A stretch of DNA of 64,000 nt, taken from Sipunculus nudus. Its lineage: Eukaryota > Annelida > Sipuncula > Golfingiida > Sipunculidae. Each line of letters starts with the position of its first letter. Positions within the stretch are counted from its first letter, which is position 1. The stretch spans positions 45,415,058 to 45,479,057 of the forward strand of contig CM049310.1 in NCBI GenBank assembly GCA_026874595.1, read 5' to 3'. Positions 1 through 64,000 of the stretch are shown piece after piece. The translations under genes and the position numbers were made by a program. The notes beneath the pieces were generated by a model, which was not told the DNA's origin, searched no databases, and saw only the letters and a list, made by a program, of their open reading frames with translations.

Positions 1-1110
1 TTATTCACATGATTTCTTGTCTCTCTGCGTATAGGAAAAAACCTAGCCCAATCCTGCGTCAGCCTTGACATGTATATGTTTAGCCGGAATTCCCAACTTC
101 CCAGCTGCTGTTGATTGAGATTTTTTTTAATCCGGTTGGTACGTTGGAAGTGCAGAACAAGCATTTTTTGTCCTGTATGCTTGCTCTATTGTTAGAATAA
201 TAACCAAGAACATTTCTCCTCTTTAAATTTTTGAAATTTTACCCATGGGACTACAAACGTCTTGCATTTCAATGTTCAGTACTGGTTCCTTCTATTTCAC
301 CCCCTCTCATCTCATCAAACAGAATTCACGTCTATGTTAGTTTGTATTACGCCTACGGGATAGTACATCTCTGTTTTTGCAGTATATGGGTTTGGTGGCT
401 ATTTGGTCAATAAATGATCCACCAGGCATTGCTTTTACTCTGTTCCACCTCCTCATGCCCACAGGTTTTTGCATGGAAATGAGCATTAGTTACATCTCAA
501 GGGAAACGATGCTTATATTTGTTTGCTCACAGATGCCGCCATTCCGTTGTTATACATTTGTAGCATATTCTCAAGGAAAAAAGACAATGTCGAATAGGTA
601 GATTTCAATGGGTTGACAATGTGAAAATAATTTAGACTAGACAGGCTGGATATTAATGTCAATACAATTATTAACCGGAAGCCCCTGACACTAGTTTATT
701 CGTTCGTATTATCGTGTGTAGTAACATCCCAAGGGCTTTTGCATCAGATTCGAATTCTGTTAAATATAAAGTATCATGGATTCTAGACAGGTTTCAATTA
801 AAAAACATGACATTTACAAGTTTCTGAACGGTGATAAAAATGTAAGGGAAGTATACTACAGTATTACGCTTCACTCTGTACTCACACATACTGATCGAAA
901 TGTATATCTCTTGATAATTTAGGAATAACCACTGTAAAAACAGCTGTATCTTACCACAATAGTTGGGATACTTCTTATTTACACTGCTACAGTCACAAAC
1001 GTGGCTGTCAGTCGGGACTCAGTCCCTGTCACAGTTCAGAATTTCGTTCTCCACCTCCAGATACACGCCCCTCATTAATCCTACTGAATCTGCATGCCAG
1101 TTCGAATGAC
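1..1110. other. no gene seen
   Basis: AT-rich sequence with only short chance reading frames (75 codons or fewer) and no recognisable protein motif. No repeat of this stretch was noticed elsewhere in the window. Confidence 0.6.
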
Positions 1111-1779
1111 TTTACGACATTAACCCCGTAGTGTATATTCCGTGTGGCTAACAGATGGTCTTTTAATGCCCTGAACACGGTATTCTAGCAAAGTAAGTTT
1201 TTTTACCATACCTTATGCAACAGTCGTTCTCCATACCTTAACCCTGGCTACTTTGACCTATATACATAAAGCTAAATACACTGCTGCTGTTTTATGAATA
1301 TGAATATGTTTGGCTATATTACTGACCAGTATGCAACTGAAGAAATATACCACTCAGTATAGGATACATAATAAGATTTATAGTTACACCATTTAAAGAT
1401 TTTTAAGGTCCTATTGTATAAGTTTATAACAGACATGTGAAAGCTTTACGACATTAACCCCGTAATGTATATTCCGTGTGGCTAACAGATGGTCTTTCAA
1501 CGCCCTGAACACGGTATTCTAGCAAAGTAAGATTTTTTTACCATACCTTGTGCAACAGTCGTTCTCCATACCTTAACCCTAGCTACTTTGACCTATATAC
1601 ATAAAGCTAAATACACTGCTGCTGTTTTATGAATATGAATATGTTTGGCTATATTACTAACCAGTATGCAACTGAAGAAATATACCACTCAGTATAGGAT
1701 ACATAATAAGATTTATAGTTACACCATTTAAAGATTTTTAAGGTCCTATTGTATAAGTTTATAACAGACATGTGAAAGC
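1111..1779. repeat. 334-bp tandem duplication, two copies
   Basis: Two near-identical head-to-tail copies: 1,111-1,444 and 1,445-1,779. Both start with tttacgacattaaccccgta and end with gacatgtgaaagc. They differ at only a few positions, so the duplication is recent. No coding content was recognised. Confidence 0.93.
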
Positions 1780-4700
1780 ACAGGTATGTGTATGTGTCCT
1801 CCATACTTGTAAATAGGTTTTACGAATTATAATTTGGATATTCTGTCATATAGTCTGATTACAAAATAAAATAAAAATACAAAAATATCTTGGTCTGGCG
1901 GGTAGATAATATTTAGTCGGAATTTGCCATAACCGTTTTTTATATACACTTATCTTATATATGTTTTTGTCAACTATTGCCTTCGCAGCTATCAGCAACG
2001 ACAAATTACAGCGTTGATTGAAATATATGTTGAATTCAGTGTTGATAACCCTGCATTCTCACGCGTGTGTGCTCTGTAGGTTTCAAGGACGGAATTTGAA
2101 CAGAAACCGTATAAAGACTTATAAAGAAAACCTACCAATAAGCGCCACCCAACGGGACAACGGTTCACGCATCTTTGGTAGAGCTTTGGTGTTCCTTCCT
2201 GACGTAGAGTCTTGTGTATTATTTCTTCCTGTCTCGCTTGTTGTCTCTGATCTTTACAATTCGACTTACTTGTTTAGTTAATGATTTATGATAAGCTGGC
2301 ATGGATTTATGATATCGGTACCCACGTGACTTGTTACTCGAGTGTTTGATAAACTTTCAGTAAAGTATGAAATTAAAATAATATATTTTTTGTGTCAGCC
2401 AAACGAATCAAATATATACACACTAGCATTTTTATGGGCATGTTCTTTCTCTTCAATGGTTGAGCGTTTTCTTTGTTATGCCATATTTGACCTCCTCCGC
2501 AATACTGCTGGTGCAGCAGCACTTACGCACCTCCATTACAGGAGATTGGGGATCTCCGGAGCCGCGTATTGTAAAAATTCGAAAGTTGTACCTTTTTCAG
2601 TCCGCAGTACAGCTTGAAAGCGACTGAAGGGGTTCGCCCAAAAATGTACCTGTTTTTATGGAATGAAAAAATATAAATGCTTTAATTTGTTCCGTAAATT
2701 GAAAATGTGCCAGATTCAGTGTTGTTTCTTGTAAAGATTTCCCCCGACATAGCTTTGACCTTACACACCATTTCTGACATGTTAGGACCATGGTTGGGCA
2801 TTAACCTGGTCAAACCAAAAAAAAAAAAGTTGGACAAAATACCATAAAACAAGAAAATTTATATACAGTTGGTTGTTAACCCTTGAGTATGAATCACTAT
2901 TAATCCTGAGGTCAAGAAATACTATTAGGCTTAACCGGGAATGCCAGTGTGAGATACACGTGTTCGGACAAAATTTTATTGCAAATATTACCATCTGATG
3001 AAAAAGTACAAAAAAGTGCGTAACACACCCGTTGTAATGACTTTAATGAATGACATCACTAATATGTAAATATTTCGATAATCAGTGGAAAACATTCATA
3101 AAAATTTCATAACAATCCATTGAATTCCTGAAAAGTTACCTAGACGAAAACACGAATGCAAATTACTTGATGCATAGAAGTCTTGTGATCGCAAGAAGCT
3201 GTAAATATGTCACAATTGGTTGTATCGCTAATTCTTGGGGTTTTGTGGCTCAAAATTCCGGGATATTATTTTTTTCAGTCTTCTGTGACAAGCCCCTGTG
3301 CACAGCATCATACCTAGTGTATCCCTAGGCCACCATGATATACCAGCATCATGCCTGTGGTGTTCTTGAATGAAAGAAGTATATTAACAAAATATTATAA
3401 TCTTAATTCGGAGTTCTTTCATGGAAGTATTAACGATATTGTCGGAAGAAAACATATCGAAAAGGGTGCACAGCGGGTCGGTGTCCACAGGCCATCCGCT
3501 GTTCCAAGGCCACCATGTCGCCTGAGGCCACCCGGTGTCCAAAGGCCACCATTCGCGATAGTAATCTGCCACCTGCAAATAATTCATACCGCGGAGAGCT
3601 AATGTCAGGTCAGAGAACACTGATGCATGGTACAATCTTGATGAAAGTCTATATATTTGTTTAAACCATTCATGTGACAATCAAGTTTTTCATAATGTCG
3701 TCCAACCTTTGAAAAAAAATGCTTTCCTGCTATCGTTATCATACGACATACGACAATGACCACAGATTTACGACTTCAGATTACGAACGGATCTATTGAT
3801 CAGGAGCCATTTTGTGTATGATATACTGCAGCTTGTGTTTTACATTATCCATTTCACTAGACTATCTTAATAAACGACCCAGTTCTTGAGACACGCAAGT
3901 GCCCTAACATTATGAGACTCACACATACCCAGCATAATTTATCTCTGTTATCTCAGTGCCGGGCGGATATCATGCTTTCATGGTAACACCCAGTGATGCA
4001 ACCATCGATCGTGACATAATTCGCTTTGCTAGCGAAAGAACCGTATTTGTTGTACGCTTATATACATACCGCAAACCAAATCTGATGACGATCCAGATAG
4101 TATATTCAAGATCTACTGAACCAGAATTTCGGCGGATGTTAGCGGTTGCTAAGTGCTTTCTAGTTACTTATTTTTTGTGTATATTCATCAGAGCTTTCGA
4201 TAGGAAGAATTTTTAAGAGTTCCGGACGCCAAAAAACTAAATTTCCGACGTGCCAGATGGGAAGTTTGAGCTTCCCACTAGGTTTTCGTCAAATCTGTAA
4301 AGTTGTGTAACATTGATTTTTTTTATTTTACGTAATTTTCGTAACAATACTTGATTAAATATCATGTCATTATATGATTATATGGAGTGAAATCTAAGGG
4401 TTACGTCTGAGCAAATTGTTGTTTAAGGTAGTCGGAAATGAACAGGCAGTGCTAAAAAAGCAAAATTTGATTCTTTAATTCAGTCCAACAGCTAGGTATT
4501 TCGCGCGTCTAGTCGGATGCCTGGAACCATAAACCCGAGCGTCTGAGGGAGATTCCGAGCGTCCCAGACTCTCATATCCGCGTTCATGAAAGCCCCGATT
4601 CATAACTACTAGATGTACCTCTGGTTCTGTCTGATTAGCTGGTAAAAACTGAATGTCCTGTGCTTCTAGGAGGGAGAGTTGTTCATGATATAAAGATCGC

Positions 4701-6418
4701 ATGTGCTTTTCCAGGAAACCCCCTACTTTAAAAATGTCAGCAAAGAATGGCAAATTATGCTATTCAGGAAATCAAACAAAAAAGTAGACATGAGGCATAC
4801 GTACGGTATCCGAGGTTTGCGTGAACATCACATAAAACGATATGTGTAATTGTCAATTGATAGACGTCTGGGGTATAATAACAAACACGTTTATGTCATT
4901 GCTACTCGAAAATGCACCTAAAAGCGTGCAATAAGGAAAGACAGGCTCAGACAAGTAGATTCTTTGTTGATTATAATCAGGATGATCGGAAACCGATGAT
5001 GCTCCAAGATAAACGGCAGGATTACATGTTTCGGTGCTATTTCGTGGCAAAGAAATAACTTCAGCCTTGGTTCGTTGCTTTGTCTTAATATAATTTAACA
5101 CAAAAAGGTATATCCGGATTTTTCAGAAAGTGTGCATAGGTTTATAAAACCATATGAACAATCCATTAAACGTTGAAGGTAATCAAAATCAGCAAAATAT
5201 AATATTTTCTTAAATACCATTCTGAAAAAAAGAAGATTTTAATAATTCCCCGTTTAGATTCCGCCCCTTCGTATGCATTTGTTCTGCCACTAGCCAGGTG
5301 AAACCGAAGGTTTTTTACGCTCCGACTGCAGAATCTAGTTTGTTAATAGAATCCCTACATTGCGGATCTTAAAAAGATATGTGTGCATGCATCCAGCTCC
5401 CCCCCCCCCCTTAACTGTGTTGTAGGACTTCGAACAACCTATAAATTGTTTGAACAATTGAAACCATAATTATTACGGTTGTCGTTTGATCCCAACTGGA
5501 AAGCCCTCGCATTCACAGCGAAGTCCTGTGGTTATTGTTTTGAATAAAAAAGGCCTTTCTTCCTGTTGAGGGAAGCAGTGGGATCAATGGGGATTAGAGT
5601 GGACCTGTGACTGTATATAGCACAATTCGCTCTGTGACCAGTAAACTCGAATTCAGGAAAAATTCCCCCGAGGCACCACCAGAAAAAAAACGTGACAGGC
5701 GTGGAGGACCTTAAAGCACAAAGGACATAAGGGTACCTTTTGGGATAATATTAAAATTATAATGTATGCAGGTTAATAGAGCATCCCGCAAATTAAAACA
5801 AAAATGTTCTAGAAGAGCGCACTGCCGATACTTGTACCGAATTGCGAAGGCCAAATCAGAACGAATTCAGGTTAACCATTGTCTTTAAAAAAAAATATAT
5901 ATATATATATATAAATTCTTAAAACGCTACAAAAAATTATACGTAACAGTAAGATTATTTATGGCTATTAAATGATATAGTGGTTGGTACTAAGTGGTAA
6001 CTTGGTTGATTAATTTAAACTTCCAAAGCGGCTCATTGGTAATCAATGACAAAGAACCAAATATAATAAACTTTCATAGTCGGGATTACCCTAATTATTC
6101 TGAGGATAGTAAAACATATTTTTCAGAATAATACAAGATAAATGTAATGAAAACAAGTGACCCATAGATCAGGATGCTCAACTGAAGAGCCTTCCTCTGA
6201 AAACAAAATTAACATAAACCTTACACGTGACCTTGACCTTTGACATTTGACACCAAACATTGATAGGGTTGTTTAATAAGTGATGGTTCAAAAGTCTTAA
6301 TCCAGTGATTATCCAGCAAGAAACTCTACTGAACTATCAATATAGGTTTTGCTGATAAAACTATTCTTGATCAGTAGACATACGAGGTTTAAGAACACTA
6401 GATGGGATTCCACAGCTG
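1780..6418. other. no gene seen; simple tracts only
   Basis: No exon-like or protein-like stretch was recognised. It holds a poly-C run near 5,400-5,410 and a short (AT)n tract near 5,888-5,914. Reading frames here are 98 codons or fewer and look like chance. Confidence 0.55.
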
Positions 6419-6630
6419 ATTATTTACAGTCCATGCCGTGCTGCCATTTGTCACCCGCTTATGTAATGGCAGCACGGCATGGACTGTAAATAATATCTTT
6501 GGCAAGCAATGAATCAATAACGCCGTCTGCCGCGAGGTGGCAGCACGGTATAGACTATTGGAAATAAATGGGAGGCAAGCAATCAATTAGTGACACCATG
6601 TGCTGCGAGATGGCAGAACGATATAGACTT
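6419..6630. repeat. perfect 30-bp hairpin followed by degenerate 73-bp repeats
   Basis: Bases 6,419-6,448 are the exact reverse complement of 6,465-6,494, with a 16-base loop. The right arm starts a short series of units (from 6,468, about 6,539 and about 6,611). Each begins ggcagcacgg or a close variant and contains gcaagcaatnaat. This is probably the remnant of a foldback element or a small satellite. Confidence 0.85.
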
Positions 6631-6904
6631 TTTAAGAACGATTAGGTTGCGAAAATGGCCAGAGAACTGTTATAGAGCAAATATTGGCACAACAACGCGT
6701 TACTTTCACTAATAAAACTGACAAGGAACATGATGATAATTCAACGTATTTTTACGGATAACGTTGCGCTATTCTTGACCATATTTACCTACGCCGCTGG
6801 TGTATTTAAAACCACAGTGTTTAGTTTGGTTATATTTTCATTATCCTTATAACCATAACCAGCGTAGTCATGTCTCGTGAATCAAATTCTGCGCAGTATA
6901 CTGC

Positions 6905-7310
6905 AATTTATTATCCCCACGCAATGAAGTTGCAGGAGATACGGTAACGCAACCGTTCATGCGTCCGTCCGTCCATCCGGAGGTGGACGCATTTTAAGCG
7001 AAACAATATGATAAAAACTTTCTTCTTCGGCACAGAGCTCACACTGCAAAAGAGGAAGATCCTTTTTGATTTTGAGGTCACGGGCTCAAAGGTCAAGGCC
7101 AAAGAACACACTTCTTGGAAAAGATTTGGATGCATTTCATAAGCTTACATACCAATATAGGAAGAAACCTGTTGATTATGGGGTCAAAGGGTCAAGGGTC
7201 ACAGAACCGCACTCCTGATTTTCATACTGTTTATTAAATCCAGTCCAATTATGCTCACGTGCGGGTGGATGCTCCGCTTTGCGGTTCCCGTGTTATAAAT
7301 GTATCGGGGT
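6905..7310. repeat. dispersed-repeat-like block with cgtc tract and 'ggtcaaggtc' motifs
   Basis: It starts ttattatccccacgcaatga, carries a cgtccgtccgtcc tract at about 6,963, and has repeated aggtcaagg/ggtcaaaggg motifs. It ends with a short palindromic stretch around gctccgctttgcgg. The style matches repeats I associate with bivalve genomes. No second full copy is in this window, so boundaries and class are uncertain. Confidence 0.45.
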
Positions 7311-7936
7311 ACAACCATCTGTAAAGACCGAATTGCTTTTTAACTCACTCAGAAGGGAGTTTAGGCATTGATAACTTCTAGGACTACTGGGAGAGCCAGG
7401 GTATCGAGCTCTAAATTATTGTGATTTTTATTTGGCTATAAGATTCGCTGTATCTCTCAACACGGTTAAAAATATGGATTTCATTTTGTTATTTATTTTG
7501 GCCTACTTTTGACTTCTTGCTCTGACGAACCCAGATTTTTGTAGGTGGCACACTCCTGTATTTTTTTAATCTACTTATTTTTTCACAACAACAGTGGTTT
7601 ATGCTGTACAACATATATGGTAATGACGTTTTAAGAATGTATGCCGGTGAGCTGTAAATTAGAATAGGCCATAACAACTAATTATCATCAGTGAAGCTCC
7701 TCCCAAAGCGCACTAGGAACCAATCGTTATTTTGCTCATATGATGCATAAGATTATTTTTTTCTCGTAAGAATAATTATATTCTTTGTTTGTTTTAATTG
7801 TTAGAAAATACTAAGTAAAATTGTATAGGTTACCGAGCGGATCTTGTGAAATATATTGAATATTTACGGAATATATTCAAGATTCTTCACACTGAGGCGA
7901 CTAATAAATTATTATTTTTGTATATCATATAGTTGT
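7311..7936. other. no gene seen
   Basis: AT-rich; nothing recognisable on either strand. Confidence 0.5.
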
Positions 7937-8764
7937 CAGGGGCGTAGCCAGAATTGAGGGAGGGGAGGGGGCCATCATCAGTGGCGGATCAAGAAATTCG
8001 AAAGGGGGGGGGGGGCGTTAATATGCATGTATGGGTAATATGAAAACGGTTATATATACAAGTATATAAATGTATATTATTATTATTATTATAATTTTTA
8101 CTATACTTTATATATTGAAGTATATGAAAATATATATATATTTATTTTCAATTATGAACCATGGTATATTTAAGGCTAGTTACGGGTACATGTATGGGGA
8201 AGGTATGGGAGGGGGTTTTCCCCTCACATATTGGGAAATTTCAATCGTTTTCAAACGAGTCAATGGCGCAAAAGCGCAATCAGGTTTTTAACTATCAAAA
8301 TATTATCTTTTAAATGTAATGCTCGTGGTGAAATAACTGATAAGCTGAATTATTATGTAAAACTTCGCATTTTACCGGTTTCCGTGGTCTCGACAGCACG
8401 CAGGACTCCTAAGAGCTCAACACAGATCGCGAATTTGAGTACCGGTATCACCAGAGGCGCCGTAAGATTGTTCACGGTCTACCCCAACCAGGGCCCGGTG
8501 CTCGATCGATCTGCAGTTGTTCTGCAGCTGTCAATAAATATCCTTATACTCAACTAATAAATTTGAAAGTAATTGTAACTGCAGATAACCTAAATAAAGT
8601 CTATTTGCCTATTAATAATAAGAAATATAAAAAAAAACGAGATTAATCACGAAAATCGGAAATAAGATAAAATGAGAGATTTTGCAGCTCAACGGGGGGC
8701 CGCGCGCCGGAGGCGCCCCTTCTGAATCCATTATACTGATAGCATATATCCGCCCCTGATTTAA

Positions 8765-8818
<54 letters not shown>

Positions 8819-8916
8819 TATTTGTATTAGATTATGTAAAATTCTGAAAGGACGGCGAGTACTGGATGCGACCGGGGCTGCGGCCATGCCCCCCCCCCCT
8901 TGGCTTCGCCCCTGGT
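7937..8916. mobile_element. possible MITE or nested MITEs with caggggcg ends
   Basis: The left end reads caggggcgtagccag and the right end is the inverse of caggggcgaagccaa. The flanks share gttgt on both sides, which is weaker than a clean target duplication. A second inverted pair (ggcggat near 7,983 and atccgcc near 8,747) suggests nesting. A (TA)n tract lies at 8,766-8,812 and poly-G/poly-C runs lie near both ends. No transposase is visible. Confidence 0.45.
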
Positions 8917-9204
8917 TGTGATGCACCGATACTAATAACAAATTTATTCATTTAAAATTGACATGCATTGAATATTTTAATACACCAAACACCTCCAAAG
9001 ACAGTGTCCCCCCCCGCACCCCCTACTGCCCCAACACACCCTTTTTCAACCAGAGGCAAACCATATGTCCCCGACTGACTTTTTTGGTAATTAAATGAAT
9101 GTAATTTTGTCAATCAATATAGACCTGCAATTAATAAAACAAATATAAGTTAACAATAATGTGTCACAGTGTCACAAAGTTCCTCAAATAACAATGAAAT
9201 GCAG

Positions 9205-10015
9205 GGTTTCAGGAATGAGTAAAATAACAAAAGTAACTGATAATATTTGATTCCCCACGCTCTTTACACATCGCTTCACCTATAGACCTACTAAATATAT
9301 CATTAGCGCTGTTTGTTTTGTCCTCGTTTCCTGAGTCGCTACACATAAAGGGATCGAGCCGGGAGCACTTTTTAGGTCCGACCAGCTGAGACCCGATGCT
9401 GGAAGACACGACTTCTGTGATTCGCTGAAATGGGTACATGATTAATAAATAGCAAATATAAATGCTGTTGGCAAAATATTTTTAGAGGTTGAAGAGGTCA
9501 ATGTGTATGAACTTTACCACAAACTGATTCCATAAATATTTGTGCCCCTCTTGACTGTGTGAAAACAATGTCCGATATGCAACACACAACTGACGCGACA
9601 ATGAATTTACATAATTGTCAGGACGTTTTGCCAGCAAGACAGTTAACCAGCCAAGCGAGGAATACACAGAGCTAATGATGTTCAGAAGCGGATCCCCTTC
9701 TTTTTCATCCGCCACAACCTTTTTTATAAGGGTTTCAGATAACATTTTTCGGCCTGGACCCCCTTTTCTGGACCTGGGGACCTTTTCCTAGGTTTGTTTT
9801 AAGTCCTCCTGGGTTGCACACCCCCTTTCCTAAATCCTGGATCCGCCCTTGATGTTACATTTAGTTTTGAGGGATAGCTCATCTCCCTGACAACCGTTTG
9901 AATAGGCCACAAGCTCAGGTAGAATAGCCCGGCAAGTGGTTAGCACAGGTCCTTATGCACGAAGGATGCCCGGCCGATGAGCTGTAATTCAAACGGATTC
10001 GAAGTTGCGCCCCTA
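9205..10015 (-). mobile_element. partial LTR-family copy, minus strand
   Basis: This is similar over several hundred bases to 59,233-59,803 in the same orientation, and to part of the solo LTR at 57,547-59,093 in inverted orientation. Shared landmarks are acgctctttacac, the aaatataaatgctgttggca stretch, acacacaactgacgcgacaa, and the cagctcat...gagctgtaattcaaacg inverted pair near 9,875-10,000. An unrelated insertion (9,744-9,856) interrupts it. The reading frames on this block are not convincing genes. Confidence 0.7.
9744..9856 (-). mobile_element. short dispersed repeat (aagggcggatccagg family), copy 1
   Basis: It ends with cctaaatcctggatccgccc. Related sequence occurs at 32,545-32,640 (same orientation) and 62,519-62,640 (inverted). 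It interrupts the LTR-family copy around it, so it inserted later. No coding capacity. Confidence 0.6.
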
Positions 10016-11098
10016 AAATGAATATGACAAAAAAAGCAATCATATTAATTTAATGTGCTTTTTTACATAGTAGTAATTTGCTTATATTTATTTTGTTTTG
10101 ACAAAATGTATGAAAATCATTGAACTTTGGCGTGTTACTAGCAGGGATCCACAAAACTTCTGTCCAACAACTTGAGCATATAGCTGCGCAAAAGAAGCCT
10201 GTATCCTTAATTGCTGCCCTTTCCAGTGTTTTTTTTAGCTTTATAGCTGAAGATACAAATACAGCATACCATAAAGTAACTTCAGATCTTAGAATAAAAA
10301 TAAATGTGGTAAAGTAATGTTTATATGCCAGTTTTTTTTTTTCAAAATGAAACATTTGCAGCATAAGGAATGCAACATTTGCCTCCGCCTGTCAACTAAT
10401 AGACCATGACTTATCATAATATTTCCAATATCAGATGCATTTGACATGACAAACCTTTAGTCCTGCATAGTTAGTTAGTCTTTCCAAACACTTATTTTTT
10501 TTTTGTTTTATAAACTAGTATAACAATTTATAATCCAGGTCTCGTAATAACGCGCTTCCTCTTGTCTAAGACAAATGGCTCTGAAGCCTTATACTAAATC
10601 AAAGCATGATTTCCCCTAACCAGAATAATCCAATCTTACCATTAACTCTTAAATTAAGGTGACATTCTAGAGAATAATCTTAAGATATGTAAACAATTGT
10701 GATATCAGATGCTATTAGGCAAGACAACATTAAACAAATTCAATGTTCCAAAGAAACATCAAGCTCTTAAATAACTAGAAAAAAACCAACCCAACATGTA
10801 CTCATTAAAACTAGTTTAAAACACCAAATTCATCACCAAACATGCCATCATCACAATAAAGCAAATCATAAACTTAAAAATAAAATTAATACATCAACGC
10901 TATATAAAAAAATAATTATGCCTTCCTGACAATTAAAGTACAATCCTTATGAAGATCCGACTCAACCGAACATTATTTCTTTTGAGTCATGTTCCCTTGA
11001 CAACAACAATGATTTTGCATAATTTTGACCTTGAATGTTCAGGATTTTATAACAATTAAATCAGGCATATAGATAAATATATAGATATTTAAATATAG

Positions 11099-11101
<3 letters not shown>
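10016..11101. other. no gene seen
   Basis: Low-complexity AT-rich DNA. Reading frames on both strands around 10,050-10,364 overlap each other and show no recognisable motif. Confidence 0.5.

Positions 11102-11160
<59 letters not shown>
11102..11160. repeat. (TA)n microsatellite
   Basis: An almost uninterrupted TA run, preceded by a degenerate ataaatat stretch. Confidence 0.95.
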
Positions 11161-11164
<4 letters not shown>

Positions 11165-11339
11165 GGCTTCAGTTTGTTTAGTCACGAATAAATCAAATTT
11201 TTCAGTGAGATACTGCCTTAGTAAGGGTACACACACACCTCCAGATTTTTTGTCCTACTTGAATTGGCAGCTTTAAAAAAATGTAAAACTAGACCCAAAT
11301 ATTATGTTTTGATTTTGTATTGAAATTAAAAAATGACCT

Positions 11340-11900
11340 TTTTCAATTATGACATTTTTATTATTACGTTGACATGTCCCCATGTCAACTACCAGCAGAT
11401 AAATGGTATACATACAAGCACATTCGGAGAGCCGAGGTGCCAGGCTTACTAGAAATGGTGATTAAAATTCCTGTGGAAAGGCGATGAGGGCCATACTGGC
11501 CAAGAGACTGTTTATTTTGTAAGTCTATCATGTCTGTGATGAATTTATACCATTACGTTGTCATAGCAACGGTTGTGATTTTGCATGACTGTGACTTGAA
11601 ATGACCATGAATTTTATTGTACTTGATCAGACAACATCAAGTATGTATCATTTGACCAAATAATGTTTTTGTTTGTTTAGTAGCAAATATATGACTTATC
11701 CATTTCTATGATGACATGGTAACGGGTCAGATGGCCAAAACCACCCAAGATTAATGGCAAACAAGCATTTTCTAATAGCTGAGGTTGATGGCAAACCAAA
11801 ACAAGTGACCCATGGGTCATGACGCTCAGCTGACTGGGAAGAGATTTGCAAAGGGAAATTTTATCATCTGAATGGAAGTATATACCCATTCAACTGAAGC
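11340..11900. repeat. ~381-bp tandem repeat family, left part
   Basis: It shares ordered landmarks with 14,060-15,000: catgtctgtgatgaattt, a ccattacgttgtcat stretch, caacggtt, and gattttgcatgactgtgac. The copies are clearly diverged. The family is split by the 338-bp array that follows. Confidence 0.7.
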
Positions 11901-11939
11901 ATCAAACAGATTAACCAACAGGCCAAGATTGTGTCTGTA

Positions 11940-13970
11940 TTTATATATCTCAAAAATAAAGAAAAAAAGCGTAAACTTTAAAAAAATACAGGTGGCTCCA
12001 CCAGTCTGCAGAAACTAATAAAAACACTTAATGGTCAATATCCATGCAAAGAATCATGGTGATCTCTGCATTAGTTGTTCAGATACTTCAACCTTTGTAT
12101 CAAATTTTCCATAATTCTGAGGGATACTTCGGAGTCCTATAGCTTGAAGGATATGGGAAACGGAGACCTATTTTCAGGTTTGCACATACACTTTTCATGA
12201 GCCTCCTTGCATGACTAGAATGAAAATTCTAGGTCCTGTTGTTACAATTTGTTCCACGTTAACCGATGACAGCATGCTTAAAGGTCTCAAAAATAGAGAA
12301 AAAAATTCGAAAAATTAAATAAAATACAGGTGGCACCACCAGTCTGCAGAAACTGATGAACACTCCATAATCAATATCCATGCAAAGAATCATGGTGATC
12401 TCTGCATTAGTTGTTCAGATACTTCAGCTTTTGTATCAAATTTTCCATTATTCTGAGTTGTACTTTGGAGTGCCACAGCTCAAAGGATATGGGTAACAGA
12501 GACCTAATTTCAGGTTTCCATGGAGACTTTTTATGGGTCTCCCAGTGTGTCAAGAATGAAGATTCTAGGTCCAGTTGTTATGATTTGTGCCCTGTTTACA
12601 GATGTTCATATGTTTAAAGGTCTCAAAAATAGAGAAAAAAATTGTACAAAAACTCGAACTAATACAGGTGGTGCCACCAGTCTGCAGAAACTGATGAACA
12701 CTCCATAATCAATATCCATGCAAAAAATCATGGTGATCTCTGCATTAGTTGTTCAGATACTTCAGCTTTTGTGTCAAATTTTCCATTATTCTGAGTTGTA
12801 CTTTGGAGTGCCACAGCTCAAAGGATATGGGTAACAGAGACCTAATTTCAGGTTTCCATGGAGACTTTTCATGGATCTCCCTGTGTGTCAAGAATTAAGA
12901 TTCTAGGTCCAGTCGTTACGATTTGTACCCTGTTGACAGATAACTACATCCTTAAAGGTCTCAAAATTAGAGGAAAAAAATTGTAAAAATTAAAAAAATA
13001 CAGGTGGCACACCCAGTCTGCAGGAACTGATGAAACACCTCTTGACCAATATGTATGCCAAAAATCATGACCATCAGTGTTGTAGTTATTGAGATGTTGC
13101 AGTTTGTTTTTATCATATTTTTCCATTATTCTGAGGGGTAATTGGGAGCCCCACCTCTCAAAGGATATGGGATACAGAGACCTTATTTCAGGTTTCCATG
13201 GAGACTTTTCATAGGTCTTTCACTGTGTCAAGAATGAAGATTCTAGGTCCAGTCTTTACAATTTGTGCCTGTTAACAGATGTTCACATTTTTAAAGGTCT
13301 CAAAAATAGAGAAAACAATTCGTAAACAATCCGAAAAATACAGGTGGCGCCACAAGTCTACAGAAACTGATGGAACATCTCATGATCAATATGTATGCCA
13401 AAAATTATGACCATCAGTGATGTAGTTAATGAGATATTGAAGTTTTTGTATGAAATTTTTGACTATTCTGGGGGGGGGGGGTACTTTTGGGCCCAGTAGC
13501 TTGAAGGATATGGGTAACAGAGACCTTATTTCTGGTTTTCATAGAGACATTTTTATAGGTCTCTCAGTGTGTCAAGAATGAAGATTCTAGTTCCAGTCTT
13601 AACGATCTGTGCCCTGTTAACAGATGTACACATTTTTAAAGGTCTCAAAAATAGAGAAATAAATTCGTAAAAAATCGAAAATACAGGTGGCGCCACCAGT
13701 CTACAGGAACTGATGGAACATATCATGATCAATATGTATGCAAACAATCATGACCATCAGTGATGTAGTTAATGAGATATTGAAGTTTTTGTATGAATTT
13801 TTTTACTATTCTGGGGGGTACTTTGGGGCCCCATTGCTCGAAGGATATGGGTAACAGAGAGCTAATTTCTGGCTTTCGAGGAGATTTTTCATGGACCTCT
13901 CAGAATTTCAAGTAACAAGTTTCTAGGTCCAGCAGTTACGATTTGTGCCAGGTTAACGGACGGACGGACG
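11940..13970. repeat. array of six ~338-bp tandem units
   Basis: The landmark acaggtggc(a/t)ccacc recurs with its ggtggc core at 11,991, 12,329, 12,667, 13,003, 13,343 and 13,686, a spacing of 336-343 bp. Each unit also has ctgcaga(a/g)aactgatg, a conserved 'caaaggatatgggtaacaga' stretch and caggtttccatggaga. Neighbouring units 2 and 3 are most alike. No reading frame persists through the units, so this is non-coding satellite DNA. Confidence 0.92.
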
Positions 13971-14001
13971 GACGAACAGATAGACGGACAGACGGACGAT
14001 G
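13957..14001. repeat. ggac/gacagacg microsatellite at array end
   Basis: Short ggac-type repeats directly follow the last 338-bp unit and precede gctatagctcagatgac. Their position suggests a microsatellite tail at an element boundary. Confidence 0.75.
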
Positions 14002-14059
14002 GACAAAGGGTGATCGCTATAGCTCAGATGACTTACAATCAACTGAGCTAAAAAACATG

Positions 14060-15000
14060 GTTTCAATTACTGCCCAAAGGGGACGGGGTCCATGCTGGCA
14101 AAAGTCAACATGGTTTACATCTATTTTGTAAGTAAATCATGTCTTTGATGAGTTTCTGTTATTATGGTGCCATTGTAACGGTCATGATTTTGCATGACTA
14201 TGACATTAAATGACCTAGATTTCGTATGTTTTTGGTCAGACAGCTTTGAATATGTATACTTTGGCACAGATTATGTTTTTATTTTGGTAAGAAACGAATA
14301 TATAAAATTTTTTTTTAAATTTTCATTACTATGTTGCCATCGTAACAGGTCACATGACAACAACTACCAATGGATCAATGGTAAACAAGAATATTCTGAA
14401 AGCAGAGGTCCCTGGCTAACTAGAAAATGTTACATTATTACTGCCTAAAGGGAAATGGGTTTCATTCTGGTCCAGAGGCTATATGATCTTCCCCTATCGT
14501 GTATCATGTACGTCTATCATGTCTATGGTGATTTTCTGCCATTACGCTGTCATTGCAACGGCCATGATTTTGCATGAATGTGAACTTAACTGAACCATAT
14601 AATATTTGTCATGACTAAGAGAGCTTAAACCATATTTATACAAACACAGAGATTGTACTTTGATGGTGTTAGTAACAATGCAACTACAGGTTCTCAAATA
14701 CTAAAAAGTTCCATATTACACTGTTGCCATAGCAACCATGCTAATTATATATGATCTTTACCTTATATAAACCAACTCTTTATTTTTAATTAACTGGAAA
14801 GCTTTAAATACACATTTTTACTTACTTAAATTATGTTTCTATCGAGTTAAGTCAAAAATATGTTTTTATTTCTTACAATCCTGGATTTCGCTTATGCGTT
14901 GCCATTGCAACCGCACTTGAGCTCACACCGAACACCACCAATTGAATGGCAAACATGCAGATTATGACAGCTAATTATCCTGGCTAACAGAAAACTAAGT
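14060..15000. repeat. ~381-bp tandem repeat family, right part
   Basis: Landmark catgtct(t/a)tg occurs at about 14,137 and 14,518 (spacing 381), with gattttgcatga in each unit. A more decayed third unit follows to about 14,980. It continues the family seen at 11,340-11,900. Confidence 0.7.
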
Positions 15001-15016
15001 GAAAATTAGTGTCGAA

Positions 15017-15597
15017 GGGGGGGGGGGGGGGGGGAGTCTACGGTGGCCCACTGTCTATGACTGGGGGAACCATCTAGAATCAATTTCATCTAGCCATCAG
15101 TAGGCCTATTTTAGTTAAAATCACACATATCTCAGGAGTCGTTTAGTATAACAGCCTGTCATTATGCATGTTCATCCATGTTACATAGCTTTCTCATACT
15201 CAAGATAGATGGCGCCACCAACAATCATGTATTTACAAAAGAAAAATGCAATTTGATGCCCTTTTGATGTATCGGCTTGAAATTCTGAATGTTTATAGAT
15301 CTATAGACTTCCTTTATCTTGTCATAATGACTGCTGGTGGCACATACAATATTTTTATTAGTTTCTTTCATCCGTGCGTCTTGGACATTTAGGCATCTCT
15401 GGTGGCACAAATTTGGATGGCCGCCACCTCAGGGGACATTCCATGCTTGTCTCACTTTAAGGATGCCTCTCTGATATGTGCTTGTCGACTGCCAAAATTC
15501 TGGTTCTATAATTCAGCCAGATAGCACATGGCGATAATTCATGATGTTTTAAGTTCGACGATTATACCTCAAACTGCTCCCCCCCCCCCCCCCCCCC
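15017..15597. repeat. poly-G and poly-C tracts bounding a 540-bp segment
   Basis: Eighteen or more Gs start at 15,017 and about nineteen Cs end at 15,597, so the tracts are inverted relative to each other. They may mark the ends of a small element, but no further inverted similarity was found. Such homopolymers are also prone to sequencing error. Confidence 0.4.
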
Positions 15598-17039
15598 GCA
15601 CACACGCAGACAAACACAAGAACGGGGATAAACTCATACACTCCTAGCATAAACCAAAAGCAGCGTTTCAGCACCAAGGGAAAGACGTGGCCAGGTCATA
15701 TAGGAGCTGATTTCGAAAAAGCAGCTTATCAATTTATGTTTGCACCAGGTTTAATCCTGGATTTTCAGAATAATCTCCGAGCAGATCTTTAATAAATATT
15801 AAGTAAACAACATGTAATTACTGAGAATTTATTATAATATATATGTTTAAATAACGAAATAAATAATGATTATATTTTCGGCAGGCCGGACATAAATAAG
15901 GAGAAACCACTTGTAGCCCTAACCTTTAAAATCAATGACCAGTTCTTACTGCCATGTCCTTTGAAAACTTGGAGCTATAAATAACAAAGAAAGAGACATC
16001 TTTTTATCCGATGTTGCAATTAGCTCAAGTGAAACAGATGATACTTGCCTCTCAATAAGCAAAACATCCTGCATTATCCCAGATTAAATTTTAAGGCCCT
16101 ACAAGTCTTTGGGTGAGCTCTCACTCAGTGCCGTGGCATATTCATGGATCGTCAATTGCTGAGTCAAGCATGTAAAATAAAAATCCACATTAATAACAGG
16201 AACTAATTATTTGACAAAATGCGAGGGAAATTATGTGTAGTGGTCGTTATAAAAATAAGAAAAGTTAAAAAGGCGTAAGATCTTTTAGTATTTACGACAA
16301 CCCTACACACATTGGAATCAAGATTTTATACAGTGATTAAGAAATCACAGATTTAATTAAAATTGCCTTACCAGGGTAAATCGCGACAGTGGAGTGCCTC
16401 AAAAATATCTACTTCCAGCCTTCAGCAATAGTATAATTCTTGCAAATATGTCCAACCTTACAGGCGGGGTTAAGATTTTCACCAAGGATGCGCCTTTTGC
16501 TCGTTTATAAATTGTTAAAAATTAAATGGAAAGGTATCTATATGACGAATGCATTGACTTTATTAAATGTTTACAGAACATTTATGCTTAATTATGGAAA
16601 TCCATATAAAGTTAATATTTCTTCGAGAATAGTTTTCTAAAAAAAAATTAGCTGGGAAGACGCTCACCTGAATTCTTCACATTAAAGTTTTCATATTTTT
16701 TCTTAAAAGAACTTTTAAGTCAAAGAGTTTAAAACTGCAGGTTTTAGTACATTAAGATCAATGATTTTTTTTAGAAAAATTAAGTCCAGTTAGTTACTTG
16801 AACAATGAAAAGAGAACTGCATAGTCTCTTGATGGATATTCTCCATATTATCTCTCACATTATCTGTTCTTAGTCCTCAAAGCCTAGTCATGTGACATTC
16901 ATTAAAGTGAGCTTATTTAACTTTGTAATCTGGCAGGGAGGAATTGGGTGCCAAACCATCAAATCAGATTCGTCCATGAAATCCAAAGGATATTGCCCAT
17001 GAAAGCTCTTAAAAGTCCTAACGGTTACTCAGGTTTTGA
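15598..17039. other. no gene seen
   Basis: AT-rich; nothing recognisable. Confidence 0.5.
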
Positions 17040-17420
17040 GAGGATAATATCTAACATTGCTGAGGATCACCACTCTGAGAGCTAGTATGTAGCATTAGAA
17101 CAAAACGTGGCACTATAGACATTACCGTTATACTGAATCAGGTACAAGAGAAATTCCTCAAGCAAAACAGAAGTGCGCACTACAGCTTAATTGACTTGAG
17201 CAAAGCATTTGACACGGTAAGCAAAAAAAAAAAAAAAAAAACTATGGCAAACTTGGAAATGCTACACTGCCAACTTAGGTTACTCAACACATGATCAACC
17301 AGCTCCGTGACAGCCAGCTCTGTCTAGTCTCCCAACCGCTGGCATGATTGGCATAATCTTATTCTCCATATTATTAAAGTAGGATGCTGGAGCAAGCAGT
17401 GAAGATCTTTGACGAATGTG
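17040..17420 (+). pseudogene. decayed non-LTR reverse transcriptase fragment
   Basis: From 17,106 the + strand reads RGTIDITVILNQVQEKF and then, in the same frame, SLIDLSKAFDTVSK near 17,187-17,226. The 'DLxKAFDTV' stretch is a core motif of LINE-type reverse transcriptases, carrying the first catalytic aspartate region. Upstream, an 'IAEDHHSES' stretch fits the preceding family segment but ends in a stop. Downstream, a poly-A run and frameshifts break the frame. A weak 'ILFSILL' stretch near 17,360 fits the region before the second catalytic motif. The fragment is far too short and broken to be active; the LINE clade is not determined. Confidence 0.75.
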
Positions 17421-18765
17421 AGGGGTCGATATCAGAGACAGTGCAGAGCTGGACCCGAAATGCTGTATGATAAAAACTGTTAGCTTATAAACTCATGATC
17501 ATATGAGAGATTCGTGCTTTGTGTCAGTTTTGGGACATATAATAACAGATACACTCTGGTAACTGACAATTCTCGGCGGTTCCTGAATTTAAATATAAAC
17601 AAAGGGCTATATAAAATATGCACTTTAAGGAACATGGCTATAGACAATGCAATAATTATACAAATATAACATTACAATACATAAACTTTTAATATATGGC
17701 TTTCCTGACATATGTTCTTAATTAACCTGTGTTTATGATACATTTTTTAATGGTGTAAGTGTTAGTTGGGTGTTCAACATATTCCAATTGCTGTTATCTC
17801 TCTCACTGGTAAATAAACCATTTGTTGAGCCTTTCAATCAACATTGACAATAATCTGTGATTGGTCCGAGCTAGTTTGTAAATAGTCTCCTTCAAAGTCT
17901 TCCAGTGTATGTTGTAAAAGGCCAAGAAAATTATTATTTATATCCAAGTATGAAACACTTGATTGTTTCGAAAAAAATACCGAGCTACATTCTATTGTAT
18001 GCAAATGTCGATAAAATTTAATTGATCATCGGTCTAAGATCAATTAAAATTGTGTTACGTTCCTGCGGTATGGATATAAAACGACGATGATCCCTAAACA
18101 CAAAACGAATACCATTATGCGTGGCCTCAATTTTGTTGTACAGTCATCAGGCGACCCATACCGACATTGGAACTGCCTTATTTCAATACTGAATGTTGGT
18201 ACTGAGTCAATTCCAGCGGGAAAGCCTATTTTACAGTGTGCATATTACCTCCCGAAGTCCCGCAAACTCAAGGTAAGCCTGCTTTTTATTGTGTCTGCCT
18301 GTATTTATCCTTGTGTGCTGTTTCAGATTGTTTCATTGGCTGACATAGTTCGCTTGGTAACTGTAAGAGTTTTGTTATACCAACGTTTTACAACAATAAC
18401 CCATGGAAGCCATTCATTCCCGTATATGCAAGCAAGCAATGTTATACGGTCTGTTGAATCCACGGTTGTCGAATACACGTCTTCCCAGTGGTCAATATTG
18501 CTACTGACTGAGTGTTTGCAGATATGCTAGAAATTTTACGGCTATATTGATTCATTCTTGCTACAGGGTAAAATATTACAATTGATAATTTGTAGATATT
18601 TCCAGCTTGCTTTCAGATGACTCAGATGCACTCCACATTATTTAGATAAGTAGAATACTAAAACAGTAATTCTCAAGGGACTTTTTGGCCTACTGGCCAA
18701 TATTTCTAATTAAGCTCGTCCCGTTTTTGATCAATCCAAAGTCTGTTTTGTTTATTGGTCTCTGT
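17421..18765. other. no supported gene; one 147-codon open frame
   Basis: The longest frame (18,087-18,530, + strand) has no recognised domain. It has a possible splice donor (aag|gtaagcc) inside it and a TATA-like gatataaaac just upstream. It could be a chance frame or part of an unrecognised exon. I do not call it a gene. Confidence 0.4.
18758..18765. repeat. target-site duplication, left (gtctctgt)
   Basis: Eight bases identical to 21,103-21,110, directly flanking the inverted-repeat element between them. Confidence 0.88.
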
Positions 18766-21102
18766 CAGACCTGGGAGCCAGCCGTTGACCTGTAAATCGG
18801 CTGGCTCGAAGAAAAAATGGCTGGCTAGCAAGCTGAGCCGGCTCAGGTCTAAAAACAATGATGATGGCTGAGTGGACAACGTTGTGGCTGGCTAGCCGGC
18901 TGAGCCGTAATGAGCCAAATATTTAATGGACAAAATGTTGTCTCAGTCTAATGCAAATATATTTATATGTACAATAATATGAAACAAATTTAACGAATAT
19001 TTTAAAAAGGTAATTACCCTTTGGATAAATTAATTTTATTCAATATCACGCCAGGCGTGTAAAAGGGCAGTGAGTGGTTACGTGAAGGATTGGGTTACCC
19101 CATTGTGTTTTCAGATCTGACAATAGGCCTATAGCGTGTTTTGGTGAAGCTGAAACGCTTATTTGATCAGATGAAAATTGTTATGATTTTCCTCATTTCT
19201 TTTGACAGACGCTGGGTACACATAGATAATTTGATCTCAACTGATATAACGTTACATTCTAAAAGCATCTTGGAAAATCGAAGGTTTCAATTCAGCCATT
19301 GAGACATATATGTTTGCATTCGCTGAGCAACTGTTTTCGTGCGCTCACTTGCATGACAGTTATTATTATTATTATTTAAGTATATAAAAGTGCCAAATTC
19401 ACTGTTTTAAATACAATAGCTCTAAGGCACTGTACACAGTAAAATACATTAAGATGATAAAAAAAAAGAATTTGAGAGACAGATAATACAATAAAAATGA
19501 CTAAAAATTAGATACGCAGAAAACTGAATATACGACAATCCAAACAAAGTGGATGATAACGGCTAATAATATGCCAACTGGAAAAGGTGTGTTTTCAGTA
19601 GTCTTTTTCAACCGGATAATCGTTTTTCGTTTGCCAAACTTTAAGTGTCATGGCTGGACGTACTGTTTACTTCTATTTTTAACTGTTTCACATGGGGTTA
19701 TGAAAAAAAGGGCAGGACATTTTGTGACTATATATTATGTTACGCCACCGGTCCACCAGGATGGCATTTGTGCCTATATATATAGCGTTCAGAAAGTCAT
19801 GCTTCTTCCGCGAGTGTCTCTTAATAAATCAAAACATTTGGTAATAATTAATAATGGAAAAAATGTCATTTGAGGAGGGAGAGAGGTGACATAATCGTAC
19901 AAAATCGAACCCCAACTAAACAGTTTTTTTATAATAATCATGAAAATTTGATTACTCAAAACACATTTTGTGAATTGTTTTTGATGTAATGTGAACAGAC
20001 CAACTCACTGCCACAACCAGGAAATCCCTGATTCCATTTGGCCTAGACTAAGATCGACATGTTTTTTTCCTGCGCTGAACTTTCCCGGTGGCAATTATTG
20101 TATACGTAATTTGTCACGTGTCTTAATTGAAATATGAATTCTGTCATGGATTTTCGCAGTTGTCAACCTCAATCATCTCCGTGACCTCTGTGACCCTTGA
20201 TATGTTCATGTGGCATCATGTTTATCAGTGGTTAAAGCAGCCGGTGTCTGCAGCTGTTTGACACTGATTTGGTCTCGCGTTTAACTTCAAATTGCAAACC
20301 AATCAGACTCGCTTAAAAGTTTAGTTTCCGCTCAAGGATTTTATATAATGACATTTATCCATAGGTGTTTACACGAATGACATTTGTAGCATGATTAAAA
20401 TATGAGGTAGTTATGAGCGATCGCTTGCTGCCGATATCGTTTCACGGTTAAACGTATACTAAAATGGCTTATATTGGCTGGAAACAATGATAACAAAAAT
20501 GCATGCATATTTTTTCCATACATATAACAGCTTTTTCCTGTGGTTTTCATTTATTCCTGAATGTTATCCGAGCAGTATATCATTTTTTTTTAAATATTGC
20601 ACATCGACCTCGATTAATTTAAACGATCAAGCATCCATATCTGACTGAATAAACCTGGGAATGATCTGGGTTCTGGCACTTTTTGTCTTCATTTCTGAGC
20701 AACCGGGGTAAGAGAAACGCCCTTGATCAAACGGGGAATATGCCAGTTATCCGGTCTGAAAAAAGGGGATTGCGGGAACCTTGCTAACTGTCTAACATAA
20801 TGACTTACAACTTTCACAAAATTAATCATGCATTACCATTGCGAAGCCATGCAGCTCGGTGAAATCTGCTGGAGACTGGTTCGTGTTAACATGTTACTGT
20901 AGTAACTGTTTACAAGCTGAAGTATGCAAGCGAATATCCTTTTTTTTCATCAGCGTATCAGTATTTCACCGGCGGCTTAGCTGGTGTTTAATAAACTGCG
21001 GCGGCTGGCGCAATTCGGCGGCTTAAGAAAACTATCGGCGGCGGCTTGCTTATAAAATAAACGGCGGCGGCTGGCGCAATTCGGCGGCGGCTCCCTGGTC
21101 TG
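18766..21102. mobile_element. non-autonomous hAT-like DNA transposon (2,337 bp)
   Basis: The left end is cagacctgggagcc and the right end is the inverse of cagaccagggagcc (13 of 14 match). A perfect 8-bp duplication, gtctctgt, lies on both sides. An 8-bp duplication and CAG-starting ends are typical of the hAT superfamily. Both subterminal regions carry short repeats: ggctggct/gagccggct on the left (18,775-18,910) and gcggcggctggcgcaattcg on the right (20,995-21,090). These are the kind of sites hAT transposases bind. No transposase frame is visible inside (longest frame 106 codons), so the element is non-autonomous or internally decayed. Confidence 0.88.
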
Positions 21103-21110
21103 GTCTCTGT
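21103..21110. repeat. target-site duplication, right (gtctctgt)
   Basis: Matches 18,758-18,765 exactly. Confidence 0.88.
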
Positions 21111-21154
21111 TGTATTTAATATAATAAAACAGTTTCTTTGTTACAGCACTGTAT

Positions 21155-21470
21155 TCTCTCTCTCCCTCTCTCTCTCTCTGTTTTACATTGAACATATGCT
21201 AGGACGTAGGATATACAGTTACATCGTTGTGTCGATGTCGAAGGACCCTCAGGAAACTTTGACACATCCATGGTTCGACAGAAGAGGGTTTATTTGGTAA
21301 TAATTTAACCAGAGTTGTCCGGAATATCGAGTCTGTAACTTCGACATAAGCGGGGTATTCGACTTAAGCGAGTTTGACACAACGAGGTTTCACTGTATGT
21401 TTTTCGGCCTGTCTCTCCCTCTCTCTCTTATACATTTGACATGTGGTAGGACGTATGATATATACTTTGC
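21155..21470. repeat. ~60-bp direct repeat flanking a mini-transposon, with (CT)n tracts
   Basis: The left copy (about 21,155-21,215) and right copy (about 21,408-21,465) share ctctccctctctctc, a ttacatt(t)gaca/aacat region and taggacgta(g/t)gatata. A Tigger-like element lies between them. Confidence 0.7.
21216..21395. mobile_element. pogo/Tigger-like MITE (180 bp)
   Basis: The left end is cagttacatcgttgtgtcga and the right end is the inverse of cagtgaaacctcgttgtgtc. TA lies on both sides, as expected for the Tc1/mariner group. Internal ttcgaca/gacttaagcg motifs match the larger relatives at 55.7-56.4 and 57.1-59.2 kb. No coding capacity. Confidence 0.82.
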
Positions 21471-23523
21471 TCTGTCTCTCTCTATAAATCTGTCTGTTCA
21501 TCTTTACATGTGCTGTATTATCATTGTTCGTCTCTATGGTCCTTTCATTATCCATTGTTCCTGCATATTAAGAATAATATTAATGATTATTTAAGTTAAG
21601 GTAAAATATATAGCAAAACATGTTTTCAGTAAACCATAAGGGGAATTAATATTTAAAATATTACATAAGTTTCATAATAATCATTTTCATATTATCTGAA
21701 TGAACAGAAGTAATTTTTTTCGTGAAGGAAGCGTTCGGATCAGAACCAGGTAAAAAATCTGTAGATGACAGTGTCGTCTTAGTAATACTAAAAATCCATC
21801 GCAAGATGTCCATCCCAGAGGATATTCTCAGTAATAATGAAGACAAATGTTAACATCCTGATCCCAACTTATTTTAAAATTCCACCAAGCTTTATTTGCC
21901 TATAAGATCAATCTCTCTATATATATACTATCCTAGGAACTCTTCAAATCCTAACAATGCCATCTAAAAAAATCAAATACAGACTGAGAATAAACCCCTC
22001 ACTCAAACGGAGAAAAATAAAGGGTAACAGTTTATAAAGTAAAACATGATAAACGGGCCGAATGTTACGCAGTGTATAATTATTTCTATTTCTTTTTGCG
22101 TCAGGCCCAGGCTTATACAAAACTATGAAAGTCACTTTGATAAAGGATGTCTTTGTTCCATTACACATGAATATAAACGTCGTGAGTTAGCTAATATCGA
22201 CAATCATTGTCATGAATGGGTATAATTATATACGCATGTGTCTTATCTGAAGGAATACTCTCATCTGTGGAAATGACGGATGTGACAAAATGTGGTCTAC
22301 AAATATACTGTCACGCGCAGTCGCAGGTACCATATAAACATTACAAGAACTGAGGGAGCCACAGCAGAGACTCTAATACCGTGAAAAGGTTCCAGAAGGA
22401 ACCTTGGTTCTAGCTGTTTAGGGTCTGAAAAGGACCTTCAATTATCTTAATTTTTCAAAGAGTGTTATTGATTTACACATTTGGGTAAAATAAAACCTTG
22501 TCATGTTTGATTGTTGGTTTATTTTATAATGTGGTTATTATAGCGGGTTGAGTACAAAAGCCGGGGGCAAAAAGCAGGTAACACTACCCGGTGCACAGCG
22601 CTGTTCTCATGAACTAGTTTAGAATTTTATTGCAATTATCCTAAAGGTAGAATTACTGCCTCAAAAGCACCTCTTTTATACGCTTTTATAGTTGTGTGTG
22701 TGACTAAACAGGTCTGTTTACCTTTAAAAGAATGCCGGAACAGGGTACAGAACTTGCGCATGCGCCACAATTCCAAAAACAAGAAGGAGAAACATGAGGG
22801 AAAAATACCGGTTGAAATCTTGAAAAGGTATGATTTGTGATGTTGCACGGTACGATCACAAATGAGGCGGCAAGAGCGCCGTGTTTATGTGATGTGCCAC
22901 TGATCACGTCCGATCCAAGTTTATTTCCATTTGTGCACAAGAGTAAGCAAACGGTTTACGAACAAAATATCGGTAGGTATAATAATATTTCAAAGAGAAA
23001 ACAAGATACTTCACGTGTATTTAACATGCCTGGTATGTGAATAGGTCCCTTTAAGGAACTCAATCTTGCAAAGCGGCTTTCAAAAAGTATCTGTGATCGA
23101 TTGGTGCGATTCCCAGTTATATTAAAATAACTGGATACTTAAAGTTCCCCTTTCTGGTATTTATATAACTGGTATGTCACTTTAATCCGTATAGGATATT
23201 TTGTACGTAAATAATCAAGATGTAATATCCCTTTACTGATAAAAAACTTGTGACCTTTCCAGGAACAATATGTTGGGACACTGAGGTACGCTGGTTTGTC
23301 GATGATAATGTTGTGAAATATTTCCATTTATTGTCTAATAGTATCCCAAACGCTCGGCTCCATTATATACAGTCTGGGCGAAGTATTTGGGATGTGACTG
23401 GTGCATAGTATACAATACGTGAATATTGTGAGGTTGACGGTCAAATGCAGTAGAGCAGCTCGTCAGGCCGTAACGCTTATCAAGCGCATGAGCATTGTGT
23501 AAACGCATACACATCACTCCTAA
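21471..23523. other. no gene seen
   Basis: Short overlapping frames on both strands only. A small hairpin, ggttccagaaggaacc, lies near 22,388. Nothing else was recognised. Confidence 0.5.
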
Positions 23524-23575
23524 ACTAGCCGTGACAAGCCGACTCAGAAGGGAATGATACGTGGGCTGGTAAGCC
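23524..23575 (-). repeat. end fragment of the 32-kb/61-kb dispersed repeat
   Basis: Reading ctagccgtgacaagccgact and then ggctggtaagcct, this is the inverse of the right end of the repeats at 32,188-32,541 and 60,978-61,341. Only about 50 bases align convincingly. Confidence 0.6.
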
Positions 23576-23984
23576 TATGACAGCCAATAACCTGGTTATG
23601 TCAGAGGGCCGATATGGCGCTACCCTTAAGCACGCTTGAACGAACACTCGTTTTCAAAAGATTAGGTTAGACTTGACGTTTGTTGAGATGCCATTGAATC
23701 TGATGGTCATAAAAGACTCTCCTTACACGGTAAATTAATTCGACAATTGTCTAAAGCTTGTAAAATATCACGCATGGGTTGTGGGATAAGTGTAAATCTG
23801 CCGAAATGGCATTATTGCTTTTATATATGGTGTTTTTGTCCTGAAAACGAACAGTTCTTATTTTTATTGCTGAGAGGTTAACTTAACAGATAAAGCAGCT
23901 CAGTAACATCCTTCGCACGGTATAACTGCATGTAATGCCTAAGTTTACTGAGGATTTAAGCTTTAATGTTTTAAAGTGTATTAT

Positions 23985-24070
23985 TATTATCATTAATAGC
24001 AGAAGTAGTAGTAGTGGTAGTAGTAGTAATAGTAATTATAGTTCTGGCAGTAGTAGCTATTATTAAAATA
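23985..24070. repeat. (AGT)n-type microsatellite
   Basis: Imperfect agtagtagt trinucleotide repeats with interruptions. Confidence 0.85.
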
Positions 24071-24307
24071 ATCTCACGGTATATTCCATGGAAACTTTAG
24101 AAATGCTCAAACTTGTACTAGCATTAAATGGGCCCTTTATAAGGTTCAACTCATATCTATACACGAAATTGAATATGAGCTAATGTTTCTCAGATATTAC
24201 ATATTTATACTTAGTAACTGGGCGTGTGGTCTTTATTAGGTCTAAATGATACATATGTTACCATTAAGTGATTTAATCAATGTTTTTGTATGAATTTGCA
24301 CTCCCTC

Positions 24308-25495
24308 TAATAGTCCAGGGTCAGTTGTCAAGTTATAGACTCCCGTGGGATTTTATTGAAGAAAGCTGGCAACATACATCATTTTAAAGCTTATAACCTC
24401 AGCAATAATGTGACTGTTTACAAAGCTCAGAAGGAGTTCGCGATGCAAAATAAACTTATTCAAATGGAAATATTCCATTATTTTACAGTATATTACACCT
24501 ATGGCTTTTTACATGGTTGTTGGATGCGGGTTATTTCAAATAGTCTGTTGCCGCACATTTCATACAATTCAACAAACATATAGAGTTTAAACCATAAATT
24601 TGAATTTGCAACTACTTATTTTACAATTTGGATGTGTTTGTGTTCAGTTCAGTGTTCGGTTCAGTGCTTTGACCCTGAGTTTTGACCTTAACCTTGAGTG
24701 ATGACCTTATTACTCAGGAACGTTTATCCTCAAATAAAAAGAACTGCTGTCCAAGGACATGCCGCAGGAGGTAATTCTTGGGCTTTCATTTTCTTTAAAT
24801 TATTCTATAAATCCCCCCCCCCCCAAAAAAAGTCACGACTTTGACCTTATCTTTTGATCTTGCATTTACGAGAAAATTGCAATAAAGATTTATATATTGA
24901 TATGATTTTCAGTTTTAACACAATGTATGATGCTTGCTTTCCTCATGAATTCCCAGAGTAATAACAAGATAGGGAAAATAAGGAAAATAATTTAAAAAGT
25001 CATGATCTTGACCTTGTTTATTGAATTTTATCTTACAAAAAATGTGGCAGCATACGTTTGTAGACTGATAAGGTTATAAGCTTTAAAATGATGCATATTG
25101 TCAGTTATTTTCACGAAGTTCCCAAGGAATGACAACTGGCCATTAAAATTTCAATAAATATCAATACCTGCAACCATGACCTTGTTTGGTGACCTTGGAA
25201 CTGTTAAGGGAAAACTGCAACGTAGATTTTGAGACTGATAATGTTAAAATCTTAAAAATTATATATGTTGCCATTTGTTTTCAAGAAATTCCGATGGAAT
25301 GACAACTGACACTGGTTAAATTCAAAATATATTATAAGCCATGACCTTGACCTTGTTTGGTGATCTTTAAAGTGTAGGAAAAAAATGGCAACATGGATTT
25401 TCAGATTGCTCAGGTAATAAGCTTTAAAATGATGTATGTTGCCAGCTTTCTTCATGAAATTCCCGCGGAATGACAACTGATCCTGGACTATAACC
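24308..25495. mobile_element. foldback element with internal ~171-bp repeats
   Basis: The left ~95 bases and right ~80 bases are inverted copies. The left starts atagtccagggtcagttgtc and the inverted right starts atagtccaggatcagttgtc. Both then contain gaagaaagctggcaacatac. The interior has at least four units spaced 169-172 bp (near 24,942, 25,112, 25,281 and 25,453), each with a ttca(t/c/a)gaa-ttcc motif, and several with a 'gaccttgaccttgtttggtg'-like motif. No clear target duplication was found. Short frames arise from the repeat and are not genes. Confidence 0.75.
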
Positions 25496-25917
25496 AGAAA
25501 CTCTACTCAGAAACAATTAATTCATAGCGGAACGAGCTTGATATTAATTATACTAATATCCTATTGAAATGTGTACAGATATAAAAAGATACTATTTCTT
25601 TATGAGAAAAAAATTAAACAAGAAATCTGCAGTCAAATGAATACAGGCCCCCGCCATGTGGGCATTCACTTAGTCTGCCCATGTTCTCAGGTTCTTTCGT
25701 AAAAAGTGACTGTAGAGTTGTGACTATTCCTTAATGACGTTCCTTGATCCGGATCATGCGCCAAATCCACACCAAATTCTTTTCGTTTCTTCCTTGGCCT
25801 ATTCCCGAAATGTTCTGTAAATTTGAGGAGTTTCTGTTCATGATTTCGTGAGTTATGTTGTAAACAAACCCACACACACACAAATTTGAGCGAACGCATA
25901 CTCATCTGACGGAGACA
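25496..25917. other. no gene seen; probably repeat-derived
   Basis: Minus-strand frame 25,687-25,938 contains stretches such as 'gatccggatcaaggaacgtc' that resemble a widespread invertebrate repeat. It is not a supported gene. Confidence 0.4.
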
Positions 25918-26159
25918 GTAAAGTCGATGCTCTGTCATATGTTTATTGATATTATTAATACAATAACATATTAATATATCAACATTATCAATGAATGATT
26001 AATTGAGATCTGACGAATTATATATTTACCTAATTACCGTAAAGTCGATGCTCTGTCATATGTTTATTGATAATATTAATACAATATCATATTAATATAT
26101 CAACATTATCAATGAATGATTAATTGAGATCTGACGAATTATATATTTACCTAATTACC
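25918..26159. repeat. 121-bp tandem duplication, two copies
   Basis: 25,918-26,038 and 26,039-26,159 are almost identical, both starting gtaaagtcgatgctctgtca. The second copy differs at only one or two bases. Confidence 0.93.
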
Positions 26160-27350
26160 GAAAATATTTTGGTAAATATATACCGGTGCGAATTATATTG
26201 GTGTATAGCCTGTAAATGATTGATCAATAAAATTTAGTTATTTACGCATGGGCATAAAAGCGGGCTTCAGTATGTGAATATTGAACAAAACTTTTTGTTA
26301 TGTAACTACAACAGCTTGGTGTGATGTGTGATGACTCCCGCAACCTATTGCCTTGAAACTTTTTATACTGTCGCCTTCGACAAATATCCCGGAAAACATG
26401 ACGACATGGGTACTGGTAGTATTTACAGACTACACGTGTTCTGTTTGACAGAGCTCTGTCAAATTGCTTGACGCTTTACAATGTTTAAGGTCACCTGATT
26501 GGTTGTTCTTTAGTCCCATGCTTATGTTTATTCATTGAATGAATATGCGATTAAGGTCGCATAGAGTTCGTGGATAGGTCAATTATGATGTTCTCCAACG
26601 CAACCATATGTCCTTTCGTCCACAACGTCATCCATAGACAGTAACGTTTTTAGACGTATACCGTACCGTATTTGACGTAATAAGCGCCCGTAGCAAGCAA
26701 TCAAAAGTGATCATTCCTTTTCAGTCTCTAATAAGCTTAGTCATAAGTTCTTTAATATGTGCAAATGGCGACCATGGATACAGGAAACGATTTCGACATC
26801 GTAGGGTGCACGACAGATCTGGCACGAAATCACTGGCATGGTCAGTAGTTCAAGTCAAAGACGTGACACGTAATGACAGATTTGAACAGTAATGTGAACG
26901 GATAGAAACTCACACATCCTAAAATTGAGGCGCAAGGTCCGTTTATTAGTTCGAATACGGTATGTAAACATATGTGTGTATGTGAGTCGTAAAATCTTAT
27001 TAGGCTTGTAAACAGATTGTTTACAGCGTATAACACACTATTCGGGGTACTTTCTGATATGATATTAAAGAAGGTGGTCAAAATGAATCGTTGGCGCCAG
27101 TTTTTTTTTCCCCTAGAAAATGACATTTCTTCTTGATGTAGCGTACCTGAAGGTAGGCCACATCAAGAAAAAGCACAACAAATGGACTTGTAAATTGTCC
27201 ATTCACACAGCAATCCTTATACTTAGTAATACAGCGATTGGTCTAATTAAAATTGACTAAACAACGTGTATTTAACATAAAGATAAAGAATTAATGATAT
27301 TCATTAACAGGAGTAAGCCGCTTTACCACGTTTTATAAAATACTTCTTAT
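26160..27350. other. no gene seen; one small hairpin
   Basis: The only structure noticed is a hairpin at 27,128-27,169 with a perfect outer stem ttcttgatgt/acatcaagaa. Frames are 94 codons or fewer with no motif. Confidence 0.5.
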
Positions 27351-27642
27351 GCCAAAAAAGGTATGGTTCTCAGGCATTTTTTTTTTCTCAAAAATCAGTG
27401 CGAGCGGGCGATTTTTTTCCCTTTTTTTGTATGTTTCGATAAAAATGTCATATGATCAGGGAAAAGCATGAAAATAACAGATTGTTTTTGCTTAACAGGT
27501 AAAAAGCACAACATAACCAAGGAAGTCTTATCAAAATTGTATTATTTTATCTTCTTGAAAGATGAAAATCAAATAAAATTTTTTTTCAAGCGGGGGTTAA
27601 AATTGTCGCGGGCGGTGCCTGAGAACCATACTTTTTTTGGGC
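27351..27642. mobile_element. short inverted-repeat element (MITE-like, ~290 bp)
   Basis: The left end gccaaaaaaggtatggttct and the right end, inverted gcccaaaaaaagtatggttc, form terminal inverted repeats of about 25 bases continuing to ctcaggca. The interior holds matching cgggcgatttt/ggcggtg stretches near the ends. No clear target duplication, so the superfamily is unassigned. Confidence 0.72.
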
Positions 27643-28179
27643 CTAAAGGCTGTTAAATTCCCACGCTGTGTGTTCCTTCCTAAGCTTATGCTCAATCAGC
27701 GATGGTTCTCGAAGCTGCAGACCCCTTGGAGTCATGTATCTTGTCAGATTCGGTAAAGGAACTGCATATAATACCACTGGGTGTTAAAATTGCTTCCAGA
27801 TCAACTACAGGGGCCCAGTAGTCGTCTTTAACAGGAACAAATAAAATATCAAGGGTAAAGAACTACGCTACAAAAAATATGCACCAGTGGAACACTGTAA
27901 GAAGCCGTGGTAGGCCTGTTACAACACAAATATAAAATCCAGTAGTTTTTTTAAAGCTCATTCACTATCGTAAATTTCTAAACAAAAGGTGAGCTGTTGA
28001 GTCACCGTTTCAGAGGAAGGCACATTTTCCCTGTCATGGAAAAATAATTCTTTATAGGTCAGGGTCTAACGCCTCATATTCCAGGTCAGCTGGCTCCCCG
28101 GACCCATCTTCTTGACAAAGGTAATTTTTGTTAATAATACGACACAGAGGAAGGAACTTTTGTTACCGTATCTGACACG
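27643..28179. other. no gene seen
   Basis: Flank of the minisatellite. The minus-strand open frame of the array runs into this stretch and ends at 28,066. Confidence 0.5.
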
Positions 28180-31100
28180 AGAAGCCGCTGCCTTATGGGC
28201 CGTGGGAGAATGCGGAGCCATTGCCTTAACGGCCATGGGTGAAGGTGGAGCCGCTGTCTTACGGGACATGGGAGAAGGTAGAGCCGCTGTCTTACAGACC
28301 ATGGGAGAAGGTAGAGCCGCTGTCTTATGGGTCATGGGTGAAGGTAGAGCCGCTGTCTTACGGGTCATGGGAGAAGGTAGAGCCGCTTTCTCACGGGTCA
28401 TGGGAGAAGGTAGAGCCGCTGTCTTATGGGTCATGGGTGAAGGTAGAGCCGCTGTCTTACGGGCCATGGGAGAAGGTAGAGTCGCTGTCTTACGGGTCAT
28501 GGGTGAAGGTAGAGCCGCTGTCTTACAGACCATGGGAGAAGGTAGAGCCGCTGTCTTATGGGTCATGGGTGAAGGTAGAGCCGCTGTCTTACGGGTCATG
28601 GGAGAAGGTAGAGCCGCTTTCTCACGGGTCATGGGAGAAGGTAGAGCCGCTGTCTTACAGACCATGGGAGAAGGTAGAGTCGCTGTCTTACAGGTCATGG
28701 GTGAAGGTAGAGCCGCTGTCTTACGGGTCATGGGAGAAGGTAGAGCCGCTGTCTTACGGGCCATGGGAGAAGGTAGAGCCGCTGCCTTACGGGTCATGGG
28801 AGAAGGTAGAGCCGCTGTCTTACGGGCCATAGGAGAAGGTAGAGCCGCTGTCTTACGGGCCATGGGAGAAGGTAGAGCCGCTGTCTTACGGGCCATGGTA
28901 GGAGGTAGAGCCGCTGTCTTTCGGGCCATGGGTGCAGGTAGAGCCGCTGTCTTACGGGCCATGGGTGCAGGTAGAGCCGCTGTCTTACGGGCCATGGGTG
29001 CAAGTAGAGCCGCTGTCTTACGGGCCATGGGTGAAGGTAGAGCCGCTGCCTTACAGGTCATGGGAGAAGGTAAAGCCGCTGTCTTACGGGCCATGGGTGA
29101 AGGTTGAGCCGCTGTCTTACGGGTTATGGGTGAAGGTAGAGCCGCTGCCTTACGGGTCATGGGAGAAGGTAGAGCCGCTGTCTTACAGACCATGGGAGAA
29201 GGTAGAGCCGCTGTCTTACGGGTCATGGGAGAAGGTAGAGCCGCTGTCTTTCGGGCCATGGGTGCAGGTAGAGCCGCTGTCTTACGGGCCATGGGAGAAG
29301 GTAAAGCCGCTGTCTTACGGGTCATGGGAGAAGGTAGAGCCGCTGTCTTACGGGCCATGGGAGAAGGTAGAGCCGCTGTCTTACGGGCCATGGGAGAAGG
29401 TAGAGCCGCTGTCTTACAGGCCATGGGAGAAGGTAGAGCCGCTGTCTTACGGGCCATGGGAGAAGGTAGAGCCGCTGTCATACGGGCCATGGGTAAAGGT
29501 AGAGCCGCTGTCTTACGGGCCATGGGAGAAGGTAGAGCCGCTGTCTTACGGGTCATGGGAGAAGGTAGAGCCGCTGTCTTACGGGCCATGGGTGAAGGTA
29601 GAGCCGCTGTCTTACGGGTCATGGAAGAAGGTAGAGCCGCTGTCTTTCGGGCAATGGGTGAAGGTAGAGCCGCTGTCTTTCGGGCCATGGGTGAAGGTAG
29701 AGCCGCTGTCTTACGGGCCATGGGTGAAGGTAGAGCCGCTGTCTTACGGGTCATGGGAGAAGGTAGAGCCGCTGTCTTACGGGCCATGGGTGAAGGTAGA
29801 GCCGCTGTCTTTCGGGCCATGGGTGAAGGTAGAGCCGCTGTCTTACGGGTCATGGGAGAAGGTAGAGCCGCTGTCTTTCCGGCCATGGGTGAAGGTAGAG
29901 CCGCTGTCTTACGGGCCATGGGTGAAGGTAGAGCCGCTGTCTTACGGGTCATGGAAGAAGGTAGAGCCGCTGTCTTTCGGGCCATGGGTGAAGGTAGAGC
30001 CGCTGTCTTACGGGTCATTGGAGAAGGTAGAGCCGCTGTCTTTCGGGCCATGGGTGAAGGTAGAGCCGCTGTCTTACGGGCCATGGGTGAAGGTAGAGCC
30101 GCTGTCTTACGGGTCATGGGAGAAGGTAGAGCCGCTGTCTTACGGGCCATGGGTGAAGGTAGAGCCGCTGTCTTTCGGGCCATGGGTGAAGGTAGAGCCG
30201 CTGTCTTACGGGTCATGGGAGAAGGTAGAGCCGCTGTCTTTCGGGCCATGGGTGCAGGTAGAGCCGCTGTCTTACGGGCCATGGGAGAAGGTAAAGCCGC
30301 TGTCTTACGGGTCATGGGAGAAGGTAGAGCCGCTGTCTTACGGGCCATGGGAGAAGGTAGAGCCGCTGTCTTACGGGCCATGGGAGAAGGTAGAGCCGCT
30401 GTCTTACAGGCCATGGGAGAAGGTAGAGCCGCTGTCTTACGGGCCATGGGAGAAGGTAGAGCCGCTGTCTTACGGGCCATGGGTGAAGGTAGAGCCGCTG
30501 TCTTACGGGCCATGGGAGAAGGTAGAGCCGCTGTCTTACGGGTCATGGGAGAAGGTAGAGCCGCTGTCTTACGGGCCATGGGTGAAGGTAGAGCCGCTGT
30601 CTTACGGGTCATGGGAGAAGGTAGAGCCGCTGTCTTTCGGGCAATGGGTGAAGGTAGAGCCGCTGTCTTTCGGGCCATGGATGAAGGTAGAGCCGCTGTC
30701 TTACGTGCCATGGGTGAAGGTAGAGCCGCTGTCTTACGGGTCATGGGAGAAGGTAGAGCCGCTGTCTTACGGGCCATGGGTGAAGGTAGAGCCGCTGTCT
30801 TTCGGGCCATGGGTGAAGGTAGAGCCGCTGTCTTACGGGTCATGGGAGAAGGTAGAGCCGCTGTCTTTCCGGCCATGGGTGAAGGTAGAGCCGCTGTCTT
30901 ACGGGCCATGGGTGAAGGTAGAGCCGCTGTCTTACGGGTCATGGAAGAAGGTAGAGCCGCTGTCTTTCGGGCCATGGGTGAAGGTAGAGCCGCTGTCTTA
31001 CGGGTCATTGGAGAAGGTAGAGCCGCTGTCTTTCGGGCCATGGGTGAAGGTAGAGCCGCTGTCTTACGGGCCATGGGTGAAGGTAGAGCCGCTGTCTTTC

Positions 31101-32274
31101 GGGCCATGGGTGAAGGTAGAGCCGCTGTCTTACGGGTCATGGGAGAAGGTAGAGCCGCTGTCTTTCAGGCCATGGGTGAAGGTAGAGCCGCTGTCTTACG
31201 GGTCATGGGAGAAGGTAGAGCCGCTGTCTTTCGGGCCATGGGTGAAGGTAGAGCCGCTGTGTTTCGGACCATGGGTGAAGGTAGAGCCGCTGTCTTACGG
31301 GTCATGGGTGCAGGTAGAGCCGCTGTCTTACGGGCCATGGGTGCAGGTAGAGCCGCTGTCTTACGGGCCATGGGTGCAGGTAGAGCCGCTGTCTTACGGG
31401 CCATGGGTGCAAGTAGAGCCGCTGTCTTACGGGTCATGGGAGAAGGTAAAGCCGCTGTCTTACGGCTCATGGGTGAAGGTAGAGCCGCTGCCTTACGGGT
31501 CATGGGAGAAGGTAGAGCCGCTGTCTTACAGACCATGGGAGAAGGTAGAGCCGCTGTCTTACGGGTCATGGGTGAAGGTAAAGCCGCTGTCTTACAGATC
31601 ATGGGTGAAGGTAGAGCCGCTGCCTTACGGGTCATGGGAGAAGGTAGAGCCGCTGTCTTACAGACCATGGGAGAAGGTAGAGCCGCTGTCTTACGGGTCA
31701 TGTGAGAAGGTAGAGCCGCTGTCTTACGGGCCATGGGAGAAGGTAGAGCCGCTGTCTTACGGGCCATGGGAGAAGGTAGAGCCGCTGTCTTTCGGGCCAC
31801 GGGAGAAGGTAGAGCCTCTGTCTTTCGGGCCATGGCTGAAGGTAGAGCAGCTGTCTTACGGGCCATGGGTGCAGGTAGAGCCGCTGTCTTACGGGCCATG
31901 GGTGCAAGTAGAGCCGCTGTCTTACGGGCCATGGGAGAAGGTAGAGCCGCTGCCTTACGGGTCATGGGAGAAGGTAAAGCCGCTGTCTTACGGGCCATGG
32001 GTGAAGGTTGAGCCGCTGTCTTACGGGTTATGGGTGAAGGTAGAGCCGCTGTCTTACGGGTCATGGGAGAAGGTAGAGCCGCTGTCTTACGGGTCATGGG
32101 AGAAGGTAGAGTCGCTGTCCTACGGGTCATGGGAGAAGGTGGAGCCGCTGTCTTACGGGGCATGGGAGAAGGTGGAGCCGCTGAAGAAGAGTTCCGTTTT
32201 AACTCAGCATAATGGTAAACCCCACCGCATTTTTGTTGAATTTCTGAACGCATGAATACAAGCATGGCTCGCAC
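28066..32274 (-). other. candidate repeat-protein frame across the minisatellite (one stop)
   Basis: On the minus strand one frame runs from an ATG at 32,274 through the whole array to a stop at 28,066, broken by a single TGA at 31,165-31,167 (a CGA arginine codon changed by one base). It would encode repeats of KTAALPSPMAR. The start lies in the dispersed repeat at 32,188-32,541, and the tail after the array is not recognised. Two of the commonest unit variants are silent in this frame (cgt/cga and tct/tca). There is no similarity to a known protein and no clear promoter or splice evidence. It may simply be a minisatellite without stops. Confidence 0.18.
28180..32185. repeat. 33-bp minisatellite array, about 120 units
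   Basis: The unit is ggtagagccgctgtcttacg followed by ggccatgggagaa (33 bp), repeated head to tail for 4.0 kb with no spacers. Main variants are tac/ttc after gtct, ggcc/ggtc before atgg, and gggaga/gggtga. Units at both edges are more degenerate. Higher-order copies exist: rare variants recur 990 bp apart (30 units; for example ctttcc at 29,871 and 30,861, cattgg at 30,011 and 31,001). A 231-bp (7-unit) repeat lies at 28,296/28,527, and one variant (aggttgagcc) recurs 2,904 bp apart (88 units; 29,101 and 32,005). Because 33 is a multiple of three, several frames stay open throughout. Confidence 0.97.
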
Positions 32275-32541
32275 GGGTTACTAGACGCAGCCAACTTGTA
32301 CGTGATACAGGAAATAACTCGTTACCATAGAGACGGAGTTTCAGTTTGTGCCGTGAGTTCCGTATATTCTCTGTTTATTCATCATTGGTAGCGTAATGTG
32401 AAGATTATGGGCTGTTTAAAATATGAATGCAAAATAATGGAAGACCACTTCGATGCATTCCTCGATAGTGCTTGTATCACGACACAAGTAGGCTTACCAT
32501 CCCAATTGTCATTGCCTACTGAGTCGGGTTGTCACGGCTAG
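32188..32541 (+). repeat. dispersed repeat, copy 1 (also at 60,978-61,341)
   Basis: Aligns along its whole length with 60,978-61,341 in the same orientation: gttccgttttaactcagcat, catgaatacaagcatggctc, ctcgttaccat, and the end ctgagtcgggttgtcacggc. Copies are roughly 80-85% alike by eye. It begins within a few bases of the last minisatellite unit. Class unknown; no transposon ends were identified. Confidence 0.85.
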
Positions 32542-32544
32542 ACT

Positions 32545-32640
32545 CCTCCCTTTCTGGTTCAGAGGACTTTTTTTAGGTTTTCTTATTAGTCTTCCTGGGT
32601 TGGACCCTCTTTGCAAAATCCTGGATCCGCTATGGATTTC
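32545..32640 (-). repeat. aagggcggatccagg-family fragment, copy 2
   Basis: The stretch gtcttcctgggttgga...aatcctggatccgc matches 9,790-9,850 and, inverted, 62,519-62,600. Confidence 0.5.
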
Positions 32641-35600
32641 AAGTCTTTTTTTTATCTATATGGCTTAATTTAAGTCTATTATGTTTGTTGTCGTTCATGT
32701 TGATATTGATAAGGCTTTGGTCATTTACTCCCTGACCAAATTCTGGGATTCAAAGACATTGATCGAACAAATGCTTCATTAAATCATTTGAGTAGAACTA
32801 ATTCTCATATATTTTATGTACTTCATCTGGAGCGAGGTAATTAATGAAGCCTCTGCACATTTTAAACGATCCCCATGTAAATTACATTTGTTATTCAATT
32901 ACAACTGCAGCGTGTTAAATAGTCAATGGTGTCGATGATTCAACTTACATATCTGTTGAGAGTAAGGTACTTTTATTTGTTATCTTATCACTTTTGAATT
33001 GACAAGATAACAATAAGATTAGATATACGGTTGCTCATATTAAACTTATTTCAGCAATGACGTACAGTGAAATGTAAAAAATATATATGAAGTACATACA
33101 AAATAGTCTTTTGATGATCAGTATATATTGTGGAACGCGCGCATCCTAAAGGTTGTTTAGTTTCTGATTATATTTATATTTCTGATTAAATTTAAAGTTT
33201 GCATACCATGTAGGATATACCCGGAACAAATAAATAACCATACCAAGTCTCAAGACTGAAAGTCTGGATGAAGAGTAAGAGTCTAATTTGTATAGCACAA
33301 ATGCGCCCCCTGGTAGCAGTGGTAGCAGATGTAAATAAAGCAGCCATGTTTGAACAGACGACAGGCTGTTTCTGAGTACTCTGGTGGATAAACACCCACA
33401 TATACAAAAAGTAATACATACTTGCCAAATAATTATTAAGTAAACCTGCTGTGGACATACAAATCAATCAGACTAAATGCATTTTTTTATGCTGACATCA
33501 TCCAAATAAAAGGTGAGAAGCTGTCAGTTTAAAAGTTAGTTCTAACTTTTTTGTTTCGATATCGGAGTGTATGGATACCGTTGCCACTACCAGCGATGTC
33601 AGTTCTGCTGGTATGGTATATATGCCGCTAGTTATTCCCACAACTAACTGGTTCATCGATCAGTTGTGGTCCGTACAGCCGCAGTCAGTTATAGATCTGC
33701 ATATCTTGTCCGGGTGGATGGAATTGAAGAATGCATTGGATACAGGATGCCAGTACATAGTCCAGAGAACACCATATCGTTGACAGTGAAATGTCATACT
33801 GTAAGGTACAGACATCTGCTAAATACATGCAGCTTAAGGAATCCTTAAGCACTTGAATATGTAATGATATACATATCAGCACTGCACCTAAACCAGAAAC
33901 GCCACTCCTCACAGGAACAGTACCAAGACCAAGTAATGTAGCAAGGCCACAGTATATGAGCACATAAGTATCTGGTTATAAACACCATCGGTCAGACATG
34001 TTGTTATTCACTGTAACAGAATTACCGCACAAACGTTAGGTATTATCAGTGCTGATGCAGGAACTCTCTTCGGGGGAGATAAATAAGCAGACGAACCAGC
34101 GCATGGGATTCTGGGACGTATCGTCTCGCATCTCGACTGCTGTGGTAGAAACATTGTGCCTTTCGCCCTATGTCGATTAATCCTATCCTGACTACTAAAT
34201 CGCTGTTGTTGGTTCAATAACCGATGACGATAAAACGTTTAAAGGTAACTTTTCATAAAATATGAAGTATAATACATATTATTTTATAATACTGGTTATT
34301 AGTTGCCTTTAGTTGGATTATAAATTTAATATTTAGTTGTCAGTTAAATTAATTTAAAGAAGACTAAATGCTACATGATAAGCTACATCAATAAAAGTCT
34401 TTAATGCAATGCAAACAATTAACGTATCTGTTGTTATTTATGTTTCCCTCAATGTGACGTTTACTTAACTTTAGTTCAATATTCTCCACTCACTGCGAAT
34501 AATCGGACTTACAAGAGAGTGACCGGCTGGTTAGGGTTTAAAGGCTTTGAAATTCAAACCACACAATGCACTGGAAGCTCTTTATGCACAAGCGGCGCAG
34601 GCAAAAAAAATTAGTGAAGAGGGCAATGTAGTCTGAGTAAAATAAGTTTGATAAAAAATACGTTTTATTATAATTGGTTTAAGGCAATTATCGTATTTCC
34701 TTGATCAGACACCGGGCCTTAAATAGTAGTCTGCCTTATTTAGACGCCGATACACAAAAGTGGGTGTTTTGTTGAAAGTAATATTATATTAACATGTTCA
34801 ATGGATATGATATGTAAACAGAAGGCATTTCCTTAAAATGTAACAAATTTTGATTTTTAAAATTTAACTGTTAAGACAAGTAACCCAATCCGTCTCACTT
34901 TGCCGAACTGGAAGAGGTTCGTTTTGAATAGGAACGACCTCTGGCGGCAGGGTGCGCTCTCGCCTCAAAGGACCGTGACCTTGACCTCTGGCCTTGATTT
35001 TTACCTCAGACGGCCTCAGACGTGAAATCATGCTTATCATGTCGGCCGTGATTGAAACATACAACTAGATACCAAGATCATCCAAATCTGCCAAGGCATT
35101 CCAGAAATATTGTGATCCGAAGGTTGCACGGCATGATTGGGGCAAATAACTGATAAAGGGGTAGGGGTTGGGGTTTTTTTTTGCTGCAGGGCAGAACTAC
35201 CGTCTGTGCAACATAAGGCTGCCATTTTCTAATGTCCCAAAGTATACAACATTGGAAAATAAACCTAAAATTAACGATAAAATTTTGCAATTAAATCGGT
35301 GTATCCCGGGGACTATTACCACGTAAGAGTTGTCCACGATACCCATGTCGTTCCTTGAAATTTTAGACATAAATATTTTAGAATTATTAACTAAAAATAG
35401 AAACAAAGTTGACATGTCAAGCAGGTCCAAATATTCCTGAGCTGCCGCTTTAAGTGCTTTACTAAATCGAATACCTCCTACAAACCGCTGAGGATTTGAA
35501 TTAAAAACACGAGTTAATTTTATACTTTTCAAAGTCTCTTTAAATTTATTTCCAACAAAGTAAGAATCTGTCATCAGGACAATCTACTTTTACAAAGATT

Positions 35601-36480
35601 TATCTCTAATGTTGATGGATGGACTTGCCTACAGGTCAGAGCCACATTGCACTAAAATGCACTTTCATGGTCCTCTGCAGGCTAAAGATTAGTCTGGACC
35701 AAAATGTTATAACATTACTTTTCCCACGGGTCTTCCGGTTTACTCAACCCTTACCGACTACCGAGCGCCAACATCCGAGCCATGGAGAGTGTCTCGTATT
35801 AGTTATTATAACTAGTTGTACAATCCATGTAAAATAAATAAACTTATACTTTTCCTAAACACAAACCTCACTTTGCCTTATGGCCGATCCAAATGATCAA
35901 AATTGTTGTTTTCGTGTAAGATCGCATCATGTTTTAGCAGATGTTCTTGAAAACTTTTTACAAATTATCGGCATTAGTGGTAATATAAGTTTGTTGGGAA
36001 ACTTTGTTGATTTAAAAAAACCTCAACAAAATTATCAATAAAAACTCATACTTTTTTCAGATAATTTTGGAATCGGCTTTATTGCATTTTACCCATACTC
36101 GGCACAAGTGCTGACATACAGCTTTTTTTATGTAAACAATGGTTGTTGAGGTGAGGAAGATTTGAATTGCAGTGATCAGGATAAATGTACAGGCCCTAGC
36201 GAAGGTATGCGCATTTTGTGATCAACTTAGAAACCTCACGTTTTACCAATAATTGGCCTCATATTTTATTTCCTGACAAATAACCACCGGGCTGTCGACC
36301 GCATAGTTTATGACGAGAATCAGACAAATATCAAAAGAAACAGAATAAATACGTTGGTTCCAAAATGTGCTACCAGAATCATGCGTGCCTGCACACTTCG
36401 CTAATTGTACACTTTACAGGGTAGGCGTGACGCATAACATTTAACTGAAGGAGACAGACGGCAGAGTCTATCCTGTATCT
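32641..36480. other. no supported gene
   Basis: Several open frames of 60-125 codons (for example 35,197-35,574 minus, 33,685-33,963 minus) show no recognised domain and overlap frames on the other strand. A 'gaccgtgaccttgacctctg' stretch near 34,980 looks repeat-derived. I see no exon with credible splice sites and conserved protein motif. Confidence 0.45.
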
Positions 36481-36486
36481 GTTTCG
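36481..36486. repeat. target-site duplication, left (gtttcg)
   Basis: Six bases identical to 38,220-38,225 across the inverted-repeat element. Confidence 0.85.
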
Positions 36487-38219
36487 TACGGTGGCTGATT
36501 TAGGACACAGAAAAAAATATTTATCTCGAGATCTCGAGATAACATCTCGAGATCTCGACATAGAATTTCGCAAAAAAAAAAAAATTTAAGAAGCAAAAAA
36601 AAAAAAAAAAATTTTAGGAAGCAAAAAAAAAAAAAAAATTTTTAGGAAGCAAAAAAAAATTTAGACGGCAGAAAAAAAATTTTTAGGTAGCAAAAAAAAA
36701 TTTTTAGGAAGAAAAAAAAAAAAAATTTAAAAACGAAAAAAAAAATTTTAAGGAGCAAAAAAAAAAAAAAAAAAATTATCTTTCGAGATCTCCAGATAAA
36801 ATGTCACACTTGTACGAACCATTCGAAGCCGAATTGACATAAAACAAAGCAACCTTATGGGGACAGTATACGTTAAGAGTGCTCACTATTGCAATTATAA
36901 AACAAAGACCATGTATACTGTGTTTAACTGAACGGTAATACAATATAATTAATTTAAAATCAATCAAGTTTGTATATCCCCTGAGATAAGACGAGTTGAA
37001 GAAAAGTTCAATATAAATTCAATATTTAATTATTCATATCCGTAAGGAAGATGTCAAAGCCTAAAGAATCTGAAACATTCTACCTGAACGGCGGATTCGG
37101 AGCCATGTCTGTTAAATCACTCAAATAGAAATGTTTAGGTCTGCATGCATGCATTGTGGGTACCTTATTATTTTAAGAATACAAACAAATATGAGCTTCT
37201 TATAGAAACACGCTTTTTGTACAATTTCTTTCAGCTATTGTTTTATTAAAATGGTGTGTTGTTTTATGGAACATGTATTAGACCATCATAAATTAAAATA
37301 TGCTAAAACTGATTACTGTGTTTTCGGGTAGGTACGCTGGGGGGGGGGGGGGGAGGGGGGGTTGTCGGGGAGGGGCGTTGCTTCAGCCCCTAAAGCCCAA
37401 GTCTTGATCCACTATAGCTCTTACTATAGCTCAGATTAATTTAATCAACCTATCTTCATAAATGTTATATATTTATAAATTAACGGTTAAAAATTTCGAT
37501 CATCTCTCATCATGATTTTTTTTCTTCAGCAAAATGCTCTGCTTTGGTCTTAAAGTCGCTATTCACCTGCCTTATTTATAGAATCTTTGTAATACAGGCT
37601 AACTCTGCATATACATATTAAAGAAGTGAAAGTAATCATAAACATAATCTAGTCAAACATAATCTATTAACCTTTCATAAAAATGAGCCAATGCCATGGG
37701 TAAAGGCGATGTCTTTGTCTATATCCACGTTTTTTTATAACATGGGTCGGGTTGGGGGATGGGGGGGGGGGGGGGTGTGTGCAAAAATTGCCACCGATCG
37801 TAATAGAAAGACGTCCGGCAGAAACATCTGGCTTCAATTCAGAGATTACAGATTTCTGTAAATGACAAATACTGCATTGCTTCACATGCTCTAACGAATA
37901 TCAACTAGTGATCTTTCAATAACTCGGTTACATGTTTTTATCTGTATGTTAACACTTGCTCAAGTGCCTTGTATACAAGTAGCCTGTAGATGAAATGTTT
38001 ATACGTCAAAGTGGCGTTATAAAACCCATTCCCAGCTGGGGTTTCTTCCTAATTTTTTTTTTTTGCTTCCTAAAATTTTTTGTTTTGCTTCCTAAAAAAA
38101 TTTTTTTTTGCTTCCTAAATTTTTTTTTTTTTGCGAAATTCTATGTCGAGATCTCGAGATGTTATCTCGAGATCACGAGATAACTATTTTTTTTTCTGTG
38201 TCCTAAATCAGCCACCGTA
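36487..38219. mobile_element. non-autonomous DNA transposon with 6-bp target duplication (1,733 bp)
   Basis: The ends are near-perfect inverted repeats of about 90 bases starting tacggtggctgatttaggac. Inside each end is a palindromic set of tatctcgagatctcgagata/acatctcgagatctcgac, then a ladder of gcaaaaaaaa...tttagga units: about eight on the left (36,570-36,775) and about four on the right (38,045-38,135, inverted). Perfect gtttcg duplications flank it. The interior (36,776-38,040) includes two poly-G runs (37,339-37,360 and 37,758-37,776) and no transposase frame. A 6-bp duplication would fit few known superfamilies (IS3EU and Dada are reported with about 6-7 bp); assignment is not possible from ends alone. 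Confidence 0.88.
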
Positions 38220-38225
38220 GTTTCG
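38220..38225. repeat. target-site duplication, right (gtttcg)
   Basis: Matches 36,481-36,486 exactly. Confidence 0.85.
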
Positions 38226-39024
38226 AGTCTTAGCCGTGATAACAATTTACATAATGCTGGATGAAAACATGTTTAAATGACACGTGATGTTTGACGTTTA
38301 CCCTTGACAGAAATATAATGAAAAAACTTTCTGAAAGAGGTCAAGTATATACACTCAGGCACACGTTTTGTAGTGGTGATGCATATAAGGCCTATAGCTC
38401 GATCTTATATCCGCATTACTGTGTTACAGAGAAACTGTTCACGGCACATTTCCTGTGAGTACATTCTAATGGTTTTGGGGCTTGAGCGGGATTAATGTGC
38501 AAATTGCTGTTTCAGGTATTAATTAACCTTGTATTAATTGTTGTTTCAAGGTATACTGTACCAGTACCCGTGTCGGCATGTTTTCCGGGATATATTTTCT
38601 TTACAAAGGAGACAGTCCTAAGCCAAAGGTTGCAGGAGCCATTCCTCCGAATACGGAGTGAATAATAATGTCTTACCTGGCACATAATTCATACGAGACA
38701 AATAATCCAAAATATTGCAAGACAGTTCACAATACTGCGATATATTCATCACTGAAGAACAGAGATATAGCGATTCCAGTTCAAAATAATGCGACGTCCT
38801 ACGTCATTGACCTTTGTGACGTCATTATTTTCTTGTAAACACCTCTCGAAACCATGGGTATGGAGACCTGTGTAGACGCGCTTTAGGGGCCCATTATCAT
38901 AATTAGGTTTAAAGGGCGGAGCATATTGGCTGTGCTGGTTAGGTCAATATACAAGACCAGGCGGGGCAAGCCCAAGGCAATATTTACCATTAGAACAATA
39001 TTAAGGGTCATAAACATATAAACA
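38226..39024. other. no gene seen
   Basis: Nothing recognised between the transposon and the retrotransposon fragment. Confidence 0.5.
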
Positions 39025-39725
39025 TATATATTATATTGTTTGATTGATTGATTCTTTATTTCCTCCTTTTTTACAAAGAGAGTACAATCATTACGGAAAT
39101 TAATCAAATATAACATATAACTATTAATACCTAAATAATACAAAAAGGTAATAATAAGCTGCATAAATAGTTTATGCCGTGAAATCATATATATCGTTGC
39201 AATATTACTCACAAGATTAGCCAGAGACAACCTAGCCCAATGGCTTCATATAGAGAGGCAATATAATACCACATTATGTCAAAACGAAATAGTAGCTCTG
39301 TTTAAATGTTGCACAGAGTCAGCAATCATCAATATAAAATCAATATATGCATTGTGGTCTTCAAAAAGACTACACTGATATCCAAAACACACATCAACTA
39401 AATCAGAGCCGTTCATATTGTGCAATGCCATAGCTGTAGACACATTAAAGCGATCAAATAAATTTTCCCATAACTGATTGCGTTCATCATAAAGATATAG
39501 GCAATTATTCAAAAGGTGACATAAAATATCATTCTGAAAAGTATTGCAAAAATTGCATAAAAGACTCTCACCATTATTAACTAGGCACAATAACCGTACC
39601 ATATCACAAATCTTTTTCCTATAATGTGCACAGGACCTAAATACTTCAATCAAAATATAAGGTTTTTTACCAAATTCAGAATGAATTCGTAAAAACCTAC
39701 TACCAGAACACTTAGTTATCATAGG
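39025..39725 (-). pseudogene. 3' end of a non-LTR retrotransposon (5'-truncated)
   Basis: The minus-strand frame 39,722-39,279 (147 codons) contains CNFCNTFQNDILCHLLNNC, a C-x2-C-x9-H-x4-C cluster, followed by 'RNQLWENLF'. This pattern is typical of the C-terminal region after the reverse transcriptase of jockey/CR1-type LINEs. The frame ends with a stop, and about 220 bases later the minus strand reaches ggaggaaataaagaatcaat and a short aatc repeat. This fits a 3' untranslated region with simple-repeat tail, as in CR1-like elements. The reverse transcriptase core is absent, as usual for 5'-truncated insertions. The exact clade is inferred. Confidence 0.72.
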
Positions 39726-40208
39726 ACCATGCCAGATAGTTGTTCATATCTGAAGATTGCATTGGATACCACTTTTTTCCATTCAATCATATTAGGGAAA
39801 TAACCTCCGTTTATTTACTTTATGAAATAAATTTACTCATAAAAATGAGGCATAGCAAGCGTCTAGTGAAAGTACAAATAGCTTGCATGGTTTTTAACAG
39901 TTTTTGGCCATCCAGCATCATGTTACAGAACAATCACAGGATTTCGAGACTTCACTTCTGCACAAAACAAAATAGAAAAGAGAAATAGTAAAAAACATGA
40001 GAGAAAAGTGTAAGTATATAATCCCTTTACTGTTTAAATTTTTTTTAGGAATTTTCAGAGTCTGACACTCTTTACATTTACATTAGGAACAATATCTTGC
40101 TCAGCTTTTGTTCTTTCTTCACAAAATTTCAACAAATACAACAAAACTAGTTTCTCTTTAGGTCATTGGGAACCTTTAGAACTGATAATAACTATACATT
40201 ATTGTATA

Positions 40209-40260
<52 letters not shown>

Positions 40261-40689
40261 ATATTTACATTACGGACGAGATCTTTCTTGTTTGTCTTCT
40301 TTGTTTTCCATATGGGAATAACATTATCATAACCGCGCATAGAGAAAAATGAAAATTATTTTTTACTTAAAACGCCATATTTTATATCTATGTATGTGCA
40401 TACTCAATTATAATAACATTAAATAAATTTAAGCTTGTGTTTAAGTTAAAAAACATAACACTTGCCAGTAGTTGACTGTTATAGGTGTTAGCAGAATTTT
40501 AGGGGGGCGCGCCCCCCTTTGCGCCCCCCTATGAATACGCCCCTGAACTGTTATTTCTGAATTCTTAGAAAAAGTACGTCATTCTGCAAATTACGTGTGC
40601 TGTTGTTGTCATCGCTTGTTGTCATCACATGTTTAGGATGTGAGTTGTCAATTTGAAATAAGAGAATTATAACAAAGTGTCACAGTCTC
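39726..40689. other. no gene; (TA)n and a GC-rich palindrome
   Basis: A (TA)n run lies at 40,208-40,256. Near 40,500-40,555 there is aggggggcgcgccccccttt then gcgccccccta and cgcccctgaa, an MITE-like palindromic end. The 82-codon + frame at 39,740 has no motif. Confidence 0.55.
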
Positions 40690-40740
40690 TCTTGCCAGAT
40701 GTACTGGCATTTCGTCAAAGCTCTTACAATAATGAAGAAC

Positions 40741-41167
40741 GTGCCACTTGACACTAAAAAAAAGGAAAATTGCCCGCAAAGTCCAAAGCAAATAATTTGT
40801 CTTAAGTAGATCCATCAAAAGAACTTGCAGATCAGAATACGCTTGAACTGAGACTTGTTTGCCAAAGAATCGCTTTCATGAAAATGGTAGGCTTACCAGG
40901 AGGGAAACAACAGGGAATTCATGGACCAGCAGTAAATGTCCCAGCAAAACTTGATGCGGTATGTGAGGTACTTCCGAGACTACCTTCAGAGTCGCAAGTT
41001 GTTGGAATGAAATTGAAGAGAAGTTTGAAACACTCCTCTTTCTACATGTATGATTCCGTTGTGGCCTGATGTGGTGATGAATGCTCTTAGATGGTTAAGA
41101 AAGAAAACCCACATTATGCAAATATTGAAATTAATGAAAATTGGCTAGAAGATTCGATAAATGATGA
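40741..41167 (+). pseudogene. Helentron N-terminal region (DUF6570-like)
   Basis: The + strand reads KLPAKSKANNLS, then, after a stop, DPSKELADQNTLELRLVCQR, then IAFMKMVGLPGGKQ and HGPAVNVPAKLDAVCEVLPR. These are the conserved linker that precedes the OTU or Rep part in animal Helitrons. The frame ends at 41,069 with TGA. Read one base over, it continues PDVVMNALRWLRK, then shifts back into ENPHYANIEINENW. At least two frameshifts and one stop are visible. It is part of the Helentron polyprotein, not a separate gene. Confidence 0.82.
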
Positions 41168-41339
41168 TTCTAGGCTTTGGCATGCTGTTTCTCCAACAGA
41201 CGAAAATGACTGTTCAACTGAAAAACAGGGTGAAACTAAAGAAAAAGTTACCATTAGAAAAGGAAACGTCATTGAGAAAAGGCGACGCCATACTGAAGTT
41301 GTTTCTGTGACTAATATGAGTGACGGTCAAAGTGACTAT

Positions 41340-41930
41340 GAAAAATTGATGACAATGGCCAGTCAGAGTAGAATGCATGTTATGGATGTTCCCGGAGATG
41401 GAAACTGTATGTTTTATGCATTTTGATACCATCTTGAGAGGTTAGGTTATAACTGATACGAACGTCATTCTTTTACGTAACCAAGTGGCTGACTATATGA
41501 TTGAGAACAAGGAAAATTACATTGAATTTGTTGCTACTAGAATGGAAAGTGAAGACCATGCAACTGCTGACATCGAACAGCCGACTGCTGAAGATTTGTT
41601 CGTTAATCAAATGACAGACAGGGACACCCAAAGAGAAATCCAGTGGATAAGATACATAGATGACTTAAGGAATCAAAGTTGGGGTGATCATCTGGTGCTC
41701 CAGGCTCTAGCAGACATGTATTCAGTGAAAGTGAAGGTTCACTCAACAAGTGCTCTTATGGTTCACACAATACACCCAAGGCTTGCAAGTAGTAAAACAC
41801 AGGAAATTGATCTCGGACTTCTGGGGCAGTCGCATTATGTGATATTTGAGCCATTCACCGAAACTGCTGTAGAAATGAATGAATACGATGTTTGCCAGGA
41901 CGATAGTAAAAGTAATCAGAGCACATAAAC
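41340..41930 (+). pseudogene. Helentron OTU cysteine protease domain
   Basis: DGNC at 41,397-41,408 provides the catalytic Asp/Cys motif, followed by MFYAF and an immediate stop. The frame is restored in 41,485-41,928: 'NQSWGDHLVLQALADMYSVK' is the central OTU segment, and LGQSHYVIF carries the catalytic histidine (codon 41,833-41,835). OTU domains are deubiquitinase-like cysteine proteases captured by many Helentrons; their role in transposition is not settled. Catalytic residues are present, but the stop at 41,426 separates Cys from His. Confidence 0.85.
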
Positions 41931-42079
41931 TGCCTGTGACAAAGTTGATGGAAACATGTCATGTTCTGAAGAAGACGAAGACCTAAGAGAACAGGATGAA
42001 TATGCATTTGAAGAAGCATCTAAATTACGATGGCTGCCATATGAAACAAGTATGATGAATGAAGATCCTGAATTACTGA

Positions 42080-43690
42080 ACAAAATAATGTGTTGCGCCA
42101 GCTGATGGAGCAAAACCAATGCCACTTTTTAGTGATCCTAACTTTGAGGAATTATCAAATCCTGACAAGTATCCTTACGAAAAAATGCACTGATAGCTGA
42201 ACGACCTGTTTACTTGAATCCTCGAAAATATTTCAACCAAAGATTATTTGATGTTGATGGCGGATTTTCAAGATCTATTGAGTACATATTAATTGCACAA
42301 TATGCAACTGAATGTAACCAAGTTACAGGTGACATTAATCACTACATTTTCAGACGGGCTAGTGGAAGACGCTTTCAGGGGAAACGGCTGACTGCAGGCA
42401 TGGTAAAAAATGTAGAACAGATGAAAAGTTTTGTAAAATCAGATAAAGCCTACAGAATGTTGAAAAACGTCAGGGGAACTCCGGCCTATTTCCAAACTGT
42501 ATTTTATGACGTTTTAGGCATGGTTCGACAGCTAGGAATACCAATGTGGTTTTTCACAGTTTCTGCTGCTGACATGCAATGACCTGACGTGATTCAAACA
42601 ATAGCGAGACAGTATGGGACGATATTGACTGATGATGATGTGAAACAATTATCTTTAAATGAGAGATAACAATGGCTGAGAAGAAACCCAGTCACTGCTG
42701 CACGCCAGTTCCAGTACGGATTAGAACGGTTGTTCAGAGATGTCCTGAAATCAAAAGATCAACCATTAGGGGAAATAGTTGACTACGTTATTCAAATAGA
42801 ATTCCAGGCTCGTGGTTCTCCTCATGCACATACACTTATGGGTGAAAGATGCACCGGAAATTGACTCGGATGCAGATGAAACAGTTGCATCATTTGTTGA
42901 CAAATACATTACATGTGCAATACCTGGTGATGAAGACGAAACTCTGGAAGAACTAGTCAAGGAATTGCAAACTCACACTTACTCAAGTTATTGCAAGAAG
43001 AAAGGACCGTGTAGATTCAGCTTTCCTAGACCACCTAGCCCCGTAACACTCATTGCAAAAGAACCAGACGATGAAATGGCAAAACTATAGAAACATTGTG
43101 GATCCCGTGTACTCCAAAGAGTGAATGATGTAATGTCCGTTGAGGATACGTCAAAAGACGCCACACTGGAACAGATTCTAGACAAAGCCTGTGTTTCCCT
43201 GCAAGACTACATTCAACAGTTACTGGTTTCATAAAGAGGCAAAACAATAGTATTAAAGAGGTCACCAACAGAAAGTTTATCAATCCATACAACACAGTCA
43301 TACTGAAAGCCTGGCAGGCAAACATGGACATACTTTACATCATAGATGCATACGCATGTGTAATGTACATTGCTGCCTATCTGACCAAAATGAAAAAAGG
43401 CATTGGGGAGCTGCTAAAACAAGTATGTAAAGAGTACAAAGACCAAGAGATTAAATGAATGCTTCGACGTGTAGGTTCGGTTTTCCTAAATCATCGTGAA
43501 GTCAGCGCTCAAGAAGCTGTTTACCGAATATTATCGATGCCCATGAAACAATTCAGTAGAGAAGTCATATTTGTTAATACAGATACAAAAGATGTGCGGA
43601 CAGCTGTTCTCAAACCACAGAAAAACTGGACGTTTTGGGGGATCAAGAGGAAAAAATTTTCCAGAGCAATGTTATTGAACGATACTCTTT
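42080..43690 (+). pseudogene. Helentron Rep (HUH, two-tyrosine) nuclease domain
   Basis: Segments in several frames match animal Helitron Rep: PADGAKPMPLFSDPNFEEL, PRKYFNQRLFDVDGGF (42,214-42,582), 'TARQFQYGLERLF'-type spacing, and EFQARGSPHAHT with the metal-binding His-Ala-His at 42,823-42,831. The catalytic tyrosine pair is in YACVMYIAAYLTK, with Tyr codons at 43,366 and 43,378, four residues apart. Stops occur at 42,580, 42,667, 43,088, 43,232 and 43,456, with a frameshift just after the HUH motif (about 42,838). Rep normally nicks and joins DNA strands during rolling-circle transposition. Active-site residues are still readable, but the protein is broken. Confidence 0.9.
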
Positions 43691-43699
43691 GAGACCTAA

Positions 43700-44952
43700 C
43701 TGTATCGAAAATATGTGTCTAGCCGAGTTCGCAGCTAACTATAAAGTGAGATATGGAAACATGAATGAGGAGGAAAATGACTCTGTACAGCTGAAAATCT
43801 GCAGTTGTTAATTATTGACGAGATATCTATGGTTGGGTCTGATATGGTGCTGGACATCCACAAACGTCTGCAGAAAATAAAAGGACTGTCAGATGATTCA
43901 GTTTTGTTCGGAAATGTTTTAAGCTTGGCAGTTGGAGGCATGTATCAGCTGCCCCCAGTATTACAGTCACAGATCTATCAACCGGTGAAAGATCCTGTAG
44001 AAAGACTACAAGGTAACCTTTAGAAAGACAAATTCCATCTACATGAATTGCATGAGGTAATGCGTCAAAAAGACGACTGTTCCTTTGCTGAAATGCTTTG
44101 TCGCAAAGGGGACGAAGTGGCGAAGGGGAAACCATACTGATGTTGATATTTTATTATTATTATCACGACAGACAGCGGAAGATGATACAAATTATCCACA
44201 TGACGCTTTGCACGTTTGTGCATATAACTGTGACGTTGATGAAAGGAATTTGATTAAATTGAAAGAACTGGAGCCAAATGAAGACCATCTGATATACATC
44301 CATGCATCAGATAATAAGACTGACAGCACAGGGCAGGTCAATTTGGAAAAGAAGAACACTTCACAGAAGCAATCTTAAACTGCGGGTTTACATACGATTC
44401 TTGTGTTGACAGTTGGTGCCAAAGTCATGCTTACAAACAACATCGATACAGCTGATGGTCTTGTCAATGGTGTTATAGGAACAGTACAAAAGATAGTAAA
44501 AAAATGCCAGTGGAACAGTTCAAGTGATTTTGGTGAGGTTTGACGATCAGTCTGTTGGAAAGGGTGCATTATGTGCTAGTCAGTGGAAACAGGAATATCC
44601 CTATGGAGTGCCTATTAGGAGACATGAAGCAAGATACGAAAAACGAAACAGAAAGGGAGCTCAGATTGCAAGACGACAATTTCCATTAACATTAGCATGG
44701 GCAGTAACCATCCACAAGTGCCAGGGTCTCACCGTAGACAAAATTGTCGTGTACATGAAAAAGGCAAAGCGCTTTTGGAAAGGACAGGCTTATGTTGTAT
44801 TTAGTCGTGTGAAGACATTGGAAGGTTTATATATCGTAGACTTTTATGCGGCTGGAATTAAGGCTAACAAGAAAATAGAAGATGAAATGGAAGAAATGTC
44901 ATTTGAATGTACGTTATTTTCTCCCGAAAAGTCCAGACCTGCTAACTGCTAG
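43700..44952 (+). pseudogene. Helentron Pif1-family helicase domain, Walker A deleted
   Basis: Walker B reads LQLLIIDEISMVG, with Asp-Glu codons at 43,817-43,822. Later motifs follow: [33 protein letters not shown] near 44,425, and AWAVTIHKCQGLTVDKIVV with YVVFSRVKTLEGLYI (44,690-44,835). Only about 40 codons separate the last Rep-side match (CLAEFAANYKVRYGN) from Walker B. A family member has a long stretch there including the Walker A nucleotide-binding loop, so an internal deletion with its junction near 43,795 is inferred. Several stops and frameshifts are present. The last frame (44,524-44,952) is the longest intact piece. Confidence 0.9.
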
Positions 44953-45049
44953 ACAAGCCCGCATTTTCAATCGCACATATGTGATGTGTTTCACCGAAAC
45001 ATATTTGACAGATGAGCACAATTTAGATATTTTTTTCGGAAAAGTACCA
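44953..45049 (+). pseudogene. Helentron endonuclease domain, N-terminal part
   Basis: Translation reads LTARQARIFNRTYVMCFTET and YLTDEHNLDIFFGK. 'CFTET' is the catalytic glutamate strand of exonuclease-endonuclease-phosphatase enzymes. The match stops at 45,049, where a foreign element begins, and resumes at 46,289. Confidence 0.78.
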
Positions 45050-46288
45050 GTATCGCATACTGTGGTTGTCTTCTTATTTGCGGTGGTTTCAAATTCGCGA
45101 TATTTGCGGTCGCTCTCTGACCACGAAATTGAAACCACGCAGTTTTGAATGCATCTGTACAAGACCATGATCATTAATTTCAGAAGCTGCCGATAGTTTG
45201 CGACAGTTGAGATTTATCTGCAGCTACGTAGTGATGTTCATCGAGCCTGGTGCGTTAAATTATTCAGGGCCCATGAAAAATAATATCGGTTGGCTTAGAT
45301 GCAAAAACAGTGACCCTTTGAAAGTGCGTGCTAAGGCCGGCAGACGCGCCCGGCAGTTTTTCCTGTCCCCCGGCAAATGACTTGAAAGTGTCAGTGCCCG
45401 CTGGGCAGTAATATTTTGTTACGTGTATGTGTGCAAAGTTAGATGACATCCAGTGCCGCTTAAAATGAATATTCACATTGTACCGTATTTAGTCATGTTA
45501 ATGAATAAAATTTGCCACTAAAGTAGTGAACGGAGCCGCTAGGGTTGCGCCACCTTGTAAATGTATAAAGGACTAATTATGAAATCATGACTCGCCAAAC
45601 GATGTATGATTGGCTTGTGATGACGTGAATTTTGAATATATTTGAAAGGTCTTATTCATTCTGGGACCAAAGTGCCGTAAAAGAGTGGAATATTATGTTT
45701 TGCTTCAGATTCTAACTGTAAGAAACTGAATACGGTTCCTTCATCCATCTATATGGAAGTAATTATAGCAACATATATAAACGGCACTCAAATTAATCTG
45801 GGCACATCCCTGCCTTTGATACTGTAACAAGGGGGCTCCCTACAGGCGTCCCATGTTGGTTGAGCAGGTGATTACGACTCGACTTTTAATTAACAGGAGT
45901 AAGATACCCTTATCAAGACAGTTTCCCTAAACAAACTTAATATACGGCTTTGTAGTTACAGGTTGGTTTCTCGACACACCTTAATAACATGTGAGTTGTT
46001 TTTAATGAGCCTCGGCCCTGAACTTTTTACAGCGAGCGGGGTCAATGCTTCCCGCAGGCGTCGGCTCAGCCGTCTGTGAACGTTCGAACATGCGATATCC
46101 GGACAGAGAAATAGTAGACCTAGATAATAGTGAAATCACCGGTTAACGAAATAATTTTTGATAATAAAATATACTACTAGACCAGTGATAGAGCGCGAAA
46201 AATGAACCCGTTAAACCTTTAAAAATATAAAAAACGGCGAAAATTCAGCCCCGCCGATATAAAGGCAACCACAGTATTCCGATACAAT
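45050..46288. mobile_element. 1.24-kb inverted-repeat element inserted in the Helentron endonuclease
   Basis: The left end is gtatcgcatactgtggttg and the inverted right end is gtatcggaatactgtggttg (preceded by att). GTACCA occurs at both junctions (45,044-45,049 and 46,289-46,294). Removing one copy with the insert rejoins the endonuclease frame (…IFFGK, then the KQNHGGLHGVMVIV stretch). No transposase frame is present. A 6-bp duplication is the simplest reading, but the three extra bases (aat) at the right junction leave the exact ends uncertain. Confidence 0.8.
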
Positions 46289-46761
46289 GTACCATCAAAC
46301 AGAACCATGGTGGATTGCACGGTGTTATGGTAATTGTAAAGAAGAAATTACAATCAGAGGAGTTAACTGTCGAGAGTGAGGCACTGGAATGTAAAATTGT
46401 ACAGGTCAAAGTTCAGGAATCAAAAATGATTGTTGTTGTTGCATACAGAAAACCGTGATGCCCTTTTGAGCACTTTTGCCGAAGATTTCGTTCTGTCATC
46501 TCCTCTTTACCCTTGGATTTACCAGTGTTTGTTTTGGGCGACTTTAATGATGACTTGAATGAAAAGTAAGAAAGCAAATTAGTTGTATTCATGAAGGAAT
46601 TCGGGTTTGAACAATTTGAAAGAATCCCTACACCTGACAGAGGGACGCTCATCGACCATATATACCACAACAATGTTGGTACACTGGGAGTTAGCTCAGA
46701 AGTGCATGACACATACTTTTCCGATCACGACATAACTTTTTGTAACTTTAAGAACAAATGA
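46289..46761 (+). pseudogene. Helentron endonuclease domain, C-terminal part
   Basis: In one frame the + strand reads KQNHGGLHGVMVIV, MIVVVAYRKP then stop (46,456), VFVLGDFNDDLNEK then stop (46,567), 'TPDRGTLIDHIYHNNVGTLG', and YFSDHDITF. GDFN (46,537-46,548) and SDHD (46,720-46,731) are the metal-binding and catalytic motifs of the endonuclease fold. Two premature stops inactivate it. Its place directly after the helicase is the Helentron arrangement. Confidence 0.88.
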
Positions 46762-47322
46762 ATTATTTTACATTGTACTTATACGGTATCCATTATTATT
46801 ATACTGTCCAGTTATTAGTATTTTAATATATTTTTATTCATTCATACTTTGATATATTTGTATTTTTATTAATAAATTGGTTATTTATATTAATGGGATT
46901 TTGAATATTTTAATAAATAAAGACGATGGAATAATATGATCTAAATATTTTACTTAACACTTTACATTTTCACCAAAATAATTGTTACATTATCTCTATA
47001 CTGTTATTACTTTTCTATTGTCATATAATAATAATAATAATAATTATTATTATGGTTTATATAAGTTCATAATTGAAATGTTTTGTTTTTAATTCTTGAT
47101 TGATTGAGAATTTCCAATATTCATTATTTTAAAAAGTTGATTGAATAATGAATAGAAATAATTTTTAAAATATTGTCTCTACCTAACGTTTTCTACAAAA
47201 AAAAAATCGGTCAGAGATATGATTCAAACGGCGGTACTCAAACGGCGTTCCATACTAAAATGACAAGCAGAGGAGTATATTGTTTCATATGAGGTACTGC
47301 CATGTAAAAATCAAAGTAGAAC
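46762..47322. other. AT-rich, no gene seen
   Basis: Very AT-rich with (taa)n near 47,030-47,052. The Helentron 3' terminus probably lies here but cannot be placed. Confidence 0.5.
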
Positions 47323-47806
47323 AATGATGAAGATATGGTTGCTCTGTATCTGCACGAATCCATTCTACCTTCTTGTAACAATATACCATAAGATTTCGTT
47401 TTTGCACAGATATTTAATTACATTTACTGATGTATATATTCAAGGCATTAAATAAGACTAGATTAATTAAAATTGTCTAGATTAATTCACAAGTCTTGAC
47501 AAGGGTGTGGTATTACGGAATAACTATGTTTCCTTTATTCTGAATTGTTCCAGTCTTATTTAAAAATGATGAAGATATGGTTGCTCTGTATCTGCACGAA
47601 TCCATTTTACCTTCTTGTAACAATATACCATAAGATTTCGTTTTTGCACAGATATTTAATTACATTTACTGATGTATATATTCAAGGCATTAAATAAGAC
47701 TAGATTAATTAAAATTGTCTAGATTAATTCACAAGTCTTGACAAGGGTGTGGTATTACGGAAAAACTATGTTTCCTCTATTCTGAATTGTTCCAGTCTCA
47801 TTTGAA
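47323..47806. repeat. 242-bp tandem duplication, two copies
   Basis: Copies 47,323-47,564 and 47,565-47,806 are nearly identical; gaagatatggttgctctgta occurs at 47,329 and 47,571. The few differences indicate a recent duplication. Confidence 0.93.
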
Positions 47807-47818
47807 ATTTGGATGGAG

Positions 47819-48235
47819 ACGTCACTTGGGGACAGGAGGTGACAGGCTGTGTGATAATCACGGTCGGTCTCTCCGGGAACAACGAGTGGCGCACCATCGC
47901 TCATTCGGGACATGAGTGGTTACGTCACTGGGGGACAGGAGGCGACAGGCTGTGAGATAAGCACGGTCGGTCTCTCCGAGAACAACCAGTGGCGCAGCAT
48001 CGCTCATTCGTAACACGGGTTGTTACGTCACTTCGTAACAAAAGCCGGCAAGCTGTGTGATAAGCACGGTCGGTCTCTCCGGGAACAATCAGTATGGCGT
48101 ACCAGTATATGAAAACTAGTGCTGGCTGAACCAAATTACGGTCTTGGATACACGCAATGAACAAGTCTTATTGGAGACAAAAGGTGGTTACATCATTTGG
48201 TCACAGTATCTGGCAGGCTATGTAATAACATCCTG
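47819..48235. repeat. 103-bp tandem repeats, about three units plus a decayed fourth
   Basis: acgtcact recurs at 47,819, 47,922 and 48,025 (spacing 103). Each unit contains gataa(g/t)cacggtcggtctct and gctcattcg. A decayed relative lies at about 48,185-48,235. GC-richer than its surroundings; non-coding. Confidence 0.88.
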
Positions 48236-48271
48236 TAGAAATGTCACAGTAACTGAAATAATCTAATATTT

Positions 48272-48330
48272 TCATGTATATGTCGACCGTATATACCACA
48301 AAAACGTTGGTACCGAAGAACTTGCATCAT
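48272..48330 (+). pseudogene. short second Helentron endonuclease fragment
   Basis: Reads VDRIYHKNVGTEELAS, which aligns with IDHIYHNNVGTLGVSS at about 46,650-46,695; the DNA is also similar (cgaccgtatataccacaaaa). Only about 50 bases match, so it is either a relic of another copy or a segmental duplicate. Confidence 0.6.
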
Positions 48331-48388
48331 GCAGTGATAAAAACTGTTATTCATAAAATGTTGCAATGTGACAATAAATGAAATTTGT

Positions 48389-48390
<2 letters not shown>

Positions 48391-48440
<50 letters not shown>
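48391..48440. repeat. (TA)n microsatellite
   Basis: Uninterrupted TA run. Confidence 0.95.
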
Positions 48441-48443
<3 letters not shown>

Positions 48444-49036
48444 TATATTTTATATAATATTTGTATATATTTTATTATTTTTTTATTCTATGTAATAAAA
48501 TATATTGTTTGAATTCATCTTTTGTTATTCATGATGTTGTGCAAGAATTGCCGAACAGTCTGGAATGAATGTCTTCTAAATTATAAGCATTATGCACAAC
48601 GTGAAGTGAATTGAATACTAGGAGACGTGGTCCATTAAGAAGAACTGCCGGACGAACAAACAGAAATACCAAGGACACGACTTGCTCAATGATCCATCTT
48701 ATTCCTAAATAAGGAGAAATGACATTGAAACATATGGAGAAATCGTCCCAATACATGTTATGGATAGGTTACAAAGTGATTGCTGCAAAACTGTAGCCTG
48801 TATAATGTTAAAAGTAAGACGAAAGAACCAGCAAAAAGGCGAAATTGAGGACATCTGATAAACAGAAAGACAATCATGCTGACAAAGTGACACAAAGTGT
48901 AGGGCAGTTCAGTAGACGGTGTCATGGAAAAATCCAGGAGGGAGAAAACGAGGCATAGTTTGTGAAGATAGGACCAATATTTACAAAAATTAATTTTCAC
49001 GATCTTGACCTTGACCTTCGATCTATATGGATAATT

Positions 49037-49190
49037 GTTACGGGGTGACATAAAAGCGGACCGAACTGTCTCGCTAGTGAAGCTTGCTTTTCTAGCGAAG
49101 CGGTTGGTACGCCTGACTTGTGCGTCACCCACTAGGGTTCGAAACCGGGGTCGGCCCAATGTTTTCCCCTGAGCAATTTGTCTTCGTAAC
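49037..49190 (+). mobile_element. tRNA-derived SINE-like element, copy 1
   Basis: It contains an A-box-like tagcgaagcgg followed about 40 bases later by a perfect B-box, ggttcgaaacc: the internal RNA polymerase III promoter of tRNA genes. It is bounded by gttacg at the left and its inverse cgtaac at the right. A full tRNA cloverleaf is not convincing, so this is not called as a tRNA gene. Confidence 0.7.
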
Positions 49191-49285
49191 AAAATGGGGG
49201 TTCGTCCAACGTGACGGTAAAACTTTTTGGCCCAGGGAATAAGCTCACCTAAGTGTGACAGCAGAACGCTTTAAAAAGGGGGTGT

Positions 49286-49437
49286 GTTACGGGATGACAT
49301 AAAAGCGGACCGGAATGTCTCGCTAGTGAAGCTTGCCTTTCTAGCGAAGCGGTTGGTACGCGGACTTGTGCGACACCAACATGGGTTCGAAACCGGGATC
49401 GGCTCAACGATTTCACCTGAGGATTTGTCTTCGTAAC
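49286..49437 (+). mobile_element. tRNA-derived SINE-like element, copy 2
   Basis: The same structure as copy 1, with identical A-box and B-box and the same gttacg/cgtaac ends, in the same orientation 249 bp downstream. The intervening 95 bases (49,191-49,285) are not repeated here. Confidence 0.7.
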
Positions 49438-51330
49438 ACTATTTACATAATTTTTTTTTTCAGATATCGTTCCAATATCTCATATGTGTAAGTTAAAAAG
49501 TCATTGCTGCAAAACTGTGGCCTGTAGAATACTATATGTAAGACGCAAGAACCAGCAAGCAGGCGAATTTGAGGACAACTGACAAACAGACAGACATACG
49601 GACAAGGTGACAGAAGATTGAGACCAGATGACTTACTGAGGCTATGGGGAAGACCCAAAGGAAGAAAATAAGCTATAGTTTCTGTAATTGAGGTTTATAA
49701 TTTTGAAGATATGGCCCAAAAATAATTTGTTGGGGACGTTCGAGCGCAGCGCCCCCTAGCGGCCATATCCGGAAAATAAAAAAAAAATATTTCGAGATAT
49801 TAGTGTAGGATATAAGATGTACTAGTTTCAAAAGTTTTCCTGCAAAGCTGTGGTCTGTACAATGCTATATGTGAGACGCAAGAACCAGCAAGCAGGCGAA
49901 TTTGAGGACAACTGACTAACAGACAGACATACTGACAAAGTGACACAAGCTTGAGACCAGATGACTTACTCATATCATGAAAAAGACCCAGAGGAAGAAT
50001 ATAAGCTATAGTTTCAGTAATTGAGATTTATAGATTTGGAGATATGACCTGAAATTGATATGTTGGGGAGGTTAAAGTGCAGCGCCCCCTAGTGGCCATA
50101 TCCGAAAAATGAAAAAATGCGTTTCGAGATATTAGTTTAAGACATAAGATGTACTAGTTTCAAACAGGATTCCTTTTAAACTGTGTCCTGTAGAATTATA
50201 TATGTGAGACGCAAAAACCCGCAAGCAGGCGGTTTCAGGATAACTGACAAACAGACAGACACATTGACAAAGTGACAAAAGATTGAAACCAGCCGACTTT
50301 ACCAGTTTATGGAGAAGTCCCAGAGGAAGAAAATAAGCTATAGTTTCTGTAAATGAGATTTATAGTTTTTGGAGATATGGCCAAAAAATGATATATTTGG
50401 TAGGTTAAAGTTCAGCGCCCTCTGGTGGCCAAATCCGAAAATGAAACATTTGTTTCGAGATTTTAGTGTAAGACATGAGTTGTACTAGATTCAAAAGGGT
50501 TCCTCTAAGACTTTGGCCACGTAGAATGCTGTATGTGAGACGCAAGAACCAGCAAGCAGGCGGATTTGAGCACAACTGACAAACAGACAGCCACACTGAC
50601 AAAGTAACATAAGCTTGAAACCAGATGACTTTACCAGGTAATGGAGAAGACCCTGTGGAAGAAAATAAGCTGTAATTTCTGTAATTAAGGTTTATAGTTG
50701 TGGTGATATGGCCTAAAACTGATATGTTGGGAAGGTTTGCATCCAGGGCCCCCTAGCGGCCCCATTCGAAAATTGAAAAAAACAATGTCGAGATATTAGT
50801 GTACGACTTATGATATGTCAGTTTCAAAAAGATTCCTGCAAAACTGTGGCTTTCAGAGCAAGATGAATGAAAACTCGAAATATCTCGAGTGACGAGAAAT
50901 TGTACGAGATATTGCGAGACTTAATCGCAATAATTGAGCTTGCATGCTACCTGATTAAAAAAACTAGACCTCTCTAGCTTAAAAACGTTAGTAAAGTTAG
51001 TAAAATAAGACCCCTAATTTTCAAATATCATGATTATTTTCCAAAATGTGTTACCAAGGTTACAGCAAATTATACAGCTACACACCAGAAGAAAGGCCTT
51101 GGGATGACGATTAAAATGAGCTAAGGTTGAAGTAGATCCGACAAATAGTAACAAAGATATAATGAAAATGTTTGAGAATTTTTGATGACCTTGACCTTTA
51201 CCTTCGACCTATATTGCCCAAAACAATAGGCTTCAATGACTTTTGCTTCTCTACCAGCTGTGTAGGTTTTAAAGCAATTGCTGCATAATTGTGGCCACTA
51301 GAGAGTACACAGACAGACAAACAGACATCC

Positions 51331-51562
51331 GCGACTGACCAACCTGCTTGCCGAAATCGGAGATTTCAGGCAAGCAACAAGCAAAAACAAGAAAAAGATC
51401 GCCGGTTGATTATCTAGCTCAATTTCAACACTTAGTCATAAATGCCTTGATATCCGAACTCTGGCGTCATTTCTTGCATTTGCATTAAAATAGTTTACTG
51501 TATGAGGCTTGATATTGGTTATTTGTTCATCATCGGTATTTCCTTTTTCCTTGAATGCCAAG

Positions 51563-51602
<40 letters not shown>

Positions 51603-53234
51603 TATAATATATATATAGATGTATGAATAGCCATGCTGTTTATTGATGGAAAGGGTATACACGGAAAAGTCGGGGGGGGGGGGGGCTTCGGTGGGTTCGG
51701 ACGAACCCCTCCCCTGAGCATCTGAGTTCCACATGACGAATACTGATATGCTATAATCTGGGGAAATTATACAGAACTTTATGTTTAACATTTTTGCCCG
51801 GTTCCATGCATATCCTCACAGGGAGAGCCCATATTTCTGTATAAATATTGTTTATAGCGATTAGCGGTCTCTTTATTTAGCACTGTCAGGGATGTAGATT
51901 GCAAGTACATTTCAAAATGTTTAATTTCACCTCTAAAACAAGCTTTAAATTACCACGTTCACTGCTTGCTTCTGATTATAGTCAAGAACTTGATGCTTAT
52001 TGCCGAGTGAGAGATTGTTGATTGCCTCCTCTCATGCAAAGATGACGGTAGCACCCTCTTGTTTCCGGGCCAAAGGATGCATAACTAAAACCACTTTGTC
52101 AATAGGGCACAGGGGACATACGTGTCAAGAGTGCAATCCAAGCTTGATTTCATAAGAATAATAAATAAAAGAAAAAAAACAAACAAAAAGTTAAAATATA
52201 TCCTATAGAGATCTATAAATGAGCTTATGGAACTTTTTGATTTGTTGGTGTCGCAAATTAAAAGGAGGGCCTTCCATATTACTTCGTTAGTTCAGAAGAT
52301 AAATATGGCGATGATCCACTGTCCCCTATAGTCTTCCTATTTCAGCAGTTTGTCTTCCCGTTAGATTGGCATGATTGTACATCGTTACAAGTAATCAACA
52401 AATGTAAAATCACTACCATGAATTTCACCCTATACTTTGACTATCGCATATTGTTTTCTTGTAATCATTGTTGATTTAATTTTCAAATACCATGAAAACA
52501 TGGATTTAAGCTATTGGTTCTGAAATACTCATGCAGTTACCCCAAAAAAATATGGTCAGGTATAGGAGTTTTCAGGGGGATAATACTATATTATTTATGA
52601 GTAATCCAGATCAGGCGACAGACCACCTCCATAGTGTACCGGAGGGCAAGGTATAGATATATTTGGTATAGATATATGGCGAAGTGGAGCACACCTGCTG
52701 TGTGCGCGTGTGTCCTTTGCCTGTAGGGACTGATGAATGACATAATTATCATTTAATATGTTTAATATTGATATGGATTTCATTCACCAAGGCTCCTTAA
52801 GTTACTTTGATCGTTTATTTTGTCAGTTATTATTGTCTACACATTTTGTTTTTATTCTGGAATTCGCAGAAATGCCCCGGGATCTTAATTGATCCCTTAA
52901 AGTTCCAGCTCCGGCCCAGTTCTGTCCCATATATACCGCTTCATTTGTCAAAGAGATTTTAAATATATTTCTGACATTTTCAGCTTCTAACAGCCCCGCC
53001 TGCTGGTCCTTTTATTTAATTTATGCAAATTTCAAGTATAGCAAGAAACACCAAACATCGCCCGGTTAATTTTTTTCCAAGAATGGTAATTTACAAGTTA
53101 TCTACATTGACTGATATCAATTTCAAGCAACCTCAGTTAACGTGATAATCACTCGAATGGACAGCTACCGGACAATATCAGACTGATGATGAATTAATAT
53201 AGTTTTCTTTTTTCAAATCTGAAATGAAATGTAC
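51331..53234. other. no gene; (TA)n and poly-G
   Basis: (TA)n at about 51,566-51,598 with an inverted-like tail, and a poly-G run at 51,672-51,685. No protein-like stretch was recognised in the rest. Confidence 0.5.
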
Positions 53235-53242
53235 ACGTATAT
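53235..53242. repeat. target-site duplication, left (acgtatat)
   Basis: Identical to 55,376-55,383. Confidence 0.85.
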
Positions 53243-55375
53243 ACTAGAGCCCTGCGCAGGCCCAAACCCGCTCCGCGGCTGCGGGGGCTCGCTACCGCCC
53301 CGCCCACGGGCCGCGGGCCGACTTTTTCAGGATTTTGTAGGGCGGGACAAAAAAATTCACTGCGGGGCGGGGCAGGTGCGGGCTAAAAGATGGGATATGC
53401 GGGGCGGGGCGGGTAACATGATATTTTAGTGCGGGTTTCTGCGGGCCGAAAACATGGTTAAACAAGAAGATGATCACATTTACTCAAATGTTAAGCACTG
53501 CAGGTTTGTTTATGTTCCTTCGGTTATTCAATTTTCTGAATTACAATATAGCACATGTGAAATATAAATTCCCTGAGTTTTGAGACAGATTCATCTTTGC
53601 AGAGACCACTTTTCAGAATATTGCAATTGTACCTGGGAATAGCGTTGTATAATTATAGACTGTTCAGCACTGTAGGCCTATACTTGTGGCCAGTCTCAGA
53701 TATAACGTAACATGGCTGAGGGTAGAGCACCAGGATAATGCCTTTGATGTTATAATAGTCACAGCATTGGTGCATCTTGCTCTGTCACCATCTGGATATA
53801 ACTTTACAAAACTGCAAAGACTGAGGTGTGCTAATCATGGATGAGCAAATGAGCACTGGCTAGTTGAGAGGACTGCATTAGCAAAGCAGAATGAGATAAC
53901 GAGAATGGGACTCATTTGATATCTATTCTTGTGTACACACCCATGATGTAGGGCTGACTCCCTCTGTAGTTCCATACCCATCCCCTTTCAGCTAATTAGC
54001 TGATCATCGCTGGACAGGATTAAGCTCTTTGTCAAATAAAGAGTGTGAACTGTGGTGAGAAAGTACGTACTGCATGTCCTCTAGCTACAGCAGCTAGTGA
54101 TGAGTTATGTAACTCTAGGCATACAAACTTAATAGAAATTGATTGTTTTATGCTTAAGTTTTATTTTGTGTTTCCGTATAGCAGCATGTGCATGGTAAAT
54201 AGGTTTAAACTGCAATACGGGATATCGCTAATACTGATACTCTCGTGTGTGGAGGCAGTAAATGACTGCATCCTTGAAAAGCTGCAGGCAAACAACTTGT
54301 GCCCCCTAGCGTCCAGCCTGACTAGCCCATCCATTCAACACAGCAGTGTGGGCAATGGACATTGTGTTTTAATTGCCGATCATCCTGATACTTATTATTT
54401 ATCATATTTATTATGCTGTGTTAAACCATAATACAGAAACATGAAAAGACAAGAAAATTCTGCATTCGGCACGGTTTGCATTAGATCTTGAATTAACTGC
54501 CTTGTAAGTTGTAGCGGATGATATAAGGGAAACGTACACCGGGTCTTTATTCATTGATAAACGTCATATTTTTCAAGTTTCCTTGAATTATGGTACATTA
54601 TGGTAAGAAACAATTGTAACCTCGTATTTATTTAATGATATTAATTATAGAGGTTGCATAGCGCGTATAAGCTAACAAAGGGAGGAAAGTCGGTTTCGTC
54701 CGTGCTAATGAGTGTCCGGCTGAATCACGCTTGCAACAAAAACAAACTTCCGGCTGCGCCAGCCAGTCTTTTTCTCCTCCATCTACCCGAGAAGCTGCAT
54801 TAGTGATATTTCGTATTATGTTGTTAGCTAAATATCTGAATATGTTGAATTTGTAATTACTTTAAATATTTTAAGGAGACACAATGGCAATATTGGATAA
54901 GTGTGTCCCAGTTACTGCAGTGACATTTCCAGTGATATGGCAGTAAATAATTGTATTTTAGTGAGTGGCAATTCTTTAAAATTAAAATATGCATGGTAAT
55001 TCTATGACACTCATCCTTACCTGTGAAAAAAAACCTGGAAAATGTCCTACTATCACTAAACATGATACCGCTATCTACTCAGATAGTCAATCATTATTAA
55101 TATCTGAAAATAAATCATATTTTCTTTAGTTGGCTACATTTTTGGTTGTCCCTTATGTTTATTTGCGGGTTGAATGCGGGCTGACCTTTGGTAAAAATGC
55201 GGGGCGGGTGCGGGCTGAAAGCTTAATATGCGGGGCGGGTGCGGGTCAATTTATTCTTTGTAGGTGCGGGGCAGTGCGGGGCGGGTTTTTACAACTGTGG
55301 GGCGGGGCGGTTGGGGGCTGAAGGTTTGTTTTTGCGGGGCAGGTGCGGGCTATAAATTCCGCGCAGGGCTCTAGT
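53243..55375. mobile_element. non-autonomous hAT-like DNA transposon (2,133 bp)
   Basis: Both ends read actagagccctgcgc (15 of 15, inverted) and a perfect 8-bp duplication, acgtatat, flanks it, as in hAT elements. GC-rich subterminal stretches of gcggg(g)cggg motifs occur at 53,275-53,450 and 55,165-55,350, while the interior is AT-rich like the surroundings. The 128-codon + frame at 54,045-54,431 has no recognisable transposase motif; the C-terminal hAT dimerisation signature was looked for and not found. Confidence 0.88.
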
Positions 55376-55383
55376 ACGTATAT
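55376..55383. repeat. target-site duplication, right (acgtatat)
   Basis: Identical to 53,235-53,242. Confidence 0.85.
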
Positions 55384-55530
55384 ACAGCCTCCTTATAACC
55401 ATGCATACTTAAGCTTGTGTTGTAGCAGACGCTAACGAAACGCTTTGGATGTGACGTTCTGAGTACACACGGCGAGAAAAAGGACTATTCGCTAATTATA
55501 GCTTATTTGGATTGTTTTTATTGGGATTGT

Positions 55531-55531
<1 letters not shown>

Positions 55532-55580
<49 letters not shown>

Positions 55581-55654
55581 AAGGTTCCACCATCAGTGAA
55601 AACGAACCTTCCCACTAAGCAGTCAGCCTACGGGCCTGGCCAGTGAACCGACTT

Positions 55655-55724
<70 letters not shown>
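55532..55724. repeat. two (TA)n tracts with an 85-bp interval
   Basis: TA runs at about 55,532-55,576 and 55,655-55,724. The interval contains ggttccaccatcagtgaaaa and is not recognised. Confidence 0.92.
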
Positions 55725-55729
<5 letters not shown>

Positions 55730-56400
55730 TCGTTGTGTCGAACTCGGTTAAGTCGAATTCCCGCATGTGTCGAGTTCGAATGTGGAGTCCCGGCAAAAAA
55801 CAGTTAAAACCTCACTGACTTAACTCCTTTTGTGTCGAACTCGGATGTGTCGAAAAACCTGATGTGTCGAAGTATTTTGTTGGTCCTCAGCTAGTATTGC
55901 TATCGCTTAACTCGAAGTCATGTCGCATGAATGTTTTGATAACAGTTGTGCACGCTCCAATTATCATGCCCACGGCCGTGATGACCAGTTACATAATTAA
56001 TACCGTTAGGATCTTACTCATTAAGCGCGATGGTTTACACAACTGGTCCGTTGTGTACCTGTTCGGCCAATTATTTGACATAGATTGCATTTGATGATTT
56101 GTGTGCTTTCATACCTGTATGTGCTCCCATTTCACTTTCCTGATTTTTCTGTTCCTATTTTTGGTGATACTTCTGAGCTTTTTTATTAATATATAAATTT
56201 ATTATAAAATCTGTGTTGTTCTTTCAAGCAAACATTTGTTAGAACTATATAATATAGGCCCTGTATACATGTGCAGTATTTATTGATAATAATTAAGGCT
56301 AAAGATATTTGTATATAATGAATATCGGTTGTCTCGAACTCCGGATGTGTCGAAGTAAATTCACCGGTCCCTTCGACTTCTACACAACGAGGTTTTACTG
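55725..56400 (-). mobile_element. pogo/Tigger-like element (non-autonomous), copy 1
   Basis: The right end is the inverse of cagtaaaacctcgttgtgt, followed by TA. The left end matches from aaacctcgttgtgtcgaac onward and merges into a (TA)n tract. Internal motifs gatgtgtcgaaaaacctgat and gtgtcgagttcg recur in copy 2 at 57.1-59.2 kb in reverse orientation. TA targeting and these ends fit the pogo/Tigger branch of Tc1/mariner. No transposase frame. Confidence 0.83.
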
Positions 56401-56407
56401 TATATAT

Positions 56408-56460
<53 letters not shown>

Positions 56461-56482
56461 TATATATATATATTCATGTATA

Positions 56483-56552
<70 letters not shown>

Positions 56553-56553
56553 A
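56401..56553. repeat. (TA)n and (GA)n microsatellites
   Basis: Several TA runs, then gagagaga to 56,553, starting directly at the Tigger-like element's right end. Confidence 0.93.
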
Positions 56554-57110
56554 GAGAGAACGATAACGTCCTTGTTAACGTTGTAAAATCGCGCTATAGT
56601 TCACATTATTTGACACATTTAAAATTGTTCCACGTCATTCATGGACAACAATTTATGACAACATGAAACATGTGCAGATCAAGAGGTTACCTTAACTTTA
56701 TTTTATTTACGTAAGTAAAGCAACACACTGCTAGGTTGGTCATCGTTCACTGACTGGTACCAAGAGTAACGGAGTACTGCACTCTATAATAAACAGATCC
56801 ATTGTGAATGCTCAGCCTGTAGATCATAGATATAGACCAAGAACCCACGAATAAAGAAAATAAGATAACTCTTCCACGGTTTATTATATTAACGGTCCTA
56901 TGTTTGGTAAATGGCTTTTTTCAACAAGTGCTGTCATGTAGTTAATCAAAGCAAACAGGCAACGGATGAAAAAAGTGAAGTCCCTGCGAAAACATTTAAT
57001 ATTACATAGACGTCCAGCTACTTTCTCTGACCGGCATCTTGACTGAAAATTGTTGTATTGTTAATCAATGGAATAACCTTGCCCCGGATGCCCTTGAACA
57101 GAGTTATAAA

Positions 57111-57546
57111 CAGTAAAACCTCGTTGCGTCGAAGTTGAAGGGACTAGAGAATTTACCTCGACTGAACCGGAATTCCAGACAACCAAAATTTTTTATATAT
57201 TCAACCTTCTCCAGCCTTGATTATTATCGATAAATACTGCACATGTATAGAGCCTATATTATATAGTTCCCACAAATATTTGCATGATAGAACGACACTA
57301 ATTTTATAATATATTTATTTATCGCGCTTGACGAGTAAGATCCTTGCAGGTATGAATTATGGAACTATTTAATTGGTCCTCGCGGCCCAATCACAATTGA
57401 CGGGCCGTGCACAGCTGTTATCCAGACATTCATGGGACATGACTTCCAGTTCAGTGATAGAAATACACACTGGGGACAAACAAAACACCTCGACACATCA
57501 GGTTTTTCGACACATCCGAGTTAGACTCGCAAAGTTAAATTAGTTA
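57111..57546 (+). mobile_element. pogo/Tigger-like element, copy 2, left part
   Basis: Starts cagtaaaacctcgttgcgtc and aligns with copy 1 (read in reverse) through tatagttc, gagtaagatcct, cattcat(g)ggacatgactt and acatcaggtttttcgacaca. Alignment stops at 57,546 and resumes at 59,094, because an LTR-like element is inserted. Confidence 0.85.
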
Positions 57547-59093
57547 TGTTACATGTAACTGTTTTATAGTATTACATGTATCTCATTCTGTTTTGCTATG
57601 AGCAGGGTTTGGCGTAGGCATTCTGTTTCGTGTTAAGCAAGCACTCGGCGTTGCTATGGTACCGTACTGGTTGAACCCTCGCAGAGAGTAGAGACAAGGC
57701 GCTCGTGCTAGTCTGGAATTTTTCAGATCTGTTCTACGCTCCCGAGGCAGCGGAAATCTTACGCTCCTAAAGAAGCAACTGATTTTCACGCTGCCAGCTT
57801 TGACCGTTTTTGATATATTTAGACACCAGATGGCAGTTCGTTGTCCGCTGAACAAAACGTGCGTATGATGTGACAAGCAGCCAACCAGATGCCAATAAAC
57901 AATCACGCGACAGGCATCCTGGCTCTGCCCATAGCTGCGCTTCAAGTTTGAAGACAAGTTTACGTTTGAATTTTAATTGCTCCCTCTGCATTCTTGCATC
58001 ATCGACCGATTTGATTCTGACAGTAAGACTGTGTTAGCGTAGCCATGTGTCTGGTGTCTGCAGAACTGAAACCAGCCAGCGAGGTGTGCACGCAGCCTTT
58101 GTTGTTACGTTTCGTTTGAATTACAGCTCACCGACCAGGCATCCTATATGCCCAAGGCCCTAAGTAAACCACGTCTGCGGCAATTCTCTCTGAGCCTGTG
58201 GCCTGTTCATACGGTTACCGGGGCGATGAGCTGTCACTCAAAACGAAATGAACATGATTGGCTCCGTGTATTCTTCTCCTGCCCATGTTTTCCAGCACGA
58301 GGTCTCATCTGATTGGACGAAAATACAGCGCTCCCCTCTGGTGTAGCAATTCAGGATACGAGGTCATAACAAACAACGCTTACCATATAGGCAGTAGGCC
58401 TATAGTTGAAGCGCTGTGTAAAGAGCGTAGATCTGTTCATGCGCTATGGGCGCGTGTAATGTTGTGTTCTTTGGGATGTTCTTGAAACAGAAGTTTCTTG
58501 GCTTTTGGTGAAAAAGTTATAAATAAGGGTTGTGTTTAAAGCCGACAAAGAGAAAAAAATTCCAGCGGACACGGAAGAGTGTAAGTTAGTTTTGGGACCT
58601 TTCTGATAATTGCAGAACTTATAGATATTCTTCGGACTTTGAATCAGTTTTTGTACAGTCTTCAGTTTGCCTTTAGGATTATTACCAGAACTTCACTTTT
58701 GGATTACAACAGATTATTTTCGGGATTAAATCGCACTATTCTCCGAGAAGATTTCATAGAAATGTTCATCTGGAATATTTATGCTAAAGGACTCTTGTGA
58801 GACTATGACAGTGGTTTTATCCAGAAATCAAAGCCTAGGATCCGGACACTCTGGTACTGAACTATTTTGTTATTGTTATACTGTGTTATTGTATTGATTT
58901 AGTGTATTGTAATGTTAGGGTTGTTCTAAGAATAAATTATAATTATTTGTTAACAAAAAACCACTGACTTCTTTATTCATTCCCCTAGACATTTCACGCT
59001 GCCTAGTGTTGTGGAATCTGATTTTTTTTTATCTCTATAACAAATTTATGCTCGTCACGATTACGTGATCTATTGCTATTAGGTTCCGTAACA
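57547..59093 (+). mobile_element. solo long terminal repeat (about 1.55 kb) inserted in a Tigger-like element
   Basis: The inserted block starts tgttac and ends gtaaca, the inverted TG...CA ends of LTR retrotransposons, with gtta/gtaa at the two junctions (an imperfect 4-bp duplication). It has a TATA-like tataaataag at 58,518 and an aataaa signal at 58,931, in the order expected of an LTR. No gag or pol frame adjoins it, so it would be a solo LTR. It contains a ~140-bp inverted-repeat segment (cgtttgaattacagctcacc...gagctgtcactcaaaacg, 58,110-58,250) and shares 57,740-58,435 with two other blocks in the window. Confidence 0.62.
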
Positions 59094-59185
59094 GTAAGGT
59101 TTGAACTGTTTTTGCAGGGACTCCACATTCGACTTCGACACATGTGGGAATTCGACTTAACCGAGTTTGATACGTGGTTTCATTA
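59094..59185 (+). mobile_element. pogo/Tigger-like element, copy 2, right end
   Basis: Resumes copy 1 similarity at taaggtttgaactgttttt, continuing gggactccacattcgacttc and aattcgacttaaccgagttt. The terminal bases (cgtggtttcattaca) are a decayed inverse of the left end. Confidence 0.82.
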
Positions 59186-59232
59186 CATTCGCCAAGCCTA
59201 GCGAGAGGGGTTATGTTTTTGGCAGCGTATGT

Positions 59233-60175
59233 TTGTTTACGCTCTTTACACAGCGCTTTATATTTTTTTACCTATAGGCCTACTACCTATATCGCAAGCG
59301 CTGTTTGTTTTGACCTCGTATCCTGAAACGCTACACCAGAGGGGAGAACTGTATTTTGGTCCAATCAGATGAGACCCTGTGCTTGAAGACACGACCTCTA
59401 TGATTGACTGAAATGTTCGCATGATAAATAAATAGCAAATATAAATGCTGTTGGCAAAATCTTTAAAAGGCTTTAAGAGGTCGTTGTGTATGAGGTATAC
59501 CACAAACTGATTCTATAAATATTTGTGGTCCTCTTGACTGTGTGTAAACAATGACCAATATGCGACACACAACTGACGCGACAAGGAATCTACAATATAA
59601 CCAGGACGTGATGTCACCAAAACGGTGTACCAGCTAAGCGTGGACTACACGGAGTTCATGTTGTTAATTTCGTTTTGAGTGACAGCTCATCGGCAACCGT
59701 TTGAACAGGCCAAAGGCTCAGAGAGAATGGCCCCGCACATGGTTTGCACAGGTCCGTGTGCACATAGGATGCCCGGACGGTGAGCTGTAATTCAAACGAA
59801 ATGTAACAACATAGGCTCCGTGCACACCTCACTGGCTGGTTTCAGTTTTGCTGACAACGGATACATTGCCACGCTAACATATAGTCGTAATGTCATAATC
59901 GAATCGGACGGTGATGCGAGAACGCAGAGGTAGCGATTCAAATTCGAGTTTTCTTCACTAAGGGTAACCATAAAACTGTCATCATGCGGCACTTGAAGCG
60001 CCGTTTTCGGCGGAGCCATGATGCCTGTCCAGTGTTTGTTAACTGGCATTTGGTTGGCTGCTAGTCTTATCAGAAGTTTATCATAACCGGTCAAACCAGG
60101 CAGTGGGGAAATCGGTAGCTTCTTTAGAAGCGCAAGATTTCCGCTGCCTTGGGAGCGTAATGTTGGTCTGTTTAT
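59233..60175 (-). mobile_element. partial LTR-family copy, inverted to the solo LTR
   Basis: The inverse of this block aligns with the solo LTR: 59,233-59,400 with 58,258-58,435; 59,668-59,803 with 58,110-58,250; and 59,803-60,170 with 57,740-58,110. The 59,400-59,668 part is missing from the solo LTR but present at 9,400-9,690. So the solo LTR has an internal deletion or the family has two forms. The 139-codon minus-strand frame here is part of the repeat. Confidence 0.75.
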
Positions 60176-60977
60176 CTGTAAATTTGTTTGTCTGTTAGCA
60201 CGATAACACAAAAGGTCCTCAACGCAGTTTGATGAAATTTTCAGGATAGCTCGACAATGATACCAGAATAATTAAATTTTTGGGTAAATAACCCTGGTAT
60301 GAGTTCCAGTTTTTTATTGGGGGTCCATAGCATATTTGTTTGCGCAGGTGACGTTATGGCCATATTTAGGGTGCGAGTCTTGACGTCACAGACAATATTT
60401 ACGTTAATCCACGTGTATACGTGTCGTTTCCCTGAAAGGTGTCGGTAATCAACGTACATCAAGGACGGCCATGGTTGTAAATTGTTCGTTATTATAGGCT
60501 ATAGTCCTTGCCCCTGTTGCGATGGTATGCTGCAGGGGTTCGAACCCACGGTCACCTCTCTATTTTAAAAACTTGTATTTTTACTCCGAAAATACATTAT
60601 TGCATTCATAACGAACAAACCGATTATACCAATCAATATAGGCCTAATTCTAAAAAATGGTATTATTCTATATTACACATAAGTAATTTCCATACATAGT
60701 CATACTCGTAGACTGTTTATTTAAGGCCTACCGAGGCGACAGCATGACGCAATGGACCTAGCGCCAAATCGTCCCTCTGACATCACGACCACATTACTGA
60801 CCTGCGAGAATGCCTTCACATCTAGGCCTGAGGAACGCATAATAAGGGCACATGAGAATGCAAATATTTTCGTTATTTCTGACAACGCCTCACGGCCTAC
60901 AGGTACAGTCTATTGACATTTACCAGACTAATCGTTTGCATTTTCAGTGTACTTTCTAACAACACCAACAATGAATG
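60176..60977. other. no gene seen
   Basis: A B-box-like ggttcgaaccc occurs at 60,538 without a matching A-box. Nothing else was recognised. Confidence 0.5.
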
Positions 60978-61341
60978 AGAAAAATTCCGTTCTAACTCAG
61001 CATACCCGAAAATCCCTCCGTATATTTGTTGAATTTCTGACCGCATGAATACAAGCATGGCTCGCACGGGTTACTGTGTGCAGCCAACTTGTACGCGATA
61101 CAGGAAATGACTCGTTACCATGGAGACAGGGTTTCAATTTCGGTTGTGAGGTCACATGCTTTCTCTTGCATTAATGCATCATTCGTAGTATAATGTTAAG
61201 ATTATGCCCTGTTTACAACAATATGAATGCAACATGATGGAAGACCAGTGCAATGTTCTCCCTGATATGCTTGTATCACGACTCATGCAGGCTTACCAGC
61301 GCAATTATTAATTGCCCACTGAGTCGGGTTGTCTCGGCTAC
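60978..61341 (+). repeat. dispersed repeat, copy 2 (also at 32,188-32,541)
   Basis: Full-length partner of the repeat beside the minisatellite, same orientation, ending ctgagtcgggttgtctcggc. No minisatellite units adjoin this copy. Confidence 0.85.
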
Positions 61342-62518
61342 AAAGAAGCTTATCATTGTCACCGCCGAACGAAGCTGGGAATCATACGAAAACTGCGAGA
61401 GAGAACAGACTATTAGTGTAACTTCATATGATCAATTCTACGGTTTAGGATAAAATTAGGAATCGTCTGAAAGTCATTAGTTTGGGATGCTTATGTCATA
61501 GCCATAGGCTATGGTGAATTCCAAAGTGCGTTTAGTATTGTGTCAGCCGTTGTATACTTGTACCTGCAAGGGATCGTCCGGGTCCGAGTTTGCTTTCAGA
61601 ATTTTACAATTTACATGCACTGTTTTGCGAAGGTTACTTACACGTGCATATTTCTGTCTAAAATATATAATATTTAAACCGTCATTGGAACGGAATTGAA
61701 ACGTGTATCTTTCCGCAATTGTATTCTGTGCCAATTCAGGGTAAACGTAAAACAGCATGCTTTTCTGTACAGGCGCATGGTACGGGTTGTACAATGTTAT
61801 GAAATCACAAACGTAATAAGCATCACAAAAGCTGAGCACAGGCTCCCATTGTTATGAAAAATATTATCATTTTGACCTCCGGTGACCAACAGATGCTACT
61901 ATTTAATTATACTAGTTAAGTTATCTGTGGCCATTTTTTTTTTACTTTAATAACAATCATTGAAAGGAAACTTGTATTGTTATAACTCATCATTCTCAAA
62001 TAATAATAAAAAAACAAGGCATTTATAAAATGCTACTTTTCTGATAATACTATATGAGCTGCATTGGCGGAGGTCTGCGCTCTTTGAGTGTTTTTCTAGT
62101 TGTATTTGTAATGGGTTACTAACTGGCACTAATGGGTTGTGTTTCAGTAGACTTCCTATATTTGTGTGAATATGTGACGGAGTAGGAATAATTGACCAGC
62201 ACGGTTTTGAGCACGGACCAGTATTCCTTGCAATAAAATTAATTATTGAGTGACTATACGGAACAAGTCCACACATACAAGGCAAACAATCTGTCAAGCC
62301 ATCAGCTAGGATCGCGAAGCATATTGCTGGAGCAAGGGCCGGGACCACCATTGTATATTTCGAGAAGTGATCTATATATTTGAATGGTAGGTTAATCGTG
62401 CACCGTTTGTACTAACCTTTGTTTCTGTATGAAAAACAGCTCTGCCAATTGAAATGCCATTTTTTATCTGTAGAATAATAAGTGTCATTTCATACGATAG
62501 GAGAATATATAGAGGCAG
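61342..62518. other. no supported gene; possible old repeat end
   Basis: The frames at 61,543-61,839 and 61,980-62,351 (minus) show no domain. ttggcggaggtctgcgctct at 62,064 resembles a widespread repeat end I have seen in invertebrate DNA; that is recollection, not proven here. Confidence 0.4.
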
Positions 62519-62710
62519 CAAGGGCGGATCCAGGATTTAGGAAAAATAGGGATCCAACTCTGGGGGACTAATGATAAAACCTAAAGAAAAACCCGTAATT
62601 CGGGAAAGGGACGGGTCCAGGCCGCCGAAAATCGACTGAAACCTTTAAAAAAGGTTGCGGCGGCTGAAATTGGGGGTCCCAATTCCGCCCCCCCCCCCCC
62701 CCCCAAAGCA
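62519..62710 (+). mobile_element. aagggcggatccagg-family short element, copy 3
   Basis: Starts gcaagggcggatccaggatt, the inverse of the ends near 9,856 and 32,630, and ends in a poly-C run. It lies about 90 bases upstream of the transporter exon. Confidence 0.55.
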
Positions 62711-62795
62711 CGATTCGCTTCTTGTATAACACAGATAATTTCAATCTTGGTAATTGTTACTATTACGCCATTTTAAGTGATACTTCTTATTTCAG

Positions 62796-63276
62796 ACGAT
62801 GGCCTTTGGATTATGCAGAGGAAACCTTCCTAGGGAAAATGAAAACCACCAACAAACCGGGGAAAAAGTTGAATTGAAGCGGCGAATAAGCTTATACCAA
62901 GCCCCGGCTGTGATCGTTGGCCTTATAATTGGTGCCTCCATTTTTATAACGCCTGGAAAAGTTCTCGAAGGAACCGGAAGTCCGGGTGTCGCCATTTTGA
63001 TATGGTCGTTGGCGGGAGTGCAAGCGACTGTGGGAGCGTTATGTTATATAGAGCTGGGAGTGACGTATCCTTCATCAGGGGAGAAATACGCCTATCTCGA
63101 AAAAATGTACAGCCCCGCGGTGGCGTTCTGCTACATGTGGATGTATCTTTTTATGTTCAGACCTGGCGTACAAGCAATTAAATGCATCACTTTTGGAAAA
63201 TATATTCTACAACTAGCGTTCCCGGACTGTAATCCCCCAGAAAGCGCTGTCAAACTGCTTGGTGTCCTTCTTTGCG
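62796..63276 (+). CDS. SLC7-family amino acid transporter, first coding exon
   Basis: Encodes the N-terminal 159 residues of an SLC7-type light-chain amino acid transporter, a plasma-membrane exchanger that normally pairs with an SLC3 heavy chain. The start is ATG at 62,799, three bases after a good splice acceptor (cttatttcag), so a 5' non-coding exon probably lies upstream. The cytoplasmic N-terminus ends LKRRISLYQAP. TM1 (about residues 34-54) holds GASIFITPGK, matching the unwound substrate-binding helix. TM2 contains WSLAGVQATVGALCYIELG, and 'FRPGVQAI' fits the conserved RP region of TM4. Cys144 in FPDCNPPESAVKLL aligns with the cysteine that forms the disulfide to the heavy chain. The exon ends at a gcg|gtaatg donor in phase 1. 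The family's GSGIF/GAGIF motif is GASIF here, and 'SGG' is SGE. Cystine/glutamate-like, LAT and b(0,+) types cannot be separated from this part. Confidence 0.92.
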
Positions 63277-63346
63277 GTAATGTTATATTTTTTCTTTTCA
63301 ATTATCAATAATTTAATAAGCAAATGATATTTATTTAACTGTTTTA

Positions 63347-63406
<60 letters not shown>

Positions 63407-63761
63407 GATTGACTTTATTCATTCGAAAAAAAAAAAAAAAATATCTTTCCGTTAATAAGCTTAAACAATTCGGTGAGAAGACAGTTCATTTGAATTTAGT
63501 AAAATATGAATATTTTTCAGCGGTAAATTATGTTATGTAAAAACTAAATAAGTAATTTTTCTAACTCAGGTTATGGTATATTCGATTTTGGATTTAAGTT
63601 AATTAAATACTTAATGCATTTAAAGAAACTATTTATATTCCCGTTGAAATTAATGTTTTCAGTGCAATCATCAAATTATAAAATACAGCTAAGATTTTGA
63701 ATGCATCAAATATCAACGGGAAGCTACACCTTAATAGCTGCATTTTTAATTCTTTTTCCAG
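63277..63761 (+). other. intron of the SLC7-family gene
   Basis: 485 bases from gtaatg to ttttccag. It contains a (TA)n run at about 63,350-63,412. The reading frame across the join is kept (phase 1). Confidence 0.85.
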
Positions 63762-63887
63762 TTTCCGTGACGTATATTAATGTCAAGGACGTGGAATGGT
63801 CAAACCGAGGCCATTCTCTGCTGGCCGGGATGGTGGCACTCACACTCGGGTCTATGATAGTTATAGGATTTATAGCTATGGGACAAG
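63762..63887 (+). CDS. SLC7-family amino acid transporter, second coding exon
   Basis: 126 bases that continue the first exon after a polypyrimidine acceptor (tctttttccag). Joined, it reads VSVTYINVKDVEWSNRGHSL and LLAGMVALTLGSMIVIGFIA, ending MGQG. It fits the end of TM4/TM5 and the 'V(K/R)W..R....F...K' stretch of the SLC7 light-chain family. The donor is caag|gtgagc. Later exons (remaining membrane helices) lie beyond the window, so the gene is partial. Confidence 0.85.
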
Positions 63888-64000
63888 GTGAGCACAGGGG
63901 CTTATTTAGCTTATTGTAAAAGGGGGAGGATCGAGATGCTGGTAAGAACCAGCTCCAGTGCATTCTCTTTATATACCGGTACCATAGTAAATGGTTGGCT
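63888..64000 (+). other. start of the next SLC7 intron
   Basis: Begins gtgagcac; nothing further recognised before the window ends. Confidence 0.7.

Follow-up and report, generated by a model that had tools for sequence, protein, structure and literature searches.

Minisatellites are arrays of head-to-tail units of approximately 10-100 bp, extending from 0.5 kb to tens of kb, in which point variants are interspersed among the units; in the GC-rich minisatellites of humans, the unit measures tens of bases. A tandem repeat whose unit number varies among individuals is referred to as a VNTR, and a minisatellite is regarded as hypermutable when germline change reaches about 0.1% per gamete or more. 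Higher-order repeats of the alpha-satellite type consist of a multi-unit block repeated many times in register.

The array described here has counterparts among human loci. As discussed in PMC2599865, MS32, MS205 and CEB1 are likewise GC-rich, carry interspersed variants, and gain or lose units or blocks. The Y-chromosomal MSY1 shares with the present array gains and losses of 1-3 units among its changes, as well as the fact that exchange between homologues is unnecessary, but it is described as AT-rich and hairpin-forming and as arranging its units in blocks of one type (PMC2599865), whereas here the types are interspersed. Unlike MSY1, the present array has had a block of approximately 30 units copied. 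We are confident that it is a GC-rich, probably non-coding eukaryotic minisatellite, altered over time as whole units are added or removed. As such it is an ordinary element of an already-known kind, and the explanation needs no biological function for it. A literature search on 33-bp minisatellites in molluscs returned no paper.

Organisation of the array

The window, i.e. the whole 64,000-nucleotide stretch analysed (G000:C5:45415058-45479057), contains at positions 28183-32183 a tandem repeat with a period of 33 bp, 121.2 copies, 91% matches and 0% indels (Tandem Repeats Finder). When read in a fixed register, the unit map comprises 121 units of 33 bases each, arranged head-to-tail without spacers, with the + strand consensus AGCCGCTGTCTTACGGGCCATGGGAGAAGGTAG; the right border lies where unit 122 departs from the pattern. 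An earlier sequence-only reading had proposed about 120 spacerless 33-bp units in a repeat richer in GC than its surroundings, and both points are borne out: no other unit length occurs, and GC content is 0.57-0.59 in both 2-kb bins of the array vs 0.32-0.42 in the remaining 30 bins of the window. A 33-bp unit, a length of 4.0 kb, the lack of spacers and the interspersed variants are all those of a minisatellite. GC skew in the array bins is +0.28 to +0.29, and the CpG observed/expected ratio is 0.73 in the array vs 0.81 outside.

The 121 units fall into 44 types, including 25 singletons and a commonest type with 19 members. Units 1 and 2 have diverged furthest, with 6 and 7 differences to the consensus; the final two units show 4 and 2. 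An Rfam scan yielded no match at gathering scores, and exact unit matches were found neither in viral contigs nor in bacterial and archaeal ones, a result that has little bearing on relatives among eukaryotes. In the genome searched (1.43 Gb, 153 contigs), 92 exact unit matches were detected, every one of them inside two arrays: that of the window, on contig C5, and one of 127 units on contig C3.

Recurrence of blocks inside the array was assessed against shuffled orders of the units in three ways. Exact runs were scored by the rarity of the equal units, 300 shuffles giving a best score of 19.4 bits and a 95th percentile of 12.9 bits; seven-unit stretches, with mismatches allowed, were compared with 2,000 shuffles; and mean unit likeness over all pairs was calculated for each of 99 spacings, again with 2,000 shuffles. 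The strongest signal lies at 990 bp (30 units), where exact runs 11 and 8 units long score 43.3 and 31.8 bits, beyond all 300 shuffles, and where the seven-unit value was reached by 0 of 2,000 shuffles. Differences per unit at a lag of 30 delimit the pair to 29206-31185 (units 32-61 and 62-91); within it, units 32-58 and 62-88 are nearly identical, with 5 differences in 27 units. At 2,904 bp (88 units), a single block pair stands out, units 24-30 (28942-29172) and 112-118 (31846-32076), unmatched by any of the 2,000 shuffles in the seven-unit test, while over all pairs this spacing is no closer than chance (744/2,000). At 231 bp, one exact run of four units, 4-7 and 11-14 (28282-28644), reaches 18.3 bits, above the 95th percentile and below the best shuffle, and the seven-unit test is not significant (167/2,000).

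The sequence-only reading had listed these three spacings as levels of higher-order repetition. That description is too strong, given that each corresponds to one block pair in the window copy: the 990-bp spacing stands fully, the 2,904-bp spacing as a pair of blocks though not as a general period, and the 231-bp spacing as an exact run that the mismatch-tolerant test does not support. The list had also missed 363 bp, with an exact run of 19.2 bits (again above the 95th percentile and below the best shuffle) and 10/2,000 in the seven-unit test. Overall, blocks of 4, 6, 7 and approximately 27 units recur, and those other than the 990-bp one are pairs or short dispersed blocks. The 231-, 990- and 2,904-bp spacings are separate block duplications rather than three nested periods, since the 2,904-bp distance becomes 3,135 bp in the C3 copy. 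As in alpha-satellite-type repeats, multi-unit blocks have been copied whole; in contrast to them, the 990-bp block is present twice rather than in many tandem copies, so that the array is not a higher-order repeat array, and the significant partners of the short block made up of units 24-30 number one on C5 and three on C3, their spacings differing from copy to copy.

Growth by block duplication, as the same reading had suggested, is supported by spacings far beyond those of shuffled unit orders. Growth by single units, its companion claim, fares less well: no surplus of equal neighbours is left in the array, adjacent units being no closer than in shuffles (346/2,000 in C5, 245/2,000 in C3), although one difference between the two copies does involve a single unit. 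Over all pairs in the window array, likeness exceeds chance at spacings of 30, 2 and 3 units (0, 0 and 7/2,000) and at some others, for example 27, 37, 34 and 35 units (3 to 9/2,000), but not at 7 units (149/2,000). Lags 2 and 3 are likewise closer in the C3 array (4 and 0/2,000).

A shared block on two contigs

BLAST comparison showed C5 and C3 to be collinear from window position 11515 to the window end and for 8 kb further, where sampling ended. Outside the array, the long aligned pieces have 98.7-99.5% identity, decreasing to 94.7-97.1% between approximately 35.4 and 38.6 kb. The left border, at 11515, is sharp, with no N nearby on either contig. Just within it, a 338-bp tandem repeat occupies 11948-13957 (5.9 copies), with relatives elsewhere on C3. 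On the right, the segment C5:45520001-45522500, located 33 kb beyond the sampled end, has itself as its only full-length match among the best 40 of 7,912 candidates, which would place the size of the shared block between 60.5 and about 93 kb.

Segmental duplications are defined as segments of at least 1 kb that occur elsewhere in the genome with at least 90% identity. The shared block, at least 60.5 kb long, agrees with this definition in length and identity, its occurrence in two real places hinging on the assembly. It appears to be a recent two-copy segmental duplication, comprising window positions 11515-64000 and continuing on C5 to at least 45487057, with its counterpart on C3 from 43470700 to at least 43532000. 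A 3-kb segment flanking the array on the right has two full-length matches among the best 40 of 9,783 candidates.

Alternatively, the C3 copy could stem from an unpurged haplotype of the C5 locus, a piece of which was joined into C3, the two arrays then representing alleles. Stretches with 0-0.5% and with 1.4-2.7% difference do alternate along the block, 2-kb bins differing mostly by 0-0.6% and by 1.4-2.7% from 34 to 40 kb, and such alternation is common between haplotypes. Against this stand the sharp left border devoid of N on either side and the behaviour of the surrounding sequence: window positions 5000-8000 and a segment of C5 at 10 Mb match only themselves at full length (among the best 40 of 4,536 and of 2,654 candidates, respectively), as does C5:45520001-45522500, for which, moreover, the 3 kb of C3 predicted by a constant offset contain no match. 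Near-identical matches are also absent from 80 kb and 70 kb of C3 surrounding the positions where C5 44.0 and 47.0 Mb would be expected to fall. The single match at 10 Mb and the lack of near-identical matches in these parts of C3 indicate that this is not simply an assembly in which both haplotypes were retained; these results, together with the single match of window 5000-8000, led us to drop the idea that C3 and C5 are homologues, i.e. whole-chromosome haplotypes. A misjoin is compatible with all of these results. The haplotype piece is considered improbable, though it deserves to be taken seriously, and the apparent segmental duplication is the reading followed below.

Changes between the two copies

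Alignment of the C5 and C3 arrays by units gave 117 paired units with 13 substitutions (0.34%) and four whole-unit differences, C5 having 3 and 1 extra units and C3 having 2 and 8; the sites and number of these events depend on the gap costs chosen, and under another setting the right-hand differences become one large block. For instance, units 38-40 (29404-29502) are present in C5 and missing from C3, the exact site varying with gap costs. Unit length is unchanged, at 33 bp throughout. In the left flank, 28 substitutions and 12 indels were counted over 16,644 aligned bases (0.17% substitutions), and 9 substitutions (0.5%) over the first 1,816 aligned bases of the right flank. Hence, point changes accumulate in the arrays at much the rate seen in the near flanks, and it is the number of units that shifts. 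Two other arrays within the block changed less than the 33-bp one: a 58-bp minisatellite has 59 units in C5 vs 60 in C3, and the 338-bp repeat measures 2,010 vs 2,011 bp. The former lies at 2343-5765 past the window end (approximately 2.3-5.8 kb beyond it).

The 990-bp pair is found in both arrays and is therefore older than their split. The C3 equivalent of the 2,904-bp pair sits at 3,135 bp, with further partners of the block of units 24-30 at 2,574 and 2,376 bp (1 and 19/2,000 shuffles), and at a spacing of 2,904 bp the units of C3 show less likeness than shuffling would give; the shift and the extra partners imply that block gain or loss continued after the split. The comparison, being of two copies within one assembly, reads gain and loss alike, and likewise exchange and slippage. 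The agreement in unit order over 117 units between two separately placed copies makes it unlikely that the array itself is an assembly artefact.

MSY1 changes at frequencies reported at the percent level (PMC2599865). With only four changes in unit number beside about 0.3% point divergence, the present array suggests a far slower turnover, and comparison of the copies suggests a rate that would fall below the hypermutable level.

As to mechanism, a broken or stalled strand would re-pair out of register, whether within its own array, on the sister chromatid or homologue, or on the second copy, and a block would thereby be copied or dropped, either by unequal exchange or by synthesis-dependent strand annealing. 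The blocks would afterwards be marked by point mutations. Such out-of-register repair has also been put forward for the GC-rich minisatellites of humans and for MSY1 (PMC2599865), and PMC10502081 provides background. No special structure is invoked, because hairpin folding of the array is no better than that of shuffles on both strands (z about +1.0) and G3 quadruplex motifs, with loops up to 12, are absent from it; strand structure as the driver was rejected on the same two results. Units also match the GGGCAGGANG core no better than shuffled units do.

The locus has little significance outside itself. If the duplication is genuine, the pair of arrays would constitute a small natural experiment on minisatellite change, in which the flanks date point divergence and the unit maps record structural changes over an equal time. 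It would also allow one to ask whether units are exchanged between arrays on different chromosomes.

Coding potential and neighbouring elements

Long open frames do exist on both strands, as the sequence-only reading had noted, but they do not behave as coding sequence. They measure 1,032 and 370 codons on the minus strand and 1,117 and 865 on the plus strand; four of the six consensus frames lack stops, and three of these also stay open over long stretches of the actual array. Openness is explained by the small number of codons in the unit that a single change could turn into a stop. The minus frame LPSPMARKTAA (28066-32277, - strand), open through the array except for a TGA at 31165-31167, is not supported as a gene, although it could in principle encode a long, basic protein built from repeats of 11 residues, with the reading frame maintaining the 33-bp length. 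Consistent with such a protein, the frame runs uninterrupted through the C3 array (1,448 codons from stop to stop), a single stop occurs across the 121 units of the window copy, and all 248 units of the two arrays are 33 bp long. The openness of this frame says little, as only 0.3 stop variants are expected in it. Similarly, the absence of indels within the 248 units, compared with 39 indel events to 155 substitutions in the flanks, lends little weight to a constraint on unit length; many of the flank indels may be located in AT-rich simple repeats, which are absent from the array.

Substitution patterns tell against the protein. Distinct variants among the 248 units were each counted once against the consensus, ignoring recurrence, and the minus frame showed 44, of which 8 synonymous and 36 not, vs 13.3 and 30.3 expected; 99.7% of random draws gave as many or more synonymous variants. 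Between C5 and C3, differences in this frame are 9 non-synonymous (one being the stop in C5) to 4 synonymous. In the three other stop-free frames, 9, 15 and 15 variants are synonymous (12.7, 11.3 and 12.0 expected), and 2, 4 and 3 create stops. A synonymous excess, as purifying selection would leave, is not significant in any of the four (P 0.052 to 0.997, uncorrected), the lowest value belonging to a plus frame (15 vs 11.3) that nevertheless has 4 stop variants; moreover, two plus-strand frames are about as open as the minus one.

Homology searches were equally unfavourable. For the 1,032-codon minus piece, the best Pfam hit has E 0.0091 (16.2 bits, the cut-off being 90), and of two weak sequence matches in the PDB the better aligns with part of a ribosomal protein, residues 186-242 (E 0.0039); the 370-codon piece has no Pfam match. 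The plus frame AAVLRAMGEGR (865 codons) gave whole-protein Pfam scores above cut-offs for cNMP_binding (53 bits), DUF7586 (33.7) and DUF134 (30.6); these were set aside, as no single stretch passes and they are sums over the repeats of a stop-carrying frame. FAM101, on the other plus frame, scored 21.7, under its cut-off of 27. A protein-coding repeat on the minus strand is very unlikely, and marginally less credence still is given to a fast-evolving exon on that strand, whose product, some 1,400 residues long, would be repetitive, basic and rich in proline, with the frame fixing the unit length and the residues free to drift. The array is better described as a minisatellite, as above.

That the array is part of a mobile element and spread along with it could be suspected from the OTU and Helitron helicase-like domains at 41.4-42.6 kb and the inverted-repeat element at 36.5-38.2 kb, both in the window. 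This is barely credible, considering that exact units are confined to two arrays (92/92 matches) and that the 3-kb right flank has the two full-length matches given above. The dispersed part of that flank starts approximately 950 bp away from the array, and mobile-element origin was rejected because the flank is not dispersed beside it.

Some further features of the window may be recorded. The inverted repeat at 36505-38199, whose 99-bp arms are 95% complementary and are accompanied by tandem repeats rich in A or T, falls within the most diverged section of the shared block. Positions 41446-42579, with OTU-like protease and Helitron helicase-like domains, probably represent a Helitron-type element, and the C5 and C3 copies show zero differences over 41000-42999. 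At the right edge, an open stretch at 62781-63308 carries an AA_permease_2 (amino acid permease) domain (E 6.8e-18) and is probably an exon.
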